A stretch of DNA of 64,000 nt from Chloroflexota bacterium (GTDB lineage: Bacteria > Chloroflexota > Anaerolineae > UBA4142), in the NCBI GenBank assembly GCA_016219275.1, contig JACRBM010000086.1, forward strand, positions 1 to 64,000. Reading direction: 5' to 3'. The stretch's first letter is position 1, and each line of letters starts with the position of its first letter. Positions 1 to 64,000 of this stretch are shown piece by piece. The notes beneath the pieces are model-generated. The model saw only the letters and a list, made by a program, of their open reading frames with translations. It searched no databases and was not told the DNA's origin. The position numbers and the translations under genes are program-made.

Positions 1-140
1 GTAACTACTCAGCCAACCCACATTTACGCCGATGAAAAAACAAATTTATCCGCGAATAACGCGAATTGCGCGAATAAGAAGAAAAAATTAGCGAAGATTC
101 GCGTAATTCGCGGATAAAGGAACGATGGCTGAGTAGTTAC
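1..140. repeat. Palindromic interspersed element with 15-bp terminal inverted repeats
   Basis: The first 15 bases (gtaactactcagcca) are the exact reverse complement of 126-140 (tggctgagtagttac). Inside, ttatccgcgaataacgcgaa at about 46-65 pairs with the near-complement ttcgcgtaattcgcggataa at about 98-117, so most of the segment can fold into one long hairpin. Related ccgcgaatta-type words occur at 50174-50213 and 52719-52777. It carries no gene. The element may continue upstream of the window. Confidence 0.75.
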
Positions 141-159
141 AAAAATTCAAGGTGAAGCG

Positions 160-387
160 ATGACCGAGTTGCTTTTCAAAGAAGAAGTGTATACGATTGT
201 TGGTGCGGCAATCGAAGTTCATCGCGAATTGGGTGACGGCTGTCTCGAAGCCGTTTATCAAGAGGCGTTGGAAATCGAACTGGAATCTAGGGGAATACCA
301 TTCCAGGCAGGGCAGGCGCTCCCAGTCTTTTACAAAATCAACTTTGGCAGCGTCGGAATGTTAGAGTGGAGACGATTCATTCGTTGA
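160..387 (+). pseudogene. GxxExxY-family protein with central in-frame deletion
   Basis: The N-terminal half matches the GxxExxY family (usually about 125 residues): it opens with an amphipathic helix, followed by GDGCLEAVYQEAL, which carries the G-x-x-E-x-x-Y signature, and an ALPVFYK stretch. It then jumps directly to the family's C-terminal ending INFG...LEWRRFIR. About 50 central residues are missing, with the frame kept, giving 75 residues. The lost part normally carries the acidic and Lys residues proposed to form a PD-(D/E)XK-like nuclease core, so the product is probably inactive. The gene sits just after a palindromic repeat, as these genes often do. Function of the family is unproven. 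The start ATG at 160 has only a weak upstream GGTGA. Confidence 0.75.
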
Positions 388-392
388 ATTAA

Positions 393-420
393 CTTTCGTG
401 ATCTTCGTGCCCTTCGTGGG
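393..420. repeat. Single arm of the CTTCGTGG repeat family
   Basis: The spacer after the GxxExxY remnant contains the iterated word cttcgtgatcttcgtgccc followed by ttcgtggg. The same word forms one arm of the hairpin at 4671-4730, and both copies end within about 25 nt of a start codon in the methyl-transfer island. Confidence 0.55.
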
Positions 421-436
421 CAAATAAGGAGTTACT

Positions 437-1678
437 ATGATCTGGTCAGTGTCGGAATCCCACCATCATCTCAGCGAGACCCAGGTTCGCGAGACGATGG
501 TCAAGGCATTCGATAGTTCGAATCTACGCGGCAAGCGTGTGCTCGTGATCGTGCCCGATGGCACGCGCAGTGGTCCGCTCGGCTTGTTCTACAAATTGCT
601 CGTCGAGTTAGTCAAACCGCAAACCCAGGCGCTCGACATTTTGATCGCGCTCGGCACGCATCCCGAAATGAACGAGGACGCGATCGCGCGCCGACTCGAC
701 ACGACGCCGGGCGATTGGACGCGGCGCGGCATTCGCGTGTTCAACCACGAATGGTGGAAACCGGAATCGTTCTACACCGCCGGCGTCATTCCCGCCGACG
801 AAATCGCGCAGATCACGAACGGGATGTTGAAGCTCGACGTGTCGGTCACACTCAACAAACTGATTCTCGATTACGATGTACTGCTCGTGTGCGGTCCGGT
901 ATTTCCGCACGAAGTCGTCGGCATGTCCGGCGGAAGCAAGTACTTGTTCCCCGGCATCGCGGGCGATGAAATTATCAACGTGACGCACTGGATCGGCGCG
1001 CTATTGACAAGTTATTCGATTATCGGTACAAAGAACACGGCTGTGCGCGCGGTGATCGAACGCGCGGCGCAAATGGTCAACGTGCCCAAACTCGGTTGTT
1101 GTTACGTCGTCGAAGGCGATGGTGTCGAGGGCGTGCACATCGGCGATTTGCGTGAGGCGTGGAATGCGGCGGCGGACCAAGCCGCGCAGACGCACGTCGT
1201 GTACGTGGACGAGCCACTGCCGCGTGTGCTTTCGGTGATGCCGAAAATGTACGACGACATCTGGACGGCGGCGAAGGGCATGTACAAAATGGAACCGGCG
1301 ATTGCGGACGATGGCGAAGTCATCATCTACGCGCCTCACATCACCGAAATTTCGTACGTGCATGGCAAAGTGATCGAAGCGATCGGGTATCACGTGCGCG
1401 ATTACTTTGTCAAACAGTGGGACAAGTTCAAACATTATCCCTGGGGCACGCTCGCGCACAGCACGCACTTGCGCGGTATCGGCGAGTACGACGCGGTGCG
1501 GTGTGTCGAAACCCCGCGCATCCGCGTGACGCTCGCAACGCAAATCTCGCGCCAACGCTGCGAGCACGCGAACCTGGGTTATCTCGATCCGAACACGATC
1601 AACCCGGACGAGTGGCGCGCGCGCGGCAAAGCGTTCGTTGTGCCGAAAGCCGGCGAGATGTTGTACCGGTTGAAATAG
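437..1678 (+). CDS. LarA-like nickel-dependent racemase family protein
   Basis: This 413-residue protein belongs to the lactate racemase (LarA, DUF2088) superfamily, whose characterised members racemise or epimerise 2-hydroxyacids with a nickel-pincer nucleotide cofactor. Visible landmarks are the PDGTR motif (40-44), GTH (73-75), a conserved His in GPVFPHE (H158), the cofactor-attachment-type Lys in GGSKYLFPGIAG (K168) and a second His in NVTHW (H184). The start is fixed by AAGGAG seven bases upstream. No larB, larC or larE cofactor gene is in view, so the cofactor would have to come from elsewhere. It heads a run of co-directional genes for two UroD-type proteins, a corrinoid protein and a pterin methyltransferase, which suggests it prepares or converts a hydroxyacid substrate for that system. 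Substrate unknown. Confidence 0.85.
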   Translation: MIWSVSESHHHLSETQVRETMVKAFDSSNLRGKRVLVIVPDGTRSGPLGLFYKLLVELVKPQTQALDILIALGTHPEMNEDAIARRLDTTPGDWTRRGIRVFNHEWWKPESFYTAGVIPADEIAQITNGMLKLDVSVTLNKLILDYDVLLVCGPVFPHEVVGMSGGSKYLFPGIAGDEIINVTHWIGALLTSYSIIGTKNTAVRAVIERAAQMVNVPKLGCCYVVEGDGVEGVHIGDLREAWNAAADQAAQTHVVYVDEPLPRVLSVMPKMYDDIWTAAKGMYKMEPAIADDGEVIIYAPHITEISYVHGKVIEAIGYHVRDYFVKQWDKFKHYPWGTLAHSTHLRGIGEYDAVRCVETPRIRVTLATQISRQRCEHANLGYLDPNTINPDEWRARGKAFVVPKAGEMLYRLK

Positions 1679-1685
1679 TGTTTTT

Positions 1686-1800
1686 GTCATTGCGAGGAGC
1701 AAAGCCACGAGGCAATGTACCCCTCCCAACCCTCCCCTTACAAAGGGGATGGCTAGGGTGGGGCTGGGGATTGCTTCGCCCCTTCGGGACTCGCAATGAC
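1686..1800. repeat. GTCATTGCGAG inverted repeat with nested C-rich hairpin
   Basis: gtcattgcgag at 1686-1696 is exactly inverted by ctcgcaatgac at 1790-1800. Between the arms sits a second element, ccctcccaaccctccccttacaaaggggatggctagggtgggg (written in two parts: 1721-1740 and 1741-1763), which recurs at 12774-12817 and 32456-32494. The arrangement looks like one small repeat inserted in another. It fills most of the spacer between the LarA-like gene and the first UroD-type gene. Confidence 0.7.
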
Positions 1801-1818
1801 AATCAATGAGAAAATGCC

Positions 1819-2928
1819 GTGAGCGATTTTGATCCGCGTCCTTATCTCGATAAATTGGAATCGTTAGTGGATGTCGCGCACCAAAAGCGCGCCGAGCAAA
1901 AACAACTTGCTGCGCTCAAATACGAGCCGCTCGATTTTCGTCCGACGATTGTCACGTGCCGCGCGCCGTGGAGCCATATTCAAAACGATTTCCCGCCGGA
2001 CTGGATTCGGATTTCGTACGGCGAGGCGTTCCGCGATCCGGCGAAAATGATCGTCAGCGAATTGATGCTGGCGTACGAAGGCGCGTTATTAAAAGATGAT
2101 CGCGTGTTCACGATACGTCCGAACTATGGATTGATTCTCACGACTTCGCTTCTCGGCGCGGGTTATTCCCAGGACGAGGACAATATGCCCTGGGCAATGC
2201 CGGTCGAAAACCTCGACGAGACGCGCGCGATGATGGCGCGCGGGATGCCCGATCTCAACAACGGCATCGGCGCGCAAGTCTGGGAGACCGAAGCGTACTT
2301 TCGCGATACGCTCGCGCAGTACCCGAAACTCAAAGAGACCGTGCACATCGGTCATCCCGATCCGCAAGGTCCGTTCAACTTTGCGGTCAACCTCGCGGGC
2401 GTCGCGATCTACGAAGCGGCGATTGAGGATCCCAAGTTCGTTCACGAGTTGCTCGATTTCTTCGTGCCGCTTTATATCGCGGTCATCAACAAGCATCGCT
2501 CGATTGTGGGCGACCAGCCGGACGCAGGATACAAATTCCTATGTCGTCAGATCGGCGGCGCGTGTATCCCCGACGATTCGGGTGTGATGCTCTCGCAAAA
2601 AATGTACAAAGAATTTTGCGCGCCGTACAACACGCGTGTAGCAAGCGCGGTCGGCGGTGCGCTCGGGCATTTCTGCGGTCACGGCAATCAGTTTTTTGAA
2701 GAGATGGCGGATACGCCCGGCATCACCGCGATCAATTTCGGTAATCCTGAAATGCAAAACCTGGTCGAGCGATACAAGATCGCGGCAGAGAAAAAGATTT
2801 GCTTGATGTGGGACGGCGCGATTCCGGTTGAAGCCGCGCACATCAACACTGGTATTATTCATCGCTATGTCGTCAACAGTTGGGGTGAAGCGGTCGTCAC
2901 GGCGAATCGGTTGTTTGGAGAAAGATGA
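1819..2928 (+). CDS. UroD/MtaA-family methyltransferase, paralog 1
   Basis: A 369-residue member of the uroporphyrinogen decarboxylase fold family. In clusters with corrinoid proteins, such proteins act as zinc-dependent methyltransferases (MtaA, MtbA, CmuA type) rather than heme enzymes. The C-terminal half holds GHFCGHG, matching the H-x-C part of the zinc site, and a later Cys in KKICLMWDG. The start is GTG at 1819; there is no in-frame ATG near the N-terminus. It lies between the LarA-like gene and a membrane protein and is co-directional with a second UroD paralog at 3602, from which it differs clearly. It probably moves a methyl group between a substrate and the corrinoid protein at 4753. 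The substrate cannot be read from the sequence, and a true UroD role is unlikely without heme genes nearby. Confidence 0.8.
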   Translation: MSDFDPRPYLDKLESLVDVAHQKRAEQKQLAALKYEPLDFRPTIVTCRAPWSHIQNDFPPDWIRISYGEAFRDPAKMIVSELMLAYEGALLKDDRVFTIRPNYGLILTTSLLGAGYSQDEDNMPWAMPVENLDETRAMMARGMPDLNNGIGAQVWETEAYFRDTLAQYPKLKETVHIGHPDPQGPFNFAVNLAGVAIYEAAIEDPKFVHELLDFFVPLYIAVINKHRSIVGDQPDAGYKFLCRQIGGACIPDDSGVMLSQKMYKEFCAPYNTRVASAVGGALGHFCGHGNQFFEEMADTPGITAINFGNPEMQNLVERYKIAAEKKICLMWDGAIPVEAAHINTGIIHRYVVNSWGEAVVTANRLFGER

Positions 2929-2964
2929 GAACGTGATACCTAGAATACAAGGAGAATATCATTC

Positions 2965-3531
2965 GTGCAGACTCAAGTTTTCTCTCCCAGGAACTTGACT
3001 TATTTCTTTCGCATCTCTGTCGTTGGATTTGTGTTGAGTTTGCTAATAAATTTTTCTACCTATTTTGCGCTCGACCTTCCAACAAATTTTATGCTTGTTC
3101 CCATGCTCGGTTTGGGAATGGGTATCGGTGTTTGGGGCGCTTTAATCTGGATGGTATATTGTTTCGTTAGGAGAAAGCCATCCCCAGATTATTGGAAAAT
3201 GTTTTGGGGTATTAAACCGCTTTGGATGAAGTTACTGTTTTTTGTTTTTGTCATTTATTTTTTTGTTGGAGGATTCATGTGGTTTTATACTCCGACTCTT
3301 GTAGAAGGTAGGTTGTCAAGGCAGGGAAGTGATTGTTTACTTGAGAAACAAGGGCAGATCGTGCGGGCGTTGTCAGAGTCTGAATGTCAACAAAGATCAA
3401 TAGCGGATGCTCGCGCTGAGACAAACGTAGACATGCTCTTTTATTGGTTTTGTGTATGTGTGTTCAATGGTCTGCGGGTTCGTCCTTCCGAACTTATTTA
3501 CAAAAACAAGATTAGACGCAAACCGTATTGA
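2965..3531 (+). CDS. Hypothetical multi-pass membrane protein
   Basis: A 188-residue protein of no family I recognise. It has three clear hydrophobic helices (about residues 10-33, 38-65 and 85-112) and a fourth weaker one near 155-170. The start is GTG at 2965, preceded by AAGGAGAA at 2949-2956. The DNA is visibly richer in A+T than the flanking genes (many ttt, att and tat codons against gcg and cgc next door), which suggests a different origin. It interrupts the run of methyl-transfer genes between the two UroD paralogs, so it is either an inserted gene or an unrecognised membrane partner. Cysteines are spread without a metal-binding pattern. Confidence 0.7.
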   Translation: MQTQVFSPRNLTYFFRISVVGFVLSLLINFSTYFALDLPTNFMLVPMLGLGMGIGVWGALIWMVYCFVRRKPSPDYWKMFWGIKPLWMKLLFFVFVIYFFVGGFMWFYTPTLVEGRLSRQGSDCLLEKQGQIVRALSESECQQRSIADARAETNVDMLFYWFCVCVFNGLRVRPSELIYKNKIRRKPY

Positions 3532-3601
3532 AAGTTTTATGTCTGACGAGCATTTTGTCGTTTTCACACATCGCGCATCACGTCTCACGCATCAGGATAC
3601 A

Positions 3602-4666
3602 ATGGATATCAAACCTAACTCATTCCTCCCCATCGAAGTCGTGTTCCACACCAGTTGGTGGAACAAGCATTACGGTATCACATTTGAAGAAGCGTTTTAC
3701 TTTGATCCCAAGTTGCGTGTCGAACGCGAACAGCAGATGCGCCGAATTTTGCACGAACGTTTTAGCGACCTGGGAATGGGCGAGGCGAATCCCGCGCCCA
3801 AGCCCATCGTCGGACCGATTCACATCGCGGCGGGCTGGATGCCTTCGGCAGTGCTGGGTTGCGAGATTTTGTTCGGCGATGACATCTCGCCCCAGGTCGT
3901 ACCGAGCAATCTCGACGACGACGCGGAGATGGCGTTGCAATCACCCGACCTCGCGACGAACCCAGTGTTCAGTCGCATCATCGCGATGATGGACATGCTC
4001 GAAAAACAATTTGGCTATCTCGAAGGCGATTTGAACTGGGAAGGCGTGCTCAACGTCGCGCTCAATGTGCGCGGTCCGCAAATTTTCGTGGACATGTTCG
4101 AGAACCCAATGCTTGCGCGGCACGTGCTCGATGTGGCGTACGAGACCGCGCGCAACATCGCGCTCTACGTCAAGCGACGCACCGGCACGACTTCGATTGC
4201 GGTCAATCGCGGCGTCCGCAATATCAACGCGCCGATCAGCCTGCACCCGAATTGCAGTGTCGAGATGGTGTCGCCGCAAACATTCCGCGAATTTTTGCTG
4301 CCTTATGATAAAATGCTCGCAAGCGATTTGTATCCGTACGGTATTCATCATTGCGGCAAGGACATGCACAAGGTCGCCGCGCTGTACGCCGAGATCGAGG
4401 GCGCGGTCTTTTTCGATGTCGGCTGGGGTTCGGATATTGCCGCGTGTCGCCGCGCCCTGCCGAACGCGATTTTCAATCTGCGGCTCAGCCCGGTGCGCGT
4501 CGCGACGTTATCGCGCGCAGAGGTCGTCGCGGATGTCGAGCACGTGTTGAGCGCGGGCGCGCCGCTCGAACGCGCGGCGGTGTGTTGCATCAACATGGAC
4601 GGCGAAACGCCGGACGAAAACGTCCGCGCGATTTACGAAACGGTGGCGCGTTATCGTCAGAAATAA
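3602..4666 (+). CDS. UroD/MtaA-family methyltransferase, paralog 2
   Basis: A 354-residue UroD-fold protein, distinct from paralog 1. It carries IHHCGKDMHK, which provides the H-x-C zinc-ligand motif of MtaA/CmuA-type methyltransferases, and later VCCINMDGETPDENVRAIYE, where the family's third zinc Cys and the PxENV segment normally lie. The frame is open upstream to 3452, but that would overlap the preceding gene, so the ATG at 3602 is preferred although its Shine-Dalgarno is weak. It lies 86 nt before the corrinoid-protein gene and is the better candidate of the two paralogs for corrinoid methylation. Two paralogs may form a heteromer or act on two sides of the corrinoid; neither can be decided here. 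Confidence 0.8.
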   Translation: MDIKPNSFLPIEVVFHTSWWNKHYGITFEEAFYFDPKLRVEREQQMRRILHERFSDLGMGEANPAPKPIVGPIHIAAGWMPSAVLGCEILFGDDISPQVVPSNLDDDAEMALQSPDLATNPVFSRIIAMMDMLEKQFGYLEGDLNWEGVLNVALNVRGPQIFVDMFENPMLARHVLDVAYETARNIALYVKRRTGTTSIAVNRGVRNINAPISLHPNCSVEMVSPQTFREFLLPYDKMLASDLYPYGIHHCGKDMHKVAALYAEIEGAVFFDVGWGSDIAACRRALPNAIFNLRLSPVRVATLSRAEVVADVEHVLSAGAPLERAAVCCINMDGETPDENVRAIYETVARYRQK

Positions 4667-4670
4667 TTTG

Positions 4671-4730
4671 CCCACGAAGTTCACGAAGAACACATAAATT
4701 CTTCTTTGTGATCTTGGTGTCCTTCGTGGG
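4671..4730. repeat. CCCACGAAG...CTTCGTGGG hairpin repeat
   Basis: cccacgaag at 4671-4679 is inverted by cttcgtggg at 4722-4730, and the inner arms (ttcacgaagaacac and gtgatcttggtgt) pair imperfectly. It lies directly before the Shine-Dalgarno of the corrinoid-protein gene and shares its word with 393-420. A transcript reading through would carry this hairpin in the leader. Confidence 0.6.
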
Positions 4731-4752
4731 AGAAAAACAGAAGGAGAGGATA

Positions 4753-5520
4753 ATGGCACGCGAAGACGAGATCAAACAAGGTTTGAACGAACATACGATT
4801 GCTGGACACGCGAAAGATGTCAAGGCGTTGACCGAAGAAGGTCTCGCGTTGGGAATGCAACCGCTCGATATGTTGTTTGGCGCGTTGATTCCGGCGTTGC
4901 AAGAAGTAGGACGGCGTTTTGAAAAGGGCGAGTACTTTGTGCCAGAGATGTTGATGTCGGCGAAGGCGATGGGCGAGGCGTTGAAATTGTTGCGCCCCAT
5001 CCTCGCGCAAACCGGCGCGAAACCGGTCGCCAAGGTCATCATGCTCACTGTCAAGGGCGACTTGCACGACATCGGCAAGAACTTGTGCGACATGATGCTC
5101 GAAGGCGCGGGCTTTGAAGTGATTGATCTCGGCACGAATGTGCCGCCGGAAAAATTTATCGCCGCGGTCAAACAACACCAACCGCAACTCGTCGGTTTTT
5201 CCGCGTTCCTCACGACAACGATGCCCATGTTCAAAGTGAACATCGAATTGCTCGCGAAAGAAGGACTGCGCGACAAAGTGAAAGTGATGGTCGGCGGCGC
5301 GCCGGTGAATCAGGCGTACACGGATCGCGTGGGCGCGGATGGGTATGCGCCGGATGCCAGCTCGACCGTGCGGCTCGCGAAAAAATTGTTGCAAGACATG
5401 GGCTACGACGCGAATGCTGGGTCGGAAGCCAAAGCCGAAGTCGTCGCCACCATTGACGCGATGGAAAAACTGATGGAGCAGGTCGGGCAAGCGGAAGCGA
5501 AGCAGGCGAGTGAACAGTGA
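4753..5520 (+). CDS. Cobalamin-binding corrinoid protein (methyltransferase subunit)
   Basis: A 255-residue corrinoid protein of the MtaC/MttC/MtbC type. Residues 1-85 form the helical cap domain (LTEEGLALGMQPLDML... GEYFVPEML), followed by the Rossmann-like B12-binding domain with the base-off signature GDLHDIG (102-108, His105 as lower cobalt ligand), a Ser/Thr-rich GFSAFLTTTM and GGAPVN. The C-terminus adds a 35-residue Ala/Glu/Gln-rich tail. AGGAG lies eight bases before ATG 4753. In such systems Co(I) accepts a methyl group from one methyltransferase and gives it to another. The candidate partners are the UroD paralogs just upstream and the pterin-dependent enzyme just downstream. No RamA-like reductive activase is visible. 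Confidence 0.92.
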   Translation: MAREDEIKQGLNEHTIAGHAKDVKALTEEGLALGMQPLDMLFGALIPALQEVGRRFEKGEYFVPEMLMSAKAMGEALKLLRPILAQTGAKPVAKVIMLTVKGDLHDIGKNLCDMMLEGAGFEVIDLGTNVPPEKFIAAVKQHQPQLVGFSAFLTTTMPMFKVNIELLAKEGLRDKVKVMVGGAPVNQAYTDRVGADGYAPDASSTVRLAKKLLQDMGYDANAGSEAKAEVVATIDAMEKLMEQVGQAEAKQASEQ

Positions 5521-5630
5521 ACGGTGAACAGTAGGGCAGTGTTCAGGGTTCAGAATTCAGTCCAATTACCAATTAGGAACTTACAACCTCCAACTTCCAA
5601 TCGCTAATTTCTAATCCCTAACGAGGAAAC
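5521..5630. repeat. Spacer built of short repetitive words
   Basis: The spacer consists of successive word families seen all over this window: gtgaacggtgaacagt, ttcagggttcagaattcagt, ccaattaccaattagg, ccaacttccaatcg and ctaatttctaatccctaac. It ends in an ACGAGGAA ribosome-binding site for the next gene. No other signal is visible. Confidence 0.5.
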
Positions 5631-6491
5631 ATGGAAACGATAATTCAATCGAAAACGAAGACGGTCGTCATCGGCGCGGGTAATCCGTTCGTGATGATCG
5701 GTGAACGCATCAATCCGACCGGACGAAAAAAACTGGGTGAGGAAATGGTCGCGGGCGATTACTCACGCGTCGAGCGCGATGCGATCGCGCAAGTTGCCGC
5801 GGGCGCGCACATTCTCGATGTGAACGCGGGCACGCCGATGGGCGATGAGCCGACGATGATCGTCGCCGCGATTCGCACAATTCAAAAAGTGACGGATGTG
5901 CCGCTGTGCATTGACTCGTCGGTGATCGAGGCGCTCGAAGCCGCGCTCAGCGTGTACGAAGGCAAGGCGCTCGTCAACTCGGTGACCGGCGAGGATGAAC
6001 GACTCGAACGCGTGTTGCCGCTTGTGAAAAAGTACGGCGCGGCGGTCATTGGTCTGGCAAATGACGCGACCGGTATTTCGAGCGATCCGGAAGAACGCAT
6101 GCGCGTCGCGGAAAAAATCATTCAGCGCGCCGCGGATCACGGCATTGCGAAAGAGAATATCATTATTGATGCGCTGACAATGACGGTCGCGGCGGATCCC
6201 GAAGCGGCGGGGAATACCTTGGCGACGATGCGAATGATTCGCGAACACCTGGGTGTGAATTTGATCGCGGGTGCGAGCAACGTGTCGTTCGGCTTGCCCG
6301 ACCGTTCGCCGATCAACGCGGCGTACTTGCCGATGGCGATGTTGTGCGGGCTGACGTGCGCGATCACCGACCCGACCAACCCGGTGATTCGTCAAGCGAT
6401 TCTCGCGAGCGATGTGTTGCTCGGCAACGACCAGTACGCCGCGAATTGGATTGCGGACTTTCGCAAGCGAAGCGCGGCGAGTAAAGTGTAA
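5631..6491 (+). CDS. Pterin-binding (methyltetrahydrofolate:corrinoid) methyltransferase
   Basis: A 286-residue TIM-barrel protein of the DHPS-like pterin-binding family, the size of AcsE/MtvA-type methyltetrahydrofolate:corrinoid methyltransferases. It shows GERINPTG (24-31), DVNAG (63-67), CIDSS with Asp95, NSVTGE (116-121), LANDATG (142-148) and a late [12 protein letters not shown]-like strand, all parts of the pterin pocket. In the cluster it would pass methyl groups between the corrinoid protein encoded just before it and tetrahydrofolate, linking the UroD-type enzymes to one-carbon metabolism. It is much too short for cobalamin-dependent MetH, and the absence of homocysteine-binding or SAM domains argues against methionine synthase. 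Direction of methyl flow is unknown. Confidence 0.9.
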
Positions 6492-6526
6492 GGCAAATTT
6501 CAAATTTGCTATGTAGCGAGGTAGAT

Positions 6527-8332
6527 ATGCCTAACATGGTGCCCCTTCGCAAAGACGTTCCACTCGAACATCGCTGGGACGTCGAAAGTATTTTTCCGGA
6601 CGATGACGCGTGGGAAACTGAATTCAAACGCATCGAAGAGATGTTGCCCTCGCTCGCGCATTTTCGCGGACACCTTGCCGATAGCGCGGCGATGCTTGCC
6701 GAGTGGTTCGCGGCGAGCGAAGAAATCGAAATGCGCGCGGGCAAGGTGGTACTCTACGCAAGTATGCGGCACACGCCCGACACGACCGATCAAGTCGCGG
6801 TCGGTTTGAATGATCGCGCGCGCGGACTCGCGGCGCGTCTCGGCGCGGCGATGTCGTTCGCCGAACCCGAATTGCTCGCAATCGGTTTTGACGCATTGCG
6901 CGCGTGGATGCGCGATGAACCGTGCCTCGCCCAGTACGCGCACTATTTCGAGCGACTCGAACAACGCGCCGCGCACGTGCGTTCGTCCGAAGTCGAAGAA
7001 TTGTTGAGCCAGGTCACGGATGCGTTTCGCACCGGCGCGGCGACGCATGGCATTCTTGCGGACGCGGATTTGAAATGCGCACCCGCGCGGAATGATGCGG
7101 GCGAGACGTTCGAGGTAACACAAGGCACGATCAACGCGCTTCGCACGCATCTCGACCGCACGGTGCGTCGCACCGCGTTCGAGAATTACGCCGACGCGCA
7201 TCTCGCCGTGAAGAACACGATGGCGAATGCGCTGTCCGCCGGCGTCAAGCAAGATGTGTTTCGGATGCGCGCACGGCGTTACGCGTCGTCGCTCCAAGCA
7301 TCGCTCGCGCCGAACTATATTCCGCTCGACGTGTTTCACAATCTCATCAAAACGTTTCGCGCGAATTTGCCGACCTGGCATCGGTACTGGGCGATCCGTA
7401 AACGCGCGTTGGGTTACGACACGCTTTACACGTACGACGAAAAAGCGCCGCTGACCAACGTAAAACCGCGCGTCGAATTTTTGCAGGCGGTGGATTGGAT
7501 TTGTGAAGGCATGAAACCGCTCGGCGAAGAATACGTCGGCGTGTTGCGGCGCGGTTGTTTGGATCAACGCTGGGTGGACAAGTACCCGAACAAGGGTAAG
7601 CGCGCGGGCGCATTCTCGACCGGCGTGCCGGGCACGATGCCGTTCATCCTGATGAGTTACAACGACGATCTCTTTTCGATGAGCACACTCGCGCACGAAC
7701 TGGGTCACTCGTTGCACAAGTATTTTTCGCAAAAGACCCAGCCATTCGTGTATCGCAGTTACGGCTTGTTCCTCGCCGAGACCGCGTCGAATTTCAATCA
7801 AGCGATGGTGCGCGCGTACATGCTCAAGACCCAGTCCGACCGCGATCTGCAAATCGGTATCATCGAAGAAGCGATGTCGAATTTCCATCGTTACTTTTTC
7901 ATCATGCCCACGCTCGCACGGTTCGAGTTGGAGATTCACGAACGCATCGAGCGCGGCAAGGCGCTGACTGCCGACACGATGAACGCGTTGCTCGCGGATT
8001 TGTTCGCGGAAGGGTACGGCAGTCAAGTTGTAATGGATCGCGAACGCGTGGGTGTCACGTGGGCGCAATTCCCAACGCATCTGTATTCCAACTTTTACGT
8101 GTACCAGTACGCAACCGGCATTTCCGGCGCGCACGCGCTCGCCGAAAATATTTTAGCGGGTAAGGATGGCGCAGTCGAAAGATATTTCGGTTTTTTGAAC
8201 GCGGGCGGTTCGGCGTTTCCGCTCGACGTGTTGAAACGCGCGGGCGTAGACCTCACGACGCCAGAGCCAATCGAAAAAACATTCGGGGTGCTCGCGCGCT
8301 ACGTAGATCGTTTAGAACAACTGATAAAATGA
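6527..8332 (+). CDS. pepF: M3 family oligoendopeptidase F
   Basis: A 601-residue zinc metallopeptidase of family M3B, cytoplasmic in its relatives, that trims oligopeptides. The zinc motif AHELGHSLH lies near residue 390, with the expected downstream [10 protein letters not shown] segment supplying the third ligand Glu about 25 residues later. The N-terminal [12 protein letters not shown] opening is typical of PepF. ATG 6527 follows GCGAGGT and is chosen over a start at 6506, which has no ribosome-binding site. It is co-directional with the methyl-transfer genes but functionally unrelated. A second, more distant M3 gene lies at 35995. Confidence 0.93.
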
Positions 8333-8384
8333 CCGCCGACAGTAGACCGCTGACCGCCGCGATTTTTACCGTGGTGGTCGGCGG
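8333..8384. repeat. ACCGCCGAC hairpin repeat
   Basis: ccgccgac at 8333-8340 is inverted by gtcggcgg at 8377-8384, with gaccgc and gcggtc words between and after. The same family occupies 11269-11333. It follows the pepF stop directly and could act as a transcript 3' hairpin, though no T-run follows. Confidence 0.55.
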
Positions 8385-8414
8385 ACAGTAAACCGCGGTC
8401 GAAAAAGGATCTCG

Positions 8415-9926
8415 ATGGCAGAAAACATTTTTCCATTTTCACTGAACGAATTGCGTTCGCATCTCACGACGATTTATCCGGATTCATTTGTCGTGCAGAG
8501 CGACGCGGCATTTTGGTTGCATCAAGCGCGCATGGGACGCCAGGTCGCGGTGCTCACGCGCCCCGACAATCCGGTGCTCGATGCGTTTCACGGCGAGCGG
8601 CATGCGTTTCGCTCGGGCTATGTGCTCAAGTTGTGTCCGACCGATCACGCGAACGCGCACGCGTTGCGCGAGACGTTGCCCTGGCTCAAACCGACGCTCC
8701 TGGGTTTGGTCACCTCGGCGGGCATGGGCGACCGACTCGGACTCGCGACGCCGGGGCACGTACGCGCGGTGCGCGCGACCGGCGACAAGATCGCGCCGAT
8801 CTTTTCGCAGCAGTCCATTCGCGAAATGGAACGCACCGGTCGGTCGCCGAACGATGTGATGAGCGACGCGACCTGGGGTGCGTTCCAAGCCGGGTGGAAC
8901 GGCAAACTCGGCGCGGACGCCGATCACCTCAAGACGCCGGAGAACATTGACATTTGCGTTGCCGCCGGTTTTTCGTTTTTCACGATTGATCCTGGCGCGC
9001 ACGTGGACAGCGCGGCGGATAAGGATTCCGCGGCGACGATCCAAGAAAAAGTCGCAGCTCTGCCGTGGATCGAACTCGAGAGCACCGCGGCGGATTTGGA
9101 AAAGCATTACGTTGGTCAAACCATCGAGCTGGAAAACCGCGCGCTCAAACTCGAAAAAGGCGCGATCCTGCGCGCGGCGGCAAAGTACGGTCATGCCATC
9201 GCGCACGTCGTCAAAATGTATCGCTATCTCGTCGCGCAAGAGGTGGCGTTCGAGTTGGAAGTGTCGGTGGACGAAACGGATACGCCGACCACGCACACCG
9301 AGCACATCTTTTTCGCGAGCGAGTTGAATCGTCTCGGCGTCGAGTGGGTGAGTCTCGCGCCGCGCTATATTGGGCGTTTTGAAAAGGGCTCGGATTACAT
9401 CGGCGATCTGAAAGAGTTCGAGAAGGATTTCGCGGTGCACGCGGAAATCGCGCGCGCGCTCGGTCCGTACAAATTGAGTTTGCATTCGGGGTCGGACAAG
9501 TTCAGCGTGTACGGCATCGCCGCGCAACACACGCGCGGGATGGTGCATCTTAAAACGGCGGGGACGAGTTACCTCGAAGCGTTGCGGACGATTGCCGCGC
9601 TGGATACGGCGTTCTTCCGTTCGATCTATGTGTTCGGGCGCGAGCGGTACGAAAACGATCGCGTGAGCTATCACGTCTCGGCGCAATTGAGTAGAGCGCC
9701 GTTGCCGGGCGATGTGAGCGATGCTGAGCTCGCGTCACTGCTCGACCAATTCGACGCGCGCGAGATTTTCCACGTCACGTTCGGCTCCGTGCTCCGCACG
9801 CGCGATGCCCAGGGCAAGTTGATGTTCTACGACAAGCTGATGGCGCTGTTGCGCGCGAATCCCAACGCGTACGCGGCGAATCTCGAAAAACATTTTGTGC
9901 GGCACTTGAAACCGTTTGTCCAGTAA
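8415..9926 (+). CDS. uxaE: Tagaturonate/fructuronate epimerase
   Basis: A 503-residue protein of the tagaturonate epimerase family; UxaE interconverts D-tagaturonate and D-fructuronate, letting galacturonate from pectin enter the same route as glucuronate. Family hallmarks seen include DHANAHALRETLPWLKP near residue 76, the TSAGMGDRLG stretch, SLAPRYIGRFEKG in the middle, LHSGSDKFSVYG and TAGTSYLEAL, with His and Asp residues placed for a metal site. The length agrees with the family. AAAAGGATCTCG precedes ATG 8415. Its partner in the pathway, glucuronate isomerase, lies 1.4 kb downstream on the opposite strand together with a carbohydrate esterase, supporting a hexuronate role. Regulators of the pathway are not in view. 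Confidence 0.88.
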   Translation: MAENIFPFSLNELRSHLTTIYPDSFVVQSDAAFWLHQARMGRQVAVLTRPDNPVLDAFHGERHAFRSGYVLKLCPTDHANAHALRETLPWLKPTLLGLVTSAGMGDRLGLATPGHVRAVRATGDKIAPIFSQQSIREMERTGRSPNDVMSDATWGAFQAGWNGKLGADADHLKTPENIDICVAAGFSFFTIDPGAHVDSAADKDSAATIQEKVAALPWIELESTAADLEKHYVGQTIELENRALKLEKGAILRAAAKYGHAIAHVVKMYRYLVAQEVAFELEVSVDETDTPTTHTEHIFFASELNRLGVEWVSLAPRYIGRFEKGSDYIGDLKEFEKDFAVHAEIARALGPYKLSLHSGSDKFSVYGIAAQHTRGMVHLKTAGTSYLEALRTIAALDTAFFRSIYVFGRERYENDRVSYHVSAQLSRAPLPGDVSDAELASLLDQFDAREIFHVTFGSVLRTRDAQGKLMFYDKLMALLRANPNAYAANLEKHFVRHLKPFVQ

Positions 9927-9948
9927 ATTTCGACGAGGGACAAAAAAC

Positions 9949-9981
9949 AAAGGACGGATGATGGGTGGTCATCCGTCCTTT
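9949..9981. terminator. Bidirectional rho-independent terminator
   Basis: A perfect 13-bp stem (aaaggacggatga at 9949-9961 with tcatccgtccttt at 9969-9981) and a 7-nt loop, with A-run on one side and T-run on the other. It separates the convergent uxaE and higA genes and would stop transcripts from both sides. Confidence 0.85.
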
Positions 9982-10000
9982 TCGTTGCGTGGCAAAGTGA

Positions 10001-10399
10001 TTAGAGAAATACGGCGGGCGAGAGGTGAAATCGTTTTGCCAGAGCGCGAATTTGTCGAACGTTCAAATCGCGCTTGCCGTTTAGCACCTCGGACACAACA
10101 CCTTGCGAGCCGATTTCCGGAAAATCCATTTGGGTCAAGCCGTGTTCTTCGATCAAGTAGCGCAGCACATCAATGCCGGATGCTTTAGGCATGGCTTGAT
10201 GTTCATCTTCGTATGCCGAAATTAGGGTGCCCAAGGTGTCCAACAATCCATACAAGGGATGGCGCGTATTGGCGCCAACCTGGTCAAGCAATTGATTGAG
10301 CCGTTTGACCGCCGAATCGTACTCGCGTTCATTACGGATGGTGAGCAAAGGACGAATATTTGTCCAATGTCCCTGAACTTCTTTTGTAAAAATGGTCAT
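10001..10399 (-). CDS. higA: HigA-type antitoxin, XRE-family DNA-binding protein
   Basis: A 132-residue antitoxin with an N-terminal helical region (residues 1-70) and a C-terminal helix-turn-helix: VLRYLIEEHGLTQMDFP, then SQGVVSEVLNGKRDLN, typical of HigA/XRE proteins where the recognition helix follows GS.G.VSE. It overlaps the toxin gene by 4 nt (ATGA), so the two are translationally coupled, with toxin first as usual for higBA. By family analogy it neutralises the toxin and represses the shared promoter at 10687-10715. The tail PAVFL is the usual ending of this subfamily. Confidence 0.9.
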   Translation of the reverse strand: MTIFTKEVQGHWTNIRPLLTIRNEREYDSAVKRLNQLLDQVGANTRHPLYGLLDTLGTLISAYEDEHQAMPKASGIDVLRYLIEEHGLTQMDFPEIGSQGVVSEVLNGKRDLNVRQIRALAKRFHLSPAVFL

Positions 10400-10680
10400 T
10401 TCCAGCCCTCCCGCGTGTACTCTTGGTGTGTGAGCACATGACGAACGTACACTCTGCCTCGATTAAAATGGATTGAAGCAATCAGCCGATATTTGTTGCC
10501 GCCGATGTTGAAGACGACCCAATCTTCTACTTGATCGGCAGACGGAAACACCGCGCGTAGTTCAATGAGATTGCGCGGGCTACAATGTTCGATGATCTTG
10601 AACCAACGGGCGAGAGCGTTCTTGCTGTCAGGATGCCGTTCCGAGAACTGGCGCAATGCTTTACGCGAGATGATTCGCAT
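10396..10680 (-). CDS. higB: HigB-type toxin, mRNA interferase
   Basis: A 94-residue RelE-fold toxin of the HigB family (the MRIISRKALRQFSERHPD...AL opening, central LRAVFPSADQVEDWVVFNIGGNKYRLI split across strands, and C-terminal RVYVRHVLTHQEY). Members cleave mRNA on the ribosome; conserved basic and His residues near the C-terminus (H in VRHVLTHQEY) are in place. ATG 10680 has no Shine-Dalgarno and lies about 6 nt after the -10 box of the promoter at 10687-10715, so the mRNA is probably leaderless. It overlaps higA by 4 nt. Function is by family, not shown. Confidence 0.9.
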   Translation of the reverse strand: MRIISRKALRQFSERHPDSKNALARWFKIIEHCSPRNLIELRAVFPSADQVEDWVVFNIGGNKYRLIASIHFNRGRVYVRHVLTHQEYTREGWK

Positions 10681-10686
10681 GACTTT

Positions 10687-10715
10687 ATTCTATCGCAATT
10701 TGAGATATAGTGCAA
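10687..10715 (-). promoter_or_regulatory. Promoter of higBA
   Basis: Reading the minus strand, a TTGCAC -35 box (10715-10710) is followed by a 17-nt spacer and a TAGAAT -10 box (10692-10687). Expected transcription start is at or beside the higB ATG (10680), giving a leaderless transcript. The spacer also holds a short inverted tatat/atata core where HigA could bind. Confidence 0.65.
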
Positions 10716-10726
10716 CAGCCGAATTG

Positions 10727-11248
10727 CTACGCCGGACGATCAAAGAAAATACTCTTGCCGGTCGCGGCAAGCGGAATGCCCATCACGAAATCCGCGTCAA
10801 TCAAACCCATCGCGCGTGCGACGACACCCGCGCGATACATGATGCGATTGTCCACGTTTAACATGCTCGCGGTCTTGGCGGCGGAGCCGAGCGCGATGCC
10901 CATGTCGAGTAGACGGAACGCGCACTGCGGTCCGCGAAATTCGCCCTCGACGCTGTTGATGAGCAACTCGGAGCACGATTCTTTGCCGCACGCGCTGCAA
11001 TTCAGGTTGAGCGATTGCGCGCTCTTGAGTCCGATCAGCACGAGTGCTTCAGACGCGGCGACGTTGCTCGCGTCGCGGTCGAAATTCTTTTTACCGGTAT
11101 GTGCGCCGAACTTGACCATTTCGTCCGCGAGTGTTTTTAGAATGTCGCCTTCGAGCACGCGCGTGACGATGTAATCTTGCCCAGCAGATTTTGGCGCGGT
11201 ACGCGCCGCGATTTCCATTAGATCGGTTACAGTGTGTAGACTGTTCAT
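10727..11248 (-). CDS. DUF2148 ferredoxin-domain protein
   Basis: A 173-residue member of DUF2148, proteins with an iron-sulfur-type Cys cluster. The signature is visible: LNCSACGKESC near residues 88-98, then FRGPQCAFRLLDMGIALGSA, where a fourth Cys precedes the conserved DMGIALGSA. The N-terminal helix (MEIAARTAPKSAG) is typical. ATG 11248 has AAGGAAT upstream; the frame is open further to 11335 but only through repeat DNA. It follows uxaC on the same strand, 89 nt away, so it may share its transcript. The role is unknown; Cys spacing suggests Fe-S binding and a redox function. It ends in FFDRPA only 46 nt from the higB start. Confidence 0.85.
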   Translation of the reverse strand: MNSLHTVTDLMEIAARTAPKSAGQDYIVTRVLEGDILKTLADEMVKFGAHTGKKNFDRDASNVAASEALVLIGLKSAQSLNLNCSACGKESCSELLINSVEGEFRGPQCAFRLLDMGIALGSAAKTASMLNVDNRIMYRAGVVARAMGLIDADFVMGIPLAATGKSIFFDRPA

Positions 11249-11268
11249 TGGAATATTCCTTGTGGATA

Positions 11269-11333
11269 GACCGCCGACCACCGACGGCTGACCGCTTGTG
11301 ATTGCGGCGGTCGGCGGTCGGTCGTCGGCGGTC
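11269..11333. repeat. ACCGCCGACC hairpin repeat
   Basis: gaccgccgaccaccgacgg at 11269 onward is inverted by gtcggtcgtcggcggtc ending at 11333, with internal gaccgc and gcggtc words. It is the second copy of the family at 8333-8384 and fills the spacer between uxaC and the DUF2148 gene. Confidence 0.6.
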
Positions 11334-11336
11334 ATT

Positions 11337-12755
11337 CTATAGTTTGTATGCTTTCTGCGCTAGTCCGTACGCCATCTCACGCGCCATCGCCTCGGCTTCT
11401 TCCACGTCCACGATACCGCGCACGACCAAGCCGGCGAGCCAGTTGCACGCGGCGCGCCGCCACACATCGTGCCGCGCGGGAATCGAACAGAACGCGCGGG
11501 TGTCGTCGTTGAACCCAGCCGTGTTGTACAGCCCGGCGGTCTCCGACATCAAATCGAAATAACGATTCATCCCATTGAGCGAATCGAAGAACCACCAGGG
11601 CGGACCCAGTTTCAACGCGGGATAATGTCCAGCGAGCGTCGCCATTTCGCGCGAGTACGTGGACTCGTCGAGGTTGAACAGAATCAAGGTGAGCCGCGGA
11701 TCCGTCCCGTACTTGTTCAGCAAAGGACGCAGGTTGCGCGTGAACTCGCTCGCGATGGGAATGTCTGCGCCCTTGTCGAGACCGAAGCGTGAAAAGATCA
11801 TTTCGTTGTGATTGCGGAACGAGCCGACGTGCAGTTGCATCGTCATGCCGTCTTCGATGCTCATGCGCGCCATTTCCATCAGCATGTGCCCGGTGAAGCG
11901 CATCGCGTCGTCGGCGTCGGCTTGACGCAACAAGGCGCGTTGGAAGATCGCATCCGCTTCTTGCGGCGCGAGTTCGTTGGTGTATGCGCCGAGCGCGGCG
12001 TGATCGGTCGCGGTCGCGCCCATTTGCTTGAAGAAGGCGCGGCGGTTTTCAAGCGCGGTAATTAGTGAATGGTAATTGGTTATAGTGATACCCGTGATTT
12101 GGCTCAACGCCTCAAGATTGGTTTTCCAATTCGGCGCGTCGAGATTCACGACCGCGTCGGGGCGAAAGGTCGGGACGATGCGTCCGTGCCAGCCCGATTC
12201 GCGCAACGCGCGATGATGCTCGAGCGTGTCCGTTGCCGCGTCGGTCGTCGCGAGCGTCTCGATGTTGAATCGCGCGAACAAATGCCGTGGGCGAAAGCCG
12301 GGCAAGGCGAGTTTCTCGGCGACTTGATCGTAAATCACCTGCGCGGTTTCGCCGTTCAGTTTTTGTTCGACGCCGAACACGACGCGCAATTCATAGTTCA
12401 GCCAGATGCCGGTCGGTGTGCCGCGGAATAAATAGAAATTTTCCGCGAATAATTGCCAGATTTTGCGATGATCGCTTTCGACCGGCGTGCCATCGCGCGT
12501 GGGCACACCCAGGTTTTCGAGCGCGACGCCCTGTGAATAGAGCATTCGAAAAACATAGTGATCGGGGATGATGAATAAATCCGCCGGCGAACCGAACGAA
12601 TAATTCGGATCGGAAAAGACGCGCGGATCAACGTGACCGTGTGGACAAATCAGCGGCAAATCCTTGACTTGATTGTGTAAATGAATTGCCGTTTCTTTTT
12701 GTTCGGGATCGGGACCAAAGTAGCGATCATCGGGAAGAGAGATCGTATTGGACAT
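11337..12755 (-). CDS. uxaC: Glucuronate (uronate) isomerase
   Basis: A 472-residue uronate isomerase of the amidohydrolase superfamily, which converts glucuronate to fructuronate and galacturonate to tagaturonate. The metal site opening CPHGHVDPR is at residues 38-46, ADLFIIPDHYVFRMLYS and IWQLFAENFYLFRGTP follow, and the middle contains TTDAATDTLEHH and FRPDAV. The C-terminal SIPARHDVWRRAACNWLAG is also characteristic. AAGGAG lies upstream of ATG 12755. Oddity: near residues 224-232 the coding DNA (12058-12085) is the spacer word aattaccattcactaattacc, although length relative to the family seems kept. It works with uxaE (8415) and may be cotranscribed with the CE7 esterase upstream and the DUF2148 gene downstream. 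Confidence 0.92.
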   Translation of the reverse strand: MSNTISLPDDRYFGPDPEQKETAIHLHNQVKDLPLICPHGHVDPRVFSDPNYSFGSPADLFIIPDHYVFRMLYSQGVALENLGVPTRDGTPVESDHRKIWQLFAENFYLFRGTPTGIWLNYELRVVFGVEQKLNGETAQVIYDQVAEKLALPGFRPRHLFARFNIETLATTDAATDTLEHHRALRESGWHGRIVPTFRPDAVVNLDAPNWKTNLEALSQITGITITNYHSLITALENRRAFFKQMGATATDHAALGAYTNELAPQEADAIFQRALLRQADADDAMRFTGHMLMEMARMSIEDGMTMQLHVGSFRNHNEMIFSRFGLDKGADIPIASEFTRNLRPLLNKYGTDPRLTLILFNLDESTYSREMATLAGHYPALKLGPPWWFFDSLNGMNRYFDLMSETAGLYNTAGFNDDTRAFCSIPARHDVWRRAACNWLAGLVVRGIVDVEEAEAMAREMAYGLAQKAYKL

Positions 12756-12773
12756 GATGACTCCTTGAATATA

Positions 12774-12817
12774 CCTCTCCCTAACCCTCCCCTTGCCAAG
12801 GGGAGGGGAGGGTGGGG
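12774..12817. repeat. CCCTCCCC/GGGGAGGG hairpin repeat, copy 2
   Basis: cctctccctaaccctcccct pairs with aggggaggggagggtgggg across a 5-nt loop. Copies at 1721-1763 and 32456-32494 share the order of the two arms. This copy lies between the stop of the CE7 esterase gene and the ribosome-binding site of uxaC. Confidence 0.65.
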
Positions 12818-13792
12818 TTACGCATTCCACGCCTCGCGCAAAAAGCGCAGTCGTTCCAAGACCTGGTATGCTCCGCCCCCATCGTGTTGATTGAACTCGT
12901 ACACGCGAATTTGTTTCGCGCCGACGTAGTGATTGTACGCGGCGTACACGGTCGAGGGCGGGCAGATGTCATCGCGCAAGCCGACGCTGAACAACGCCGG
13001 CGCGGTCGCGCGCGCGGCAAAGTTCACTCCGTCGAAGTACGCGAGCGTGTGAAAAACGGTTTCAGTTTTGTCGCGATGCGTTTTGCAAAAGTTGACGATC
13101 TCGCTGTACGGCGCGGTGTCAATCAATTTGGTCGCGCGACGATAGTGACAGAGGAACGGCACATCGGGCATCACGATTTGCACGGTCGGTTCGAGCGCGC
13201 CCATCGCGAGCGTGATGCCGCCGCCTTGACTCGTGCCGGTGACCGCGATGCGCGTTGCGTCCACCGCGGGATGACTGCGCGCGGCTTCAATCGCGCGCAC
13301 GGCGTCGCTGAACACGCGGCGATAATAGTACGTGTTCGGATTGAGCACGCCGCGCGTCATGAACCCAGGAAATTGCGGATTGCTGCCGTCCGCTTCGAGA
13401 TCAGGCGTGTCGCCGTTGAGCCAGCCGCTCCCTTGCCCGCGTGTATCCATCACGAAATGCGCGTACCCCGCGCTCGCGTAGACGAGCCACTGAGTTGGAA
13501 AACCGCGTCCGCCGCCGTAGCCGAGGTACTCGACGACGCACGGTAACGCGCCTTTACGTTCGCGCGGCAAAAGTAGCCAGCCCTTGATCGGTTGACCGGC
13601 GTACCCATTGAAGGTCACATCGAACGACTCGATTGCGCGCAGACCAAAATCGGCGGGCACAAAACGCGCGTCGAGCGGATGCGCGCGCGATTCCGCGAGC
13701 GTCGTTTGCCAGAACGCGTCGAAATCATTCGGCTCGACGCGCGGCGGTTTGTAAATTTGTAATTCTTCTAGCGCGAGATCAAAATATGCCAT
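12818..13792 (-). CDS. CE7 acetyl xylan esterase/cephalosporin deacetylase family protein
   Basis: A 324-residue alpha/beta hydrolase of the AXE1 (CE7) family, which removes acetyl groups from xylo-oligosaccharides. It shows the N-terminal [17 protein letters not shown] typical of the family, the RGQGSGW segment near residue 115, the nucleophile Ser in GTSQGGG (about residue 187), an Asp in [16 protein letters not shown] and the catalytic His in EFNQHDGGG near the C-terminus. There is no signal peptide, so it acts on imported oligomers in the cytoplasm. AAGGAGCAA precedes ATG 13792. It is upstream of and co-directional with uxaC, 62 nt apart across a repeat hairpin, forming a plant cell wall sugar set. 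Confidence 0.92.
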
Positions 13793-13877
13793 CGGGGATT
13801 GCTCCTTGTGAATTGAGCGCATTATAAGCGATTGCGGAGGAAACGCAAGAATTTTATTTGACTTGTCGTTGAATCAG

Positions 13878-13904
13878 TTGACAGATGTGAGATTCGGGTA
13901 TAAT
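13878..13904 (+). promoter_or_regulatory. Promoter of the Att-like export operon
   Basis: A TTGACA -35 box (13878-13883) and TATAAT -10 box (13899-13904) with a short 15-nt spacer. The remainder of the 206-nt spacer up to ATG 13999 holds the repetitive words ggattgcggatggcgaatgg and acgcaatacttgatacgcat and nothing else recognisable. Confidence 0.5.
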
Positions 13905-13998
13905 CAGTATTCCGGATTGCGGATGGCGAATGGCGGATGGCATCACGCAAAACGCAATACTTGATACGCATTTTGTATTTTTCAACGCGGAGTCTTGA

Positions 13999-14703
13999 AT
14001 GACATCATTGCATCACATTCGATTCGAAAACGTGAGCAAGGAATTTCAGGAAGGCGAGAAACGCCGCGCGGTGTTGTGCGATTTGAACGCGCACATCGCG
14101 CGCGGCGAATTTGTCGCGATGGTTGGACGTAGCGGTAGCGGCAAGAGTACGCTGTTGAATTTGCTTGCCGGGTTGGATGTGCCAACAGCCGGCGATATTT
14201 GGATCGGCGACGCGCGCATCAGCGCGCTGGACGACCGTGCGCGTACGCTGTTTCGCCGCGATCACATCGGCTTTGTGTTTCAATTTTTCAATTTGATTCC
14301 GACGCTGCGCGTGCGCGAAAATGTGTTGCTGACCGCCGAGTTGAACGGATGGAAAGAAAAAGAAGCTCTCACGCGCGCGAACGAATTACTCGATGCGGTC
14401 GGTTTGCTCGACCGCGCCCAGGTTTTTCCGGACAAACTCTCCGGCGGCGAGCAACAACGCGTTGCGATTGCGCGCGCCCTGTGTGCCGATCCCGCGCTGA
14501 TTCTCGCCGATGAGCCGACCGGCAATCTCGATGCGGACACCGGCGTCAAGGTTCTGGATTTGTTGACGCGGCTCGCGCGTGAGCACAGCAAAACATTGGT
14601 GATGGTGACGCACTCGCTTGATGTCGCCGCGCGCGCGGATCGCGTGCTGCGGCTCGATCATGGGCGATTGGTTGAAGAGAGGAATGGCAAACACGCAGTA
14701 TGA
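13999..14703 (+). CDS. ABC transporter ATP-binding protein, LolD/MacB type
   Basis: A 234-residue cytoplasmic ATPase. Walker A is GRSGSGKST (about 43-51), the Q-loop [15 protein letters not shown], signature [15 protein letters not shown], Walker [13 protein letters not shown] and H-loop VMVTHS. The LIPTL and ADEPTGNLD forms are typical of ATPases pairing with FtsX-type permeases, which use ATP to drive periplasmic or extracytoplasmic movements. Its likely partner is the FtsX-family permease at 16668, with the AttH-like lipocalin at 20204 as the substrate-side component. The gene overlaps the next by 4 nt (ATGA). Confidence 0.93.
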
Positions 14704-16556
14704 GTGAATCACTTGGACTGACAAATCGTTGGACGCGCTGGCTCAACGAGCACCGCGGCAACATCAAGGACGCGGCGATCAATGTGCGCCGCGCGTTCGG
14801 CTTGGTCTGGGAATCGCATCGTCCGTCCGCGCTCGCGATGCTAGGTTGCACGCTGGTTGGCGCGATGTTACCCGCGAGCCAGGCGTGGGTCGGCAAGTTG
14901 ATCGTGGACGCGGTCGTGGACGCGATCAACACTCGCGCCGGCGCAGAAGCCGGCTTGCAGGCAATCGCGCCGTTGCTCGCGGCGGAATTTGTCTTGGTCG
15001 TTTTGCAAGCGGTCAACGGTCAAGCGCGCACATTCGCGGAGCACGTTCTGCACTCGCGGATGAATCTCGCGATCAACACGCGCATCATTCGCAAGGCGCT
15101 CGAATTGGATTTGACGCATTTCGAGAATGCCGAGTACTATGACAAACTCCAAAACGCGCGCCGCGAAGCGGATTGGCGCGGACTGCAAATCGCGAACGGC
15201 AGTTTTTATCTCGTGCAAAGTGTTATTACGTTGCTGTCGTTCGGCGCATTGCTATTTCGTTTCAGTCCCTGGCTCGCGCTCATTCTTTTCATCGCGACGA
15301 TTCCCGCGTTCATCTTTCAGAGTCGCTATGCCGAACTGAGTTTCCGCGTATTGTCCTGGCGCGCGCCCGAAGCGCGGCAACTCAACTATCTCGAACATTT
15401 GTTGACCGATTACGACGCGGTCAAAGAAGTGAAACTGTTTGGCTTGGGTGAACCGTTGCTTGCGCGGTATGCAAAACTCTTTTGGAAATTTTTGAAGCAA
15501 GACCAAGCCATCGCGCAGGGGCGCAGTTTCGCGTCGGTTGGCTTCGGTTTGCTCGCGACGCTCTCGTACTATGGCGCGTACGCGTGGATCGTGTGGCGCG
15601 CGGTCAGCGGCGAAATCACGCTCGGCGATATGACGCTGTACCTGGGAATTTTTCGCAGTAGCCAAAGCACCTTCGAAGCGATTTTCTATGGACTGAGTGA
15701 ATTGTACGAGAACGGTTTGTTCATGAGCAACCTGTTCGCGTTTCTCGCGCTCACGCCGCAGATGACGATTGCGACACGTCCCGCGCGTGTGCCGCGCAAA
15801 ATTCAACAGGGCATCGAATTTCGCAACGTGGGATTTCAGTACGTCGGGCAAACGGGCTGGGCGTTGCGCAACGTCAACTTGAAGATTTGCCCGCGCGAAA
15901 AAATCGCGCTCGTTGGTCCGAACGGCGCGGGTAAGACGACGCTGATCAAATTGCTCACGCGCTTGTACGATCCGACCGAAGGCGCGATTTTGCTCGACGG
16001 TGTGGATTTGCGCGAGTACGATCTGCGCGAATTGCGCCAGCGTATCGGCGTGATCTTTCAAGATTTCGTGCGGTATCATTTGAGCGCGGCGGAGAATGTG
16101 GGCTTTGGGCAGATCGAAGATTTGGATGAACGACCGCGCATCGTGAGCGCGGCAGAGAAAAGCGGCGCGCATCCATTGATCGCCGCGCTGCCGGAGGGCT
16201 ATGAGACGATGCTGGGTCGCTGGTTCAACAAGGGACGCGATTTGTCCGGCGGCGAGTGGCAAAAGATCGCGCTCGCGCGCGCGTTCATGCGCGATTGCGA
16301 AATGCTCGTGCTCGACGAGCCGACCGCCGCGCTCGATGCGGAAAATGAGTTGAAGGTGTTCGAGCAATTTCGTGAACTCACGAGCGACAAGACTGCCGTG
16401 ATTATCAGTCACCGTTTTTCGACGGTGCGCATGGCGGATCGCATTTTTGTCGTCGAGCAAGGACACATTTCCGAACAAGGTTCCCATTCCGATCTGCTCG
16501 CGCGCGGCGGGACGTACGCGCGCTTGTTCAACTTGCAAGCGGAATCGTACAGGTAA
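14700..16556 (+). CDS. Fused ABC exporter (transmembrane plus nucleotide-binding domain)
   Basis: A 618-residue half-transporter. About 1-345 form a six-helix ABC type 1 exporter membrane domain, and 370-610 an ATPase domain with Walker [10 protein letters not shown], signature [15 protein letters not shown], Walker [13 protein letters not shown] and H-loop [13 protein letters not shown] at 14700 overlaps the stop of the preceding ATPase gene by 4 nt, so they are coupled, although an Att-like system does not normally contain such a protein. Two copies would make a working homodimer. Cargo unknown; the family includes lipid, peptide and multidrug exporters. Confidence 0.92.
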
Positions 16557-16667
16557 ATCGTAATTGGTAAATGGTAATGGGATGAATTGTATGACGCACA
16601 CACAATACCGCGTAAACGCTCGCCTCCATTGCGCGGAGCAACTAGGCAACGATTCAACTAACCAACG

Positions 16668-19187
16668 ATGCAACTAACATTATTCAAAACTGCCATACGC
16701 GATCAACTGCGCCGACCCTGGATGACTCTGCTCGTCATTCTCTCGGTCGCGCTTGGTGTCGCGGTCGTCGTGGCGGTGGACTTGGCGAACGCGAGCGCGT
16801 CGCGCGCGTTCAAACTTTCGACGGACGCGGTCGTCGGCAAAGCGACGCATCAAATCGTCGGTGGAAGCGACGGTGTGGACGAACGCGTCTATCGCGATTT
16901 GCGCGTCGCACAAGCGAATCGTTTGACTGCGCCGGTCGTCGAAGGGTACGCGGGCGCGAAAGAATTGGGCGGACAAGTGTTGCACGTGCTCGGCGTGGAT
17001 ATTTTTGCCGAAGCGCCGTTTCGCACCTACCTCACCGCGTCCACGCAACAAATCGGATTCGACGCGTTGTCCGCGTTCTTTACGCAACCGAACGCGGTTC
17101 TGTTGAGCACCGCGACGGCGGAACGCGCGCATCTCAACATCGGCGACACGCTCACGCTCGTCATCGGCACGCGCGAAAAACGCGTCACGAGCATTGGCTT
17201 ATTACGTCCGCCGAACGACGTGTCCGCGCGCGCGCTCGATGGTTTGCTGCTCGCGGACATTTCGACCGCGCAAGAATTGTTCGATCTGCGCGGCAAACTC
17301 TCGCGCATTGATTTGATCGCGGATGAGGCGATGGTGAAATCCATCGCGGCAAAACTGCCGAGTGATCTACGCATTGTCCCAGCATCGGAACAAGCGAACA
17401 CGGTTGCGCAATTGACCGCCGCGTTTCAACTCAATCTCACCGCGTTCAGTTTGCTCGCGCTCGTCGTCGGCATGTTTTTGATTTATAACACGACGCTTTT
17501 TTCGGTTGTGCAACGTCGGCGCGTCCTGGGAATTTTGCGATGCGTCGGCGTCACGGGTCGCCAAATTTTCGGCATGATCTTGAGCGAAGCCGCCGTCAGC
17601 GGCGTCATCGGCGCGATCATTGGCATCGCGCTCGGCATTGTGCTGGGACGACTCACGGTCGCGCTCGTGACGCAGACGATCAACGATTTGTACTTTTCCG
17701 TGACCGTGCGCGATGTGGACGTGGATGCGTTTTCGATTGTCAAGGGGATGTTGCTTGGAATTTTTTCCGCGATTCTTGCCGCCGCGTTGCCCGCCGCCGA
17801 AGCCGCGAATGTTCCAGCCGTGACCGTGTTGCAACGTTCCGATCTCGAATCGCGCGTGCGGCGCAATGTGCCCGCGATTACGTTTGGCGGCATCGCGTTG
17901 ACCGGCGTTGGCGCGTTGATCTTGATTCTCATTACGAACAGCGTGACCGCGTCGTTCCTCGGAATTTTTATCGCGTTGTTTGGCGTGACGCTCGGCGCGC
18001 CGCTTTTCACAATTCTGTTAATGCGCGGCGCGACGCGAACCCTGGGACGATTCAACTTGCTCGTGCGGATGGCGGCGCGCACGGTCACGCAAGCGTTGAG
18101 CCGCACCTCGGTCGCGATTGCCGCGCTGATGGTCGCCGTGTCGGTCGTGATTGGCGTCACGGTGATGATCGAATCGTTTCGCACGACGGTCGTGCACTGG
18201 CTCGACGAAACGCTCACTGCCGACATTTACATCTCGCCGCCAATCGTTGGCGCGAATCGTAGCAACGCGCTTGATCCCGCGCTCGTCGAAAAAGTGCGCG
18301 GCGTCAGCGGCAGTGCGCGTGTCGAGACGGTGCGCGATGTCAACGCGTACTCGCCCGACCTGGGACAGGTGCGGCTCATCGCGGCGTCCACCGCGCAAAA
18401 TCGCGTGCTGAAAACGAATCGTCCGAACGCGCGTGACGAGTGGAAGCAAGGCAGCGTGTTTGTGAGCGAGCCGTTTGCGAATCGTTTCCGCGTCCAGGTC
18501 GGCGATCACATCACGTTGCAGACCGATCACGGCGCGCAACCCTTTCTCATCGCCGCGATCTTTTTCGATTACTCGTCCGACCAGGGCTTGGTTTTAATGT
18601 CGCTGGGAGTGTATCGCAACTTTTGGAACGATCCGAGTATTTCGGCGATTGGTGTGTATCTGCCGCGCGAGGCGAACACGGATCAAATCGAGGACACGAT
18701 TCGCGCGGCGTTGGGCGACGCCCAAGTGGTTGTGCAAAGCAACAAATCTCTGCGCGAGGCGGCGCTCGTGATTTTTGATCGCACGTTTGCGATCACCGCC
18801 GCGTTGCGCGTCATCGCGATTTTCGTCGCGTTCATCGGCGTGCTTGGCGCGCTGATGGCGTTGCAACTCGAACGCACGCGCGAACTCGGCACCCTGCGCG
18901 CGACGGGAATGACGCTCGATCAGTTGTGGCGGCTGACGTTGCTGGAAAGCGGGTTGATGGGTGCGACGGCGGGCGTGCTCGCGATACCGACCGGCTTGGT
19001 GCTCTCGGCGATTTTGATTTACGTGATCAACTTGCGTTCGTTCGGCTGGACGATTTTCTTCGAGCCAGTTCCCGAAGTGTACGCGCAAGCGTTGGTCGTT
19101 TCGATTGTCGCCGCGTTGCTCGCCGCGGTGTACCCGATGGTGCGGCTGGGTCGCTTGCAGGTCGCGGACGCGTTGAGGGAGGAGTAG
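16668..19187 (+). CDS. FtsX-family ABC transporter permease, long form
   Basis: An 839-residue membrane protein with the architecture of long FtsX/MacB-like permeases: an N-terminal helix (about 20-40), an extracytoplasmic MacB-type domain, three helices around 255-375 (the LGILRCVGVTGRQIFGMIL loop marks the FtsX domain), a second block beginning near 405 with another extracytoplasmic domain, and a C-terminal FtsX domain (LGTLRATGMTLDQLWRLTL) ending VADALREE. Such permeases do not translocate through the membrane classically but transmit ATP-driven motion. The natural partners are the LolD-type ATPase at 13999 and the AttH-like lipocalin at 20204. It follows the fused exporter gene by 111 nt of spacer. 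ATG 16668 has no clear ribosome-binding site. Confidence 0.9.
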   Translation: MQLTLFKTAIRDQLRRPWMTLLVILSVALGVAVVVAVDLANASASRAFKLSTDAVVGKATHQIVGGSDGVDERVYRDLRVAQANRLTAPVVEGYAGAKELGGQVLHVLGVDIFAEAPFRTYLTASTQQIGFDALSAFFTQPNAVLLSTATAERAHLNIGDTLTLVIGTREKRVTSIGLLRPPNDVSARALDGLLLADISTAQELFDLRGKLSRIDLIADEAMVKSIAAKLPSDLRIVPASEQANTVAQLTAAFQLNLTAFSLLALVVGMFLIYNTTLFSVVQRRRVLGILRCVGVTGRQIFGMILSEAAVSGVIGAIIGIALGIVLGRLTVALVTQTINDLYFSVTVRDVDVDAFSIVKGMLLGIFSAILAAALPAAEAANVPAVTVLQRSDLESRVRRNVPAITFGGIALTGVGALILILITNSVTASFLGIFIALFGVTLGAPLFTILLMRGATRTLGRFNLLVRMAARTVTQALSRTSVAIAALMVAVSVVIGVTVMIESFRTTVVHWLDETLTADIYISPPIVGANRSNALDPALVEKVRGVSGSARVETVRDVNAYSPDLGQVRLIAASTAQNRVLKTNRPNARDEWKQGSVFVSEPFANRFRVQVGDHITLQTDHGAQPFLIAAIFFDYSSDQGLVLMSLGVYRNFWNDPSISAIGVYLPREANTDQIEDTIRAALGDAQVVVQSNKSLREAALVIFDRTFAITAALRVIAIFVAFIGVLGALMALQLERTRELGTLRATGMTLDQLWRLTLLESGLMGATAGVLAIPTGLVLSAILIYVINLRSFGWTIFFEPVPEVYAQALVVSIVAALLAAVYPMVRLGRLQVADALREE

Positions 19188-19273
19188 TGGGCAGTGAACA
19201 GTGAACAGTGAACAATGTTCGTCAAGAGTTGGAAATTCGTGTATAATCAAGGTGTGGGAAGGAGTGTAACGTA

Positions 19274-19525
19274 ATGAGTATCCAACTTGAAATTCCAGAT
19301 TCGATTGCAGAGGCGATGCGCCTCTCGCAACAAAATCAAAAAGAACAATTGATGGTCGAACTGGCTTGCGCCTTGTATGCCCGGGGAATTCTCTCATTCG
19401 GCAAAGCGCGCGAGTTGGCGAACTTGAACAAATATGAATTCGGTTTGCTATTGGGCAAGCGCGGCATCCCGCGTCACTATTCCGCTGAAGATTTACAAGA
19501 CGATGTGAGCTATGCCCGCAGTTAG
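19274..19525 (+). CDS. UPF0175 family antitoxin
   Basis: An 83-residue protein of the UPF0175 family, small antitoxin-like DNA-binding proteins. The conserved pattern ALYARGILSFGKARELANL...FGLLLGKRGIPRHY is present and resembles a helix-turn-helix in which the second helix carries KYEFGLLL. GGAAGGAGTGTAACGT precedes ATG 19274, and a -10 box TATAAT lies at 19242-19247 without a convincing -35. It overlaps the DUF3368 toxin gene by 14 nt. The pair stands between the FtsX permease and the AttH-like gene, which are normally neighbours. Confidence 0.85.
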   Translation: MSIQLEIPDSIAEAMRLSQQNQKEQLMVELACALYARGILSFGKARELANLNKYEFGLLLGKRGIPRHYSAEDLQDDVSYARS

Positions 19526-20009
19526 CAACACGTCGCCGATTCTCAGTCTCGCGATTATTGGAAAATTGGACTTGCTCAAGATTCAGTTCGGGCAAATCTT
19601 GATTCCCAAAGAAGTACGGGCGGAACTCAAGACTGAGACCGATTTGGCAGGCACGGAGATTATTCGACAATCACTCGCAGATTGGTGGATGCGCGAAATT
19701 CAGATCGAGGACGACGATTTGTTTCGTGCGCTCGCGCTAGAATTGGATCGGGGCGAATCTGCCGCGATTGTGCTCGCACTTGAACAAAAAACTCGTGTGA
19801 TTCTGATGGATGAGCATGATGGACGCGCCAAAGCCAAAGCGATGGGCTTGCAACCAGTGGGAGTGCTCGGTATTCTTTTGCGCGCGAAACGTAGTGGGGA
19901 TTTAGCCTCCGTTAAAGACGCGATGGAAACGCTGCGACGAGATGCAGGATTCTTTATCGGCGATGATCTTTATGCTGAGATACTTGACGAGGCAAATGAG
20001 AAATCATAG
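19512..20009 (+). CDS. DUF3368 PIN-like toxin
   Basis: A 165-residue protein of DUF3368, VapC-like PIN-domain nucleases usually paired with UPF0175 proteins. The N-terminal NTSPILSLAIIGKLDLL holds the first PIN signature (N-T-S-P replacing the usual D), DRGESAAIVLAL provides the conserved Glu, and MDEHDGRAKAKAMGL supplies the Asp residues of the acidic centre. It overlaps the upstream antitoxin gene by 14 nt, which marks a single translational unit. The probable function is RNA cleavage controlled by its partner. A stem at 20037-20079 follows. Confidence 0.87.
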   Translation: MPAVSNTSPILSLAIIGKLDLLKIQFGQILIPKEVRAELKTETDLAGTEIIRQSLADWWMREIQIEDDDLFRALALELDRGESAAIVLALEQKTRVILMDEHDGRAKAKAMGLQPVGVLGILLRAKRSGDLASVKDAMETLRRDAGFFIGDDLYAEILDEANEKS

Positions 20010-20036
20010 CCCCGGAACCGTCACTGTTAAACGAAA

Positions 20037-20079
20037 AAATCGCGCGAGACTGGAGGATATCCCGTCACCTGCGCGATTT
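20037..20079. terminator. Possible terminator or 3' hairpin
   Basis: aaatcgcgc (20037-20045) pairs with gcgcgattt (20071-20079) around a 25-nt loop that itself contains gac...gtc. The stem follows the toxin stop by 28 nt and is flanked by an A-run and TTTCTGTTT. The rest of the 194-nt spacer to ATG 20204 shows nothing recognisable apart from a GGGGG ribosome-binding site. Confidence 0.45.
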
Positions 20080-20203
20080 CTGTTTCATGGGCTACGAAAG
20101 TTTTGTCCGATTAATCTGATGGTAACCGTTGTTCCTCCGCGTGGAATGTTCAAGGAAGAGGAGGTCGCGTGCGCTTTGTGCTGGATTTTTGGGGGACGAT
20201 CAA

Positions 20204-21364
20204 ATGAAGCGTAATGTGTTGATTGTTTTGGTAATCCTTGGTGTGACTGGTCTCGTTTTCATACTCCTCACCTCCCAGCCATCTCCCCAAGTCACCGCAT
20301 CTGTCGTCGGCTTGCAGGCGAGTACTGACATTGCCGGTTACGCGCGCGCGGATCGTGCGCGCGATTTCAAATTCCCGGACGATCACGGTCCGCATCCGGA
20401 ATTTCAAACCGAGTGGTGGTACTATACTGGGAATCTCCAAGCGAACGATGGGCGACGATTTGGTTATCAACTCACCTTCTTTCGCCGCGCAATCTCGTCA
20501 ACCGCGAACGCCCGCGCATCGGATTGGGGCACGAATCAAATCTATTTCGCACACTTTGCGCTCACCGATGTCAAGAATAATCAGCACACCGCGACCGAAC
20601 GATTCAGTCGCGGCGCGGCGGGACTCGCGGGCGCGAGCGGCAATCCGTTCCGCGTGTGGATCGAGAATTGGAATGTAGAGACGTTGCACGCAACGTCTCT
20701 ACCGGATGACGGCTCACGCGTGCAATTATTCGCCGAAGACGAAGGACGCGTTCTTAATCTCATGCTCGCATCGCAGAAGCCGCTGGTTCTACAAGGTGAT
20801 CGCGGCTTGTCACAGAAATCGGCGGATGCCGGGAACGCGTCGTACTATGTTTCGTTTACGCGACTCGAAACGAGCGGAACAATAACAGTGAACAGTGAAC
20901 AGTTAACAGTTACCGGTACTTCGTGGATGGATCACGAATGGAGCACCGCAGTGCTCGGCGAGAACGCGGTTGGCTGGGATTGGTTTTCGATTCAACTGAG
21001 CGACAATCGTGAATTGATGCTGTTCCAGATTCGACAGAAGGATGGAAGCATCGAGCCGCTTTCGTCCGGCACACTCGTCGAACCTGATGGCACGACGCGA
21101 CGATTGACGCGCGATCAATTCGACATTCATGTGCAAGACAAGTGGACGAGTCCGAAATCGCGCGCGACGTATCCGGCGCGCTGGACTATCGCGGTTCCAT
21201 CGGCAAACATTCGACTGGAATTGAAACCGTACATCGCGGATCAAGAGATGAATGTTTCGATCACCTATTGGGAAGGCGCGGTCGAAATCAACGGACAATC
21301 GCGCGGCGCGCCAGTGAACGGCAAGGGGTTTGTCGAGATGACCGGGTATGTCGGTAAACAGTGA
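20204..21364 (+). CDS. AttH-like lipocalin / carotenoid 1,2-hydratase family protein
   Basis: A 386-residue secreted or membrane-anchored protein. An N-terminal helix (about 4-23) is followed by the AttH/CrtC fold, two lipocalin-like barrels. The diagnostic EFQTEWWYYTGNL lies near residues 65-77 and SWMDHEWS near 240-247. In other bacteria such proteins accompany a LolD-type ATPase and FtsX permease, as here, so transport of a lipophilic ligand is more likely than carotenoid hydration (no carotenoid genes are near). The segment 20884-20916 encoding VNSEQLTVT is the spacer word acagtgaacagtgaacagt in frame. ATG 20204 follows TTTTTGGGGGAC. A toxin-antitoxin module separates it from the permease. 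Confidence 0.82.
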   Translation: MKRNVLIVLVILGVTGLVFILLTSQPSPQVTASVVGLQASTDIAGYARADRARDFKFPDDHGPHPEFQTEWWYYTGNLQANDGRRFGYQLTFFRRAISSTANARASDWGTNQIYFAHFALTDVKNNQHTATERFSRGAAGLAGASGNPFRVWIENWNVETLHATSLPDDGSRVQLFAEDEGRVLNLMLASQKPLVLQGDRGLSQKSADAGNASYYVSFTRLETSGTITVNSEQLTVTGTSWMDHEWSTAVLGENAVGWDWFSIQLSDNRELMLFQIRQKDGSIEPLSSGTLVEPDGTTRRLTRDQFDIHVQDKWTSPKSRATYPARWTIAVPSANIRLELKPYIADQEMNVSITYWEGAVEINGQSRGAPVNGKGFVEMTGYVGKQ

Positions 21365-21476
21365 ATCGGGCGATTACGATGATCCCGGCATGCGTCCGAC
21401 GCATACAACCAAAGTAAAAGCCGGCGCTGTCACGTCCGCGTGCATCATGCATCTAATCGAATGAAACGCCGAGTCG

Positions 21477-21505
21477 TTGACAAATCCAGACGAGCAGACT
21501 ATAAT
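21477..21505 (+). promoter_or_regulatory. Consensus sigma-70 type promoter of citrate synthase
   Basis: TTGACA (21477-21482), a 17-nt spacer and TATAAT (21500-21505) match the housekeeping consensus exactly. The transcript would begin near 21512 and include the GGAG at 21531 before ATG 21540. Nothing else is recognisable in the preceding 110 nt. Confidence 0.8.
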
Positions 21506-21539
21506 CTCGGCGCGAACCTCAGAATCCAAAGGAGATACG

Positions 21540-22682
21540 ATGACTGAAGCAAGCGCAACACCGCAGGTTGCCAAAGGTTTGGAGGGTATTTATGCCGCTG
21601 CCACTTCGCTGAGCGAAGTGCGCGGAAGCGATGGAATCCTAGCGTATCGTGGATTCAACATCAACGATCTCGCTGAAAAATCTACGTTTGAAGAAACTGT
21701 TGATCTACTTTGGTACGGTATTCTCCCCACACGCGAACTACTCGACAAACTGACGCGCAAGTTTATCGTTGCGCGCCCTCTGCCGCACGAAGTCATTGAA
21801 GGGATGGAACTGTATCCCCGCCATACCTCCACGATGGATGTTCTGCGTACCGTTGTCTCGGTGCTGGGTTTGCACGATCCGGACGGCGCGTCGAATTCGG
21901 TGTCGGCGAATGTCCGCAAGTCTATTCGCCTCAGCGCGCAGATGCCGACGATCGTCGCCGCGTGGCACAACATCCGCAGCGGGCGCAAACCCATCGCGCC
22001 GCGCGCCGATCTTTCGCACGCGGCGAATTTTCTGTACATGCTCGATGGCAAGGAACCTTCGTCCCAGGTCGCGCGCGTGCTCGACATCGCATTGATCCTG
22101 CACATGGATCACGGACTGAACGCGTCCACGTTTGTCGCGCGCGCGATCGCTTCGACCGAGTCGGATATGTACTCGGCAATCAGCGGCGCGATTGGCGCCC
22201 TCAAAGGACCGTTGCATGGCGGCGCGAACGAAGCGGTGATGAAAGTGCTCTTGCAGTTGGGCGATGTATCCAAAGTTGAGCCATACATCATGTCTCAGCT
22301 CGCGCACAAGGGCAAGATTCCCGGTTTCGGTCATCGGATTTACAAGACGAACGATCCGCGCGCGTTGCAACTTCGCCGCATCGCGGGCGACCTCGCCGAG
22401 CACACAGGCAATCATAAATGGTGGGAGATGTCGGAAAAGATGCGCGAGGTGATGGCGCGCGAGCGTCCCAACATCTACGTCAATGTAGATTTTTACTCCG
22501 CATCGGTGTACTATACGCTGGGAATTCCGGTTGATTTGTTCACGCCGATTTTCGCGATCAGTCGCGTGGCAGGATGGACGGCGCATGTGATGGAGCAACT
22601 GATGGACAATCGCATCATGCGTCCTGAATCGCTGTACGTCGGTCCACACGACCAACACTATGCGCCAATTGAACAGCGATAA
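21540..22682 (+). CDS. gltA: Citrate synthase
   Basis: A 380-residue type II-like short citrate synthase, condensing acetyl-CoA and oxaloacetate. Visible active-site signatures are MDHGLNASTF (His plus Asn), GPLHGGANEAV with the catalytic His, GFGHRIYK with the second catalytic His-Arg, and VDFYSASVYY holding the Asp. The length fits the 2-methylcitrate/citrate synthase branch common in Gram-positive-like and Chloroflexota genomes; methylcitrate activity cannot be excluded, but no prpB or prpD is near. ATG 21540 follows AAAGGAGATACG. It has its own consensus promoter and lies upstream of a cupin and malate dehydrogenase, two TCA steps within 3 kb. Confidence 0.93.
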   Translation: MTEASATPQVAKGLEGIYAAATSLSEVRGSDGILAYRGFNINDLAEKSTFEETVDLLWYGILPTRELLDKLTRKFIVARPLPHEVIEGMELYPRHTSTMDVLRTVVSVLGLHDPDGASNSVSANVRKSIRLSAQMPTIVAAWHNIRSGRKPIAPRADLSHAANFLYMLDGKEPSSQVARVLDIALILHMDHGLNASTFVARAIASTESDMYSAISGAIGALKGPLHGGANEAVMKVLLQLGDVSKVEPYIMSQLAHKGKIPGFGHRIYKTNDPRALQLRRIAGDLAEHTGNHKWWEMSEKMREVMARERPNIYVNVDFYSASVYYTLGIPVDLFTPIFAISRVAGWTAHVMEQLMDNRIMRPESLYVGPHDQHYAPIEQR

Positions 22683-22694
22683 GAGAGCAGCGCA

Positions 22695-23051
22695 TTGACA
22701 CTTCGACTAACCCGTTGGAATCAAGAGACATCGCCGTCTCTCGAAGCACTGCGGAGTGCGCTAATGGGTGAAGGATGGACGGTTTCGGAATGGAGCGATC
22801 CGGCGGGCACCGTATACCCGCTTCACGCGCATGAGTACGCCGAAGTGCGCGTCGTGGTGAGCGGACGCATGCGCGTTGGATTGCCGGAAGCTGACGAAGA
22901 AATCATCCTTCAACCCGGCGATCGTTTAGAAATTCCCGGCGATTTGCCGCACTGGGCAGACGTGGATGGGGATGAGCCGGTCGTTTATCTTGCCGGTCAT
23001 CATCAAGACCATACGCATCGCAAAAAACCTGTGGTGCGCATGAACGCGTAA
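22695..23051 (+). CDS. Cupin domain protein
   Basis: A 118-residue single-domain cupin. The first motif [18 protein letters not shown] gives two His and a Glu, and the second [20 protein letters not shown] supplies a further His, so the metal site is complete. The start is read as TTG at 22695, 12 nt after the citrate synthase stop; ATG 22764 is an alternative, but the TTG start keeps the N-terminal strand. It probably shares the citrate synthase transcript. Such small cupins serve as isomerases, dioxygenases or sensors, and nothing here decides which. The His-rich tail [10 protein letters not shown] is notable and may bind metal. Confidence 0.8.
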
Positions 23052-23081
23052 CCACTCGCGCGTTCGAACCTGCTTCAATTT

Positions 23082-23138
23082 ACCACCAAGGCGCGCGCGC
23101 GCGAAGAGGACCTCTTGGCGCGTGTGTGTCTTGGTGGT
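23082..23138. repeat. ACCACCAAG hairpin with central palindrome
   Basis: accaccaag (23082-23090) is inverted by cttggtggt (23130-23138); inside, gcgcgcgc pairs with gcgcgtgtg loosely, and the centre aagaggacctctt (23104-23116) is itself palindromic. It ends about 25 nt before the malate dehydrogenase start and would be transcribed as a leader hairpin. Confidence 0.65.
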
Positions 23139-23164
23139 CATCTTGCAAAATCCTGGAGGAATAC

Positions 23165-24106
23165 ATGCGAAGGAAAATTACGGTCGTCGGCGCGGGCTTT
23201 GTCGGCGCGACGACCGCGCAACGATTGGCGGAACGAAATTACGCGGATGTGGTGCTCGCGGACGTCGTCGAGTTTGTCGCGGAAGGCAAGGCGCTTGACT
23301 TGGCGGAAGCGGGACCGATCGTTGGCTACGACGTGAACGTTTCCGGCGTCACGGTGAAAGACGGCGTCGGGTACGAAAAAATCGCGAACTCGGATATCGT
23401 CGTGATGACGGCGGGCATCGCGCGCAAACCTGGGATGAGCCGCGACGATTTGATTCTCACGAATCAGAAAATCGTCGGCGGTTGGGGCGAGCAAATCGCC
23501 AAGCACGCGCCGAACGCCATCGTCATCATCGTGACGAATCCGGTGGACGCGATGACGCAATTGATTTGGCACATGACCAAATTCCCCAAGCATCGCGTCA
23601 TCGGTCAAGCCGGCGTGCTCGACAGCGCGCGCTTTCGCACGTTCGTCGCGATGGAACTGGGCGTGTCGGTGCAAAACGTGGACGCGTACGTCCTGGGCGC
23701 GCACGGCGATCAAATGGTCCCGCTCCCGCGTTACACAACGGTCGCCGGTGTGCCGATCACCGAGTTGTTATCGAAAGAAAAGATTGATGCGCTCGTCAAA
23801 CGCACGCGCGATGGCGGCGCTGAAGTCGTGAACTTGCTCAAGACTGGGTCGGCGTTCTACGCGCCGAGCGCGGCGGTCGCCGAAATGGTGGACGCGATTG
23901 TGTACGACAAGAAAAAGATTTTACCGTGCATTGCGTACCTCGAAGGCGAGTACGGCATCAACGGCGTGTACGCCGGCGTCCCTGTGCGCCTGGGCGCGCA
24001 AGGCATCGAGGAAATCGTCAAGTTGAATCTCAACGCCGACGAGCTGGCGCTCTTGCAAAAATCCGGCGAAGCGGTGCGCGCGTTGAACAAGGTGATGGGA
24101 ATTTAG
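23165..24106 (+). CDS. mdh: Malate dehydrogenase, LDH-like NAD-dependent type
   Basis: A 313-residue enzyme that oxidises malate to oxaloacetate. The NAD site [10 protein letters not shown] begins at residue 8, followed by DVV with the Asp that selects NAD. The active-site loop is [17 protein letters not shown] (Arg pair for malate), TNPVD follows, and the catalytic His is in [15 protein letters not shown]. The arginine-rich loop supports malate rather than lactate. ATG 23165 is preceded by CTGGAGGAATAC. It is one gene removed from citrate synthase, though the spacer hairpin and distance suggest a separate transcript. Downstream lies a toxin-antitoxin pair. Confidence 0.95.
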
Positions 24107-24149
24107 GAATTCAGAATTCAGAATTGTGAGTTCTGTTCGTGAGGCAAAG

Positions 24150-24479
24150 ATGGTGGTGCGGAACGCGATTGCGTTAAAAGAGAAAAAACCATACATTGTC
24201 AAGACGCCGGGAATTGCGGGTGGACGTCCGCGCATTGACGGTCACCGGATTCGCGTGCAGGATGTCGTCATCTGGCATGAAACAATGGCAATGTCGCCGG
24301 ATGAGATCGCAGACCAATTCGATCTGACATTAGCAGAGATTCACGCGGCATTGGCGTACTATTACGACCACATCAAGGAAATTCGACGCGATTGGGAACG
24401 CGATAAAAAAATTGTCGAGCAATCCAAAAAACGCCACCCATCGAAATTGCAAGACAGGATAAAGACGCTGCGTGGCTGA
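24150..24479 (+). CDS. DUF433 antitoxin-like protein
   Basis: A 109-residue DUF433 protein. The core GGRPRIDGHRIRVQDVVIWHE and MSPDEIADQFDLTLAEIHAALAYYYDH (helix-turn-helix) are characteristic; members are antitoxins for PIN-like DUF5615 proteins, as encoded next. The C-terminal tail RRDWERDKKIVEQSKKRH is basic and probably wraps the toxin. GAGG precedes ATG 24150; a GTG at 24126 lies in repeat DNA (ttcagaattcagaatt) and is less likely. It overlaps the next gene by 8 nt. Confidence 0.85.
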   Translation: MVVRNAIALKEKKPYIVKTPGIAGGRPRIDGHRIRVQDVVIWHETMAMSPDEIADQFDLTLAEIHAALAYYYDHIKEIRRDWERDKKIVEQSKKRHPSKLQDRIKTLRG

Positions 24480-24804
24480 TCCGATTCGATTTTATCTCGA
24501 TGAGCACATGCCCAGGGCGCTTGCTGTCGCGCTTCGTCGTCGCGGTATTGATGTTGTGCGTGCCCAGGATGTTGGCTTGCGTAAGGCAACTGATCTTGAA
24601 CATTGGCAGTTTGCGGAACAAGAACGGCGCGTGCTTGTTACAAAAGACAGCGATTTCCTGGGAATGGATCAGAAAAGCATGTCCCATTTCGGGATTGTGT
24701 ACTTTGAAGAGGACAGACGTATCGGCGAAATGCTTGACGCGTTGACACTGATTTGTGGAGCAATGTCGCCTGGTGATATGGTCAATCACGTTGAGCATTG
24801 GTAA
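24472..24804 (+). CDS. DUF5615 PIN-like toxin
   Basis: A 110-residue protein of DUF5615, minimal PIN-like nucleases. IRFYLDEHMPRALAVALRRRGIDVV opens with the conserved DEH motif (written in short form: FYLDEHMP), and LVTKDSDFLG carries the second acidic pair (D-S-D). The start is GTG at 24472, overlapping the antitoxin gene by 8 nt. By analogy it cuts RNA when free of its partner. There is no recognisable promoter between it and the next gene, which begins 20 nt later. Confidence 0.85.
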   Translation: MADPIRFYLDEHMPRALAVALRRRGIDVVRAQDVGLRKATDLEHWQFAEQERRVLVTKDSDFLGMDQKSMSHFGIVYFEEDRRIGEMLDALTLICGAMSPGDMVNHVEHW

Positions 24805-24824
24805 GAACGTCCGGAGGATGATGG

Positions 24825-26117
24825 ATGAATAACATCCGCGAAGAGTGTCTCGATAACGGCTTGAAAATTCTGCTCAAATCGGTACGCACCGCGCCGGTGG
24901 CGACCTTTTGGGTGTGGTATCGCGTCGGCTCGCGCAACGAAGTGCCCGGCATCACCGGCGTTTCGCACTGGGTCGAGCACATGATGTTCAAGGGTACGCC
25001 GACGCTGGGCAAAGGCGAGATCATGCGTCTCGTCAATCGCAACGGTGGATCGGATAACGCGTTTACGTGGACCGATTTCACCGCGTACTATGAAACCTTG
25101 CCGAGCGACCGCATTGACCTCGCGCTGCGGATTGAAGCGGATCGTATGGTCAATTCATTGTTCGACCCCACCGAGGTCGCGAGCGAGCGCACCGTCATCA
25201 TCTCCGAACGCGAAGGCGCGGAGAACGAGCCGCGGTTTTGGCTCGCCGAAGAAGTGGGCGCGGCGGCGTACAAGGTGCATCCGTATCATCACGACACGAT
25301 CGGTTGGAAGACCGATCTCGAAACGATGACCCGCGACGATCTCTACCATCACTACAAAACATTTTACGCGCCAAACAACGCGGTCATCGTCGCGGTCGGC
25401 GATTTCGACGCGGACGAGATGCTTCAGAAAATCGCGGACGCGTTCGGCAACCTGCCGCGCGGCAAGGACGCGCCGTCCGTCACAATGGTCGAGCCGCCGC
25501 AAGAAGGCGAACGCCGCGTGTTGTTGCGCCGTCCCGGCGCGACGAGTTATTTCCTCGCGGCGTATCACGGTCCGCGCGCAACCGATCCTGATTTTCTCCC
25601 CGCGTTTGTTATGGCGGGTGTGCTCGCGGGCGTGGGCGGGATGAGTTTTTCGGGACACAGTAGTCCAGGACGTTCATCGCGTTTGTATCGCGCGCTCGTC
25701 GAAACCGGACTCGCGACGGATGTGGATTGCGGTTTTCGCGCGACGATTGACCCAGGTACGATTGACCTATCGGCGACGGTACGCCCAGGTGTGCCGATCC
25801 GCAAAGTCGAAGCCGCGATCTTTGCGGAATTGGACAAAATCGCGCACAAGCCGATCAGCGAGTCCGAGCTTGCCACGGTGATCAAGCAGGTCAAGTCCCA
25901 GTTTGTGTACGCGACGGACGGCGTGATGAATATGGGCTATTGGCTTGGGATGCTGGAAATCGTCGCGTCGTACCAAATGTACGAAACGTTTTTGGACAAT
26001 CTGATGCAAGTAACAAAAGCGGATGTGCAACGCGTCGCGCAAAAATATTTGATCGCGACGAATCGTACGGTTGGTTGGTTCGAGCCGGCGAATGGCAAAC
26101 CAGGGAGAGGACGATGA
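24825..26117 (+). CDS. M16 zinc peptidase, catalytic subunit
   Basis: A 430-residue M16B peptidase resembling the bacterial and mitochondrial processing-peptidase beta subunit. The inverted zinc motif HWVEH is at residues 48-52, and the third ligand Glu lies about 75 residues later in SEREGAENEPRFW. The C-terminal half (from about 215) is the second, inactive M16 lobe. ATG 24825 follows GGAGGATGG. It overlaps the next gene by 4 nt (ATGA); that gene encodes a homolog without the zinc motif. The two probably form a heterodimer with one active site, degrading peptides. There is no signal peptide. Confidence 0.92.
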   Translation: MNNIREECLDNGLKILLKSVRTAPVATFWVWYRVGSRNEVPGITGVSHWVEHMMFKGTPTLGKGEIMRLVNRNGGSDNAFTWTDFTAYYETLPSDRIDLALRIEADRMVNSLFDPTEVASERTVIISEREGAENEPRFWLAEEVGAAAYKVHPYHHDTIGWKTDLETMTRDDLYHHYKTFYAPNNAVIVAVGDFDADEMLQKIADAFGNLPRGKDAPSVTMVEPPQEGERRVLLRRPGATSYFLAAYHGPRATDPDFLPAFVMAGVLAGVGGMSFSGHSSPGRSSRLYRALVETGLATDVDCGFRATIDPGTIDLSATVRPGVPIRKVEAAIFAELDKIAHKPISESELATVIKQVKSQFVYATDGVMNMGYWLGMLEIVASYQMYETFLDNLMQVTKADVQRVAQKYLIATNRTVGWFEPANGKPGRGR

Positions 26118-27388
26118 CCACACTTCCCATTACTCCCGAAACGATCACGCGGGTCACGCTCGATAACGGCTTGACGATTTTGGTGCGCGATAATCCGAAC
26201 AACGCATCGGTAACACTGCGCGGTCGTTTGCGCGCGGGTGGACTGTACGACACGGACAAGACTTCGGGTCTCGCGCATTTCGCGACCGCCGCGCTCCAAC
26301 GGGGCACGCGCAAACGCACCTTTCAAAAATTGAACGAAGAACTCGATCGGCGGGGTATGTCGTTCGGCGTGGGCGCGGGGATGGAGACGATTGGCTTTAG
26401 CGGCAAATCGCTCGTCGAAGATTTCGATCACTTGCTCAACCTCGCCGCCGATGTGTTGATGCATCCGGTCTTTCCAAAAGTCGAAACCGAAAAATTGCGC
26501 CAGGAATTACTTGCCGACCTCAAAGAAGCGGACGACGACACGCATCACGTGGCGTACCGCGAGTTTCGCGCGTTGTGCTATCCCAAGACGCATCCGTACC
26601 ATCGTTTATCCGATGGCAGGGCAGAGACGGTCAAACGCTTAACGCTCGCCGACTTGAGCGATTTTCATGCGCGCTATTTTCGTCCCGATGTAACGACAAT
26701 CGTGATTGTCGGCGATGTGCGCGCGGGCGATGCGATTGCCAAGATCGAACGCGCGTTGGGCAAGTGGCGCACACGCGGCAAACCGGCGGAACACACCTTG
26801 CCCGATGTTCCTCCGCTGAAGCAGAACGCGCGCAAGGTTTCGGCGCTCGCCGGAAAAATGCAAGCCGATCTTGTGCTGGGTCATGCCGGCATCCGCCGCA
26901 CCGATCCCGATTACTACGCGCTCAGTATCGGCGATTTGATTTTTGGACGGCTCGGTTTGTACGGACGACTCGGCGCGAACGTGCGCGACAAGCAAGGGCT
27001 GGCGTACTATGTGTTCAGCGGACTCGAAGCGAATATCGGCGCAGGACCGTGGGCGGTGCGCGCCGGCGTCAATCCCAAAAACATTGATCGCGCGGTGGAC
27101 GGCATCCTGGCTGAGATTGTGCGTTTTCGTTCTGAGCCGGTGACCCAGGATGAGTTGGACGAGGCGCGCGATTTTGTAACTGGCTCGCTCGCGTTGCGAC
27201 TCGAAACGAACGATGGGGTCGCGGCGACGCTAGGAGACATCGAGTTGTTCAGTCTGGGCTTGGATTATTTGCAGCGCTATCCCAGCATCATTCGGGCGAT
27301 CACGGCGGAGCAAATTCTTGCGGCAGTCCAGAAACACGTCCAGATCGAAAACTATGCGCTGACGATTGCGGGTCCAGTGAGTCAGTGA
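26114..27388 (+). CDS. M16 peptidase-like protein, non-catalytic subunit
   Basis: A 424-residue M16 homolog in which the zinc motif is degraded: HFATA at residues 55-59 stands where HxxEH is needed, so both the catalytic Glu and the second His are gone. The remaining fold signatures (SGLAHFATAAL, LLADLKEADDD, a late GLYGRLGANVRDKQGLAYYV) are intact, consistent with a substrate-binding partner of the active subunit encoded directly upstream with a 4-nt overlap. The pattern matches paired bacterial M16B genes. Downstream spacer is filled with gtgaacagtgaacagt and ttcagtattcag words. Confidence 0.9.
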   Translation: MTTLPITPETITRVTLDNGLTILVRDNPNNASVTLRGRLRAGGLYDTDKTSGLAHFATAALQRGTRKRTFQKLNEELDRRGMSFGVGAGMETIGFSGKSLVEDFDHLLNLAADVLMHPVFPKVETEKLRQELLADLKEADDDTHHVAYREFRALCYPKTHPYHRLSDGRAETVKRLTLADLSDFHARYFRPDVTTIVIVGDVRAGDAIAKIERALGKWRTRGKPAEHTLPDVPPLKQNARKVSALAGKMQADLVLGHAGIRRTDPDYYALSIGDLIFGRLGLYGRLGANVRDKQGLAYYVFSGLEANIGAGPWAVRAGVNPKNIDRAVDGILAEIVRFRSEPVTQDELDEARDFVTGSLALRLETNDGVAATLGDIELFSLGLDYLQRYPSIIRAITAEQILAAVQKHVQIENYALTIAGPVSQ

Positions 27389-27473
27389 ACAGTGAACAGT
27401 GAACAGTTTTCAGTGTTCAGTATTCAGAGAACCAAATCGAAACCTGAAACATGCAAGCGAGTCAGGAGTCACG

Positions 27474-28097
27474 ATGGTCGAACCAAAGAAACGCGCGCCT
27501 CGGCGCAAAAAAATTGAAAAGTTTGAGGAAGAGTCCATCGAATTGGAAGATGCCGGCGCGCGCGATGTGAGCGCGCATACGGTCAACATCCGGCATGGCG
27601 GCGTGCGCGACATCAAAAAAGCCGATACGGTTACGGTAACACAAGGCGGCGTGAACGCAGTGGATGCCAAGAACGTGACGGTCAACCAGGGTGGCATCGT
27701 CCAGGTTGAGGCGGATTCTGTCACCGTCAAACAAGGGGGCATCGGGCGCGTCGAAGCGAGCGAGGTTTCGGTTACACAAGGCGCGGTGATGTTAGCGCAA
27801 GCGGAGAACGCGCAGTTGAGTCAAGGCACGGCGTTGGCGGTGACCGGCACGAACATCGGCGTTGAGATGGGCGGCGCGCAGTACATGCTCGCGCGCGAAT
27901 CCATCCATGTTCAGCAGGGCGGCGCGATGGTCATGGCAGCGCCGCGCATTCAAGTGGAGAACGGCGGCGCGATGTTTCTGTTTGCGCGCGAGGTGCATGG
28001 CGACGTGCGCGTCATGTTCGACCGGCGCAGCGCGCTCGTCTTCGGCATCGCGGCGGGAGTGGTGATCGGGTTGCTTACGCTAGCAAAGCGAAAATAG
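27474..28097 (+). CDS. Predicted 15-residue-repeat beta-solenoid protein with C-terminal membrane helix
   Basis: A 207-residue protein of no family I can name. After a basic/acidic N-terminus (1-33) come about nine repeats of 15-16 residues (35-173) with the consensus (I/V)xVxQGG(I/V/A)xxVxAxx, for example VTVNQGGIVQVEADS and VTVKQGGIGRVEASE. The alternating hydrophobic pattern with paired Gly is what a small right-handed beta-helix shows, recalling bactofilin-like polymers. A hydrophobic helix (187-203) and LAKRK tail anchor the C-terminus, so the solenoid would lie in the cytoplasm. The start ATG 27474 is chosen because the upstream frame runs in repeat DNA. It shares direction with the M16 pair and is followed by a terminator. 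Function unknown. Confidence 0.8.
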   Translation: MVEPKKRAPRRKKIEKFEEESIELEDAGARDVSAHTVNIRHGGVRDIKKADTVTVTQGGVNAVDAKNVTVNQGGIVQVEADSVTVKQGGIGRVEASEVSVTQGAVMLAQAENAQLSQGTALAVTGTNIGVEMGGAQYMLARESIHVQQGGAMVMAAPRIQVENGGAMFLFAREVHGDVRVMFDRRSALVFGIAAGVVIGLLTLAKRK

Positions 28098-28107
28098 ATT
28101 GGTCGTC

Positions 28108-28138
28108 AAGATGCTCACTCGCACCGAGTGAGCATCTT
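28108..28138 (+). terminator. Rho-independent terminator
   Basis: A 14-bp perfect stem (aagatgctcactcg at 28108-28121 with cgagtgagcatctt at 28125-28138) and a 3-nt loop, following the solenoid gene. Its last bases abut the -35 box of the next promoter. The T-run is short. Confidence 0.75.
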
Positions 28139-28166
28139 TGACTTGTACCCGCGTTCGAATTATACT
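28138..28166 (+). promoter_or_regulatory. Promoter of the coiled-coil protein gene
   Basis: TTGACT (28138-28143), 17-nt spacer, TATACT (28161-28166). Transcription is predicted to start near 28173, three bases before ATG 28176, giving a leaderless mRNA; there is no Shine-Dalgarno. Confidence 0.7.
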
Positions 28167-28175
28167 GGGTATACG

Positions 28176-30272
28176 ATGTTGCCGATTATTCAGAATTACG
28201 CGGCGATTATTATTTTCATCATTGCGCTGATTTATGGCGCGGTGGTGTTTTTGATCGCGCTTTCCACCAACCGCGCCGCCGAAGCCACGCGGCGCAAAGC
28301 CGAGGCGCGGTTCAAAGAAGCCAAGGACGAACGCGCGGCGGCGGCGCACGCGTTGCAACAATCGGTGATGGAACGCCGCAAAGCCGAGGACGCGTTGCGG
28401 CTTGCCGACGACACGATGCGCCAAGCACGCGCGGAGTACGAGCAGGTTCGCAAAGAGCAAACGACGCTGCAACACTTGCTCAACCAAACCGAACAAGAAC
28501 GCGAGTCCGCGGCGGAAGCGCAGCGCGCCGCGAATGCTACCCTCAAGCAAGTCGAAGAAGAACGGTTGAAGGCGCAAGAAGAGCGCCAGATCGCGGAGCA
28601 AGCCCTGACGAACGCGGAGGAAGAACGCCTCGACGCGGAAGAAGACCGGTACGCCGCCGAAGTCGCGTTAAAAAAAGCGGAAGAGGAAAGCGCGCGCGCT
28701 GGCGATTGGAACGCCTCGGCGGAAGAAAAATTGGAACAAGCCGCGGCGGAACACGAACAAGCACGCGAAGAACGACTCGCCGCCGAACAAAAACTTACCT
28801 TGGCGGAAGACCGTTTAGAGCAAGCTGACGACGCGCAGCAATCCGCGAAAAAGACGTTGCGCCAGGTAGTCGAAGAACGTTTTCTCGTCGAAGAGAAACG
28901 GCGCGCGGCTGAGGATTTGATGCGTCGCGCCGAAAACGAACGTCGCGCGGCGGAGCAAATGCGAAGCCAGGTCGAGGCGGAGCGCCAAGCGGCGGAACGC
29001 GCGTTGCACGAAGCGAAAGAATTGCGCGACCTTGCCGAACCTATGATGGCGCGCGCCCAAGCCGAACGACAGAAAATCGAAAAGGACCGGCTTGAACTAG
29101 AACAGAACCGCTTGCGTTTCCAAACCGAACAAAGCGATTGGCACGCGCAAGTGGAACGCGAGCAAGCCCAGCACACGCGCGAGTGGACGCAGGCGCGGCA
29201 AGCGTTCGAGCAAGAGCAAACCGATTGGCGCGCCCAGGCGGATCAGGAACAAGCTCGGCACGAACGCGAGTGGACGCAAGCGCGCATCGAGTTCGAATCC
29301 GAAAAGAGCAACTGGCGGTCGCAAAAAGAGCGCGAACAGGCGCAACTCGCGCGCGAAGCGGCGCAAGCGCGGCAAGCGATCGAACAAGACAAACAAGCCG
29401 CGCGCGAGCAACTCCAAAAAGAGCGCGACCAGCACGCACGCGAGTTGGCGAACGCGCGTCAAGCATTCGAGCAAGAGCAGAACGCGTTACGCGCACAATT
29501 GGAAGAGGAACGCGAACAACGCACGCGCGAACAAGCCGAAGCGCAACAGGCATTGGAGCAAACACAAGCCACGTGGCGAACGCGCGCCGAGAAGGAACTG
29601 GCTTTGGCGCGACAACAACTGGAGAGTGAACGCGCGCGTGTGAATGAGATGTTCACGAATGCGGAACACAAACACCTTCAGGCGTTGGAATCGCGCCAGC
29701 AGGCGCGCGAATCACGCGTGGCGGCGGAACAGGCGCGGCGCGAAGCCGAGCGCGCGCTCTATCGCGCGCAAGAACTCGAACGCGAGACCGCCGGGCGACT
29801 CGCGCAAGCGCAAGAGAGCGAACGTCGCGCCCAGGAATCGCGCGAGGTCGCCGAGCCGTTGACGGCGCGCGCGCACGAGGACCGCCTCCAAGCCCAGCAA
29901 GATCGCGCGTCGGCGGAACAGGCGTTGCGGCAGGCGCAAGCGGACCGCCAAGCGGCGGAAGCCGCGCTGCGCCAAGCCGAAGAAAAACATCGGCTCGCGC
30001 GCGAAGCGCAGGTGGACGCGGAACTGGGTTTCCAACAAGCGCAACGCGACCGCGAGCAAGCCGCGCAGGATCGCGCCGCGGCGGAATCCGCGCAACGCGA
30101 AGCGGAAGAGTTGCGCGCGCAAGCGCAAGACCTGGCGCGCCAAGCCACGCAAGCCCAGGATGAAGTGCGGCGCGAACGGCGCGAGCAAAAGAACGAACCC
30201 GATTCGCTATTGTTGCGCCGCTTGCGAAAGCGCGACGCCGAAGAAGCCAAACAAAAAACGCGCACCGATTGA
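28176..30272 (+). CDS. Membrane-anchored long coiled-coil protein
   Basis: A 698-residue protein: one N-terminal membrane helix (about 8-30, AAIIIFIIALIYGAVVFLIAL) followed by about 640 residues of nearly uninterrupted Ala/Glu/Arg/Gln-rich helix, with short recurring units such as AEEERL, RAAAEQAR and EREQAQ and a spectrin- or tropomyosin-like heptad feel. It includes a more regular stretch (about 325-500) where EREQARxxREWTQARQAFEQEQ-type units of about 36 residues repeat. It ends in a basic tail, KRDAEEAKQKTRTD. The start at 28176 is supported by promoter position. Function unknown; a cytoplasmic scaffold tethered to the membrane is one possibility. The next gene starts 2 nt after the stop. 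Codon bias alone produces long open frames on the other strand, which are not genes. Confidence 0.85.
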   Translation: MLPIIQNYAAIIIFIIALIYGAVVFLIALSTNRAAEATRRKAEARFKEAKDERAAAAHALQQSVMERRKAEDALRLADDTMRQARAEYEQVRKEQTTLQHLLNQTEQERESAAEAQRAANATLKQVEEERLKAQEERQIAEQALTNAEEERLDAEEDRYAAEVALKKAEEESARAGDWNASAEEKLEQAAAEHEQAREERLAAEQKLTLAEDRLEQADDAQQSAKKTLRQVVEERFLVEEKRRAAEDLMRRAENERRAAEQMRSQVEAERQAAERALHEAKELRDLAEPMMARAQAERQKIEKDRLELEQNRLRFQTEQSDWHAQVEREQAQHTREWTQARQAFEQEQTDWRAQADQEQARHEREWTQARIEFESEKSNWRSQKEREQAQLAREAAQARQAIEQDKQAAREQLQKERDQHARELANARQAFEQEQNALRAQLEEEREQRTREQAEAQQALEQTQATWRTRAEKELALARQQLESERARVNEMFTNAEHKHLQALESRQQARESRVAAEQARREAERALYRAQELERETAGRLAQAQESERRAQESREVAEPLTARAHEDRLQAQQDRASAEQALRQAQADRQAAEAALRQAEEKHRLAREAQVDAELGFQQAQRDREQAAQDRAAAESAQREAEELRAQAQDLARQATQAQDEVRRERREQKNEPDSLLLRRLRKRDAEEAKQKTRTD

Positions 30273-30273
30273 A

Positions 30274-30951
30274 ATGCAATTCTACTTTATTCGTCATGCC
30301 CAGTCCGCCAACAATCATCTCTACGCCACGACCAACTCGACGCTGGGACGCAGTCAAGACCCCGAACTGACCGAACTCGGCGCACGCCAAGCCAAACTGC
30401 TCGCGCAATTCATTCGCGCGAGCGATTTGAATCTCACGCATCTCTACACCAGTCTGATGATTCGCGCGATTGAAACCGGCGTGGTCGTCGCGAACGCGAT
30501 CGGCGTACCGCTCGTCGCATGGGATGACCTTCACGAAACTGGCGGAATCTATCTCGACGACCCAGCGACCGGCGGACGGATCGGGCAAGCCGGTAACAAT
30601 CGCGCATACTTTGAGAATCGTTTTCCGCATTTGGTTTTGCCCGCGACCCTGGGTGAAGCGGGGTGGTGGCACTGCCGCCCCTTCGAGGAACGCGAATGGC
30701 GTCCCGCGCGCGCGGCGCGCGTGCTTGCCGAGTTGCTCGCGCGGCATGGCGGCACGGAAGATCGCGTCGCGTTTTTCAGCCATGGTGGTTTCTTCAACTA
30801 TTTGCTCGCCGCGATTCTCAAATTGCCGACTCTCGAGGCGTATTGGTTCGAGTGTGCGAACACGGCGATCACGCGGATTGATTTTGGCGAGCGGATTGAA
30901 ATCGCGTACGTCAATCGCGTGGATTTTTTACCGCGCGAGATGATCACGTAA
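30274..30951 (+). CDS. Histidine phosphatase family protein (phosphoglycerate-mutase-like)
   Basis: A 225-residue histidine phosphatase. The catalytic core RHAQSAN lies at residues 7-13 (the usual RHGxxxx with Ala for Gly), DPELTELGARQAKLLA supplies a conserved Arg region, YTSLMIRAIETG carries the second Arg-Glu pair and FFSHGGFFN gives the second catalytic His. These enzymes hydrolyse phosphomonoesters, and some are phosphoglycerate mutases or phosphoserine phosphatases; substrate cannot be told. ATG 30274 overlaps nothing but lies 1 nt after the preceding stop, so it is probably cotranscribed with the coiled-coil gene. Confidence 0.9.
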   Translation: MQFYFIRHAQSANNHLYATTNSTLGRSQDPELTELGARQAKLLAQFIRASDLNLTHLYTSLMIRAIETGVVVANAIGVPLVAWDDLHETGGIYLDDPATGGRIGQAGNNRAYFENRFPHLVLPATLGEAGWWHCRPFEEREWRPARAARVLAELLARHGGTEDRVAFFSHGGFFNYLLAAILKLPTLEAYWFECANTAITRIDFGERIEIAYVNRVDFLPREMIT

Positions 30952-31021
30952 AGTAAATTTCCTATTTGCTCGTTTCACATCGTAGTTTGCATCGCGGATA
31001 CATTTTTACACAGGGGGGAGA

Positions 31022-32359
31022 ATGAACGACAAGCAAAAAGAACTGGTTGAACGCGCGCAAGCCGACGGCGTGCAATTCGTCAGTCTGCAATTGACCGACG
31101 TGTTCGGCTCGATCAAAAATATTACGATTCCGGTGGGGCGTCTAGGCGAGACGCTCGAACACGGCATTTGGTTCGACGGTTCTTCGATCCAAGGTTTCAC
31201 GCGCATTTATGAGAGCGACATGTTTATGGTGCCGGATATTGCGACGTATCGCGTGCTTCCCTGGACAGAAGGCGACCATCGCGTCGCGCGATTGATTTGC
31301 GACGCGTATCGCCCCGACGGCGAGCCGTTCGAAGGCGACCCGCGCGGAATTTTGCGCCGCGTGGTTCAGCGCGCCGCGGCGATGGGTTTGCGATATTACA
31401 CCGCGTCCGAGCCGGAATTTTTCCTGTTCCGCCAATCGGACGGAGCGAAACCGGTCGTGCACGATGTCGCCGGCTATTTCGATTTCTCGCCGCGTGACCT
31501 GGCTTCCGAAGTGCGCCAGGACATTATTCTCGCACTCGAGCAGATGGGCATCGAAGTCGAACGCGGGCATCACGAAGTGGCGACCGGTCAGCATGAAATC
31601 AATTTTCGCTACGACGACGCCGTGTCGAGCGCGGACACGTTGATGACGTTCAAGTACACGGTCAAAGCCATCGCGCAGGCGCATGATCTTTACGCGACAT
31701 TCATGCCCAAGCCCATCGCGGGCATCAACGGGTCGGGCATGCACACGCATCAAAGTCTGTTCGATGCCAAGGGCGAAACGAATTTGTTTTACGATGCGAA
31801 CGATGCATACCACCTCTCGCCGCTCGCGTACAACTTTCTCGCCGGTCAACTCGAACACGCGCGCGCGCTTGCCGCGATTGTCGCGCCGACGGTGAATTCG
31901 TACAAGCGGCTCGTGCCCGGTTACGAAGCGCCGGTCAACATTTGTTGGGGACAGATCAATCGCTCGGCGTTGATGCGGATTCCGCGCTACTCCAAGGGTC
32001 GCGAAAAATCGACGCGTATGGAATTGCGTTGCCCCGATTCGAGCAGCAATCCGTACTTGGTGCTCGCCGCGATGCTCGCCGCCGGTCTCGACGGCGTTCA
32101 GCGCAAACTCCAAGCGCCGCCGCCAATTGAAGAGAGTTCGTACGAAATGACGGACGCGGATATGCAGGCGCGCGGCATCGGCGTGTTGCCCGGCTCGTTG
32201 GGCGAGGCGCTCGCCGAGTTGGAGAAAGACGAGGTCGTGCGCGAATCGTTGGGAGAACATGGCTACAAGGGTTTTGTCCGCGCTAAACGTCGCGAGTGGG
32301 ACGAGTACCGTTTGCAGGTTTCGCAGTGGGAGTGGAATCGGTACTTTGAAGTCGTCTAG
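31022..32359 (+). CDS. glnA: Glutamine synthetase, type I (GSI-alpha-like)
   Basis: A 445-residue type I glutamine synthetase, which joins ammonia to glutamate using ATP. Motifs in order: DGSSIQGF (near 58-65), the EPEFFLF metal-binding strand (about 135-141), NGSGMHTHQSLF with the conserved His and Gly, KRLVPGYEAPV with the phosphate Arg partner, and NRSALMRIPR. The shorter length and C-terminal EKDEVVRESLGEHGYKGF fit the non-adenylylated GSI-alpha form. CACAGGGGGGAG precedes ATG 31022. It is a stand-alone gene with its own terminator (32406-32450). No PII or glnR-like gene is nearby. Confidence 0.95.
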   Translation: MNDKQKELVERAQADGVQFVSLQLTDVFGSIKNITIPVGRLGETLEHGIWFDGSSIQGFTRIYESDMFMVPDIATYRVLPWTEGDHRVARLICDAYRPDGEPFEGDPRGILRRVVQRAAAMGLRYYTASEPEFFLFRQSDGAKPVVHDVAGYFDFSPRDLASEVRQDIILALEQMGIEVERGHHEVATGQHEINFRYDDAVSSADTLMTFKYTVKAIAQAHDLYATFMPKPIAGINGSGMHTHQSLFDAKGETNLFYDANDAYHLSPLAYNFLAGQLEHARALAAIVAPTVNSYKRLVPGYEAPVNICWGQINRSALMRIPRYSKGREKSTRMELRCPDSSSNPYLVLAAMLAAGLDGVQRKLQAPPPIEESSYEMTDADMQARGIGVLPGSLGEALAELEKDEVVRESLGEHGYKGFVRAKRREWDEYRLQVSQWEWNRYFEVV

Positions 32360-32405
32360 GTGTGTGGTTGGATAGTTGCGTGGTCGCCTAGTCGTCGGTG
32401 AGTTG

Positions 32406-32450
32406 AAGACCTTTCGGGTTGGGCGCGTGAAAACCTGGGAGGTCTTTTTT
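32406..32450 (+). terminator. Rho-independent terminator of glnA
   Basis: aagacct (32406-32412) pairs with aggtctt (32440-32446), and an inner gggtt/aacc segment extends the stem; a TTTTTT run follows. It lies about 47 nt past the glnA stop. Confidence 0.75.
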
Positions 32451-32455
32451 CTATT

Positions 32456-32494
32456 CCCTCCCCTGCGAAAGCGGGGGAGGGTTAGGGCGGGGGG
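32456..32494. repeat. CCCTCCCC/GGGGAGGG hairpin repeat, copy 3
   Basis: ccctcccctgcgaaagcggg followed by ggagggttagggcgggggg; the C-rich arm pairs with the G-rich arm around a gcgaaagc loop. Same family as 1721-1763 and 12774-12817. It lies between the glnA terminator and the next promoter. Confidence 0.65.
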
Positions 32495-32514
32495 TGAATT
32501 TCGGCGCGCGTCGT

Positions 32515-32543
32515 TTGCGCAACTCACGCGCTTGCCTTATAAT
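32515..32543 (+). promoter_or_regulatory. Promoter of the small-protein/ttuB/ttuA unit
   Basis: TTGCGC (32515-32520), 17-nt spacer, TATAAT (32538-32543). The predicted start near 32550 leaves room for the GAGGGGG ribosome-binding site before ATG 32567. Confidence 0.6.
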
Positions 32544-32566
32544 GCGCCACACGCGACGAGGGGGAA

Positions 32567-32755
32567 ATGAAAAAACGAAACAAGGATTCCATTCATCGTC
32601 GGAAGAAACCGTCTGTTGTAGAAGACCCAACACTGCGGATTATTGGTTTGGGACATTCTGGTAAGGGCGATATTTCGGTCAATCACGATGATTACATTGT
32701 CAAGGCGATACGCAAGAAAAGTATAGAACAAGATGCAAATCACCTTTCGCAATAA
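32567..32755 (+). CDS. Small basic protein of unknown function
   Basis: A 62-residue basic protein (MKKRNKDSIHRRKK N-terminus, then GLGHSGKGDISVNHDDYIVKAIRKKS). I recognise no family. Support for translation is a promoter at 32515-32543 and a strong ribosome-binding site (GAGGGGG, six bases before ATG 32567). It overlaps the start of the sulfur-carrier gene by 23 nt, an arrangement that suggests translational coupling to ttuB. A DNA- or RNA-binding role is possible from charge alone. Confidence 0.5.
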   Translation: MKKRNKDSIHRRKKPSVVEDPTLRIIGLGHSGKGDISVNHDDYIVKAIRKKSIEQDANHLSQ

Positions 32756-32921
32756 AACGTACGAAGTGAAACCGGGCATCACCGCGCGCGACGCGATCAA
32801 AAAAATCGGGCTTGATCCCGAAGCGGTGCTCATCACGGTCAATGGCAAACTTGTCACCGACGATGTGATTCTGCGCGATGAGGATCAGGTGAAGCTCGTG
32901 GCGGTTGTTTCCGGGGGATAA
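32733..32921 (+). CDS. ttuB: Ubiquitin-like sulfur carrier protein (MoaD/ThiS family, TtuB-like)
   Basis: A 62-residue beta-grasp protein ending in GG (VAVVSGG), the C-terminal Gly-Gly that is adenylated and turned into a thiocarboxylate. The ITFRNKTYEVKPGITARDAIKKIGLDPE start (given in parts: ITFRNKTYEV, then DAIKKIGL) and LVTDDVILRDEDQVKLV match the MoaD/ThiS fold. Its position directly before a TtuA homolog identifies it as the likely sulfur donor for 2-thiolation of ribothymidine 54 in tRNA, important for heat tolerance in Thermus. No E1-like activating gene is in this window; a shared ThiF/MoeB-like protein elsewhere would be needed. Confidence 0.78.
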   Translation: MQITFRNKTYEVKPGITARDAIKKIGLDPEAVLITVNGKLVTDDVILRDEDQVKLVAVVSGG

Positions 32922-33014
32922 AATAAAATTTTCGATTTTCGATTTCTGATTTTCGATTGTCACCCGGCAATCACAAATCGCAAATCGCAAATCATAAATC
33001 AGAAATGGTGTGTG

Positions 33015-34022
33015 ATGCGTTGTCGAAAATGCGGCACGAACGCGGTCATCAACATGCGGCAACACAAGTTGTCGCTGTGCGGTGAACATTTCGTCGAGTG
33101 GTTCACCACACAGACCGAACGTGTCATCGAAAAATATAAAATGTTCACGCGCGAGGAGCGTATTCTTGTCGCGGTGAGCGGCGGCAAAGATTCGCTCTCG
33201 TTGTGGGATGTGCTGTTGCGGCTTGGCTATCAAGCGGACGGGTTGTACATCGGGCTGGGCATCAACGAGCCACAGCCGTACTCGGATGTGTCGCTGGAGA
33301 AAACGCGGGCGTTTCTAGAATTCAGAATCCAGAATCCAGAATTCGGAATTCAGAATTCGGAATTTAACGCGGAAAGCGATTCGCCATCTGCCATCCGCGA
33401 TTTTGCGCCAACCCTCCACGTTGTTGACGTTCCCGAAACGTACGGCAAGACGATTCCGGAAATTGCGCGCGAGAAAACGCGTGGGCAGGGACGACCGTGC
33501 GCGGCGTGTGGTTTGACCAAACGCTACATCATGAATCGCCTCGCACACGATAAGGGCTATAACGTGCTCGCGACCGGGCACAATCTCGATGATGAAGTCG
33601 CGGTACTGTTTCAAAATACACTGCGTTGGCAGACAGGGTACCTCGCGCGCCAAGCGCCGATTCTGCCCGCGTCGCACGAAGGGTTGACGCGCAAGGTCAA
33701 ACCCTTCTGCCGATTCTACGAACGCGAGACCGCGACGTACGCGCTCGTGCGCGGCATCGAGTACATTTACGACGAGTGTCCGCACGCGACCGGCAATCAG
33801 ATGAATTTTCACAAGACGTTGTTGAATCAACTCGAAACCGAATCGCCCGGTTCCAAGCTTGCGTTCTATCTCGAATTTTTGCGCGCGCGCGGCGAAGGTC
33901 TGTTCGATAAATTCAACGAGACCGAAACGCTTCACGCGTGCGAAGTGTGCGGTCAACCGACGAGCGCGCCAGGGCGCTGCGCGTTTTGCCGGATGTGGGA
34001 TGTGAGTGCAATAGTTCGATAG
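33015..34022 (+). CDS. ttuA: tRNA-5-methyluridine(54) 2-sulfurtransferase TtuA-like
   Basis: A 335-residue TtcA/TtuA-family protein that makes 2-thioribothymidine in tRNA. N-terminal zinc finger MRCRKCG...LCGEHF, the PP-loop SGGKDS near 56-61, RPCAACGLTKRYIMN with the catalytic Cys pair, TGHNLDDEVAVLF and a C-terminal zinc finger HACEVCG...CAFCRMW are all present. Between residues about 101 and 129 lies a foreign stretch (EFRIQNPEFGIQNSEFN and SDSPSAIRDF) encoded by intergenic spacer words; the family has a shorter loop there, just before LHVVDVPETYG. GTG 33012 or ATG 33015 starts it. The ttuB gene is 93 nt upstream. Confidence 0.88.
   Translation: MRCRKCGTNAVINMRQHKLSLCGEHFVEWFTTQTERVIEKYKMFTREERILVAVSGGKDSLSLWDVLLRLGYQADGLYIGLGINEPQPYSDVSLEKTRAFLEFRIQNPEFGIQNSEFNAESDSPSAIRDFAPTLHVVDVPETYGKTIPEIAREKTRGQGRPCAACGLTKRYIMNRLAHDKGYNVLATGHNLDDEVAVLFQNTLRWQTGYLARQAPILPASHEGLTRKVKPFCRFYERETATYALVRGIEYIYDECPHATGNQMNFHKTLLNQLETESPGSKLAFYLEFLRARGEGLFDKFNETETLHACEVCGQPTSAPGRCAFCRMWDVSAIVR
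33316..33402. repeat. Spacer words inside the ttuA coding region
   Basis: gaattcagaatccagaatcc-type units repeat from 33316 to 33365 (ending gaattcggaattt), followed by gattcgccatctgccatccg at about 33381-33400. The first word is common in spacers (5540-5552, 24109-24125), and the second is the complement of the ggatggcgaatgg word at 13914-13942. Total length keeps the frame. Confidence 0.7.
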
Positions 34023-34138
34023 TGCGATAGTTCAATAGTCGGAGTCATCCAATCTCCAATCTCCAACTTCCAACCTCTAATTCCGCAAGCGTCGCGCGCG
34101 CGGCGGCGATCATCTCGCTTGGTAATGTCGCGAGCCGC

Positions 34139-35620
34139 GTGCTGGGTCTCGTGCGCGAGATGGTGATTGCCTACCTCTTTGGCGCGACCGGCTATGTCAG
34201 CATTTTTCGTGTTGCCGCGACGATCATCCAAACGCTGTACGACTTTCTGGTCGGCGGCATGGTGAGCGCGGCGCTCGTTCCCGTGTTCTCCGATTTTTCT
34301 GCGCCGGATCGTCGCGCGGAACTATGGCGCGTGGCGAGTGTCGTCGTCAACCTCCTCGCGATTCTTCTCGCGCTCGCGGTGCTCGTTCTCGAAATTTTCG
34401 CGCCGCAACTCGTGTGGCTTCTCGGCGGCGGGTACGACGCGGAACTCCAAGCCGCGGCAGTCGAGATGATTCGCTTGATACTTCCCGCGCTCTTTTTCCT
34501 GGGCATGTCCGGCGTCATCACCGGATTGCTCTACTCTCTCAAGCGTTTCACCTTCCCCGCGTTCACCACCGCCGCGTACAACGCGGGCATTGTTGCCATC
34601 GCGCTCGCGCTTACACCGCTGCTGGGTATTAGGAGTTTGATTGTCGGTATCATCGTCGGCGCGGCGTTGCAAGTCGCGTTGCAGTTGCCTGGGTTGCGCG
34701 ATATGCGTTATCGTGTCGCGCTTGATTTCACGCATCCGGCGCTGAAAAAAATCCTGGGTCTGTACGCGCCGGTCGTCGTCGGTCTCGTGGTCAGTGTCAT
34801 CGGCGTGACGATTGATCGCAATCTCGCGTCGCGCACCGGCGATCAATCGCTCGCGTGGATGCAGAACGCGACCGTGCTTGTGCAATTCCCGCTCGGCTTG
34901 GTCGCGACCGCGATTTCGTTCGCGATTCTACCGGTACTCAGTCAGCAGTCAGCCGTAAGTTCAGAATTACGAATTACCAATTTCGAATTTCGATCCACGC
35001 TTGCGTTCGGCATCAAACTTGTTCTGCTCCTCATTCTTCCCGCGACCGTTGGCTTGTTCGTTCTCGCTCATCCGATTGTCGCGCTCGTGTTCGAGCGCGG
35101 CGCGTTCACTGCCAACGATACGAATTGGACGGCGCGGGCATTGCAGTTCTACCTCTTCGGCTTGTCCTTTGCCGCGATTGACCAGCCGCTCGTATTCGCA
35201 TTCTACGCGCGCAAAAACACGCTCTTGCCGAATCTCGTCGCGATTGCCGGCGTCGCAATTTATCTGGTCGTTGCGCTTGCCCTGATGCAAACCTGGGGAT
35301 TTATCGCTTTGGTGATTGCGAACTCGGCGATGCTGACCGGGCACGCGCTCTTGATGCTGTGGTTCACGCGCACGCGCCTTGGTGGATTGGGCGGGCAGGG
35401 TGTTGTCGCATTGACGATCAAAGTGATGCTTGCGTCGGGGGTGATGGGTGCGGTTGCGCTCGCGATGTTCAACGCGCTGGTAAATGTCGCGATAGTGTGG
35501 CAGGTGATCGTCCCAACGATAGCGGCAGGCGCGGTGTACGTCGCGCTGTTGCGCGTGTTACGCGTGCGCGAAGCAGAGCACGTGTGGACGATGGTGTGGT
35601 CACGGCTAAAACGCGGTTGA
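34139..35620 (+). CDS. murJ: MurJ-like lipid II flippase (MviN family)
   Basis: A polytopic protein of about 493 residues (about 14 helices) of the MOP superfamily, moving lipid II across the membrane for peptidoglycan synthesis. The start of the fold LGLVREMVIAYLFGATGYVS is at residue 2, GVITGLLYSLKRFTFPA near 120, and FERGAFTANDTNWTA near 318. Homologs have about 16 more N-terminal residues (SVARAAAIISLGNVASR), which are encoded here in frame upstream to about 34085. Beyond that the frame runs in repeat DNA to a stop at 34028, with no ATG, GTG or TTG. So translation starts at the internal GTG 34139 or at a rare codon such as ATC 34052. A second repeat stretch, 34939-34990, lies inside the gene. 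Confidence 0.88.
   Translation: MLGLVREMVIAYLFGATGYVSIFRVAATIIQTLYDFLVGGMVSAALVPVFSDFSAPDRRAELWRVASVVVNLLAILLALAVLVLEIFAPQLVWLLGGGYDAELQAAAVEMIRLILPALFFLGMSGVITGLLYSLKRFTFPAFTTAAYNAGIVAIALALTPLLGIRSLIVGIIVGAALQVALQLPGLRDMRYRVALDFTHPALKKILGLYAPVVVGLVVSVIGVTIDRNLASRTGDQSLAWMQNATVLVQFPLGLVATAISFAILPVLSQQSAVSSELRITNFEFRSTLAFGIKLVLLLILPATVGLFVLAHPIVALVFERGAFTANDTNWTARALQFYLFGLSFAAIDQPLVFAFYARKNTLLPNLVAIAGVAIYLVVALALMQTWGFIALVIANSAMLTGHALLMLWFTRTRLGGLGGQGVVALTIKVMLASGVMGAVALAMFNALVNVAIVWQVIVPTIAAGAVYVALLRVLRVREAEHVWTMVWSRLKRG
34939..34990. repeat. Spacer words inside the murJ coding region
   Basis: cagtcagcagtcagccgtaa then gttcagaattacgaattacc, then aatttcgaattt, in frame, encoding SQQSAVSSELRITNFEF. 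This is the loop that joins LPVLSQ to the STLAFG helix; homologs typically have a short Ala/Gly/Asp-rich loop here. The words are those of the intergenic spacers. Confidence 0.7.
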
Positions 35621-35644
35621 CGCACGTCAAGATGAGCGTATAAT
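35617..35644 (+). promoter_or_regulatory. Promoter of the small ORF and M3 peptidase genes
   Basis: TTGACG (35617-35622, overlapping the murJ stop), a 16-nt spacer and TATAAT (35639-35644). The GCAAGGAGTG ribosome-binding site of ATG 35666 follows. Confidence 0.65.
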
Positions 35645-35665
35645 TCGCGGCAAGGAGTGACTGAA

Positions 35666-35953
35666 ATGGTAAATTATTTGGATCAAGTTTTGGAGCGCAC
35701 ACTGGCGGTCTTGCCTGTAGCTAAAGAAGATTTGTTGGTGCGCGGAATTACCGCCGAAGTTACCGCACGGATTGTGGACTTGAAAAAGACCACGGCGCGC
35801 TTGCAGTCCAAGTACGGTTCGCGCGATGTGTCGGAGCAACGCATCGCCCAAATCGGCGTAACGCCGGACGATCATACCGCGTACACCGATTTGATCGAGT
35901 GGCGCGCGATGGAAAATGAAACGCGTGAATTGTTTGGTATCCTGGGAACGTAG
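35666..35953 (+). CDS. Small acidic helical protein of unknown function
   Basis: A 95-residue protein, mostly helical by sequence, with no recognised family: MVNYLDQVLERTLAVLPVAKEDLL at the N-terminus, LKKTTARLQSKYG in the middle, and TDLIEWRAMENETRELFGILGT at the end. AAGGAG is eight bases before ATG 35666 (a GTG at 35657 is inside the ribosome-binding region). The promoter at 35617 and the tight distance (41 nt) to the M3 peptidase suggest cotranscription. It may be an antitoxin-like or regulatory partner, but nothing shows it. Confidence 0.65.
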   Translation: MVNYLDQVLERTLAVLPVAKEDLLVRGITAEVTARIVDLKKTTARLQSKYGSRDVSEQRIAQIGVTPDDHTAYTDLIEWRAMENETRELFGILGT

Positions 35954-35994
35954 AGAATTACCTAGGTATTGCCGAGTCGAGAATTGGAGCGTAG

Positions 35995-37704
35995 ATGTTT
36001 AGCGTACTTCCCCCCAATGCCACGACGATGCTCGATTGGTCGTGGTCGCAGATCGAACCGTACTACAACGACCTCGCCGCACGCGAATTGAACGCGGGCA
36101 ATGTCGCGCCATGGCTTGCCGATTGGACGCGCATCGCCGAGTTGGTCGAGGAGATGTACGCGCGTTTGAATGTCGCAACGACGGTGAATACCGCGGACAA
36201 GGAATCTGAAGAACGCTATCGCGCGTTTCTCGATCAAATTTTTCCGCCCGCGCTTGCCGCCGAGCAAAAGTTGAAAGAAAAATTGCTCGCGAGTAATTTG
36301 GAGCCGGACGGATTTACGATTCCACTCCGCAACATGCGTACCGAAGCCGCGATTTTTCGCGTGCAGAATCTGCCGCTGCAAGCCGATGAACTAAAGCTGA
36401 GTAACGAGTACGACAAAATTATTGGCGCACAAACGGTGCCCTGGCAAGGTGAAGAGGTCACGATCACGCAGTTGCGTCCAGTGTATCTCGAAACCGATCG
36501 CGCGAAACGCGAATCCGCGTGGCGGCTCGCGGCGCATCGTCAGTTGGCAGACCGCGCGACGATCATCGAACTCTGGAAAAAATTTCTCGACCGGCGGATC
36601 CAGATGGCGGCGAACGCCGGTTTCGCCGATTATCGCGCGTATCGCTGGCGGCAACTTTTACGCTTCGATTACACACCGGACGATTGCAGGAATTTCCATC
36701 GCGCAATTGAGCAAGTCGTCGTGCCCGCCGCGCTGCGCGTGTACGCACGGCGTCGCGTACGCCTAGGAGTCGCGACTCTGCGCCCCTGGGATTTGGATGT
36801 AGACCCGCTTGGTCGCGCGACTTTGCGTCCGTACCATGATGTGGCATCGCTCAAGCAACAGGTCAAGCGGACCTTCGATCATCTCGATGCGACGCTCGGC
36901 AATTATTTCGACGTGATGATGCGCGAGGATTTGCTCGATCTAGAAAATCGTAAGAACAAGGCGCCGGGCGGATACTGCACCGCGTTCGCGGCGGCAAAGC
37001 GACCGTTCATTTTTATGAACGCGGTCGGCTTGCACGATGATGTGCAAACGCTCTTGCATGAAAGCGGGCACTGTTTCCACGTGTTTGAATCGGCTGGATT
37101 GCTGTACGCACAGCAACGCAATGTCGGCTCCGAGTTTGCCGAGGTCGCTTCGATGGGAATGGAGTTACTCGCTTCGTCGTTTTTGACAACGGAGCGCGGC
37201 GGGTTTTACTCCGAGCAAGACGCGGCGCGCGCGCGCATCGAACACCTTGAGAAAAGCATTTTGTTTTGGCTCTACATGGCGGTGGTAGACGCGTTTCAGC
37301 ACTGGGTGTACGAAAATCCGCACGACGCGATGGACCCCGCGAATTGCGACGCGCAGTGGGCGATGCAGTGGACGCGTTTTATGCGCGGCGTAGATTGGTC
37401 TGGGCTTGACGAAGAAATGAAAACGGGCTGGCAGCGCAAATTGCACATTCACCAATTGCCGTTTTACTATATCGAGTACGGTTTGGCGCAGTTGGGCGCG
37501 GTGCAGGTGTGGGCGAACTCGTTGCGCGATCAAGCCGCCGCGATTGCGAACTATCGCCACGCGCTCGCGTTGGGCGGCACGGTGACGTTGCCAGAATTGT
37601 ACGCGGCGGCTGGCGCGAAATTCGCGTTCGATGCGAAAACCCTGGGTAATGCCGTTGCGTTGATGGAAAAAACGATTGACGACTTGGAGCACGATGCCGG
37701 ATAA
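35995..37704 (+). CDS. M3 family oligopeptidase
   Basis: A 569-residue M3 zinc metallopeptidase, more divergent than the PepF at 6527. Zinc motif LLHESGHCFHVFE (HESGH near residue 355) with the third ligand Glu in GSEFAEVASMGMELL about 25 residues later. The N-terminal helical domain includes LRPVYLETDRAKRESAWRLA. No signal peptide; cytoplasmic oligopeptide degradation is likely. GGAGCGTAG precedes ATG 35995. Its stop overlaps the sortase start by 11 nt. Confidence 0.92.
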   Translation: MFSVLPPNATTMLDWSWSQIEPYYNDLAARELNAGNVAPWLADWTRIAELVEEMYARLNVATTVNTADKESEERYRAFLDQIFPPALAAEQKLKEKLLASNLEPDGFTIPLRNMRTEAAIFRVQNLPLQADELKLSNEYDKIIGAQTVPWQGEEVTITQLRPVYLETDRAKRESAWRLAAHRQLADRATIIELWKKFLDRRIQMAANAGFADYRAYRWRQLLRFDYTPDDCRNFHRAIEQVVVPAALRVYARRRVRLGVATLRPWDLDVDPLGRATLRPYHDVASLKQQVKRTFDHLDATLGNYFDVMMREDLLDLENRKNKAPGGYCTAFAAAKRPFIFMNAVGLHDDVQTLLHESGHCFHVFESAGLLYAQQRNVGSEFAEVASMGMELLASSFLTTERGGFYSEQDAARARIEHLEKSILFWLYMAVVDAFQHWVYENPHDAMDPANCDAQWAMQWTRFMRGVDWSGLDEEMKTGWQRKLHIHQLPFYYIEYGLAQLGAVQVWANSLRDQAAAIANYRHALALGGTVTLPELYAAAGAKFAFDAKTLGNAVALMEKTIDDLEHDAG

Positions 37705-38575
37705 ACGTACGCTCGACGAAGTGAGTCTCGACGAACTGGAACGCGTGGTCGAAGAACGACGACGACTCTCGCGCGCGCAACAGTTCGCGGAAAAAGTGGA
37801 CGGACCGCGCTTTCGTCCGGTGACGGTGATGCCGGTTGAAAAACCAGCGGCGCCGGCAAGCCGCGCGATAAAGCGCCGTAGCTGGCGCGATCGTTTTCTC
37901 TTTGCGATTGAAATTGTGGCGGTTCTCGGATTGACCGCGATCATTGTGGGTTCGTTCGTGAACTTGCAAGCGTTGAATCAAGAAGTCGTCGCGCAAGTGC
38001 GCGGAAGCGGTACGCCAAACCCGACGGCGGTTAGTGGAAACGGCGAAACGTTGCCTGGGTCTTCGTTTCCGCCGGCGAATCTCGTGAGTGAATTGCCGGG
38101 ATCCTCGTCGCCGCCGGAAGCCGCGCCGCCTGCGTTGGGCATTCGTTTGCAATCGGTCGCCGCCGTGCCGGTACCGACCCCAGGTCCACGTTCACCTACG
38201 CGTATCGTGATTCCCGCGCTCAACGTGGATTGGCCCATCGTTCCCGGCGATGGCTGGGATGAGTTAAAGCAAGGGATCGGACACCGCATTGGCACGGTGA
38301 ATCCCGGCGAGCGCGGCAACATTATCTTGTCTGGGCACAACGATGTGTACGGCGAACCGTTTCGTGACCTCGAAAAATTGGAGATGGGCAAGGATGTGAT
38401 GATCTATGCGGGCGGAACGGCGTATCGGTACATCGTGAAATCGAAACGGGTCGTTGCGCCGACTGATCTGAGTCCGTTGTCGCCCTCGCGCAATCCGATT
38501 GCGACGCTGATTACGTGTACGCCGTATCGCGTGGATACGCACCGTTTGATCGTCGTCGGCGAACTCGCGCCGTAA
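37694..38575 (+). CDS. Sortase (class E-like) family protein
   Basis: A 293-residue membrane-anchored transpeptidase. A cytoplasmic basic N-terminus (1-67) is followed by a membrane helix (about 71-93), a long Pro/Ser/Gly-rich linker (100-165) and the sortase barrel. Catalytic His215 is in LSGHND, Cys275 in ITCTPYRVDTHRLIV, with the Arg near it (R279 or R284). Sixty residues between His and Cys is normal for C60. Inside the linker two near-repeats LPGSSFPP and LPGSSSPP are encoded by a duplicated 25-nt word (38050 and 38092). No LPxTG-type substrate is visible in this window. It overlaps the peptidase gene by 11 nt. Confidence 0.87.
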   Translation: MPDKRTLDEVSLDELERVVEERRRLSRAQQFAEKVDGPRFRPVTVMPVEKPAAPASRAIKRRSWRDRFLFAIEIVAVLGLTAIIVGSFVNLQALNQEVVAQVRGSGTPNPTAVSGNGETLPGSSFPPANLVSELPGSSSPPEAAPPALGIRLQSVAAVPVPTPGPRSPTRIVIPALNVDWPIVPGDGWDELKQGIGHRIGTVNPGERGNIILSGHNDVYGEPFRDLEKLEMGKDVMIYAGGTAYRYIVKSKRVVAPTDLSPLSPSRNPIATLITCTPYRVDTHRLIVVGELAP

Positions 38576-38585
38576 TGATTTCAAA

Positions 38586-38613
38586 TTGCAGATTTCGGAT
38601 TTCAGACTATAAT
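38586..38613 (+). promoter_or_regulatory. Possible promoter of the small membrane protein gene
   Basis: TTGCAG (38586-38591), a 16-nt spacer and TATAAT (38608-38613). The rest of the spacer to 38700 holds iterated aatcgaaaatcagaaa and aatcataaatcagaaat words, then TGGAGAATGT before ATG 38701. Confidence 0.5.
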
Positions 38614-38700
38614 GCGTTCGATTCAACCGCCGGAATTTCGTCAGAGAATCGAAAATCAGAAACCAGAAATCATAAATCAGAAATTGGAAATGGAGAATGT

Positions 38701-38946
38701 ATGCCCAAGAAAACTCGTAAGATGAAACAGCGCGCCTCGTTGCGTCGGGGTCTCGCGCCCGAAGCGGGAATCGAAGAAGGCGAATCCGCCGCCGAACCCA
38801 TGACGACGATGCGCTTCGAAACGAATCGCGCATTTACGCCATTGTCGTACGACTATAGTCATATCTATGCCGACCTCAAGCGCATCGTGCTTTTTGCCGG
38901 ATTCTTCTTCGTCGTGCTGGTCGTGTTGTCGTTCGTGATCAAATAA
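38701..38946 (+). CDS. Small single-pass membrane protein
   Basis: An 81-residue protein with a strongly basic N-terminus (MPKKTRKMKQRASLRRG), an acidic centre and one C-terminal membrane helix (about 60-79: IVLFAGFFFVVLVVLSFVIK). Family unknown. The pattern, with cytoplasmic N-terminus and tail anchor, occurs in many small envelope proteins. TGGAG lies 8-9 bases before the ATG at 38701. It is followed by a strong bidirectional terminator and faces a minus-strand gene. Confidence 0.65.
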   Translation: MPKKTRKMKQRASLRRGLAPEAGIEEGESAAEPMTTMRFETNRAFTPLSYDYSHIYADLKRIVLFAGFFFVVLVVLSFVIK

Positions 38947-38964
38947 AACGTCCGCACAAATGGA

Positions 38965-39018
38965 AACGACGCGGCAGATTGCTACGCCCTTAAGGACGTG
39001 GCAATCTGCCGCGTCGTT
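38965..39018. terminator. Bidirectional terminator
   Basis: An 18-bp perfect stem: aacgacgcggcagattgc (38965-38982) with gcaatctgccgcgtcgtt (39001-39018); the loop acgcccttaaggacgt is itself nearly palindromic. T-run on the plus side (gtgtttttt), and A-rich sequence on the minus side. It separates convergent genes. Confidence 0.85.
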
Positions 39019-39031
39019 GTGTTTTTTTCGA

Positions 39032-39778
39032 TTACGCGTGATCGACGCGCGCGTGCGGAAAACCGATCACGCGTCGAATGGCGAGCGCGAGGAGCAGGTG
39101 CACGATCAAACAGTACCACGAATTTTGGGTCAGGATGAACACCAGCGTGCTAATGATCGCGAGACTCGCGCGCCACAGCGGCGCATCGGCGCGCGTCACT
39201 TCGTCTATGCGTGCGCGCACGTGTGGATCGCTCCAACTTTCGAGGAGGGTCAGTGAGAGACCGAACAAGCCGCCCCAGTAAAAATCAGCCAGCCACATGA
39301 CGGGACCACTGCGATAAAATGCCCAATGCGTTTCCTGGTACAGCGTCTCGACGATTTGTCCCGCCCAGTACCAACCCGTCTCGTCAATCGCGTGGGGATG
39401 CAGCGTGCGCGCGTACGGACGCCACACCCAGATCACGACGAGCATCGCGCCGATGCCGAGCGCGGCAAACGCGAACGCGGTCGAGAACCAATCCATCCGC
39501 CAGATGCCGAGCGCGCGCGTCGTGTTCCACCCGAGCATCAGCGTACCCCATGGAAGCAGGAGAAAGTACACCCAACGCGCGAGATGCCCGATCACGCGCG
39601 CGAGGCGCGACGTGGAAGACCAAAGCGCGAATCGTCCGAGGCGATCCGTGCGCAACGTCCAACGACGGCTTGCCCACGCAAGATTCGACGCGAGCGTGTA
39701 CGCGCCAATCGAAACGCCGAGGAGGATCGCGATCGCGACGCGCGGCTCGATGGCGTAGAGCGCATCGAGGAAATTCAC
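39032..39778 (-). CDS. Hypothetical polytopic membrane protein
   Basis: A 248-residue membrane protein with about five to six helices (near 13-30, 65-84, 100-118, 160-180 and 205-235). It is rich in Trp (WVYFLLLPWGTLMLGWNTTRALGIW), with conserved-looking WYWAGQIVETLYQETHWAFYR in the soluble loop. I recognise no family. Its start overlaps the histidine kinase stop by 4 nt (ATGA), so translation of the two is coupled and it may be the kinase's membrane partner. It ends at the bidirectional terminator. Confidence 0.8.
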   Translation of the reverse strand: MNFLDALYAIEPRVAIAILLGVSIGAYTLASNLAWASRRWTLRTDRLGRFALWSSTSRLARVIGHLARWVYFLLLPWGTLMLGWNTTRALGIWRMDWFSTAFAFAALGIGAMLVVIWVWRPYARTLHPHAIDETGWYWAGQIVETLYQETHWAFYRSGPVMWLADFYWGGLFGLSLTLLESWSDPHVRARIDEVTRADAPLWRASLAIISTLVFILTQNSWYCLIVHLLLALAIRRVIGFPHARVDHA

Positions 39779-41517
39779 TGAGGTCTCTCGAGTGGATGGG
39801 CGGAGATGAGCGGCACGACGAGGGTCACGCGAGTGCCTTGATTCGGCGCGGAGTCAATTCGCAATTCGCCGTTGATCAACAGCGCGCGTTCGCGCATATT
39901 TTGCAAGCCGAGACTGCTGCGCCGATCATACGTGCTAGTGACGCGATGGACGTCAAATCCGGGTCCCTGATCTTGTATCGTCGCGACGAGGGCATTGCCT
40001 TGCCGCGCGACATGCACTTGGATCGGGGCGCTGTTGCCGTGCTTACGCGCATTGCCGACCGCTTCTTCGATGACGGCGAAAATTGTTGCCGCGGTATTCA
40101 TGTCCAGCTCGCTGGAAAAATCGCCCGGCTCGATCGTGATGGACACGTTTTCCGTTTCGCGCAGGCGTTCGCCGTACTGTGCGAGCGCCGCGGACAATCC
40201 CTTCGATTCGAGCGCGAGCGGGCGCAACGTGAACAACGCGGTGCGAATTTCTTTGACGGTCTGTTGCGCCGTCGCGCGCGCTTTATCCAATTCGCGCTTG
40301 GCTTCGGGCAAATCGGTTTCGAGCAAGCGTGTGATGAATTCCAACTGCATCACCAAGCCGGAAATTTTTTGCGTGGGTCCGTCATGCAAATCGCGCGCGA
40401 GTTTGGCGCGGACATCGGTATCGCTGCGGATGATGCGGTCTTGTTCCTTGCGCGTGATTTGGTACAACCGCGCGTTTTGAAACGCGATGCCGGCTTGGCT
40501 GGTGAACGCGCGCATCAAATCCAAATGTTGTTGGCTCGGTCGGCGCGGTGCGGGACTGGCGAGCACGACGACGCCGTATTGCTCCAAGCCGGATTGCAGC
40601 GGATAGCATACCGCGCAGCGTCGTTTGGAAAGCGTGGTGAATGCCACCAATTCTGGATCGCGGTGGACCTGTTCCGTCATGGTGGCGTGTCCAGTGTGGA
40701 GCGCCTCGGCGACGATGCCGGATTTGCCGTCAATCACGCGGTTTTCGTCGGTCGTCTCGAGATTGCGTGAGGCGACCACGCGCAAGCGTTTTTCCGGATC
40801 GTGATCGTCAAAGAACATTGCAAAGCCAACCGAAGGCGCGTCATCGCTCCGCGCTTCGGGCAAGCCGCGCACGCCGGCTTCGAGCATAGATTCGAGGACC
40901 GGGCGGTAGCTAGTCGTCAACGAGAACAGATCGCTCGTTTGATAGAGCAGTTTTGCCCCCGCGACGACGCCGCGCAATTCGTCCAATTCCATTGCCGCTT
41001 CTTTGGCGGCAACTTCTTTTTCTTGTTTGGATAAAAATCCGACGATGACCACGCCGCCGAACAAGCCCGCCACCGGCAGCGCGCGCGCGACGAGCGCGCT
41101 GGACATCGAGTTACCGGAGGCGGTGATGGCGTTGCTGATGAGCATCAGCGTCAACACGCCGGCAGTAATGAGACCGGCTCGGGGACCAAAGCGCACCGCG
41201 GCAACGAGCGCCGGAAAGATTGCGAAGAATTCGAGCATACTCGAAGGCGGACTGATAAAAGAGGGTAGCGCGCCAAAGAGGATCACGTCCAGAATCAACG
41301 AAGGAATGGGTAGCCACTTGGCGGCGCGCGGCGCAAAACGCAAAATGATGCCATACGCCATATTCGCAATGGCGAAGACGATGAGCCACGAAACCATCTG
41401 TGACGCAAACGCCTTGTCGCGGGTTTCGATCCAGACAATCAGTAAAACGACCAACCCCAGAACCCAGCGTAGACGAAACAGCGAACCATCGGTGCGCGTG
41501 GATGGAGTGGCGATCAT
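39775..41517 (-). CDS. NarL-type sensor histidine kinase with GAF domain
   Basis: A 580-residue sensor: seven hydrophobic N-terminal helices (about 15-170), a short coiled stretch, a GAF domain (about 215-355) and a HisKA_3 dimerisation domain with the phospho-acceptor His in LARDLHDGPTQ. The HATPase follows: EEAVGNARKHGN (N box), DQGPGFD (G1), SSLGLQNMRERA and GTRVTLVVPL. This is the NarL/DegS-type kinase layout; a LuxR-family response regulator would be the partner but is not in this window. ATG 41517 is used; a TTG at 41538 preceded by CGGAG is a good alternative. It is cotranscribed with the membrane protein gene at 39032. Confidence 0.9.
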   Translation of the reverse strand: MIATPSTRTDGSLFRLRWVLGLVVLLIVWIETRDKAFASQMVSWLIVFAIANMAYGIILRFAPRAAKWLPIPSLILDVILFGALPSFISPPSSMLEFFAIFPALVAAVRFGPRAGLITAGVLTLMLISNAITASGNSMSSALVARALPVAGLFGGVVIVGFLSKQEKEVAAKEAAMELDELRGVVAGAKLLYQTSDLFSLTTSYRPVLESMLEAGVRGLPEARSDDAPSVGFAMFFDDHDPEKRLRVVASRNLETTDENRVIDGKSGIVAEALHTGHATMTEQVHRDPELVAFTTLSKRRCAVCYPLQSGLEQYGVVVLASPAPRRPSQQHLDLMRAFTSQAGIAFQNARLYQITRKEQDRIIRSDTDVRAKLARDLHDGPTQKISGLVMQLEFITRLLETDLPEAKRELDKARATAQQTVKEIRTALFTLRPLALESKGLSAALAQYGERLRETENVSITIEPGDFSSELDMNTAATIFAVIEEAVGNARKHGNSAPIQVHVARQGNALVATIQDQGPGFDVHRVTSTYDRRSSLGLQNMRERALLINGELRIDSAPNQGTRVTLVVPLISAHPLERPQ

Positions 41518-41560
41518 CGAGGAGGTGGAATCAACCAAGCGTATGCTCCGGTTTATCAAA

Positions 41561-41585
41561 GAACCGCGGCTGGCTGCCGCGGTTC
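41561..41585 (-). terminator. Terminator of the tRNA gene
   Basis: A 10-bp perfect stem gaaccgcggc/gccgcggttc around a 5-nt loop, 13 nt past the tRNA 3' end on the minus strand and followed by TTTGATAAA. It may limit read-through from the tRNA into the histidine kinase gene. Confidence 0.7.
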
Positions 41586-41598
41586 AGTCATCGAAGAG

Positions 41599-41672
41599 TG
41601 GGCGGTATAGGAATCGAACCTATGACCTCGCGGATGTGAACCGCGCGCTCTAACCATCTGAGCCAACCGCCC
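41599..41672 (-). tRNA. tRNA-Val (anticodon CAC)
   Basis: Read on the minus strand: acceptor GGGCGGT/ACCGCCC, D arm GCTC...GAGC, anticodon stem CGCGG/CCGCG closing loop TTCACAT with anticodon CAC (valine, GUG codons), variable AGGTC, and T arm ATAGG TTCGATT CCTAT, discriminator A. All stems pair perfectly, 74 nt. The 3' CCA is not encoded. An inverted TATAAT-like sequence (attata) lies upstream near 41684-41689 on this strand. Confidence 0.96.
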
Positions 41673-41713
41673 GTACGTCCGGCATTATAGCACGGGGAAT
41701 GGTAAATTGCAAA

Positions 41714-41742
41714 TTGCATTTTTATTCTGCTCGTGGTATGAT
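41714..41742 (+). promoter_or_regulatory. Promoter of the secreted Pro/Thr-rich protein gene
   Basis: TTGCAT (41714-41719), 17-nt spacer, TATGAT (41737-41742). The AAAGGAGTGCA ribosome-binding site before ATG 41778 follows. Confidence 0.6.
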
Positions 41743-41777
41743 TTTTGCGCCCAGATTATAGCGCGCAAAGGAGTGCA

Positions 41778-42503
41778 ATGAAGGAACGCTCTTACGTAAT
41801 TGCGATTGTGGTCGTGCTCGCGATTTGCTGTCTCGGCGTGTACGTTGCCGTTACTGGGTATTTGAACAGCCAACCTTCGACCACTGCCCCGAGTACTTCG
41901 GGCGTGATTGCTTCGCCGGTGGTGACGGTATTGCCGACAGAGACGATTGCGCCGTCGAAACCGGTGGCGGTCGCGCCGGTGATTTCGGCGACGACCGCGC
42001 CGGCGCCTTCGCCGCTTGGCGCGATCCGAACGATCACTGCCGTCGTACCAACGCAGCCGATTGCGCCCGTCGTTGCCGCGCGTCCCTCTGCGACCCCGGC
42101 GCCGCCGCCACCCGCGACGACGGTCGCGCCAGCGTCACCCGCGTGTTCCGGTTTTGCATACTGTTGGAGTAGCGGTGTGCCGGATTCGACGATTGGACCG
42201 GGCGGCAACGAATGTCCGGCGAATTATATTTTCGGACGCGTGGTGGATTCCGGTGGGAGAGGCATTCCGAATATGCAAATTCGTTTTCGCGATCCAACGG
42301 GCATTAGCGCGGGCACCACAACCAAGAGTCCGCCGGATCCGGCTGGCGCGTACAACATTCCAACCGGACAACCCGGCAGTATCTGGGAACTGTGGCTTGA
42401 AGTGAATGGAAACCAAGCGAGCAACCTAGCCAAGATCACGACGCAGCGATACACCGGCGCGGGCAATTGTCCCAACCGCGTTGATTTCATTCAGCAAAAA
42501 TAA
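41778..42503 (+). CDS. Membrane-anchored Pro/Thr/Ala-rich protein with C-terminal beta-sandwich domain
   Basis: A 241-residue exported protein. One N-terminal membrane helix (about 6-28) leads to a long extracellular linker rich in Pro, Ala, Thr and Val (30-125), then a compact domain of about 110 residues containing CSGFAYCWSSG and ANYIFGRVVDSGGRGIPNMQI with RDPTGISAG and GAYNIPTGQPG. The GRVVDSGGRGIPN...AYNIP pattern resembles carboxypeptidase-regulatory-like or SdrD-like Ig folds. Four Cys in the domain may form disulfides. AAAGGAG lies upstream of ATG 41778. It is followed by a bidirectional terminator and convergent genes. Role probably cell-surface. Confidence 0.75.
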   Translation: MKERSYVIAIVVVLAICCLGVYVAVTGYLNSQPSTTAPSTSGVIASPVVTVLPTETIAPSKPVAVAPVISATTAPAPSPLGAIRTITAVVPTQPIAPVVAARPSATPAPPPPATTVAPASPACSGFAYCWSSGVPDSTIGPGGNECPANYIFGRVVDSGGRGIPNMQIRFRDPTGISAGTTTKSPPDPAGAYNIPTGQPGSIWELWLEVNGNQASNLAKITTQRYTGAGNCPNRVDFIQQK

Positions 42504-42519
42504 TTCGTGACGAAAAACA

Positions 42520-42551
42520 AAAACCGAGAGAAGAACGCTCCTCTCGGTTTT
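42520..42551. terminator. Bidirectional terminator
   Basis: aaaaccgagag (42520-42530) pairs with ctctcggtttt (42541-42551) around a 10-nt loop, with flanking A and T runs. It separates the convergent genes at 41778 and 42559. Confidence 0.85.
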
Positions 42552-42558
42552 GATTTTG

Positions 42559-42819
42559 CTAACGCGTGGGCGTGCGCGGCGGCGTAAGAATTGGCGTGGC
42601 GACGCGCGTGGGAACCAGTGTGCTCACCGCGGTGGTCCTGGCAGTGGCAACCGGCGTGTTGGGCGCGCTGGCGCGGTTCGGCGATGTGAGGATGTTGATT
42701 CCCAACCACGCGATCAACGCAAGGAACAGCCAAAGCACGACCAATCTGCGCGGCGGGCGTTCCGGCAGTTTAAAGCGCGATTTGTCTTCCGATGGTGCGC
42801 TAGGCGGTTTTGCGCTCAC
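42559..42819 (-). CDS. Small membrane protein with Pro/Thr-rich extracellular tail
   Basis: An 86-residue protein: charged N-terminus (1-24), one membrane helix (about 26-45, VVLWLFLALIAWLGINIL) and a C-terminal Pro/Thr/Arg-rich tail outside (TPVATARTTAVSTLVPTRV). Family unknown. It starts 13 nt after the stop of the glycoside hydrolase gene, so both lie in one operon. Its linker composition resembles that of the hydrolase's own anchor, as if derived from the same architecture. Confidence 0.7.
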   Translation of the reverse strand: MSAKPPSAPSEDKSRFKLPERPPRRLVVLWLFLALIAWLGINILTSPNRASAPNTPVATARTTAVSTLVPTRVATPILTPPRTPTR

Positions 42820-42831
42820 GCGAATCTCATT

Positions 42832-44229
42832 TCATTTGGGCATGGATTTGAGGCGCACGAACGCGCCGCGCGGTGTGCCATCCGGTTTGGTTATAGACCA
42901 CCAATACTCTTCCGTGTCTTCGGTCCAGTCTGGGTTGGCAAGATAGATTACGAACATCGCGCCGATCCAGGGCGTCCAATTTTTCTTAGCGTACTGGTAC
43001 GCATCCACGATGTACTTGGCTTGCGTTTGCTCGTCCACTTTGAACCACGAGTACGCTGGATGAATCGCGTCGGTCGTCCAACCGAACTCGAGAATCATGA
43101 TCTGTTTCGCGCTGTCGCCCTTGGCAACCATGATCTTGCGAATGTCTTCGACGTGACGGAACGCATAGATGCGTCCGTTCGGATCGTTGTTGTTGTACGC
43201 CGGATTTTTCGCGACATCGTCGGGACTCATTTCCGGCGGCGCTTTGAAACCGGGTGCGTGAACTCCGAGCGCGTCGAAATACCCGTCCGACTTGTTGCCC
43301 ATCGCGGCATACATCCTTTCGATGTAGAGCGCGTCGGGCATCGCTTCGTCGTCGTTGCGCGATGTGGGCGTCATGCCAGCGGTGACGATGCTCGCGTTGG
43401 GGTCAATCGCTTTGATCGTTTGGTACGACAATTTGAGGAGTGCGGCGTATTCGGTTGGGTTGGGCGCGCGCCCGCACCACTCGCGCGAGAGATTCGGTTC
43501 GTTCCAGATTTCGTACGCGCGGATGCGCCCTTTGTAACGCGTGACGAACACCTTGAGAAAATCAACCCAGTCTTGATTGTTTTTCGCCGGACCCATCTGT
43601 TTCTTTTGGGTGTTGAAACACCCGGGCGCTGCCCATTCGGGCGCGTTGTCCATCCGCGCGAGCATGTCAATCCCTTTGCCATTGGCGAGATAGACCGCGC
43701 GATCGGCGTTCTCCCAGTTGAACGCGCCCTTTTTCGCGCCTTCGATATCGCGCCACGAAAAAGTTTGCTTGACCCAGCCAAAGCCCATCTCTTTCGTCAG
43801 ACCCAAATCGCGGTCGGCGGTTTCGGGTCGCCACCACAAAAATGCTTGCACGCCGTACTCGGGTGAATTCATTTTGATCGGTTTGGCTTGCGGCAGGGCG
43901 GGAATCTTGGGCGTCGGTTCAGGCGCTTCGGTCGCGGTTGGTTTTTTCGCGGGCGTGCCCTGGGTCGGCGCTGGCGCGGCTTTGGTTGGCGCGACGGTGA
44001 CTGCGCGAGTGGTCGTTGTGGTGGCGCGCGCGACGGGCGCGGGTGTGTTGGTCGCTTCCGGCATCAGCGCGGTGAGTCCGCCGTTCTGCCAAACGACCAC
44101 GCCGGCGATGCCAAGACAACACACCACAAGTCCCACGATGACCAGCGCGATGATTCCACCAACGATCAACTTGCGATTCGTCGGTGGTGGCGCGGGTTCG
44201 GGGGTTGGATAGGACGGATTTTCGTACAT
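42832..44229 (-). CDS. Membrane-anchored glycoside hydrolase, clan GH-A (GH39/GH5-like)
   Basis: A 465-residue protein. After a Pro-rich cytoplasmic N-terminus (1-20), a membrane helix (about 23-45) and a Thr/Pro/Ala linker (55-110), a TIM-barrel domain of clan GH-A begins near residue 118. The acid/base motif YEIWNEPNL carries the catalytic Asn-Glu, and the second Glu is in IMILEFGWTT. WVKQTFSWRDIEG and LARMDNAPEWAAPG fit GH39/cellulase-like enzymes. It acts outside the cell on an unknown polysaccharide or oligosaccharide. ACGAGGAGCGC precedes ATG 44229. Promoter at 44258-44286. Confidence 0.85.
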   Translation of the reverse strand: MYENPSYPTPEPAPPPTNRKLIVGGIIALVIVGLVVCCLGIAGVVVWQNGGLTALMPEATNTPAPVARATTTTTRAVTVAPTKAAPAPTQGTPAKKPTATEAPEPTPKIPALPQAKPIKMNSPEYGVQAFLWWRPETADRDLGLTKEMGFGWVKQTFSWRDIEGAKKGAFNWENADRAVYLANGKGIDMLARMDNAPEWAAPGCFNTQKKQMGPAKNNQDWVDFLKVFVTRYKGRIRAYEIWNEPNLSREWCGRAPNPTEYAALLKLSYQTIKAIDPNASIVTAGMTPTSRNDDEAMPDALYIERMYAAMGNKSDGYFDALGVHAPGFKAPPEMSPDDVAKNPAYNNNDPNGRIYAFRHVEDIRKIMVAKGDSAKQIMILEFGWTTDAIHPAYSWFKVDEQTQAKYIVDAYQYAKKNWTPWIGAMFVIYLANPDWTEDTEEYWWSITKPDGTPRGAFVRLKSMPK

Positions 44230-44257
44230 GCGCTCCTCGTTTGGAAATGTTAAAGTG

Positions 44258-44286
44258 ATTATATCAAACGCGTTGTAGGGGCGCAA
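44258..44286 (-). promoter_or_regulatory. Promoter of the GH-A hydrolase operon
   Basis: On the minus strand, TTGCGC (44286-44281), a 17-nt spacer and TATAAT (44263-44258). It is divergent from the plus-strand promoter at 44304-44332, 18 nt away. Confidence 0.65.
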
Positions 44287-44303
44287 ATTCTTGGTTTGGC
44301 GCG

Positions 44304-44332
44304 TTGACAATCCCGGTTATCACTTTTATAAT
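44304..44332 (+). promoter_or_regulatory. Consensus promoter of the MBL hydrolase gene
   Basis: TTGACA (44304-44309), 17-nt spacer, TATAAT (44327-44332): an exact housekeeping consensus. The transcript starts near 44339, so the whole 74-nt inverted repeat at 44349-44422 lies in the 5' leader. Confidence 0.8.
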
Positions 44333-44348
44333 CGCGCCAGACATTTCG

Positions 44349-44422
44349 GTAGGGCAAGTTTCCAACTTGCCATGCCTTGCATGTGCGCCGGTCAAATGCG
44401 GCAAGTTGGAAACTTGCCCTAC
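44349..44422. repeat. Perfect 23-bp inverted repeat in a 5' leader
   Basis: gtagggcaagtttccaactt plus gcc (44349-44371) is exactly inverted at 44400-44422, separated by 28 nt. It would fold into a 23-bp stem in the leader RNA of the MBL hydrolase gene, ending 17 nt before ATG 44439. The loop contains catgccttgcatg, partly palindromic. Confidence 0.85.
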
Positions 44423-44438
44423 AATATCAGGAGAGCGT

Positions 44439-45086
44439 ATGATTCTCGATACCTTGGTTGTTGGTCCGTTGGGCGTGAATTGCTATCTCATCGGCGACGC
44501 GGAAACGCGGCAAGCCATCGTGATTGATCCCGGCGGTAACGCGCGCGATATTCTCAAGGCGATTGAGCGACTCAAGTTACAAGTCACGCTGATCGTCAAC
44601 ACGCACGCCCATTTCGATCACGTGATCGCGTTGAGCGAAATTCGCGTTGCCACGCGCGCGCCGTTTGTGCTTCACGCGGAGGAGGCGCCGGTCTTGGCGC
44701 ACGCGCAGGCGAGCGCGGCGTTGTTCGGAATGACGGTGCGTCAGCCCGATCCCGCCGACCGATTGTTGGAAGAAGGCGATGACATCCGCGTCGGCTCACT
44801 CGCGTTCAAGGTCTTGCACACCCCAGGTCACACGCCGGGCGGATTGTGCTTGTCCGGCGAGCAGTGCGTCATCACCGGCGATACGCTGTTTCAGGGGAGT
44901 ATCGGGCGCACCGATTTGCCCGGCGGCGATTACGTCACATTGATGCAATCTATTCGCGATAAACTGCTGATGCTGCCGGACGCGACCGTCGTCTATCCGG
45001 GGCACGGCGACGCGACGACGATGGGCGAGGAGCGCGCGCTCAATCCCTTCCTGCGTCCGCTGATCACCGGGCAGTGGAACGTATGA
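44439..45086 (+). CDS. MBL-fold metallo-hydrolase, glyoxalase II-like
   Basis: A 215-residue metallo-beta-lactamase-fold hydrolase. THAHFDHV (HxHxDH) binds the two metals, HTPGHTPGGLCL provides another His, TGDTLFQGSIGRTDL the bridging Asp and YPGHG a final His. Such enzymes hydrolyse S-D-lactoylglutathione or other thioesters; without a glyoxalase I nearby the substrate stays open. CAGGAGAGCGT precedes ATG 44439. It is transcribed from a consensus promoter with a large leader hairpin. Confidence 0.92.
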   Translation: MILDTLVVGPLGVNCYLIGDAETRQAIVIDPGGNARDILKAIERLKLQVTLIVNTHAHFDHVIALSEIRVATRAPFVLHAEEAPVLAHAQASAALFGMTVRQPDPADRLLEEGDDIRVGSLAFKVLHTPGHTPGGLCLSGEQCVITGDTLFQGSIGRTDLPGGDYVTLMQSIRDKLLMLPDATVVYPGHGDATTMGEERALNPFLRPLITGQWNV

Positions 45087-45174
45087 CGAACGCAAGCGAT
45101 GTGGCGACACATCGCTATTTTATTTCACACGGCTAATTGGGATAGTTAGGATGATACAATTAATTCGTTCAATC

Positions 45175-45203
45175 TTGACTAAACAGATTATAAATGCTAC
45201 AAT
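45175..45203 (+). promoter_or_regulatory. Promoter of the GbsR/exporter operon
   Basis: TTGACT (45175-45180), 17-nt spacer, TACAAT (45198-45203). The AAGGAGG ribosome-binding site of ATG 45230 follows. The spacer contains attataaat. The gene downstream encodes a regulator, so autoregulation is likely, but no clear palindromic operator is seen. Confidence 0.65.
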
Positions 45204-45229
45204 CCGAGGCGTTCACAAGGAGGCGAACG

Positions 45230-45718
45230 ATGAGCAAAAAAACGGAGGATGGCAGTAGTTCGGCGAAGCGACACTTCGCCGAAGAGGTTGGCTTGATGTT
45301 CGACCAGGAGGGGTTGCCGCAGATGGCGGGTCGCATTTGGGGTTGGATGCTGATTTGCGAGTCGCCGCAGGTCTCCCTGCAGGAGCTTGCCGAGGTTCTG
45401 AATGCGAGCAAGGGGTCTATTAGCACGATGAGCCGACTGCTGATTCGTGCGGGGGTAATCGAGCGCATCGCGATCCCAGGGCATCGGCGGGATCACGTGC
45501 GGCTCAAGAGCGGCGGTTGGACGCATTACGTCGAAGAAAGTATGTTGCGTGTGTCGGCGTATCGCGCGTTGGCGGAACGCGGTCTGGAATTGCTCGAAGG
45601 CAAAGATCCCACTGCACGCGCCACTCTGACGGAACTGCGGGATTTATACGCGTTCTTTGAACAAGAAATGCCGGCGTTGATGGATCGGTGGGAGAGAAAG
45701 CGCAAAAGCGCACGATAG
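45230..45718 (+). CDS. GbsR/MarR-family transcriptional regulator
   Basis: A 162-residue winged-helix regulator. QMAGRIWGWMLICESPQVSLQELAEVL, then NASKGSISTMSRLLIRAGVIERI (the recognition helix lies in KGSISTMSRLL) and the HRRDHVRLKSGGW wing match GbsR-like proteins, which are often repressors that sense osmolytes or small ligands. C-terminal helices 110-160 form the dimer interface. AAGGAGG before ATG 45230. It heads an operon with exporter genes; its product is probably their regulator. Confidence 0.88.
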   Translation: MSKKTEDGSSSAKRHFAEEVGLMFDQEGLPQMAGRIWGWMLICESPQVSLQELAEVLNASKGSISTMSRLLIRAGVIERIAIPGHRRDHVRLKSGGWTHYVEESMLRVSAYRALAERGLELLEGKDPTARATLTELRDLYAFFEQEMPALMDRWERKRKSAR

Positions 45719-45727
45719 AAGGTTGGA

Positions 45728-47965
45728 ATGGTTTTCAAGAATTTGATGCGTCGCAAGACACGCACCTTGTTGACGGTGATTGGCATTGCCATCGGCGTCG
45801 CAGCAGTGATCGCGTTGGGCGCGTTCGCGGAAGGTTTTATCAACTCGTACGCGACGATTCTCACGTCGAGCGGCGCAGACGTGATCGTCACACAAGGCGA
45901 CGCCGCCGACATTATCCTTTCAGCAGTGGATGATACGGTGGGACCGCAGGTGAGCGCGTTGCCCGGTGTCAGCAAAATCTCCGGCGTTTTGCTTGGGATG
46001 ATCACGACGCCGGACGTGCCGTACTTTGTCGTGTTCGGTCTTGCGCCGAACGAGTTTGGCATCGGGCACTACAAGATCATCAACGGCGCGAAGATCGCGG
46101 GCGCGCGTCAAGTGTTGCTCGGCAAAGTGGCGGCGAAGAGTTTCAAAAAACAGGTTGGCGATAATTTCAAAATCCAGGGCGTGTCGTTTCGCGTCGTCGG
46201 CATTTATGAAACCGGGCAGAACATCGAAGAGATGGGCGCGGTGCTCGCGTTGAAAGAGGCGCAAGAGATTTTCAAAAAGCCGCGCCAGGTCACGTACTAT
46301 CAACTTCAGGTGCAACGTCCCGAAGCGACCACGCCGGTGATCGCCGAGATCGAACGACGATTCCCAAAGTTGACGGCATCGCGGTCGTCCACTTTTATGG
46401 ACGACCAGCAAGAAACGCAGATGTTGCGCGCGATGGGCTGGTTCATCGGCTTGCTCGCGATCATTGCGGGCGGTTTGGTGATGATGAACACGATGCTGAT
46501 GAGCGTCTTTGAGCGCACGCGCGAAATTGGTGTGTTGTGCGCGCTCGGTTGGCGGCGCGGACGCGTGTTGCGGTTGATCTTTGGCGAAGCAATTGTCCTG
46601 AGCATCCTAGGAGGCATCCTTGGAGTGGTGCTCGCGATTGCGCTCGTGTACTGGTTGAATCAACTCCCCGCGCTGATTGGATTTCTTGACAACGCGATTA
46701 CGCCGGCGTTGATCGCGCAAGGCATGGTAACCGCGCTGTTTCTCGGCGTGGTCGGCGGATTGTATCCCGCATGGCGCGCGGCGGGCTTGCAACCGGTCGA
46801 AGCGGTGCGCTACGAAGGCGCGGGTAGTTCGGCGAAAACAAAAACTGGGAATTCATTCCTCGGGAATATCGGCGGGATTGCGTTTCGCAATGTGTTTCGT
46901 CAACGGACGCGCACCGTGTTGACCGCGCTCGCGATTGGCGTGGGCGTTGGACTCGCGGTGACGCTGGGCGGCATGGCGGAAGGACTCATGGGACAACTGG
47001 GCGCGATTGGGAGTCAGAGCGGCGAGTTGACGATCACCGAAGCGAAAGCATCGGACATGTCGCTCGCGGCAATTGACGACAAGGTCGGACGCTGGGCGGC
47101 GGGCTTGTCTCCGGTGCAGTACGTGTCGGGCACGTTGATCGGCGTGACCTCGATGCCGGGCACGCCATACTTTCTCGTGTGGGAACTCGATCCGACGAGT
47201 TATGCGATTCGGCATTACGCAATCACCGAAGGCGAGCGAATGCGCTTGCCGCGCGAGATGATCATCGGCAAGGTCGCCGCGAAAAATTTGAAAAAGAAAA
47301 TCGGCGATGCCGTGACGATTTCAGGGAACTCGTTTCGAATCGTGGGGATTTACGAGACCGGCGTTGGCTATGAAGACGGCGCGGGCGTGATCGCCCTGCA
47401 AGAAGCGCAACGTATTTTCAAAAAGCCGAACCAGGTGAGTTTCTACTTTGTGAAATTGCGCGACCCCGGTCATGCCGAGGTGGTGAGCCAGCAAATCGAG
47501 GCGCGATGGTCCGAGGTGAGCGTATCAAAATCCACCGAGTACGCGGAAAAAACGAACGACATGCAATCGTTCCGCGCGATGTCGAACGCGCTGTCGTTCG
47601 TCGCGATTCTGATCGGCGGCGTCGGCATTATGAACGCGATGTTGATGAGCGTGTTCGAACGGACGCGCGAGATCGGCACACTGCGCGCGCTCGGTTGGCG
47701 GCGACGACGCGTCGTCGGCATGATCGTGCGTGAATCGCTCTTGCTCAGTTTCTTGAGCGGATTTGCCGGCATCGCGTTCGGCGTGGGCTTGGGCACACTC
47801 CTCACGCTCGAACCGACGATGGGCGTGATGCTCAAAGGGGATTACTCGCCCGCGCTGTTGGCGCAAGCGATGGGCGTGGCTTTGGTGCTGGGCGCAGTCG
47901 GCGCAATGTATCCGGCGTGGCGCGCGGCGAATCTTTCGCCGATTGAAGCGCTGCGCTATGAATAA
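45728..47965 (+). CDS. Tandemly duplicated MacB/FtsX-type ABC permease
   Basis: A 745-residue membrane protein formed of two complete permeases: residues 1-365 and 385-745 each have an N-terminal helix, an extracytoplasmic MacB-type domain and an FtsX domain. Both halves end almost alike (YPAWRAAGLQPVEAVRYE and YPAWRAANLSPIEALRYE), and MLMSVFERTREIG occurs in both. One polypeptide would replace the usual homodimer or heterodimer. GGTTGG is the only weak ribosome-binding site 10 nt after the regulator stop. Its ATPase is encoded at 50976 and its fusion protein at 49043, so the operon encodes a tripartite-like exporter. Substrate unknown. Confidence 0.92.
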   Translation: MVFKNLMRRKTRTLLTVIGIAIGVAAVIALGAFAEGFINSYATILTSSGADVIVTQGDAADIILSAVDDTVGPQVSALPGVSKISGVLLGMITTPDVPYFVVFGLAPNEFGIGHYKIINGAKIAGARQVLLGKVAAKSFKKQVGDNFKIQGVSFRVVGIYETGQNIEEMGAVLALKEAQEIFKKPRQVTYYQLQVQRPEATTPVIAEIERRFPKLTASRSSTFMDDQQETQMLRAMGWFIGLLAIIAGGLVMMNTMLMSVFERTREIGVLCALGWRRGRVLRLIFGEAIVLSILGGILGVVLAIALVYWLNQLPALIGFLDNAITPALIAQGMVTALFLGVVGGLYPAWRAAGLQPVEAVRYEGAGSSAKTKTGNSFLGNIGGIAFRNVFRQRTRTVLTALAIGVGVGLAVTLGGMAEGLMGQLGAIGSQSGELTITEAKASDMSLAAIDDKVGRWAAGLSPVQYVSGTLIGVTSMPGTPYFLVWELDPTSYAIRHYAITEGERMRLPREMIIGKVAAKNLKKKIGDAVTISGNSFRIVGIYETGVGYEDGAGVIALQEAQRIFKKPNQVSFYFVKLRDPGHAEVVSQQIEARWSEVSVSKSTEYAEKTNDMQSFRAMSNALSFVAILIGGVGIMNAMLMSVFERTREIGTLRALGWRRRRVVGMIVRESLLLSFLSGFAGIAFGVGLGTLLTLEPTMGVMLKGDYSPALLAQAMGVALVLGAVGAMYPAWRAANLSPIEALRYE

Positions 47966-47976
47966 AGGAGAATGGC

Positions 47977-49029
47977 ATGTTGTCTTCGGCGTTTGAATTG
48001 AAATCGTTTGACCCGCGGAATGCCAGTGATGAAATATATCGCGCGGCAAACGCGTTCAGTAATCGAATGCGCGCGGAAACATTACCGGACGATCCACCGA
48101 TTCCGTTCGACGAAGCAGTGCGCGGTTGGCGCAACATTCCGGCATTCGTCAACGTTACGGCGTGGGGCGTCACACGCGTAGGAGCGATGCAGTTCGTCGC
48201 GACGAGTAACATCGCTTGCTTGATGACGGAAGAGAATCGGCATCTTGCCGAAATGCAAATCGAGGTGTTGCCGGAATTTCGTCGTCAAGGTCTGGCGCGT
48301 ATTTTACTCGCGCAGATTGCCGAGACCGCGACGCGCGAACGACGGCGCTTGCTCATCGGAACGACGGGCGAACGCATTCCGGCGGGCGAAGTGTTTATGG
48401 CGCGACTCGGCGCGCAAAAGGGACTCGAAACGCACACGAACCAACTCAGAATCGCGGAACTGAATCGTGATCTCTTGCGCGAATGGTTGGCGCGCGGCGA
48501 GGAGCGCGCGACGGATTTCGATTTGGGATTTTGGGATCGCGCCTATCCAGAATCAGACTTGCAAGCGATTTCCGAGTTGTTGCAAGTGATGAACACCGCG
48601 CCGCGCGGTGATTTACAGTTCGAAGATTTCAAGTTCACACCCGAGCATTTACGCCAGATGGAAAAATCGGCGCTCGAGCGCGGCGCGCAACGGTGGACGC
48701 TGTACGTGCGTGAACGCGCGACTGCCAAGTTTGCCGGCTTTACTGAAGTCTTTTGGCATCCGAATCGCCCGGAGATTTTACAGCAGGCGGGCACCGGCGT
48801 GTTTCCCGAATTTCGCACGCATGGTTTGGGACGCTGGCTGAAAGCGGCGATGTTGGAAAAAGTATTGCGCGAGCGTCCGCAAGTGAAATTCGTTCGGACG
48901 GGCAACGCGGATTCAAATGCCGCCATGCTCAAGATCAATAATGAACTCGGCTTCAAGCCATACATTTCGCACGCGATATGGCAAATCGAGACGGCGCGCG
49001 CGTTGGAATATCTTCAAGCATCGCGCTAA
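47977..49029 (+). CDS. Double GNAT-domain N-acetyltransferase
   Basis: A 350-residue protein with two GNAT folds. The first (about 1-165) has the acetyl-CoA loop QIEVLPEFRRQGLARILL, and the second (about 180-345) has GVFPEFRTHGLGRWLKAAM plus VRTGNADSNAAMLKINNELGFKP, the typical ending. The layout is like that of mycothiol synthase-type double GNAT proteins, but family assignment is not certain. AAAGGAGAATGGC lies before ATG 47977. It lies inside the exporter operon between permease and fusion protein, so it may modify the exported compound or detoxify a drug. Confidence 0.88.
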   Translation: MLSSAFELKSFDPRNASDEIYRAANAFSNRMRAETLPDDPPIPFDEAVRGWRNIPAFVNVTAWGVTRVGAMQFVATSNIACLMTEENRHLAEMQIEVLPEFRRQGLARILLAQIAETATRERRRLLIGTTGERIPAGEVFMARLGAQKGLETHTNQLRIAELNRDLLREWLARGEERATDFDLGFWDRAYPESDLQAISELLQVMNTAPRGDLQFEDFKFTPEHLRQMEKSALERGAQRWTLYVRERATAKFAGFTEVFWHPNRPEILQQAGTGVFPEFRTHGLGRWLKAAMLEKVLRERPQVKFVRTGNADSNAAMLKINNELGFKPYISHAIWQIETARALEYLQASR

Positions 49030-49042
49030 TGCGGGGGTGAAA

Positions 49043-50146
49043 ATGTCAAAGCGAAATGTGTTTATCGGGATCATTCTGTTGATCGTGGTGGTTGGCGCGT
49101 TTTTAGCGACGGGCGGGAGCAATCCACTCGCGCCGAAATCAACGCCGACGCCGGTCGCGGCGTTCGACGAACTCGATTACCTGGTCACGGCATCGGGGAC
49201 GTTGCTGCCGATCAAACGGGCGAACCTGGGTTTCACCGTGCCGGGCAAAATCGTCAAGGTCGAGGTTGCAGAGAACGACGTGGTCAAGCCAGGCGCGGTA
49301 TTGGCGCGACTCGAAGCGGCGGAACTCGAAGCGGCGGTCGCGGCGGCGCGCGCACAACTCGCGCAATTAAAAGCCGGACCGACGAAAGAAGATATCGCGA
49401 TCGCGCAGGCGACCTTGGCGAACGCGCAGGCGCAACTTGCCAAGGTGCGCGCGCCGGTCGTAGTGGAAGATGTCGCGATTGCGCGCGCCGCGCTCGAAAG
49501 TACGGCAGCCATCATGCGCGACGCGCAATCGCAGTACGACCGCGTGCGAAATGATCCGCAGGTTGGTATGTACCCAGAGAGTCAAAAGTTGCACCTGGCA
49601 ACCCAGGAGTACCGCATCGCCGAAGCGCGTTACAAGCAAGTGACGAAGGGCGCGATTGCGGAAGATGTGCGGATCGCCGAATCCGCCGTCAATGTCGCGC
49701 AAGCGAATATGAATCGCGTCCAAGCCGGCGCGCGCCCGGAAGAAATCGCGGCGGCGCAAGCGCGTCTCGATCAGGCGCTTGCCGCGCTCAACGCGACGAT
49801 TCTCACCGCGCCGTTCGGCGGTACGATTGCCGCGCTCAATGCGCGCGAGGGCGAAACGGTTGCGCCCGGCGTGTCCGTCATCACGCTCGGCGACTTGAGC
49901 GCGTTGCGCCTGGAGACGGACGATTTGAGCGAGACGAGTATCGCGCGCGTGAAAATCGGACAGAGCGTCACGGTGACGTTTGAGGCGCTGTCCGGGAAAA
50001 AATTTAATGGGACGGTGTTGAGCATCGCGCCGATTGCATCGGCGAAGCAAGGTGGCACGAATTACACGGTGACGGTTCAGGTGGAAAAGCTCGACCCCGT
50101 GTTGCGGTGGGGCATGACCGGGCACGTCGAGATCAACACGCGGTGA
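49043..50146 (+). CDS. HlyD/MacA-family membrane fusion protein
   Basis: A 367-residue periplasmic-adaptor-like protein: membrane helix (about 6-25), lipoyl-type half motif (YLVTASGTLLPIKRANLGF), a long alpha-hairpin (about 85-240) with repeated AxAxxLxxAxAxLA units, the second lipoyl half (LTAPFGGTIAALNAREGETV) and a C-terminal beta-barrel domain. It joins the permease (45728) and ATPase (50976) to form an exporter; in single-membrane bacteria such proteins act without TolC. GCGGGGGTGAAA precedes ATG 49043. Operon with short spacing (13 nt after the GNAT gene). Confidence 0.92.
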   Translation: MSKRNVFIGIILLIVVVGAFLATGGSNPLAPKSTPTPVAAFDELDYLVTASGTLLPIKRANLGFTVPGKIVKVEVAENDVVKPGAVLARLEAAELEAAVAAARAQLAQLKAGPTKEDIAIAQATLANAQAQLAKVRAPVVVEDVAIARAALESTAAIMRDAQSQYDRVRNDPQVGMYPESQKLHLATQEYRIAEARYKQVTKGAIAEDVRIAESAVNVAQANMNRVQAGARPEEIAAAQARLDQALAALNATILTAPFGGTIAALNAREGETVAPGVSVITLGDLSALRLETDDLSETSIARVKIGQSVTVTFEALSGKKFNGTVLSIAPIASAKQGGTNYTVTVQVEKLDPVLRWGMTGHVEINTR

Positions 50147-50173
50147 GGACGTAAAGCGTGATGCGTAATGCGT

Positions 50174-50213
50174 GAAAGTTGATCCGCGAATAACACGAAT
50201 CTTCGCGAATAAA
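50174..50213. repeat. CCGCGAATAACACG repeat fragment
   Basis: gatccgcgaataacacgaat and cttcgcgaataaaaattg: a fragment of the word family found in full at 1-140 and 52719-52777. It lies within the exporter operon between the fusion protein and the methyltransferase gene. Confidence 0.5.
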
Positions 50214-50232
50214 AATTGTCGTGGGGGTTGTC

Positions 50233-50961
50233 ATGGAAAAAGGATTGAATGCTCAGGAACAAACCGCGTTGTCCAAGTCAACCATTCGCAAAGCGGTGGC
50301 GGGCTTGGTTGTGATAACGGCATTCCCTGCCGCGATCATGTTCCTTGCGGCAGGACGCCTGGACTGGTGGGAAGCATGGCTTATGATTGGCGTGCTTGCG
50401 ATCTCGACAATAATGAGTCGGGTGATTATGTTGCGCAAGTATCCCGAACTTGCAATGGAACGCGCGCGCTGGACGGAGAATCGGAACACCAAAGCATGGG
50501 ACAAACAGCTGATGCCGATCGTCGCGCTGTACGGTCCGGCGTTGATGTGGCTGGTTGCCGGGTTGGACAAACGCTTGAGTGCTTCGCCGCCACTCGCCGT
50601 CGAGTTGGAAATTGCGGCGTTCGCTTTGGTGATCCTGGGATACCTGTTCAGCATCTGGGCATTTCTGGAAAACAAATTCTTTTCGGCGGTGGTGCGGATT
50701 CAAACGGAGCGCGGGCATACGGTTGTCAACACGGGACCGTATCGCTGGGTGCGTCATCCCGGTTATGCCGGCGGCATCGTCGGTTATTTGATAACGCCGA
50801 TTGCGTTGGGAACGCTGTGGGTGTTTCTGCCGGCGGTGTTGACCGGCATTGCTGTCATCGCGCGGACGGCGTTGGAAGATCAAACGTTGCAAAACGAGTT
50901 AGCGGGTTATCGGGAGTACGCCGCGCGCGTGCGTTATCGTTTGTTGCCGGGCGTATGGTAG
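50233..50961 (+). CDS. Isoprenylcysteine carboxyl methyltransferase (ICMT/PEMT)-like membrane protein
   Basis: A 242-residue integral membrane methyltransferase. Five to six helices, with the cofactor segment near the end: VVNTGPYRWVRHPGYAGGIVGYL (in parts TGPYRWVRHPGY and the following Gly-rich helix) and LENELAGYREYAARVRYRLLPGVW-like tail EDQTLQNELAGYREYA. The RHPxY motif and RYRLLPGVW ending define the ICMT/PEMT superfamily, which methylates lipophilic or small thiol/carboxyl substrates with SAM. GGGGG lies before ATG 50233. Located inside the exporter operon, it may methylate the exported lipid-like substrate. It is 14 nt from the ATPase gene. Confidence 0.88.
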   Translation: MEKGLNAQEQTALSKSTIRKAVAGLVVITAFPAAIMFLAAGRLDWWEAWLMIGVLAISTIMSRVIMLRKYPELAMERARWTENRNTKAWDKQLMPIVALYGPALMWLVAGLDKRLSASPPLAVELEIAAFALVILGYLFSIWAFLENKFFSAVVRIQTERGHTVVNTGPYRWVRHPGYAGGIVGYLITPIALGTLWVFLPAVLTGIAVIARTALEDQTLQNELAGYREYAARVRYRLLPGVW

Positions 50962-50975
50962 AAGATGGAGTAGTT

Positions 50976-51809
50976 ATGGCAGACGCAAAGAAAACCGTGG
51001 TCGAAACTAGAGACCTGACAAAAATTTACGGCGATGGCGAGGGCGTCCGCGCGCTTGACGGCGTCAATCTCCAAATTCTCGCGGGCGAATTCGTCGCGGT
51101 GATGGGACCGTCGGGCAGTGGCAAGAGTACGCTCCTCAACATTCTCGGCGCGCTGGATCGTCCGACGCGTGGCGTGTGCTTGGTCAACGGGCAAGACCTG
51201 GCAAAGGTGCGCGACCTGGATCGCTTTCGTTCCAAGACGGTGGGCTTTGTGTTTCAACTGCACAACTTGATTCCCACGCTCACGTCGGTCGAAAATATCG
51301 AAGTGCCACTGCAAGAAGAAAAGATGACCGACCCGGCGCGGCGCGCGCGTGCGTTGCGGTTGCTCGAACTGGTGGGCTTGGCGGATCGCGTTCACTTTTT
51401 GCCGAATCAACTGTCCGGCGGACAGCGGCAACGCGTCGCGATTGCGCGCGCGCTCGCGAACCAACCCGCGATCATTCTCGCGGATGAACCGACCGGCAAC
51501 CTCGATAGCAAAAGCACCGACGAGATCATGGATTTATTGCGCCGGTTGAATCGCGAGCAAGGTACGACCTTTATCGTCGTCACGCACAACCCGGCAGTCG
51601 CGCGCGCGGCGGATCGCATCGTCACGGTGCGCGATGGCAAAATTCTGCGCGACGAAAAAATTGACAGTGTGTATCTCGAAGACTTGCGCGAGTTTAAAGA
51701 GTCCGCGCTCGGTCACGCGATTCTCGACGGCGCGGTGCCGGAGGAGTTGCGCGGTTTGGGGTTGGAGCGTGTTGCGGGAGAAGTGAAAGCGATGTTGGAA
51801 AAAGTGTGA
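50976..51809 (+). CDS. ABC transporter ATP-binding protein (MacB-type)
   Basis: A 277-residue ATPase that probably drives the duplicated permease at 45728. Walker A GPSGSGKST, Q-loop FVFQLHNLIPTL, signature [15 protein letters not shown], Walker [14 protein letters not shown] and H-loop VVTHN. A C-terminal extension of about 45 residues (FKESALGHAILDGAVPEELRGLG) goes beyond the usual length. ATG 50976 follows GATGGAG. The upstream frame is open over the preceding gene without a recognisable domain and is not part of this protein. Confidence 0.93.
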   Translation: MADAKKTVVETRDLTKIYGDGEGVRALDGVNLQILAGEFVAVMGPSGSGKSTLLNILGALDRPTRGVCLVNGQDLAKVRDLDRFRSKTVGFVFQLHNLIPTLTSVENIEVPLQEEKMTDPARRARALRLLELVGLADRVHFLPNQLSGGQRQRVAIARALANQPAIILADEPTGNLDSKSTDEIMDLLRRLNREQGTTFIVVTHNPAVARAADRIVTVRDGKILRDEKIDSVYLEDLREFKESALGHAILDGAVPEELRGLGLERVAGEVKAMLEKV

Positions 51810-51853
51810 TGACGCTGCGCGGATTGCTCGATCATTTCTGCAGTCAAAAGAAG

Positions 51854-51883
51854 ACGGGCATCAGTCAATTGACTGATGCCCGT
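51854..51883. terminator. Perfect 30-nt palindrome, bidirectional terminator
   Basis: acgggcatcagtcaa is followed directly by its complement ttgactgatgcccgt, with A-run before (aaaag) and T-run after (tttt). It separates the convergent ABC ATPase and GNAT genes, and the GNAT stop codon (51865-51867) lies inside it. Confidence 0.85.
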
Positions 51884-52701
51884 TTTGTGATTGGAAAATC
51901 GGACAATCGTGCGCTCGCGTCAACTTTAATCGCGGTGTAGACGAAATGTTCTGTAACGACAAATTTTTCCAGACCCAAAGTTTCCGCCAACCGGATGGAT
52001 GCGATATTCGTTTCGCGTACCTGATAGCGGGGCGCATATCCGCACGCGAGTACGTGAGCGAGCGCCGTTTCGACAACGGGACGCGCGAATCCTTGTCTTC
52101 GGCGAGAAGGTACAGTGTACACGCCGCCGATCTCCCAAATGTTCTCGAAATTCCGAAATATGAAGCAAGTTGAAATGGGTTCGTCGCGCTCAAAGATTGT
52201 GAACGAGCGCGCGCCCTGTTCAAAGAACCGTTCCATTTCTTCGGATGTGTATCCGTTCTCTCGATAACACGCACAAGTGCGTTGATCTAAAACCTGGGAT
52301 GCGATGACCTGCGGATGAGATCGCAAGCGTCGCGTGTCCGTCGTATACGAGATAAAGGCGGTCATGCGAGTTGAAGGGAATTCGTTAATCACAACTTGGC
52401 GCGTCATGTCATCAACGAGTTTGAAAATCAGGTTTTGGTTCCTGGGAATGTGAGTGACAAGACGTTGAACGCAATCCTGATTCGACGCGGCAATCAAGAC
52501 AACGAATTCAGATTGTGGGTAAGTCTTGGCGTCAAATGGGTTCGCCAGCGTTGGAAGTAGCATCAAGACGCCTTGTTCCGCGTCGTGTTGCGCGTAATGG
52601 CAAATCATCTGCTCGGCATACGCGTCAATCATCTTCAAGTGGACGATGTGCTTGAGCGCGTTCGATTTCAAAAACGCGACGACCTCGTGGTGGTACTCCA
52701 T
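51865..52701 (-). CDS. GNAT-family N-acetyltransferase
   Basis: A 278-residue protein. The N-terminal half (1-145) has no clear family; the C-terminal half is a GNAT domain with GVYTVPSRRRQGFARPVVETAL as the acetyl-CoA loop and ETNIASIRLAETLGLEKF as the final helix-strand pair. ACYRENGYTSEEMERFF resembles members of the DUF4081/GNAT double group. The last codons ASVN lie within the terminator palindrome. ATG 52701 follows GAAAGGATTGGACT. Function unknown, likely small-molecule acetylation. Confidence 0.85.
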   Translation of the reverse strand: MEYHHEVVAFLKSNALKHIVHLKMIDAYAEQMICHYAQHDAEQGVLMLLPTLANPFDAKTYPQSEFVVLIAASNQDCVQRLVTHIPRNQNLIFKLVDDMTRQVVINEFPSTRMTAFISYTTDTRRLRSHPQVIASQVLDQRTCACYRENGYTSEEMERFFEQGARSFTIFERDEPISTCFIFRNFENIWEIGGVYTVPSRRRQGFARPVVETALAHVLACGYAPRYQVRETNIASIRLAETLGLEKFVVTEHFVYTAIKVDASARLSDFPITKRASVN

Positions 52702-52718
52702 AGTCCAATCCTTTCTTT

Positions 52719-52777
52719 CCGCGAATTACGCGAATCTCCGCTAATTTTTTTATTCGCGCAATTCGCGTAATTCGCGG
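52719..52777. repeat. CCGCGAATTACGCGAAT hairpin repeat
   Basis: ccgcgaattacgcgaat (52719-52735) is perfectly inverted by attcgcgtaattcgcgg (52761-52777), with ctccgctaattttttt and attcgcgca in the loop, and an outer tctttc/gaggaag pair. Same family as 1-140. It lies just upstream of the GNAT gene (minus strand). The remaining spacer to 52876 includes aatccgcgtttatccgcg and no other signal. Confidence 0.75.
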
Positions 52778-52876
52778 AGAGGAAGAAAATAATCCGCGTT
52801 TATCCGCGTCCAATGAAATTCGCAGATACTTTGTATTATGCCATCAGTCGCGCGTAAAACGAAATTCGTTCTCGGC

Positions 52877-52905
52877 TTGAGAGCGCGCGGTTTCCGTGCT
52901 ATAAT
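52877..52905 (+). promoter_or_regulatory. Promoter of the EamA transporter gene
   Basis: TTGAGA (52877-52882), 17-nt spacer, TATAAT (52900-52905). The transcript is predicted to start about 3 nt before ATG 52915, which has no Shine-Dalgarno, so the mRNA is probably leaderless. Confidence 0.7.
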
Positions 52906-52914
52906 GCCGCCACA

Positions 52915-53832
52915 ATGTCAACCGATACACTCAATCGCGCCAAGGCGTTGATCGCCGCGGTGTTGTGGGGCGCGTCCTTCGTCGCGACCAAGACCGCGCT
53001 GCGTGACGTGTCGCCGTGGACGCTCATCGTCGTGCGTTTTGCTTTCGGCGTTGCGATTCTCGCGTTTGCCGTGTGGCGAATGCGACTCGCCAAACGTGTC
53101 AGTTTACGGGATTTACTTCTCCTCGCTGTTCTCGGGTTCATTGCCATCACGATTCATCAAGGGTTACAAGCGACCGGTCTCACGTTCACTTCGGCGGGCA
53201 GTATGGCGTGGCTCGTCGCGCTGAGTCCGGTTTTTACTGCGCTTCTTGCCGGGATGTTCCTCGCAGAATTATTCAGCGTCACGAAAATTTTCGGCTTGGT
53301 CATTGCGTTCGCCGGCGCGATCATCGTCGTCACGAAAGGCGATTTCTCCGGCGACGCGTTGCATTTACCGAGCACGCTCGGCGATTTGCTTGCGCTCGCG
53401 AGCGCGCTCAACTGGGCGATCTTTTCGGTCGCGAGCAAACCGGTTCTCCGCCGCCTACCGCCGACGTTGATGATGGCGTATGTGATGGCGATTGGCTGGC
53501 TCATAATTCTCCCGTTTTGGGGCGTCGCACAGGGCTGGAACGAAATCGGCAACCTCACGCGCGAGGGCTGGATCGCGATTGCGTTCCTGGGAATCTTTTG
53601 TTCCGGCGTGGCATACATTTTCTGGTACGATGCGCTCGCGCACATTGATGCGTCGCAAGCGGCGGCATTCATTTACCTCGAACCGCTCGTCACGATGGTG
53701 ATCGCGGCGTTTGTGTTGAGTGAGCCGATTATGCCGATCACACTCTTCGGCGGCGTCACGATCATCCTGGGTGTGTATCTCGTCAATCGTCCAGCGCCGC
53801 GGCGCGCCGAGGCAGTCGTTGCGGCAGATTAA
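52915..53832 (+). CDS. EamA/DMT-family transporter
   Basis: A 305-residue drug/metabolite transporter with ten helices made of two EamA repeats (about 8-140 and 153-290). Characteristic stretches are VLWGASFVATKTALRDVSPW at the first helix, SAGSMAWLVALSPVFTALLA and LGIFCSGVAYIFWYDALAHI, and FIYLEPLVTMVIAAFVLSEP close to the end. Such proteins export amino acids, metabolites or drugs. ATG 52915 has no ribosome-binding site, which fits a leaderless transcript. The following CPBP gene overlaps its end by 14 nt. Confidence 0.92.
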   Translation: MSTDTLNRAKALIAAVLWGASFVATKTALRDVSPWTLIVVRFAFGVAILAFAVWRMRLAKRVSLRDLLLLAVLGFIAITIHQGLQATGLTFTSAGSMAWLVALSPVFTALLAGMFLAELFSVTKIFGLVIAFAGAIIVVTKGDFSGDALHLPSTLGDLLALASALNWAIFSVASKPVLRRLPPTLMMAYVMAIGWLIILPFWGVAQGWNEIGNLTREGWIAIAFLGIFCSGVAYIFWYDALAHIDASQAAAFIYLEPLVTMVIAAFVLSEPIMPITLFGGVTIILGVYLVNRPAPRRAEAVVAAD

Positions 53833-54700
53833 CTTCTCCCCGCGCGCTTATCTTGCGGCGGTGTGGCGCGATGTGCGCGGCATGGTGAGTGGCATACTCG
53901 ATGATCGCGCAGCAATTGCAACGATTATGTTGTTGCTCTTGCCCTGGGGCGCGCTGATTTTTCTGCGCGATAATTGGAACTGGGTCGAGATTTTCGCGCA
54001 AATGCTGGGTATTGCCGCCGTGTTCTGGTGGATGTCGCGCTCGGGCGCATCGCCCGCGCCGCCGGTTCGCAAACCGCGCGTCGAATTCTTATTCGCGTTT
54101 TCTCTGATCATTCTGTGGGTGATGTGGCGCGCCGGGATTTGCGCCAGACTGTTCTTTTTTCTGACGGACAATTTCCAATGTTACAAAAACTGGGAAATCG
54201 AAATTCTACCCAAGATGATCGAGCAGGTGATTTTTCCCGGACTGGTGTTGCTGAGCGCGGGGTACGGTCTACGCGCCCAGGGTTTGAGTTGGAGTTGGCG
54301 CGCGTGGTGGATCTGTTTGCCCGTGCTGTTAGCGTTGCTGGGTTATGGGATTTATCGGCATACGACCGATTTGCCCGCGTACGGGAAATCGCTCGGCGAG
54401 TTTTTCTTCGCCGCCGGTTTGCCGGAGGAAATGTTGTTCCGCGCGATTTTATTGACGCGGCTCGAAGCGTGGTGGCGCAACTCGGCGTGGGCGGTGTTCG
54501 GCGTATCGGTCATTTTCGGCTTGACGCACTTGCCGATCAACTATCTCGTGTTCACGCAACGCGATTGGCGCGAAGCGTGGATCACGTTGCTGACGTTTCA
54601 AATGGGTTTCGGCGCGGTGTTCGCGTTCGCGTACCAACGCACACGCAACGTTCTGCCGCTCGCGGTGATTCACGCGTTGATTGACGCAATGTTTGTATAG
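53819..54700 (+). CDS. CPBP-family intramembrane metalloprotease
   Basis: A 293-residue polytopic protein of the CPBP (Abi) family. AGLPEEMLFRAILL provides the conserved EExxxR, FGLTHLPINYL the first zinc-type His and PLAVIHALIDAMF the second, all within the C-terminal six helices. These cut membrane proteins or prenylated substrates. The start is a TTG at 53819 with GAGG upstream, inside the EamA gene, so the two are translationally coupled; a GTG near 53860 is possible. Confidence 0.85.
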   Translation: MRQINFSPRAYLAAVWRDVRGMVSGILDDRAAIATIMLLLLPWGALIFLRDNWNWVEIFAQMLGIAAVFWWMSRSGASPAPPVRKPRVEFLFAFSLIILWVMWRAGICARLFFFLTDNFQCYKNWEIEILPKMIEQVIFPGLVLLSAGYGLRAQGLSWSWRAWWICLPVLLALLGYGIYRHTTDLPAYGKSLGEFFFAAGLPEEMLFRAILLTRLEAWWRNSAWAVFGVSVIFGLTHLPINYLVFTQRDWREAWITLLTFQMGFGAVFAFAYQRTRNVLPLAVIHALIDAMFV

Positions 54701-54748
54701 TTTTGGATTTGCGATTGTAAAATCGAAAATCCAAAATCCAAATCGGAC

Positions 54749-55240
54749 ATGGCTGACAAACTCAACTCGATGCGCTTGCTCGATGCGCGTAAAATTGCAT
54801 ACACCGCCACGACGTACGACGTGTCCGGCGAGTTTCACGCGGCGACAGATGCGGCGCAACTTCTCGGTGCGCCGGTCGAGGATGTGTACAAAACGCTCGT
54901 CGTTCTGCGCGACTCGCCCAAAGCCGGTAAACCGATTCTGGTGATGATTGCCTCACATCGCGAAGTGGATTTGAAATCGCTGGCGAAAGCGGTGAATGAA
55001 AAAAAGTTGCGGATGGCGACGCAACGCGAAGCGGAAGAGTTGACCGGTCTGCAAGTGGGCGGCATCAGCGCGCTCGCGTTGTTGAATCGCGGTTTCGAGA
55101 TTTGCCTGGACGAACCCGCGCGTTTGCTCGACCAGATTCACATCAGCGCCGGACAACGCGGCGTGGACGTGCGCCTCGCGGTGAAGGATTTGCTCGCGGT
55201 GACGAATGCCAAATGGGTGCAGGCGACGAGTGATGGGTGA
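54749..55240 (+). CDS. ybaK: YbaK/EbsC-family aminoacyl-tRNA deacylase
   Basis: A 163-residue YbaK-type editing enzyme that hydrolyses mischarged Cys-tRNA(Pro). The conserved LGAPVEDVYKTLVVLRDSP segment, the substrate-pocket Lys near residue 50 (VYKTL), KPILVMIASHREVDLKSLAKAVN and TGLQVGGISALALLNRGFEICLDE (short parts) define the family. Preceded by repetitive aaaatccaaaatcc spacer; ATG 54749 has only a weak GGAC. Confidence 0.9.
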   Translation: MADKLNSMRLLDARKIAYTATTYDVSGEFHAATDAAQLLGAPVEDVYKTLVVLRDSPKAGKPILVMIASHREVDLKSLAKAVNEKKLRMATQREAEELTGLQVGGISALALLNRGFEICLDEPARLLDQIHISAGQRGVDVRLAVKDLLAVTNAKWVQATSDG

Positions 55241-55298
55241 TCTGCAAATGCGTAATTGGTAATTGGTGGTTCGTAATTCGTAATTCGCTATTTGCCAA

Positions 55299-55646
55299 AT
55301 GCCAACGATTCTTTTTTCGATTCCTGACCTAATGTTCTCAACGCGCGTTGAGGATGCTGCAAAGCGCCTCGGCTATCGCGTGGTCGCGCTGAACGTGGGC
55401 GACGCGGTGGAGACAGTGATCGCGCGCGAATCGCCCGCGCTTGTGATTGTCGCGCTCGATGCGCCGGACTGGGCGCGCATCGTCGCGTCGGCGAAGCAAG
55501 GCGGCGCGCGCGTACTCGCGTTCGGCTCGCATAAGAATGTCGAGCAGATGCAAGCCGCGAAACGCGCGGGCTGCGATCAAGTGATCGCGCGTTCGATGAT
55601 GGCGGCGGAACTGCCAAATCTTTTGCGGAAATTTGTCGAAGGATGA
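55299..55646 (+). CDS. Response-regulator receiver-like domain protein
   Basis: A 115-residue single-domain protein with a CheY-like alternating beta-alpha pattern: ILFSIPDLMFSTRVEDAAKRL, VVALN, LVIVALD with an Asp at the phosphorylation strand, VLAFGSHKNVEQMQAAKRAGCDQVI and a final helix. The acidic pair of the first loop is missing (IPDL instead of DD), so phosphorylation is doubtful. It overlaps the next gene by 4 nt. Function unknown. Confidence 0.7.
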   Translation: MPTILFSIPDLMFSTRVEDAAKRLGYRVVALNVGDAVETVIARESPALVIVALDAPDWARIVASAKQGGARVLAFGSHKNVEQMQAAKRAGCDQVIARSMMAAELPNLLRKFVEG

Positions 55647-56413
55647 TTGACGACCGATTTGAAAAAGGCGCTTTGCCATACTGGGTTCGTTTTTGTATCG
55701 GGTTGGGTGATTTGGAGTACGCGCCGGGTGTGATGCGTTTTGTGTTGAACGGCGCGGAAGACGACAAGTTATCGGATGCGGAGCTGGACGATCATCGCAC
55801 TGCGCCGCGTCACAAATTGCCGTGGCAACCGCCGTTGCGAATGACCGTTCGTGCGCGCTTTAGCCATCACGCCGGCGAGTTGCTTGGCACGGCAGGTTTC
55901 GGATTTTGGAACGATCCGTTCGACTGGGTCGGTAACGTGGACACGCCGCCGAACGCGCTGTGGTTTTTCTACGCGTCGCCGCAGAGCGATATGTCGTTCG
56001 TACCGAACGTGCGCGGGCATGGTTGGAAAGCCGCAATGCTGAATGGCGGCAAGGCGGATAAACTGACGATGGCGCTCGGCAATTTTGTTTTTCGTTTGCC
56101 GGGAATGAGCAAACTGGTATTTCATCTCGCGCAGTTGCGCGTCGGCGCGCACGAGACGTTGCTCGACGATGTGTCGCTCACCGAGTGGCACGCATATCGT
56201 CTCGATTGGCTTGCACACGAGGCGCGCTTTTTCGTAGACGAGGTTGAGGTCGCGCGCGCGCCGAACCCACCGCGCATGGCGCTCGGTTTTGTCGCGTGGA
56301 TTGACAACAATTACACCGCGATGGGTCCTGGACGCGATTTCTTTTTTGGGCGGATGGCGATGCAACAACGGCAGTGGATGGAATTGTCGCGCGTGCGCAT
56401 CGAAAAAATCTAG
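55643..56413 (+). CDS. Concanavalin A-like lectin/glucanase fold protein
   Basis: A 256-residue beta-rich protein. GFGFWNDPFDWVG, FFYASPQSDMSF, WHAYRLDWLAHEARFFVDEVEV and MALGFVAWIDNNY suggest a GH16-like concanavalin fold, but the catalytic ExDxxE of GH16 is not seen and there is no signal peptide, so it is probably non-catalytic and cytoplasmic. ATG 55643 overlaps the previous stop (ATGA). Role not known; binding of a carbohydrate-like ligand is possible. Confidence 0.65.
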   Translation: MIDDRFEKGALPYWVRFCIGLGDLEYAPGVMRFVLNGAEDDKLSDAELDDHRTAPRHKLPWQPPLRMTVRARFSHHAGELLGTAGFGFWNDPFDWVGNVDTPPNALWFFYASPQSDMSFVPNVRGHGWKAAMLNGGKADKLTMALGNFVFRLPGMSKLVFHLAQLRVGAHETLLDDVSLTEWHAYRLDWLAHEARFFVDEVEVARAPNPPRMALGFVAWIDNNYTAMGPGRDFFFGRMAMQQRQWMELSRVRIEKI

Positions 56414-56422
56414 GTGACTGCT

Positions 56423-56458
56423 CAACCTTGCGAAGGTTTGTAAACCTTTGCAAGGTTG
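56423..56458. repeat. CAACCTTGC...GCAAGGTTG palindrome
   Basis: A 36-nt near-perfect palindrome (caaccttgcgaaggtttgta followed by aacctttgcaaggttg), two inverted units of the word ccttgcaaagg. It sits 10 nt after the lectin-fold gene and 15 nt before the next start; it may act as a weak terminator. Confidence 0.7.
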
Positions 56459-56472
56459 AAGGAAAATCTCCG

Positions 56473-56772
56473 ATGGAATCGTGGTGGATTCTGATTGTCC
56501 TGGCGTTCCTGATGGTGATTGTCCCAGTTCTCAATCAGCAATACTCTGCCAACACTGGCAAGCCATCGTTGAACCGGGAAATATTCGTGCGCGCATGGAT
56601 GACGGGCGTTATGGCGTTCGGCATTGCGATCACAACGCACGAACTCGTAGCGGCGTTGCTCTTTTTCTTTCCGATGTCTATCGCGCTGTCCATCTTTGCG
56701 GCGATGAGTTACCCGACGCGAGAAAAAGCGTATCGCGCGATGTACGAACAGAAACAGAAACGCAAATCGTAA
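56473..56772 (+). CDS. Small membrane protein
   Basis: A 99-residue protein with three hydrophobic stretches (about 4-22, 40-55 and 58-78) and a basic tail KAYRAMYEQKQKRKS. No family recognised. GAAAATCTCCG before ATG 56473 gives only a weak ribosome-binding site. It lies between an inverted repeat and a DUF309 gene, 16 nt from the latter. Confidence 0.65.
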   Translation: MESWWILIVLAFLMVIVPVLNQQYSANTGKPSLNREIFVRAWMTGVMAFGIAITTHELVAALLFFFPMSIALSIFAAMSYPTREKAYRAMYEQKQKRKS

Positions 56773-56787
56773 GCGAGTGGTGGGACG

Positions 56788-57174
56788 ATGGATTGTCCTA
56801 GTGATTACCCAACCCCGCAGATGATTTACGCGTTCGAGCAGTTCAATCGCGGCGAGTACTGGCAGCAACACGAAACGCTCGAACAAGTTTGGCGCGCGGA
56901 AACGAACGCGAACATTCGTAATTTCTTCAAGGGAATTTTGCAGGTTGGTGTTGGCTTTCATCACCTCACGCGTTGCAACTATAACGGCGCGGTCAAAGTG
57001 TTGACGCGCGGCATCAACTATCTGCGCCCGTACGCGCCGCATTGCCTGGGTGTGGATGTCGCGCGACTGATTGATGAAGCATCGCGCGTGCTCGCTCAAG
57101 TTCAAGCGCTTGGTGCGGAACGCATCGGCGAAATCAATTTGGCTGAATTGCCGCGCGTGCACTTTAAATCGTAA
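56788..57174 (+). CDS. DUF309 family protein
   Basis: A 128-residue DUF309 protein, small helical proteins of unknown activity. The signature FNRGEYWQQHETLEQVWR at residues 19-36 and FFKGILQVGVGFHHLTRCNYNGAV follow the family consensus, including the conserved Glu and His residues that suggest a metal or nucleotide site. GAGTGGTGGGACG precedes ATG 56788. It is followed by repetitive aaaatccaaaatc spacer and the ferredoxin gene. Confidence 0.88.
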   Translation: MDCPSDYPTPQMIYAFEQFNRGEYWQQHETLEQVWRAETNANIRNFFKGILQVGVGFHHLTRCNYNGAVKVLTRGINYLRPYAPHCLGVDVARLIDEASRVLAQVQALGAERIGEINLAELPRVHFKS

Positions 57175-57213
57175 ATCGAAAAACCAAAATCCAAAATCTA
57201 AAATGGAGGACCC

Positions 57214-57456
57214 ATGGCATACGTGATTGCCGAGCCGTGCATCGGCGTGAAAGATAAATCCTGCGTGAATGTGTGTCCCGTGGATTGCATTCACGGAACG
57301 GACAGCGACGAAATGTTGTACATCCAGCCGGACGAGTGCATTGATTGCGGCGCGTGCGCGCCCGAATGTCCGGTCAGTGCGATTTATCCGGCAGAGGATG
57401 TGCCGGCGCAGTGGAAATCGTTTATTCAAAAGAACGCCGATTATTTCAAAAAATAA
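57214..57456 (+). CDS. 7Fe-type ferredoxin
   Basis: An 80-residue ferredoxin. First cluster: CIGVKDKSCVNVCPVDCIH with Cys9, 17, 21 and 25 (the seven-residue gap indicates a 3Fe-4S or modified site); second: CIDCGACAPECPV, a classic 4Fe-4S binding run. The C-terminal KSFIQKNADYFKK tail is typical of the Thermus/Azotobacter-type 7Fe proteins. GGAGG lies before ATG 57214. It carries electrons for reductive enzymes; the partner is not in view. Its product would suit corrinoid reactivation, but no link is shown. Confidence 0.93.
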   Translation: MAYVIAEPCIGVKDKSCVNVCPVDCIHGTDSDEMLYIQPDECIDCGACAPECPVSAIYPAEDVPAQWKSFIQKNADYFKK

Positions 57457-57467
57457 GGTGAATCGCA

Positions 57468-58412
57468 ATGGCGCGCGCGCGACTTGTATCAAGTTTCCTG
57501 TTTACACTGTGGCTTGTCGCATGCGCCGCGCCTACGCCAATTCCATTGCCCACACCAACGCCAACGCGCGTGTTGATCCCCGCGTCCACCCCATCGCGCG
57601 TACCCGCAACGGCGACATTGATCGCGCCCACGCCAACACATCAACCGCTCAGTACTCCGCTTCCCATTATTGTTCCGTCGTCCACTCCGCGCCCGCGTCA
57701 ATTCGATGATACGGACACGCGCGCGTTACTCGGCGCGCTGTTCCCGAATATGAAACTCGTCCCAATCGTGGACGCGTTCACCGTGAACGACGATCCGGAT
57801 TGGCAACTGTGGATTACCTCGCGCGTCGAGGGACAGTTCGTTCAGGGTACTGCGCCGGAACTCGCGGCGATTGTCGCGCACCAAGCGCCGCGTCTCACGC
57901 CCGATCTCGCGCAACAGTACGCGCCGATGGGTTCGTTCCTCGCACTGTTTCAAAAGCGCGAGGGCAAACTGGTCCCAACTCAGCGCGCGTTTCTTTTTCC
58001 GACCGATCTCTCGCCGCTGACGTTCGAGGTGACGATTGAGCGCGCAACCGATTTTGATCGCGATGGACAGAATGAAATGCTCATCCTCACAAGCGCGACG
58101 CGGATGGGCATCACCACCATCGCGGCATTTTTGTACCAATGGGATGATCCACAGTTCGTGGAACTGTGGTCGGCAGAGATCGGAAGCGACAATACCGGCG
58201 CGGTCAATCAAGCCGAGTACGCGATTGTCGAGCCGACGATTCGTCTCGCCGATCTCGACGGCGATGGGTTTGATGAAATCATCGTTGAGGCGACGCGTAT
58301 CGAGTACGCCAAAGACGACCAGGGCTTGGCGAACCTCGACCGCGAGGTCGCGCGGCGGACGACACAACGCGTGTATCGGTGGGATGGGACGACGTTTGCG
58401 TTGATGCCTTGA
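57468..58412 (+). CDS. Lipoprotein with FG-GAP/EF-hand-like repeats
   Basis: A 314-residue secreted lipoprotein. Signal peptide with lipobox WLVACAA (Cys19), then a Pro/Thr-rich linker (20-70) and a beta-rich domain with two Asp-rich loops DFDRDGQNEMLIL and DLDGDGFDEIIVE, calcium-binding loops of FG-GAP/VCBS type propeller repeats. It probably acts at the outer face of the membrane. AAGGTGAATCGCA before ATG 57468. No enzyme motif seen. Confidence 0.82.
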   Translation: MARARLVSSFLFTLWLVACAAPTPIPLPTPTPTRVLIPASTPSRVPATATLIAPTPTHQPLSTPLPIIVPSSTPRPRQFDDTDTRALLGALFPNMKLVPIVDAFTVNDDPDWQLWITSRVEGQFVQGTAPELAAIVAHQAPRLTPDLAQQYAPMGSFLALFQKREGKLVPTQRAFLFPTDLSPLTFEVTIERATDFDRDGQNEMLILTSATRMGITTIAAFLYQWDDPQFVELWSAEIGSDNTGAVNQAEYAIVEPTIRLADLDGDGFDEIIVEATRIEYAKDDQGLANLDREVARRTTQRVYRWDGTTFALMP

Positions 58413-58417
58413 TTCGT

Positions 58418-58447
58418 TTGACAGTGTTTTAGCACTGCGTTTATAAT
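58418..58447 (+). promoter_or_regulatory. Promoter of the DinB gene
   Basis: TTGACA (58418-58423), 18-nt spacer, TATAAT (58442-58447). The GTGGAGGATCAA ribosome-binding site precedes ATG 58499. The 45-nt leader contains ggaacgctccccgagcgtttccc, a hairpin. Confidence 0.75.
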
Positions 58448-58498
58448 GCCACCAACCAGGTAGGGAACGCTCCCCGAGCGTTTCCCGTGGAGGATCAA

Positions 58499-58996
58499 AT
58501 GAATCGTGCGCGCAAAGCTTTGATGGATCGTCTGGAAACGAGCGGCAACGAGTTTGTCGCGTACCTCGCGCAACTTTCCGAAGAAGACATTCGTGCGGTG
58601 CCCGCGCCGACCGAGTGGAGCATTCATCAAGTCGTCGCACACATGCGCGATACCGAGCAACACGTTTTTCTCGCGCGGACGATCCGTATCACGCAAGAAG
58701 CGCATCCCACCGTCGCGTCGTTCGATCAGAACGCGTGGCAGCGCGAGCATTATTCGCCGGACGAACCGATCAAAAACATCGTACGTGAATTTCGCGCCGC
58801 GCGGCGCAAGTTGGTCGCGTTGCTCCGCAAGACGACCGAGAAGGATTGGGCGAACTGGGCGGGGCATCCCGAGTACAAAAAAATCTCCCTCGACTGGATC
58901 ACGATGCACAACTATCATCACACGCTCGAACATGTCGCGCAGATTGGCTACGCGCGCGAGAAAGCAGTGCTTGCCAAGGTGCAGGAGGCAAAGTGA
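58499..58996 (+). CDS. DinB-family protein
   Basis: A 165-residue four-helix DinB-like protein. Metal-binding His residues lie in HQVVAHMRDTEQHVFLAR and the final HNYHHTLEHVAQI, the usual three-His site; family members act as thiol S-transferases (bacillithiol or mycothiol) or unknown enzymes. GGAGG is seven bases before ATG 58499. The next gene overlaps its stop by 4 nt (GTGA), so the two are coupled. Confidence 0.88.
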   Translation: MNRARKALMDRLETSGNEFVAYLAQLSEEDIRAVPAPTEWSIHQVVAHMRDTEQHVFLARTIRITQEAHPTVASFDQNAWQREHYSPDEPIKNIVREFRAARRKLVALLRKTTEKDWANWAGHPEYKKISLDWITMHNYHHTLEHVAQIGYAREKAVLAKVQEAK

Positions 58997-59535
58997 GAAC
59001 GGGACGCGTTTTTGGCGCATTGGTCTTGATCGGACTTGGTGTACTCTTGTTGTTGGGCAACCTCAACATTTTTATTTTTCGTTGGGACATGTTGGGTCCG
59101 CTGTTTCTGATTTTGATCGGCGTGTGGCTCGTTTCGCGCGCGTTCGTGCCGGGTTGGGGACACAGCAGCGGCGACGTTTTCGCCGGTATCGGCGAATATC
59201 GTCCTGATTTGAGCGGTAAGGAAATACGCCGCGAAAAATTTTCGTACGGCATCGGTGACTCGCGGGTGGATCTCACGCGCGCTACATTCCTTGATGGCGA
59301 GAACGTGGTCGAGGCGTCGCAAGGCATCGGCGAGTTGCGTGTGACTGTGCCGCGCGATCTCGCGCTGCGCGTGCGCGCGAGCGCCGGGATGGGCGAGGCG
59401 CGTTTGTTCGACGAACAGGACGCCGGGATTGACCCGCATGTCGAATTTCAATCCCAGGATTACGCGACGGCGACGCGCAAGTTGAATTTGACCGCGCACG
59501 TGGGACTGGGCGCGGTGCGCGTGACGCGCGCGTGA
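58993..59535 (+). CDS. LiaF-like membrane protein (DUF5668 plus C-terminal beta domain)
   Basis: A 180-residue protein: two N-terminal hydrophobic helices (about 5-20 and 30-46, VFGALVLIGLGVLLLLGN and LFLILIGVWLVSRAF) typical of the LiaF transmembrane domain, then a C-terminal beta-solenoid-like domain (70-178) with alternating IGDSRVDL, IGELRVTVP, AGMGEARLF and VGLGAVRV strands, as in cell-wall-stress sensor LiaF/YvqF and toast_rack-like proteins. GTG 58993 overlaps the DinB stop. Likely an envelope sensor or adaptor; no LiaRS kinase is in the window. Confidence 0.78.
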   Translation: MRTGRVFGALVLIGLGVLLLLGNLNIFIFRWDMLGPLFLILIGVWLVSRAFVPGWGHSSGDVFAGIGEYRPDLSGKEIRREKFSYGIGDSRVDLTRATFLDGENVVEASQGIGELRVTVPRDLALRVRASAGMGEARLFDEQDAGIDPHVEFQSQDYATATRKLNLTAHVGLGAVRVTRA

Positions 59536-59550
59536 CGAGGAGACGCGACA

Positions 59551-60324
59551 ATGCCATTCGAAAATGTGATCGCCGCGACTGAAGATGCGGTGGGCTTGAT
59601 TCAACTTAATCGCCCCAAAGTGTTGAACGCGTTGAACGGCGCATTGATGACGGAGCTCGTGAGCGCGTTGGAGCAATTCGACGCGGACGATGCGGTGCGG
59701 TGTTGCGTGATTTTCGGTAGTGCGCGCGCGTTCAGCGCCGGCGCGGATATTAGCGCGATGAAGGACGCGTCGCCGGTCGAAATGCTCAAGCACGATTGGA
59801 TCGCGACCTGGGATCGCGTTCGCAAAATTACCAAGCCGATGATCGCGGCGGTAAGCGGGTATTGTCTGGGCGGTGGCTGTGAACTCGCGATGTCGTGCGA
59901 CATCATTCTCGCGTCCGAGTCCGCGCAATTCGCACAACCGGAAATCAACATTGGCGTGATTCCTGGCGCGGGCGGCACGCAACGATTGCCGCGCGCCATT
60001 GGTAAATCGCGCGCGATGGAGTTGATCCTCACCGGCAAGACGATGGACGCGCGCGAGGCCGAGCGACGCGGACTCGTGTCGCGCGTCGTGTCGGTCGAAA
60101 CGTATTTGGATGAAGCCAAGTCGCTCGCGCGCGACATTGCGTCCAAGCCGCCGCTCGCCGTGCGCCTCGCGAAAGAGTCGGTCAACAAAGTGTACGAAAT
60201 GTCGTTGGGCGAAGGATTGGAATATGAGCGTCGTTCATTCTACTTGTTGTTCGCGACCGAAGACCAACGTGAAGGGATGGACGCGTTTCTCAATAAACGG
60301 AAACCGGAGTGGAGAGGCAAGTGA
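59551..60324 (+). CDS. Enoyl-CoA hydratase/isomerase (crotonase)
   Basis: A 257-residue crotonase. Oxyanion-hole stretch SARAFSAGADISAM, the second SGYCLGGGCELAMSCD and the acid pair at E119/E139-type positions (GCELAM; PEINIGVIPGAGGTQRLPR) are all present, as is the A-x-x-x-G-L-V tail GLVSRVV. It hydrates 2-enoyl-CoA in beta-oxidation or a degradation route. GAGGAG before ATG 59551. It overlaps the next gene by 4 nt (GTGA). Confidence 0.95.
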   Translation: MPFENVIAATEDAVGLIQLNRPKVLNALNGALMTELVSALEQFDADDAVRCCVIFGSARAFSAGADISAMKDASPVEMLKHDWIATWDRVRKITKPMIAAVSGYCLGGGCELAMSCDIILASESAQFAQPEINIGVIPGAGGTQRLPRAIGKSRAMELILTGKTMDAREAERRGLVSRVVSVETYLDEAKSLARDIASKPPLAVRLAKESVNKVYEMSLGEGLEYERRSFYLLFATEDQREGMDAFLNKRKPEWRGK

Positions 60325-60692
60325 CAAATTCAATAGACCCCGAATTGATTACGATCATCGAAGGACCGACGCCGGATTTTCGTGTGGTGATGGACCCGTG
60401 GTCGTTGTCCGTGCTGGAAGGAAGTTCCGCGTACATCGTTGCGGCATGCCAGGTGCGTTCGTTCAAGGGCGAGGAGTTGATGGAGCGTTGCCAGCGCGCG
60501 TGGCGCGAACATCGTCCGACGCGGCTCGATTATCGTCAGATGGATGGCTTGCGCCGACAAGTTGAGATCGTGGGCGCGCGGCTCGAAAAAGTTGACGAGG
60601 TGGACGTGCTGAATTTGTGGGTGCGTCAGCCGGTCAAGCGGCTCATCAATATCTCGGGCGAAGATTCGCTGAAATTTGGGAACGAGGAATGA
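60321..60692 (+). CDS. Hypothetical protein between crotonase and oxidoreductase genes
   Basis: A 123-residue protein with no recognised family. The N-terminal DPELITIIEGPTPDFRVVMDPW and central AYIVAACQVRSFKGEELMER are followed by a basic helix, REHRPTRLDYRQM, and IVGARLEKVDEVDVLNLW. Its mixed beta-alpha pattern does not match a known enzyme. GTG 60321 and the stop of the next gene's neighbour (ATGA at 60689) show coupling on both sides, so it is a true operon member. Confidence 0.75.
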   Translation: MTNSIDPELITIIEGPTPDFRVVMDPWSLSVLEGSSAYIVAACQVRSFKGEELMERCQRAWREHRPTRLDYRQMDGLRRQVEIVGARLEKVDEVDVLNLWVRQPVKRLINISGEDSLKFGNEE

Positions 60693-61753
60693 AGCCCGTT
60701 CGCGTCGGCATCGTCGGCTTGGGCTGGGGGCAACTTCAGATCGAATCGTTTCGCCGCGTGCGCGGCGTCGAAATCGCGGCGGTGTGCGATCAAAATATCG
60801 CGCGCGCGAATGAACTCGCAAGCCGATACAAAATCGCGCGCGCGTGTGACGACGCGAAAGAGTTGATGCAACTGCCGGACGTTGATCTCGTCAGCATCGC
60901 AACGCCGCCCGAAACGCAGAACGATCTCGTGCGCGCGGCGATTCACGCGCGCAAGCACGTCCTTTGCGAAAAGCCGTTGGGCGTGAATGTGCGCGATGCC
61001 GAATCAGTACTCGCCTTGGCGCGCGAACATGCGTTGGTTCACGCGCTCGATTTTGAAATGCGTTTCTTGCCCGCGCTCGCGTACGCCAAAGAACTGATTG
61101 ATGAAGAGTACCTGGGTGTATTGCATCGGGTTGACGTGACGATGACGCTCGAGCAACCCTGGGGACACGAACATGGCAATTGGGCGGCGGACGATGCGCG
61201 CGGCGGCGGTATTTTGGCGGAACTGGGTCTGCACTTTTTCGATATTTTGCGCTGGTGGTTCGGCGATGTGGTCGCGGTTCTCGCGGAACGGCAAACCCAC
61301 TTTGCGACGATCAAGCGCGCGAAAGAAAAAGGCGATGGCATCCAACTACAAACCGTCACCGGCGACGACGCGTTCTGGTGTGTGCTTCGTTTCGCGCGCA
61401 GCGGGCAGGCGCGCGTGAATTTCGTTTCGGGCGCGCGTCACGATCCGGGGTGGACGATGAGCGCGTACGGTTCGAGCGGTACGCTCGTCGTGCAGGGCGG
61501 CGGCTTGCTCGGCAGGCGCGACGGGGATCGCGAAATGGCGATTCTGCCGATTCCGAAACGACTCGAACTCGGCGACAATCCGCGCGACCCGTTGATGTGG
61601 AGCATGGTCAAGTTGTTCGAGCGTGTCGTCGCAAAAATCAATCATGCGCCAGATGCGAAACCGTTTCCGGATTTTCACGATGGAGTTCAAGCCGCGCGAA
61701 TCGTTCACGCGATTCGGTGCGCGGCGCAAGAAAAAAAGTGGGTGGATGTGTGA
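60689..61753 (+). CDS. Gfo/Idh/MocA-family oxidoreductase
   Basis: A 354-residue NAD(P)-dependent oxidoreductase. N-terminal Rossmann domain with GIVGLGWGQLQIESF (GxGxxx) and the CEKPLGV motif carrying the catalytic Lys, then the C-terminal substrate domain with HALDFEMRFLPAL and ELGLHFFDILRWWFGDV (the D and H pair). It oxidises a sugar, inositol or other hydroxy compound; identity unknown. ATG 60689 overlaps the preceding stop (ATGA). The downstream spacer is repetitive. Confidence 0.92.
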   Translation: MKPVRVGIVGLGWGQLQIESFRRVRGVEIAAVCDQNIARANELASRYKIARACDDAKELMQLPDVDLVSIATPPETQNDLVRAAIHARKHVLCEKPLGVNVRDAESVLALAREHALVHALDFEMRFLPALAYAKELIDEEYLGVLHRVDVTMTLEQPWGHEHGNWAADDARGGGILAELGLHFFDILRWWFGDVVAVLAERQTHFATIKRAKEKGDGIQLQTVTGDDAFWCVLRFARSGQARVNFVSGARHDPGWTMSAYGSSGTLVVQGGGLLGRRDGDREMAILPIPKRLELGDNPRDPLMWSMVKLFERVVAKINHAPDAKPFPDFHDGVQAARIVHAIRCAAQEKKWVDV

Positions 61754-61811
61754 GTGGCGGATGGTGGGTGGCAAGTTTGAAATCGAAAACCGAAAATCCA
61801 AGAGAGGGTTT

Positions 61812-62243
61812 ATGGCTGATCGCAAAACTCAAAAACTGCTCGAAGGTTTGCAAAGCGATTTGGAACGCGAACTGCGCGCGGTTTTGCAATATATGTACCA
61901 ATCGTCTGTTTTACTTGGCATCCGCGCGGTGACGGTTGCGCCGTATCTACGCCGCGAAGCCGAAGACGAACTCAAGCACGTCGCGTTTCTATGCGACCAA
62001 ATCGTAAACCTGGGTGGTGTCCCGAAACTCGCGTCGCCGAAACTCAGCGAGGCGAAAGAGTTACGGCAAATGCTCGACAACGATCTCGCGCTCGAGCGCG
62101 AAGCGGTGCTCGAATACCGCGAACGCGCCAAACAAGCCGAACTCGCCGGCGAAATCGGTTTGAAATTGCGACTTGAAGAATTGTTGGCGGAAGAAACCGA
62201 CCATCTGCGCCAACTCGAACGCATCTTGCGCGGCTGGGAATAA
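61812..62243 (+). CDS. Ferritin-like domain protein (bacterioferritin-type)
   Basis: A 143-residue four-helix bundle. Metal-ligand Glu and His residues recur at ELRAVLQYMYQS (helix 1), EDELKHVAFLCDQ (helix 2, E-x-x-H), EREAVLEYRERA (helix 3) and EETDHLRQLER (helix 4, E-x-x-H), the diiron pattern of bacterioferritin-like proteins. It may store iron or act in oxidative defence. ATG 61812 is preceded by AGAGAGGGTTT. Upstream spacer has gcggatggtgggtggc and aatcgaaaaccgaaaatcc words. Confidence 0.88.
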   Translation: MADRKTQKLLEGLQSDLERELRAVLQYMYQSSVLLGIRAVTVAPYLRREAEDELKHVAFLCDQIVNLGGVPKLASPKLSEAKELRQMLDNDLALEREAVLEYRERAKQAELAGEIGLKLRLEELLAEETDHLRQLERILRGWE

Positions 62244-62275
62244 GTACGTCGAAATTCTCATTGCATTTTGTGTGG

Positions 62276-62338
62276 GAGCAGGGGAGCAGAGGCGCGGGGG
62301 TGAAAAAATCTCCCCTGCACCCGGGCTCCCCTGCTTCC
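62276..62338. repeat. GGAGCAGGGGAGCAG inverted repeat
   Basis: gggagcaggggagcagaggc on the left pairs with the C-rich gcacccgggctcccctgctt on the right, a hairpin of roughly 16 bp with mismatches. The central aaaaaatctcccctgc adds a T-rich portion. It lies downstream of the ferritin-like gene and may terminate it. Confidence 0.55.
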
Positions 62339-62352
62339 TTGTTCTATGTTGG

Positions 62353-62381
62353 TTGTGCTTTGTCGTGTCCTAAGGTATAAT
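62353..62381 (+). promoter_or_regulatory. Promoter of the methyltransferase gene
   Basis: TTGTGC (62353-62358), 17-nt spacer, TATAAT (62376-62381). GATCGGAGTG before ATG 62414 follows 20 nt later. Confidence 0.6.
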
Positions 62382-62413
62382 CGCGAAGAGAAAATTTTTG
62401 ATCGGAGTGTGCT

Positions 62414-63463
62414 ATGGCTCGTCGCGCGACGCGCGTTGAAGATTCTGCCAATCGCGAAGTGTTGGATGATTTGTTATTTGGGCTAGCCAAGACTGCGGTA
62501 CTCAAAGCCGCGATTGAACTCGAAGTCTGTACGCGAATCGCGGAAGGACATCGCACGGTGCCAGCACTCGCGCGCATCGGCGGTGCGGGCGAACGCGGCA
62601 CCCGCATCTTGCTCGACGCGATGTGCTTTATCGGTTTGTTGTCGCGCGACCGCACCGAATACAAACTATCGCCAACCGCGGACGCGTTTCTCGTGAAAGG
62701 CAAGCCTACGTACTTTGGCGACGCCTTCCTGGGTGGATTAGCGTGGGATGCGCGCGGACAGTTAAGCAAGACAGTCCGCACCGGCAAGCCGATGGTCGCG
62801 GCGGCGAGCGACGCGTTCGAACCGATCTGGGCGGGCTATGCCGCGTCGCATCTGGCGGATTGGCAACGACAACTCGGCGACTATAACGCGATGTGGGACA
62901 AGGTCGCGATTGCCTCCGATCTCAAAACGTTGCGCGTGCTCGATGTCGCGTGCGGTTCCGGCATCACGTCGTTCGCGCTCGCGAAACGATTTTCCGTTGC
63001 GCGCGTGGTTGCGCTCGACCGCGCGATGATTCTGCCGTACGCCAAGCAACTCGCCGAGGCGATGGGCATCGCGTCCCAGGTTTCCTTCGTCGCCGGCGAT
63101 GCGCTCAACTTTGACGCGCGCCCCGATTCGTTCGACCTCGTGTTGTTTAGCAGTATCACGCAGTACCTCAGCCCGGAGCAAATCATCGGCGCGTTCCGCA
63201 AGGCGTACGAATCGCTCGTGCCGAACGGACGCATCGTCATCACCGCGCCGATCCTGGACGACGACCACAAAGGTCCAGGCGAAGTGCCGCTCGCCGCGAT
63301 GGAACCCTTGCTCTTTAGCGCGGACGGCGACGTGTATCCGTTCGTCGAATATCGCGGCATGTTGGAAGCGACCGGCTTTTCCGAAGTGACGAGTCACAAA
63401 GACGATTGGGGTCTCGTCACTGCGCGCCGCATCGAAAAAACTCAACCCAAGGGACAAGGATGA
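62414..63463 (+). CDS. Class I SAM-dependent O-methyltransferase (ASMT-like)
   Basis: A 349-residue methyltransferase. The N-terminal winged-helix dimerisation part (1-100, LLFGLAKTAVLKAAIELEVCTRIAEG and RGTRILLDAMCFIGLLSR) precedes the SAM domain with motif I VLDVACGSGITSFALAKRF and ALDRAMILPYAKQLAEAMG, and motif VSFVAGDALNFD. This layout is that of acetylserotonin/hydroxyneurosporene or caffeate-type O-methyltransferases. Substrate unknown. The following gene overlaps its stop by 4 nt (ATGA). Confidence 0.9.
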   Translation: MARRATRVEDSANREVLDDLLFGLAKTAVLKAAIELEVCTRIAEGHRTVPALARIGGAGERGTRILLDAMCFIGLLSRDRTEYKLSPTADAFLVKGKPTYFGDAFLGGLAWDARGQLSKTVRTGKPMVAAASDAFEPIWAGYAASHLADWQRQLGDYNAMWDKVAIASDLKTLRVLDVACGSGITSFALAKRFSVARVVALDRAMILPYAKQLAEAMGIASQVSFVAGDALNFDARPDSFDLVLFSSITQYLSPEQIIGAFRKAYESLVPNGRIVITAPILDDDHKGPGEVPLAAMEPLLFSADGDVYPFVEYRGMLEATGFSEVTSHKDDWGLVTARRIEKTQPKGQG

Positions 63464-64000
63464 AAGCGATTCAATTCAATGCCGCGATTCCGCGTTATGC
63501 CCTGGGACTCGCGCTTGGGAAAATCTATCAGCCGATTTTGTGGAGCGGACTTTCCTGCACGCAATACGTGGATGCGCCGGAGCCGCGCTTGCCAAACGAC
63601 GAATGGGTGAAAATCAAAACGCGGTATGGCGGGATTTGCGGCAGTGACAATCATTTGCTTCATTTGCACAACAGTCCCGCGGCGTCGGCGGTGACTTCGT
63701 TTCCATTTGTCATCGGTCACGAAAATGTGGGGACGATTTTGGAACTGGGTTCGCGCGTGCGTGATGTTGCGATGGGCGAGCGCGTCGTGATTGAGCCGAC
63801 GTTGTGGTGCAAGCCGCGCGGGTTTGCCGATTTGTGTGAGTGCTGTGCGCGTGGCGATATTCAATTGTGCGAACGGATTACCGAAGGTACGATTTCGGCT
63901 GGGCTGATTTTGGGTTCTTGTCGCGATACCGGCGGAAGTTGGAGTCCGTACTATCTCGCGCACGCGTCCCAGGTTTATCGCGTGCCCGATGCGGTGAGCG
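63460..64000 (+). CDS. Zinc-binding alcohol dehydrogenase family protein (partial)
   Basis: The first 180 codons of a medium-chain dehydrogenase, cut by the window end. GGICGSDNH carries the catalytic zinc Cys, VIGHENVGTILELG the GHE motif with the His and Glu, and LCECCARGDIQLCERIT the four-Cys structural zinc lobe. ATG 63460 overlaps the methyltransferase stop (ATGA), so both are cotranscribed and may act on the same compound. The nucleotide-binding Rossmann domain lies beyond the window. Confidence 0.9.
   Translation, partial: MKAIQFNAAIPRYALGLALGKIYQPILWSGLSCTQYVDAPEPRLPNDEWVKIKTRYGGICGSDNHLLHLHNSPAASAVTSFPFVIGHENVGTILELGSRVRDVAMGERVVIEPTLWCKPRGFADLCECCARGDIQLCERITEGTISAGLILGSCRDTGGSWSPYYLAHASQVYRVPDAVS

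Follow-up and report, generated by a model that had tools for sequence, protein, structure and literature searches.

The closest described systems are three-component methyltransferases of the UroD type, namely the aromatic O-demethylases MtvBCA, OdmBCD and VdmBCD and the chloromethane dehalogenase CdmBCA (PMC13222342). The words sugar and carbohydrate do not occur in that paper. Type 1 mlp clusters are defined as having no tetrahydrofolate methyltransferase within 20 kb and as including a Ram activator (PMC10418091).

Methyl ethers on sugars are abundant, above all 4-O-methylglucuronate in wood xylan. The sugar demethylase described in the literature searched, the P450 6-O-methyl-galactose demethylase, is an oxygen-dependent monooxygenase with formaldehyde as a product (PMC10033563). 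In a study of xylan use the methylated side chain is stated to give glucuronic acid, and the demethylation step is unnamed (PMC4194401). No report of corrinoid-dependent sugar demethylation was found in the open-licence papers searched, and the link of a corrinoid demethylation system to sugar genes appears to be undescribed in that literature.

The locus analysed here lies in the first 64 kb of a contig (the window, whose position 1 is the contig's first base) from a genome of 6.16 Mb. The named relatives of UroD2 suggest that this genome belongs to the Chloroflexota. By computation we identified the parts of the locus, their folds and their metal-site residues; we also found that UroD2 co-occurs genome-wide with corrinoid proteins and activators and that its placement among uronate and amino-sugar genes is conserved. 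On balance we favour a reading in which an O-methylated sugar acid or sugar is demethylated by a corrinoid-dependent route that is coupled to hexuronate catabolism at the locus.

Organization of the locus

The island at 437-6491 consists of two parts: UroD1, UroD2, the corrinoid protein and the AcsE-like protein form one, and a GntE-like LarA homolog with the downstream genes uxaE and uxaC forms the other (Table 1). The original prediction listed a LarA homolog, two UroDs, a corrinoid protein and a pterin methyltransferase, and all of these are present and on the plus strand, but it missed a 188-aa membrane protein and the hexuronate genes UxaE and UxaC. It also described larBCE and ramA-like genes as absent there. 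This holds for the surroundings of the island, where no such gene was seen; elsewhere the genome encodes LarC and three RACo-type activators (RACo_C_ter matches), the latter all on contigs other than that of the window.

Table 1. Genes of the island and of the adjoining hexuronate region, in window coordinates
Gene product	Position	Strand	Matches and motifs	Assignment
LarA homolog	437-1678	+	Lar_N, E 7e-18	GntE-like hexonate 2-epimerase clade, likely nickel-pincer dependent
UroD1	1819-2928	+	URO-D, 5e-9	UroD superfamily, putative methyltransferase I
Membrane protein, 188 aa	2965-3531	+	no Pfam match	between UroD1 and UroD2
UroD2	about 3539-4666	+	URO-D, 1e-5	putative substrate:corrinoid methyltransferase I
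Corrinoid protein	about 4750-5520	+	B12-binding, 2e-28; B12-binding_2, 1e-17; GDLHDIG	methyl carrier
AcsE/MtvA-like protein	5631-6491	+	PRK07535, 325 bits (cut-off 259 bits)	pterin-binding methylcorrinoid:tetrahydrofolate methyltransferase II
Oligopeptidase	between AcsE-like gene and UxaE
UxaE	8415-9926	+	PF16257, E 1e-148	tagaturonate/fructuronate epimerase
DUF2148 protein	after UxaE	-
UxaC	11337-12830	-	PF02614, E 4e-85; PRK02925, 517 bits (above cut-off)	glucuronate/galacturonate isomerase
Acetyl xylan esterase	12818-13822	-		beside UxaC

UroD2 starts at 3539 or possibly at an ATG at 3602, and the start of the corrinoid protein (TIGR02370, 188 bits) was taken from a relative, L136. The solved relatives of the AcsE-like protein are AcsE-type methyltransferases (2yck, 2yci) and MetH. 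A scan of 300-6700 for promoters and terminators gave no signal above chance. UxaC lies on the strand opposite to the methyl genes in the window, and a peptidase gene parts UxaE from them.

UroD1 and UroD2

UroD2 has a predicted structure (pLDDT 93) whose top fold match is MtaA of Methanosarcina mazei (4AY7; Z 24.0, rmsd 3.8, 308 residues), with uroporphyrinogen decarboxylases tied with MtaA behind this first place. H270 and C272 are present in all 91 sequences of the UroD2 alignment and C349 in 85 of them; of the six sequences lacking C349, two are truncated genes and four are distant paralogs. Nearly all sequences have a C-to-C spacing of 76-77; the chain of the MtaA structure gives 77. In MtaA the H-x-C...C residues bind zinc.

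UroD1 (pLDDT 89) has UroD decarboxylases as its closest solved folds. The H-x-C-G motif that had been noted in both proteins occurs as H284-F-C-G in UroD1 and H270-H-C-G in UroD2, and the conserved third Cys is absent from UroD1. UroD1 adjoins UroD2 also in two other loci, L150 (82%) and L158 (56%). Neither UroD nor the UroD2 profile found a match when searched by sequence against the PDB. Against TIGR01463, the MtaA/CmuA family, the island's UroD proteins reach 40.7 and 24.4 bits, far below the cut-off of 235.4.

Neighbourhoods of UroD2 relatives

None of 301 sampled genomes of the phylum has a close ortholog of UroD2; ten orthologs with 44-83% identity were found among nearer relatives. When 84,980 species genomes were scanned with a profile, 168 relatives were identified, and 80 loci were kept. 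The hosts, from at least eight phyla, include Chloroflexota, Bacillota, Atribacterota, KSB1, Neomarinimicrobiota, Planctomycetota, Acidobacteria and Bacteroidales, among others.

UxaC is found in 19 of these 80 loci, UxaE in 13, an SDR in 12 and LarA in 5. NagA, NagB and an Opp-type ATPase (OppD) each occur in 19 loci and a sulfatase in 10; NagA, NagB and the sulfatases point also to amino-sugar polymers. UroD paralogs are frequent, with UroD3 in 31 loci and UroD4 in 17. Chance would give 0.25 loci per single-copy gene, so that the co-location is far more than chance, a comparison that is not exact since the naive Poisson model ignores shared ancestry. Every UxaC and LarA is on the strand of UroD2, with a UxaC-UroD2 gap of 11-124 bp in several genomes and LarA within 2.5-6.3 kb of UroD2 in its five loci. 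The gene order in L208 is UroD-CP-UroD2-UxaC-SDR-LarA-6PGDH-PfkB kinase (CP, corrinoid protein), and in L164, L171 and L187 it is UroD2-UroD4-UxaC-UxaE-SDR-LarA.

Outside Chloroflexota the neighbours of UroD2 differ, yet they stay carbohydrate genes. In rumen Bacteroidales they are, as we read them from sequence, a PTS and a GH2-like protein. A 908-aa protein beside UroD2 in these genomes was considered as an alpha-glucuronidase and dropped, having no Pfam match. UroD2 adjoins GH4 in L156, and GH95 is in its neighbourhood in L162. It adjoins DUF2264, which we take to be GH154, in L159 and in L154, the latter together with GH2 and heparinase-like proteins. The enzymes of GH154 are reported to be glucuronate dehydratases (PMC12269599).

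Known B-C-A systems use methoxyaromatics or haloalkanes (PMC13222342), and mlp clusters have been assigned to methyl-sulfur or methyl-selenium (PMC10418091). UroD2 could likewise belong to a true corrinoid methyl-transfer system with a non-sugar substrate, such as a lignin-type methoxyaromatic or a methyl-sulfur compound, its uronate neighbours being there through shared degradation of plant debris. Such a substrate would fit the many UroD2 loci in which neither uronate nor amino-sugar genes were recognised nearby, most of them from other phyla than Chloroflexota or from short contigs. We regard it as unlikely, given the short gap and constant strand of UxaC, the carbohydrate loci (DUF2264, GH2, GH4 or GH95) that house UroD2 outside Chloroflexota, and the finding that the annotated neighbours of UroD2 include no gene recognised as one for the degradation of aromatics.

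Corrinoid proteins and activators

Stand-alone corrinoid proteins are present in 47 of the 50 UroD2 genomes and in about 86 of the 301 genomes of the phylum sample, and RACo in 44 and 107, respectively; these enrichments were assessed by Fisher tests, an imperfect comparison since the 50 genomes come from several phyla and the 301 background genomes from one. The corrinoid marker was TIGR02370 at E at most about 1e-45, and both corrinoid counts were made by hand from tables. The same model at E 0.001 was too loose, since it matches MetH in most genomes. RACo is absent from the four rumen Bacteroidales genomes with UroD2.

The corrinoid protein occurs in only 11 of the 80 UroD2-centred loci, AcsE in only 3 and RACo in 2, so in most UroD2 genomes the methyl-transfer partners lie elsewhere than the UroD2 locus. 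Relatives L137 and L138 have the order UroD2-CP-AcsE-RACo, with RACo directly behind the AcsE-like gene.

The lack of a local methyltransferase II in most loci, the packing of UroD2, UroD3 and UroD4 with UxaC and NagB, and the decarboxylase folds closest to UroD1 would also suit UroD-fold sugar-acid lyases, isomerases or decarboxylases of a new kind, acting directly in uronate catabolism. Such enzymes would not account for the strong enrichment of stand-alone corrinoid proteins and RACo in UroD2 genomes, for corrinoid genes at 11 of the loci, or for an H-x-C...C triad in UroD2 that is that of MtaA in position and spacing, and we consider them very unlikely.

The LarA homolog

LarA retains R44, H75, H158, K168 and H184, NPN or catalytic residues that are conserved in an alignment of 40 and that we take to correspond to the numbering of the L. 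plantarum LarA. Among solved structures it is closest to 4NAR (E 1.4e-58), identified as GntE2, a D-gluconate 2-epimerase; the group of GntE1 has uronic-acid genes nearby (PMC7583248). The depositors of 4NAR label it a putative uronate isomerase. The nearest NCBIfam model, NF052594 (LarAH group 18 hexonate epimerase), scores 178.5 bits, below its curated cut-off of 500.

LarA-centred loci (40, from one phylum) carry SDR (28), 6-phosphogluconate dehydrogenase (9), UxaE (5) and UxaC (4), and none of the 40 has a UroD, corrinoid protein or AcsE gene. Because of these neighbours LarA appears to be mainly a hexuronate/hexonate enzyme, and the most plausible assignment is a 2-epimerase acting on hexonates in the hexuronate pathway. 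We reject an integral role of LarA in the methyl-transfer chemistry, as its orthologs are without UroD in all 40 LarA-centred loci. The original prediction, in which the stereochemistry of the methylated compound is set by LarA, is replaced by this GntE-like role. Its broader link between LarA and UroD, which would fall if LarA were never kept with UroD or corrinoid genes, fails when viewed from LarA and survives when viewed from UroD2, where 5 of the 80 loci keep LarA and 19 keep UxaC.

The empty LarA-centred loci would be explained if LarA and the UroD island were unrelated neighbours in this genome, with LarA serving uronate catabolism alone. This seems improbable, since in other genomes LarA recurs a few kilobases from UroD2 on the same strand and UxaC links the LarA set to the UroD set. 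An indirect link of LarA to the methyl-transfer genes, via the hexuronate pathway, is supported.

Proposed pathway and candidate substrate

The original prediction of a C1 demethylation system is well supported by the combination of a UroD methyltransferase, a corrinoid protein and an AcsE-type methyltransferase. For the demethylation that we favour, we infer which reaction the UroD2 system catalyses and in which direction, and, solely from gene context, the class of its substrate. With an O-methylated sugar acid or sugar as the donor, UroD2, probably together with UroD1, would methylate the Co(I) form of the corrinoid protein, and the AcsE-like protein would pass the methyl group on to tetrahydrofolate. 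RACo, encoded elsewhere in the genome, may re-reduce inactive Co(II). The freed uronate would be processed by UxaC and UxaE, after which a reductase would give a hexonate (mannonate). The LarA/GntE enzyme may epimerise mannonate at C2 to gluconate, which would enter the 6-phosphogluconate route.

4-O-methyl-D-glucuronate is one candidate substrate, on which we can only speculate. It is attractive because GH67 is encoded in the window's genome and an acetyl xylan esterase gene lies beside UxaC. The case for it as a general substrate drawn from xylan is weakened: the xylan alpha-glucuronidases GH67 and GH115 are found in only 12 and 3 of 51 UroD2 genomes, so xylan cannot be the general source.

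UroD2 may represent a widespread family of O-demethylases that depend on a corrinoid but not on oxygen, act on methylated sugars or uronic acids and are encoded in polysaccharide-use loci of many phyla, a tentative proposal to which we give somewhat less than even credence. If true, it would assign a function to a family of at least eight phyla and give anaerobes an equivalent of the P450 sugar demethylases. The corrinoid route would explain the use of methylated sugars by anaerobes, for example of methyl ethers on glucuronic acid, and would make carbohydrate degradation a supplier of methyl groups to C1 metabolism.

Comparison with known systems

GntE (D-gluconate 2-epimerase, LarAH19/20; 4NAR) and the window's LarA are homologous over the full length with the catalytic residues retained, but they are about a third identical, and homology does not fix the exact group and substrate. 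The P450 6-O-methyl-galactose demethylase also acts within a polysaccharide-use locus to remove a methyl ether from a sugar, and has no homology to the proteins described here.

Type 1 mlp clusters (PMC10418091) share with this locus several UroD-type proteins and a corrinoid protein, in anaerobes. The locus falls outside that definition, having an AcsE-like gene in the island and its RACo matches on other contigs.

The coenzyme M methyltransferases MtaA and MtbA provide the closest fold to UroD2 and the same spacing of the H-x-C...C metal site. The window's UroDs, however, are bacterial, are accompanied by a tetrahydrofolate methyltransferase instead of methanogenesis, and reach at most 41 bits, far below the family cut-off of 235.

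MtvBCA, OdmBCD, VdmBCD and CdmBCA have in common with this locus a single run of genes for a UroD-superfamily methyltransferase I, a corrinoid protein and a tetrahydrofolate methyltransferase II, and an activator that may be encoded elsewhere. The features of the MtvBCA and CdmBCA type found here are the UroD methyltransferase I, the corrinoid protein in the run, the tetrahydrofolate methyltransferase II and an activator in the genome. UroD2 retains the MtaA-type H-x-C...C site, whereas Cdm is without zinc. This locus differs further in having two divergent UroDs, neither matching a solved structure by sequence, and in being linked to uronate and sugar genes rather than to aromatic or haloalkane use.

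Results and discussion

The uxaC gene overlaps a gene for an acetyl xylan esterase, which hints at the use of hemicellulose, and is followed immediately downstream, on the same strand, by a DUF2148 protein gene. Ahead of larA lies a broken-off fragment (159-387) that we take, from reading the sequence by eye, to be reminiscent of a GxxExxY-type protein. The small membrane protein encoded between UroD1 and UroD2 has no match in Pfam or NCBIfam, and in the nearest relative, locus L150, a different, unrelated small gene occupies this slot.

In rumen Bacteroidales, UroD2 and a PTS permease (our reading of the sequences) adjoin a gene of a 908-aa family that has no Pfam match and is apparently glycoside hydrolase-like. 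A 721-aa protein resembling this family is encoded close to UroD2 at L162. The Bacteroidales genomes of L221, L223 and L224, all with UroD2, lack RACo and carry corrinoid domains within open frames of 959-1007 aa, perhaps a fused corrinoid system using a different activator.

Features and their coordinates (window, or the named UroD2-bearing locus)
Feature	Position	Strand	Remark
Membrane protein	2965-3531		188 aa
DUF2148 ferredoxin-domain protein	10727-11335	-	
Acetyl xylan esterase	12818-13822	-	AXE1, E 2e-120
UroD3	L164:11048-12109		
UroD4	L138:11367-12518		
UroD5	L157:8805-9944		
908-aa family protein	L224:1848-4574		also L221, L223

UroD3, UroD4 and UroD5 are additional conserved UroD subfamilies, tightly clustered with UroD2. 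UroD4 is without H-x-C-G; UroD3 has H-S-C-G, but carries Gly where MtaA has its third Cys.
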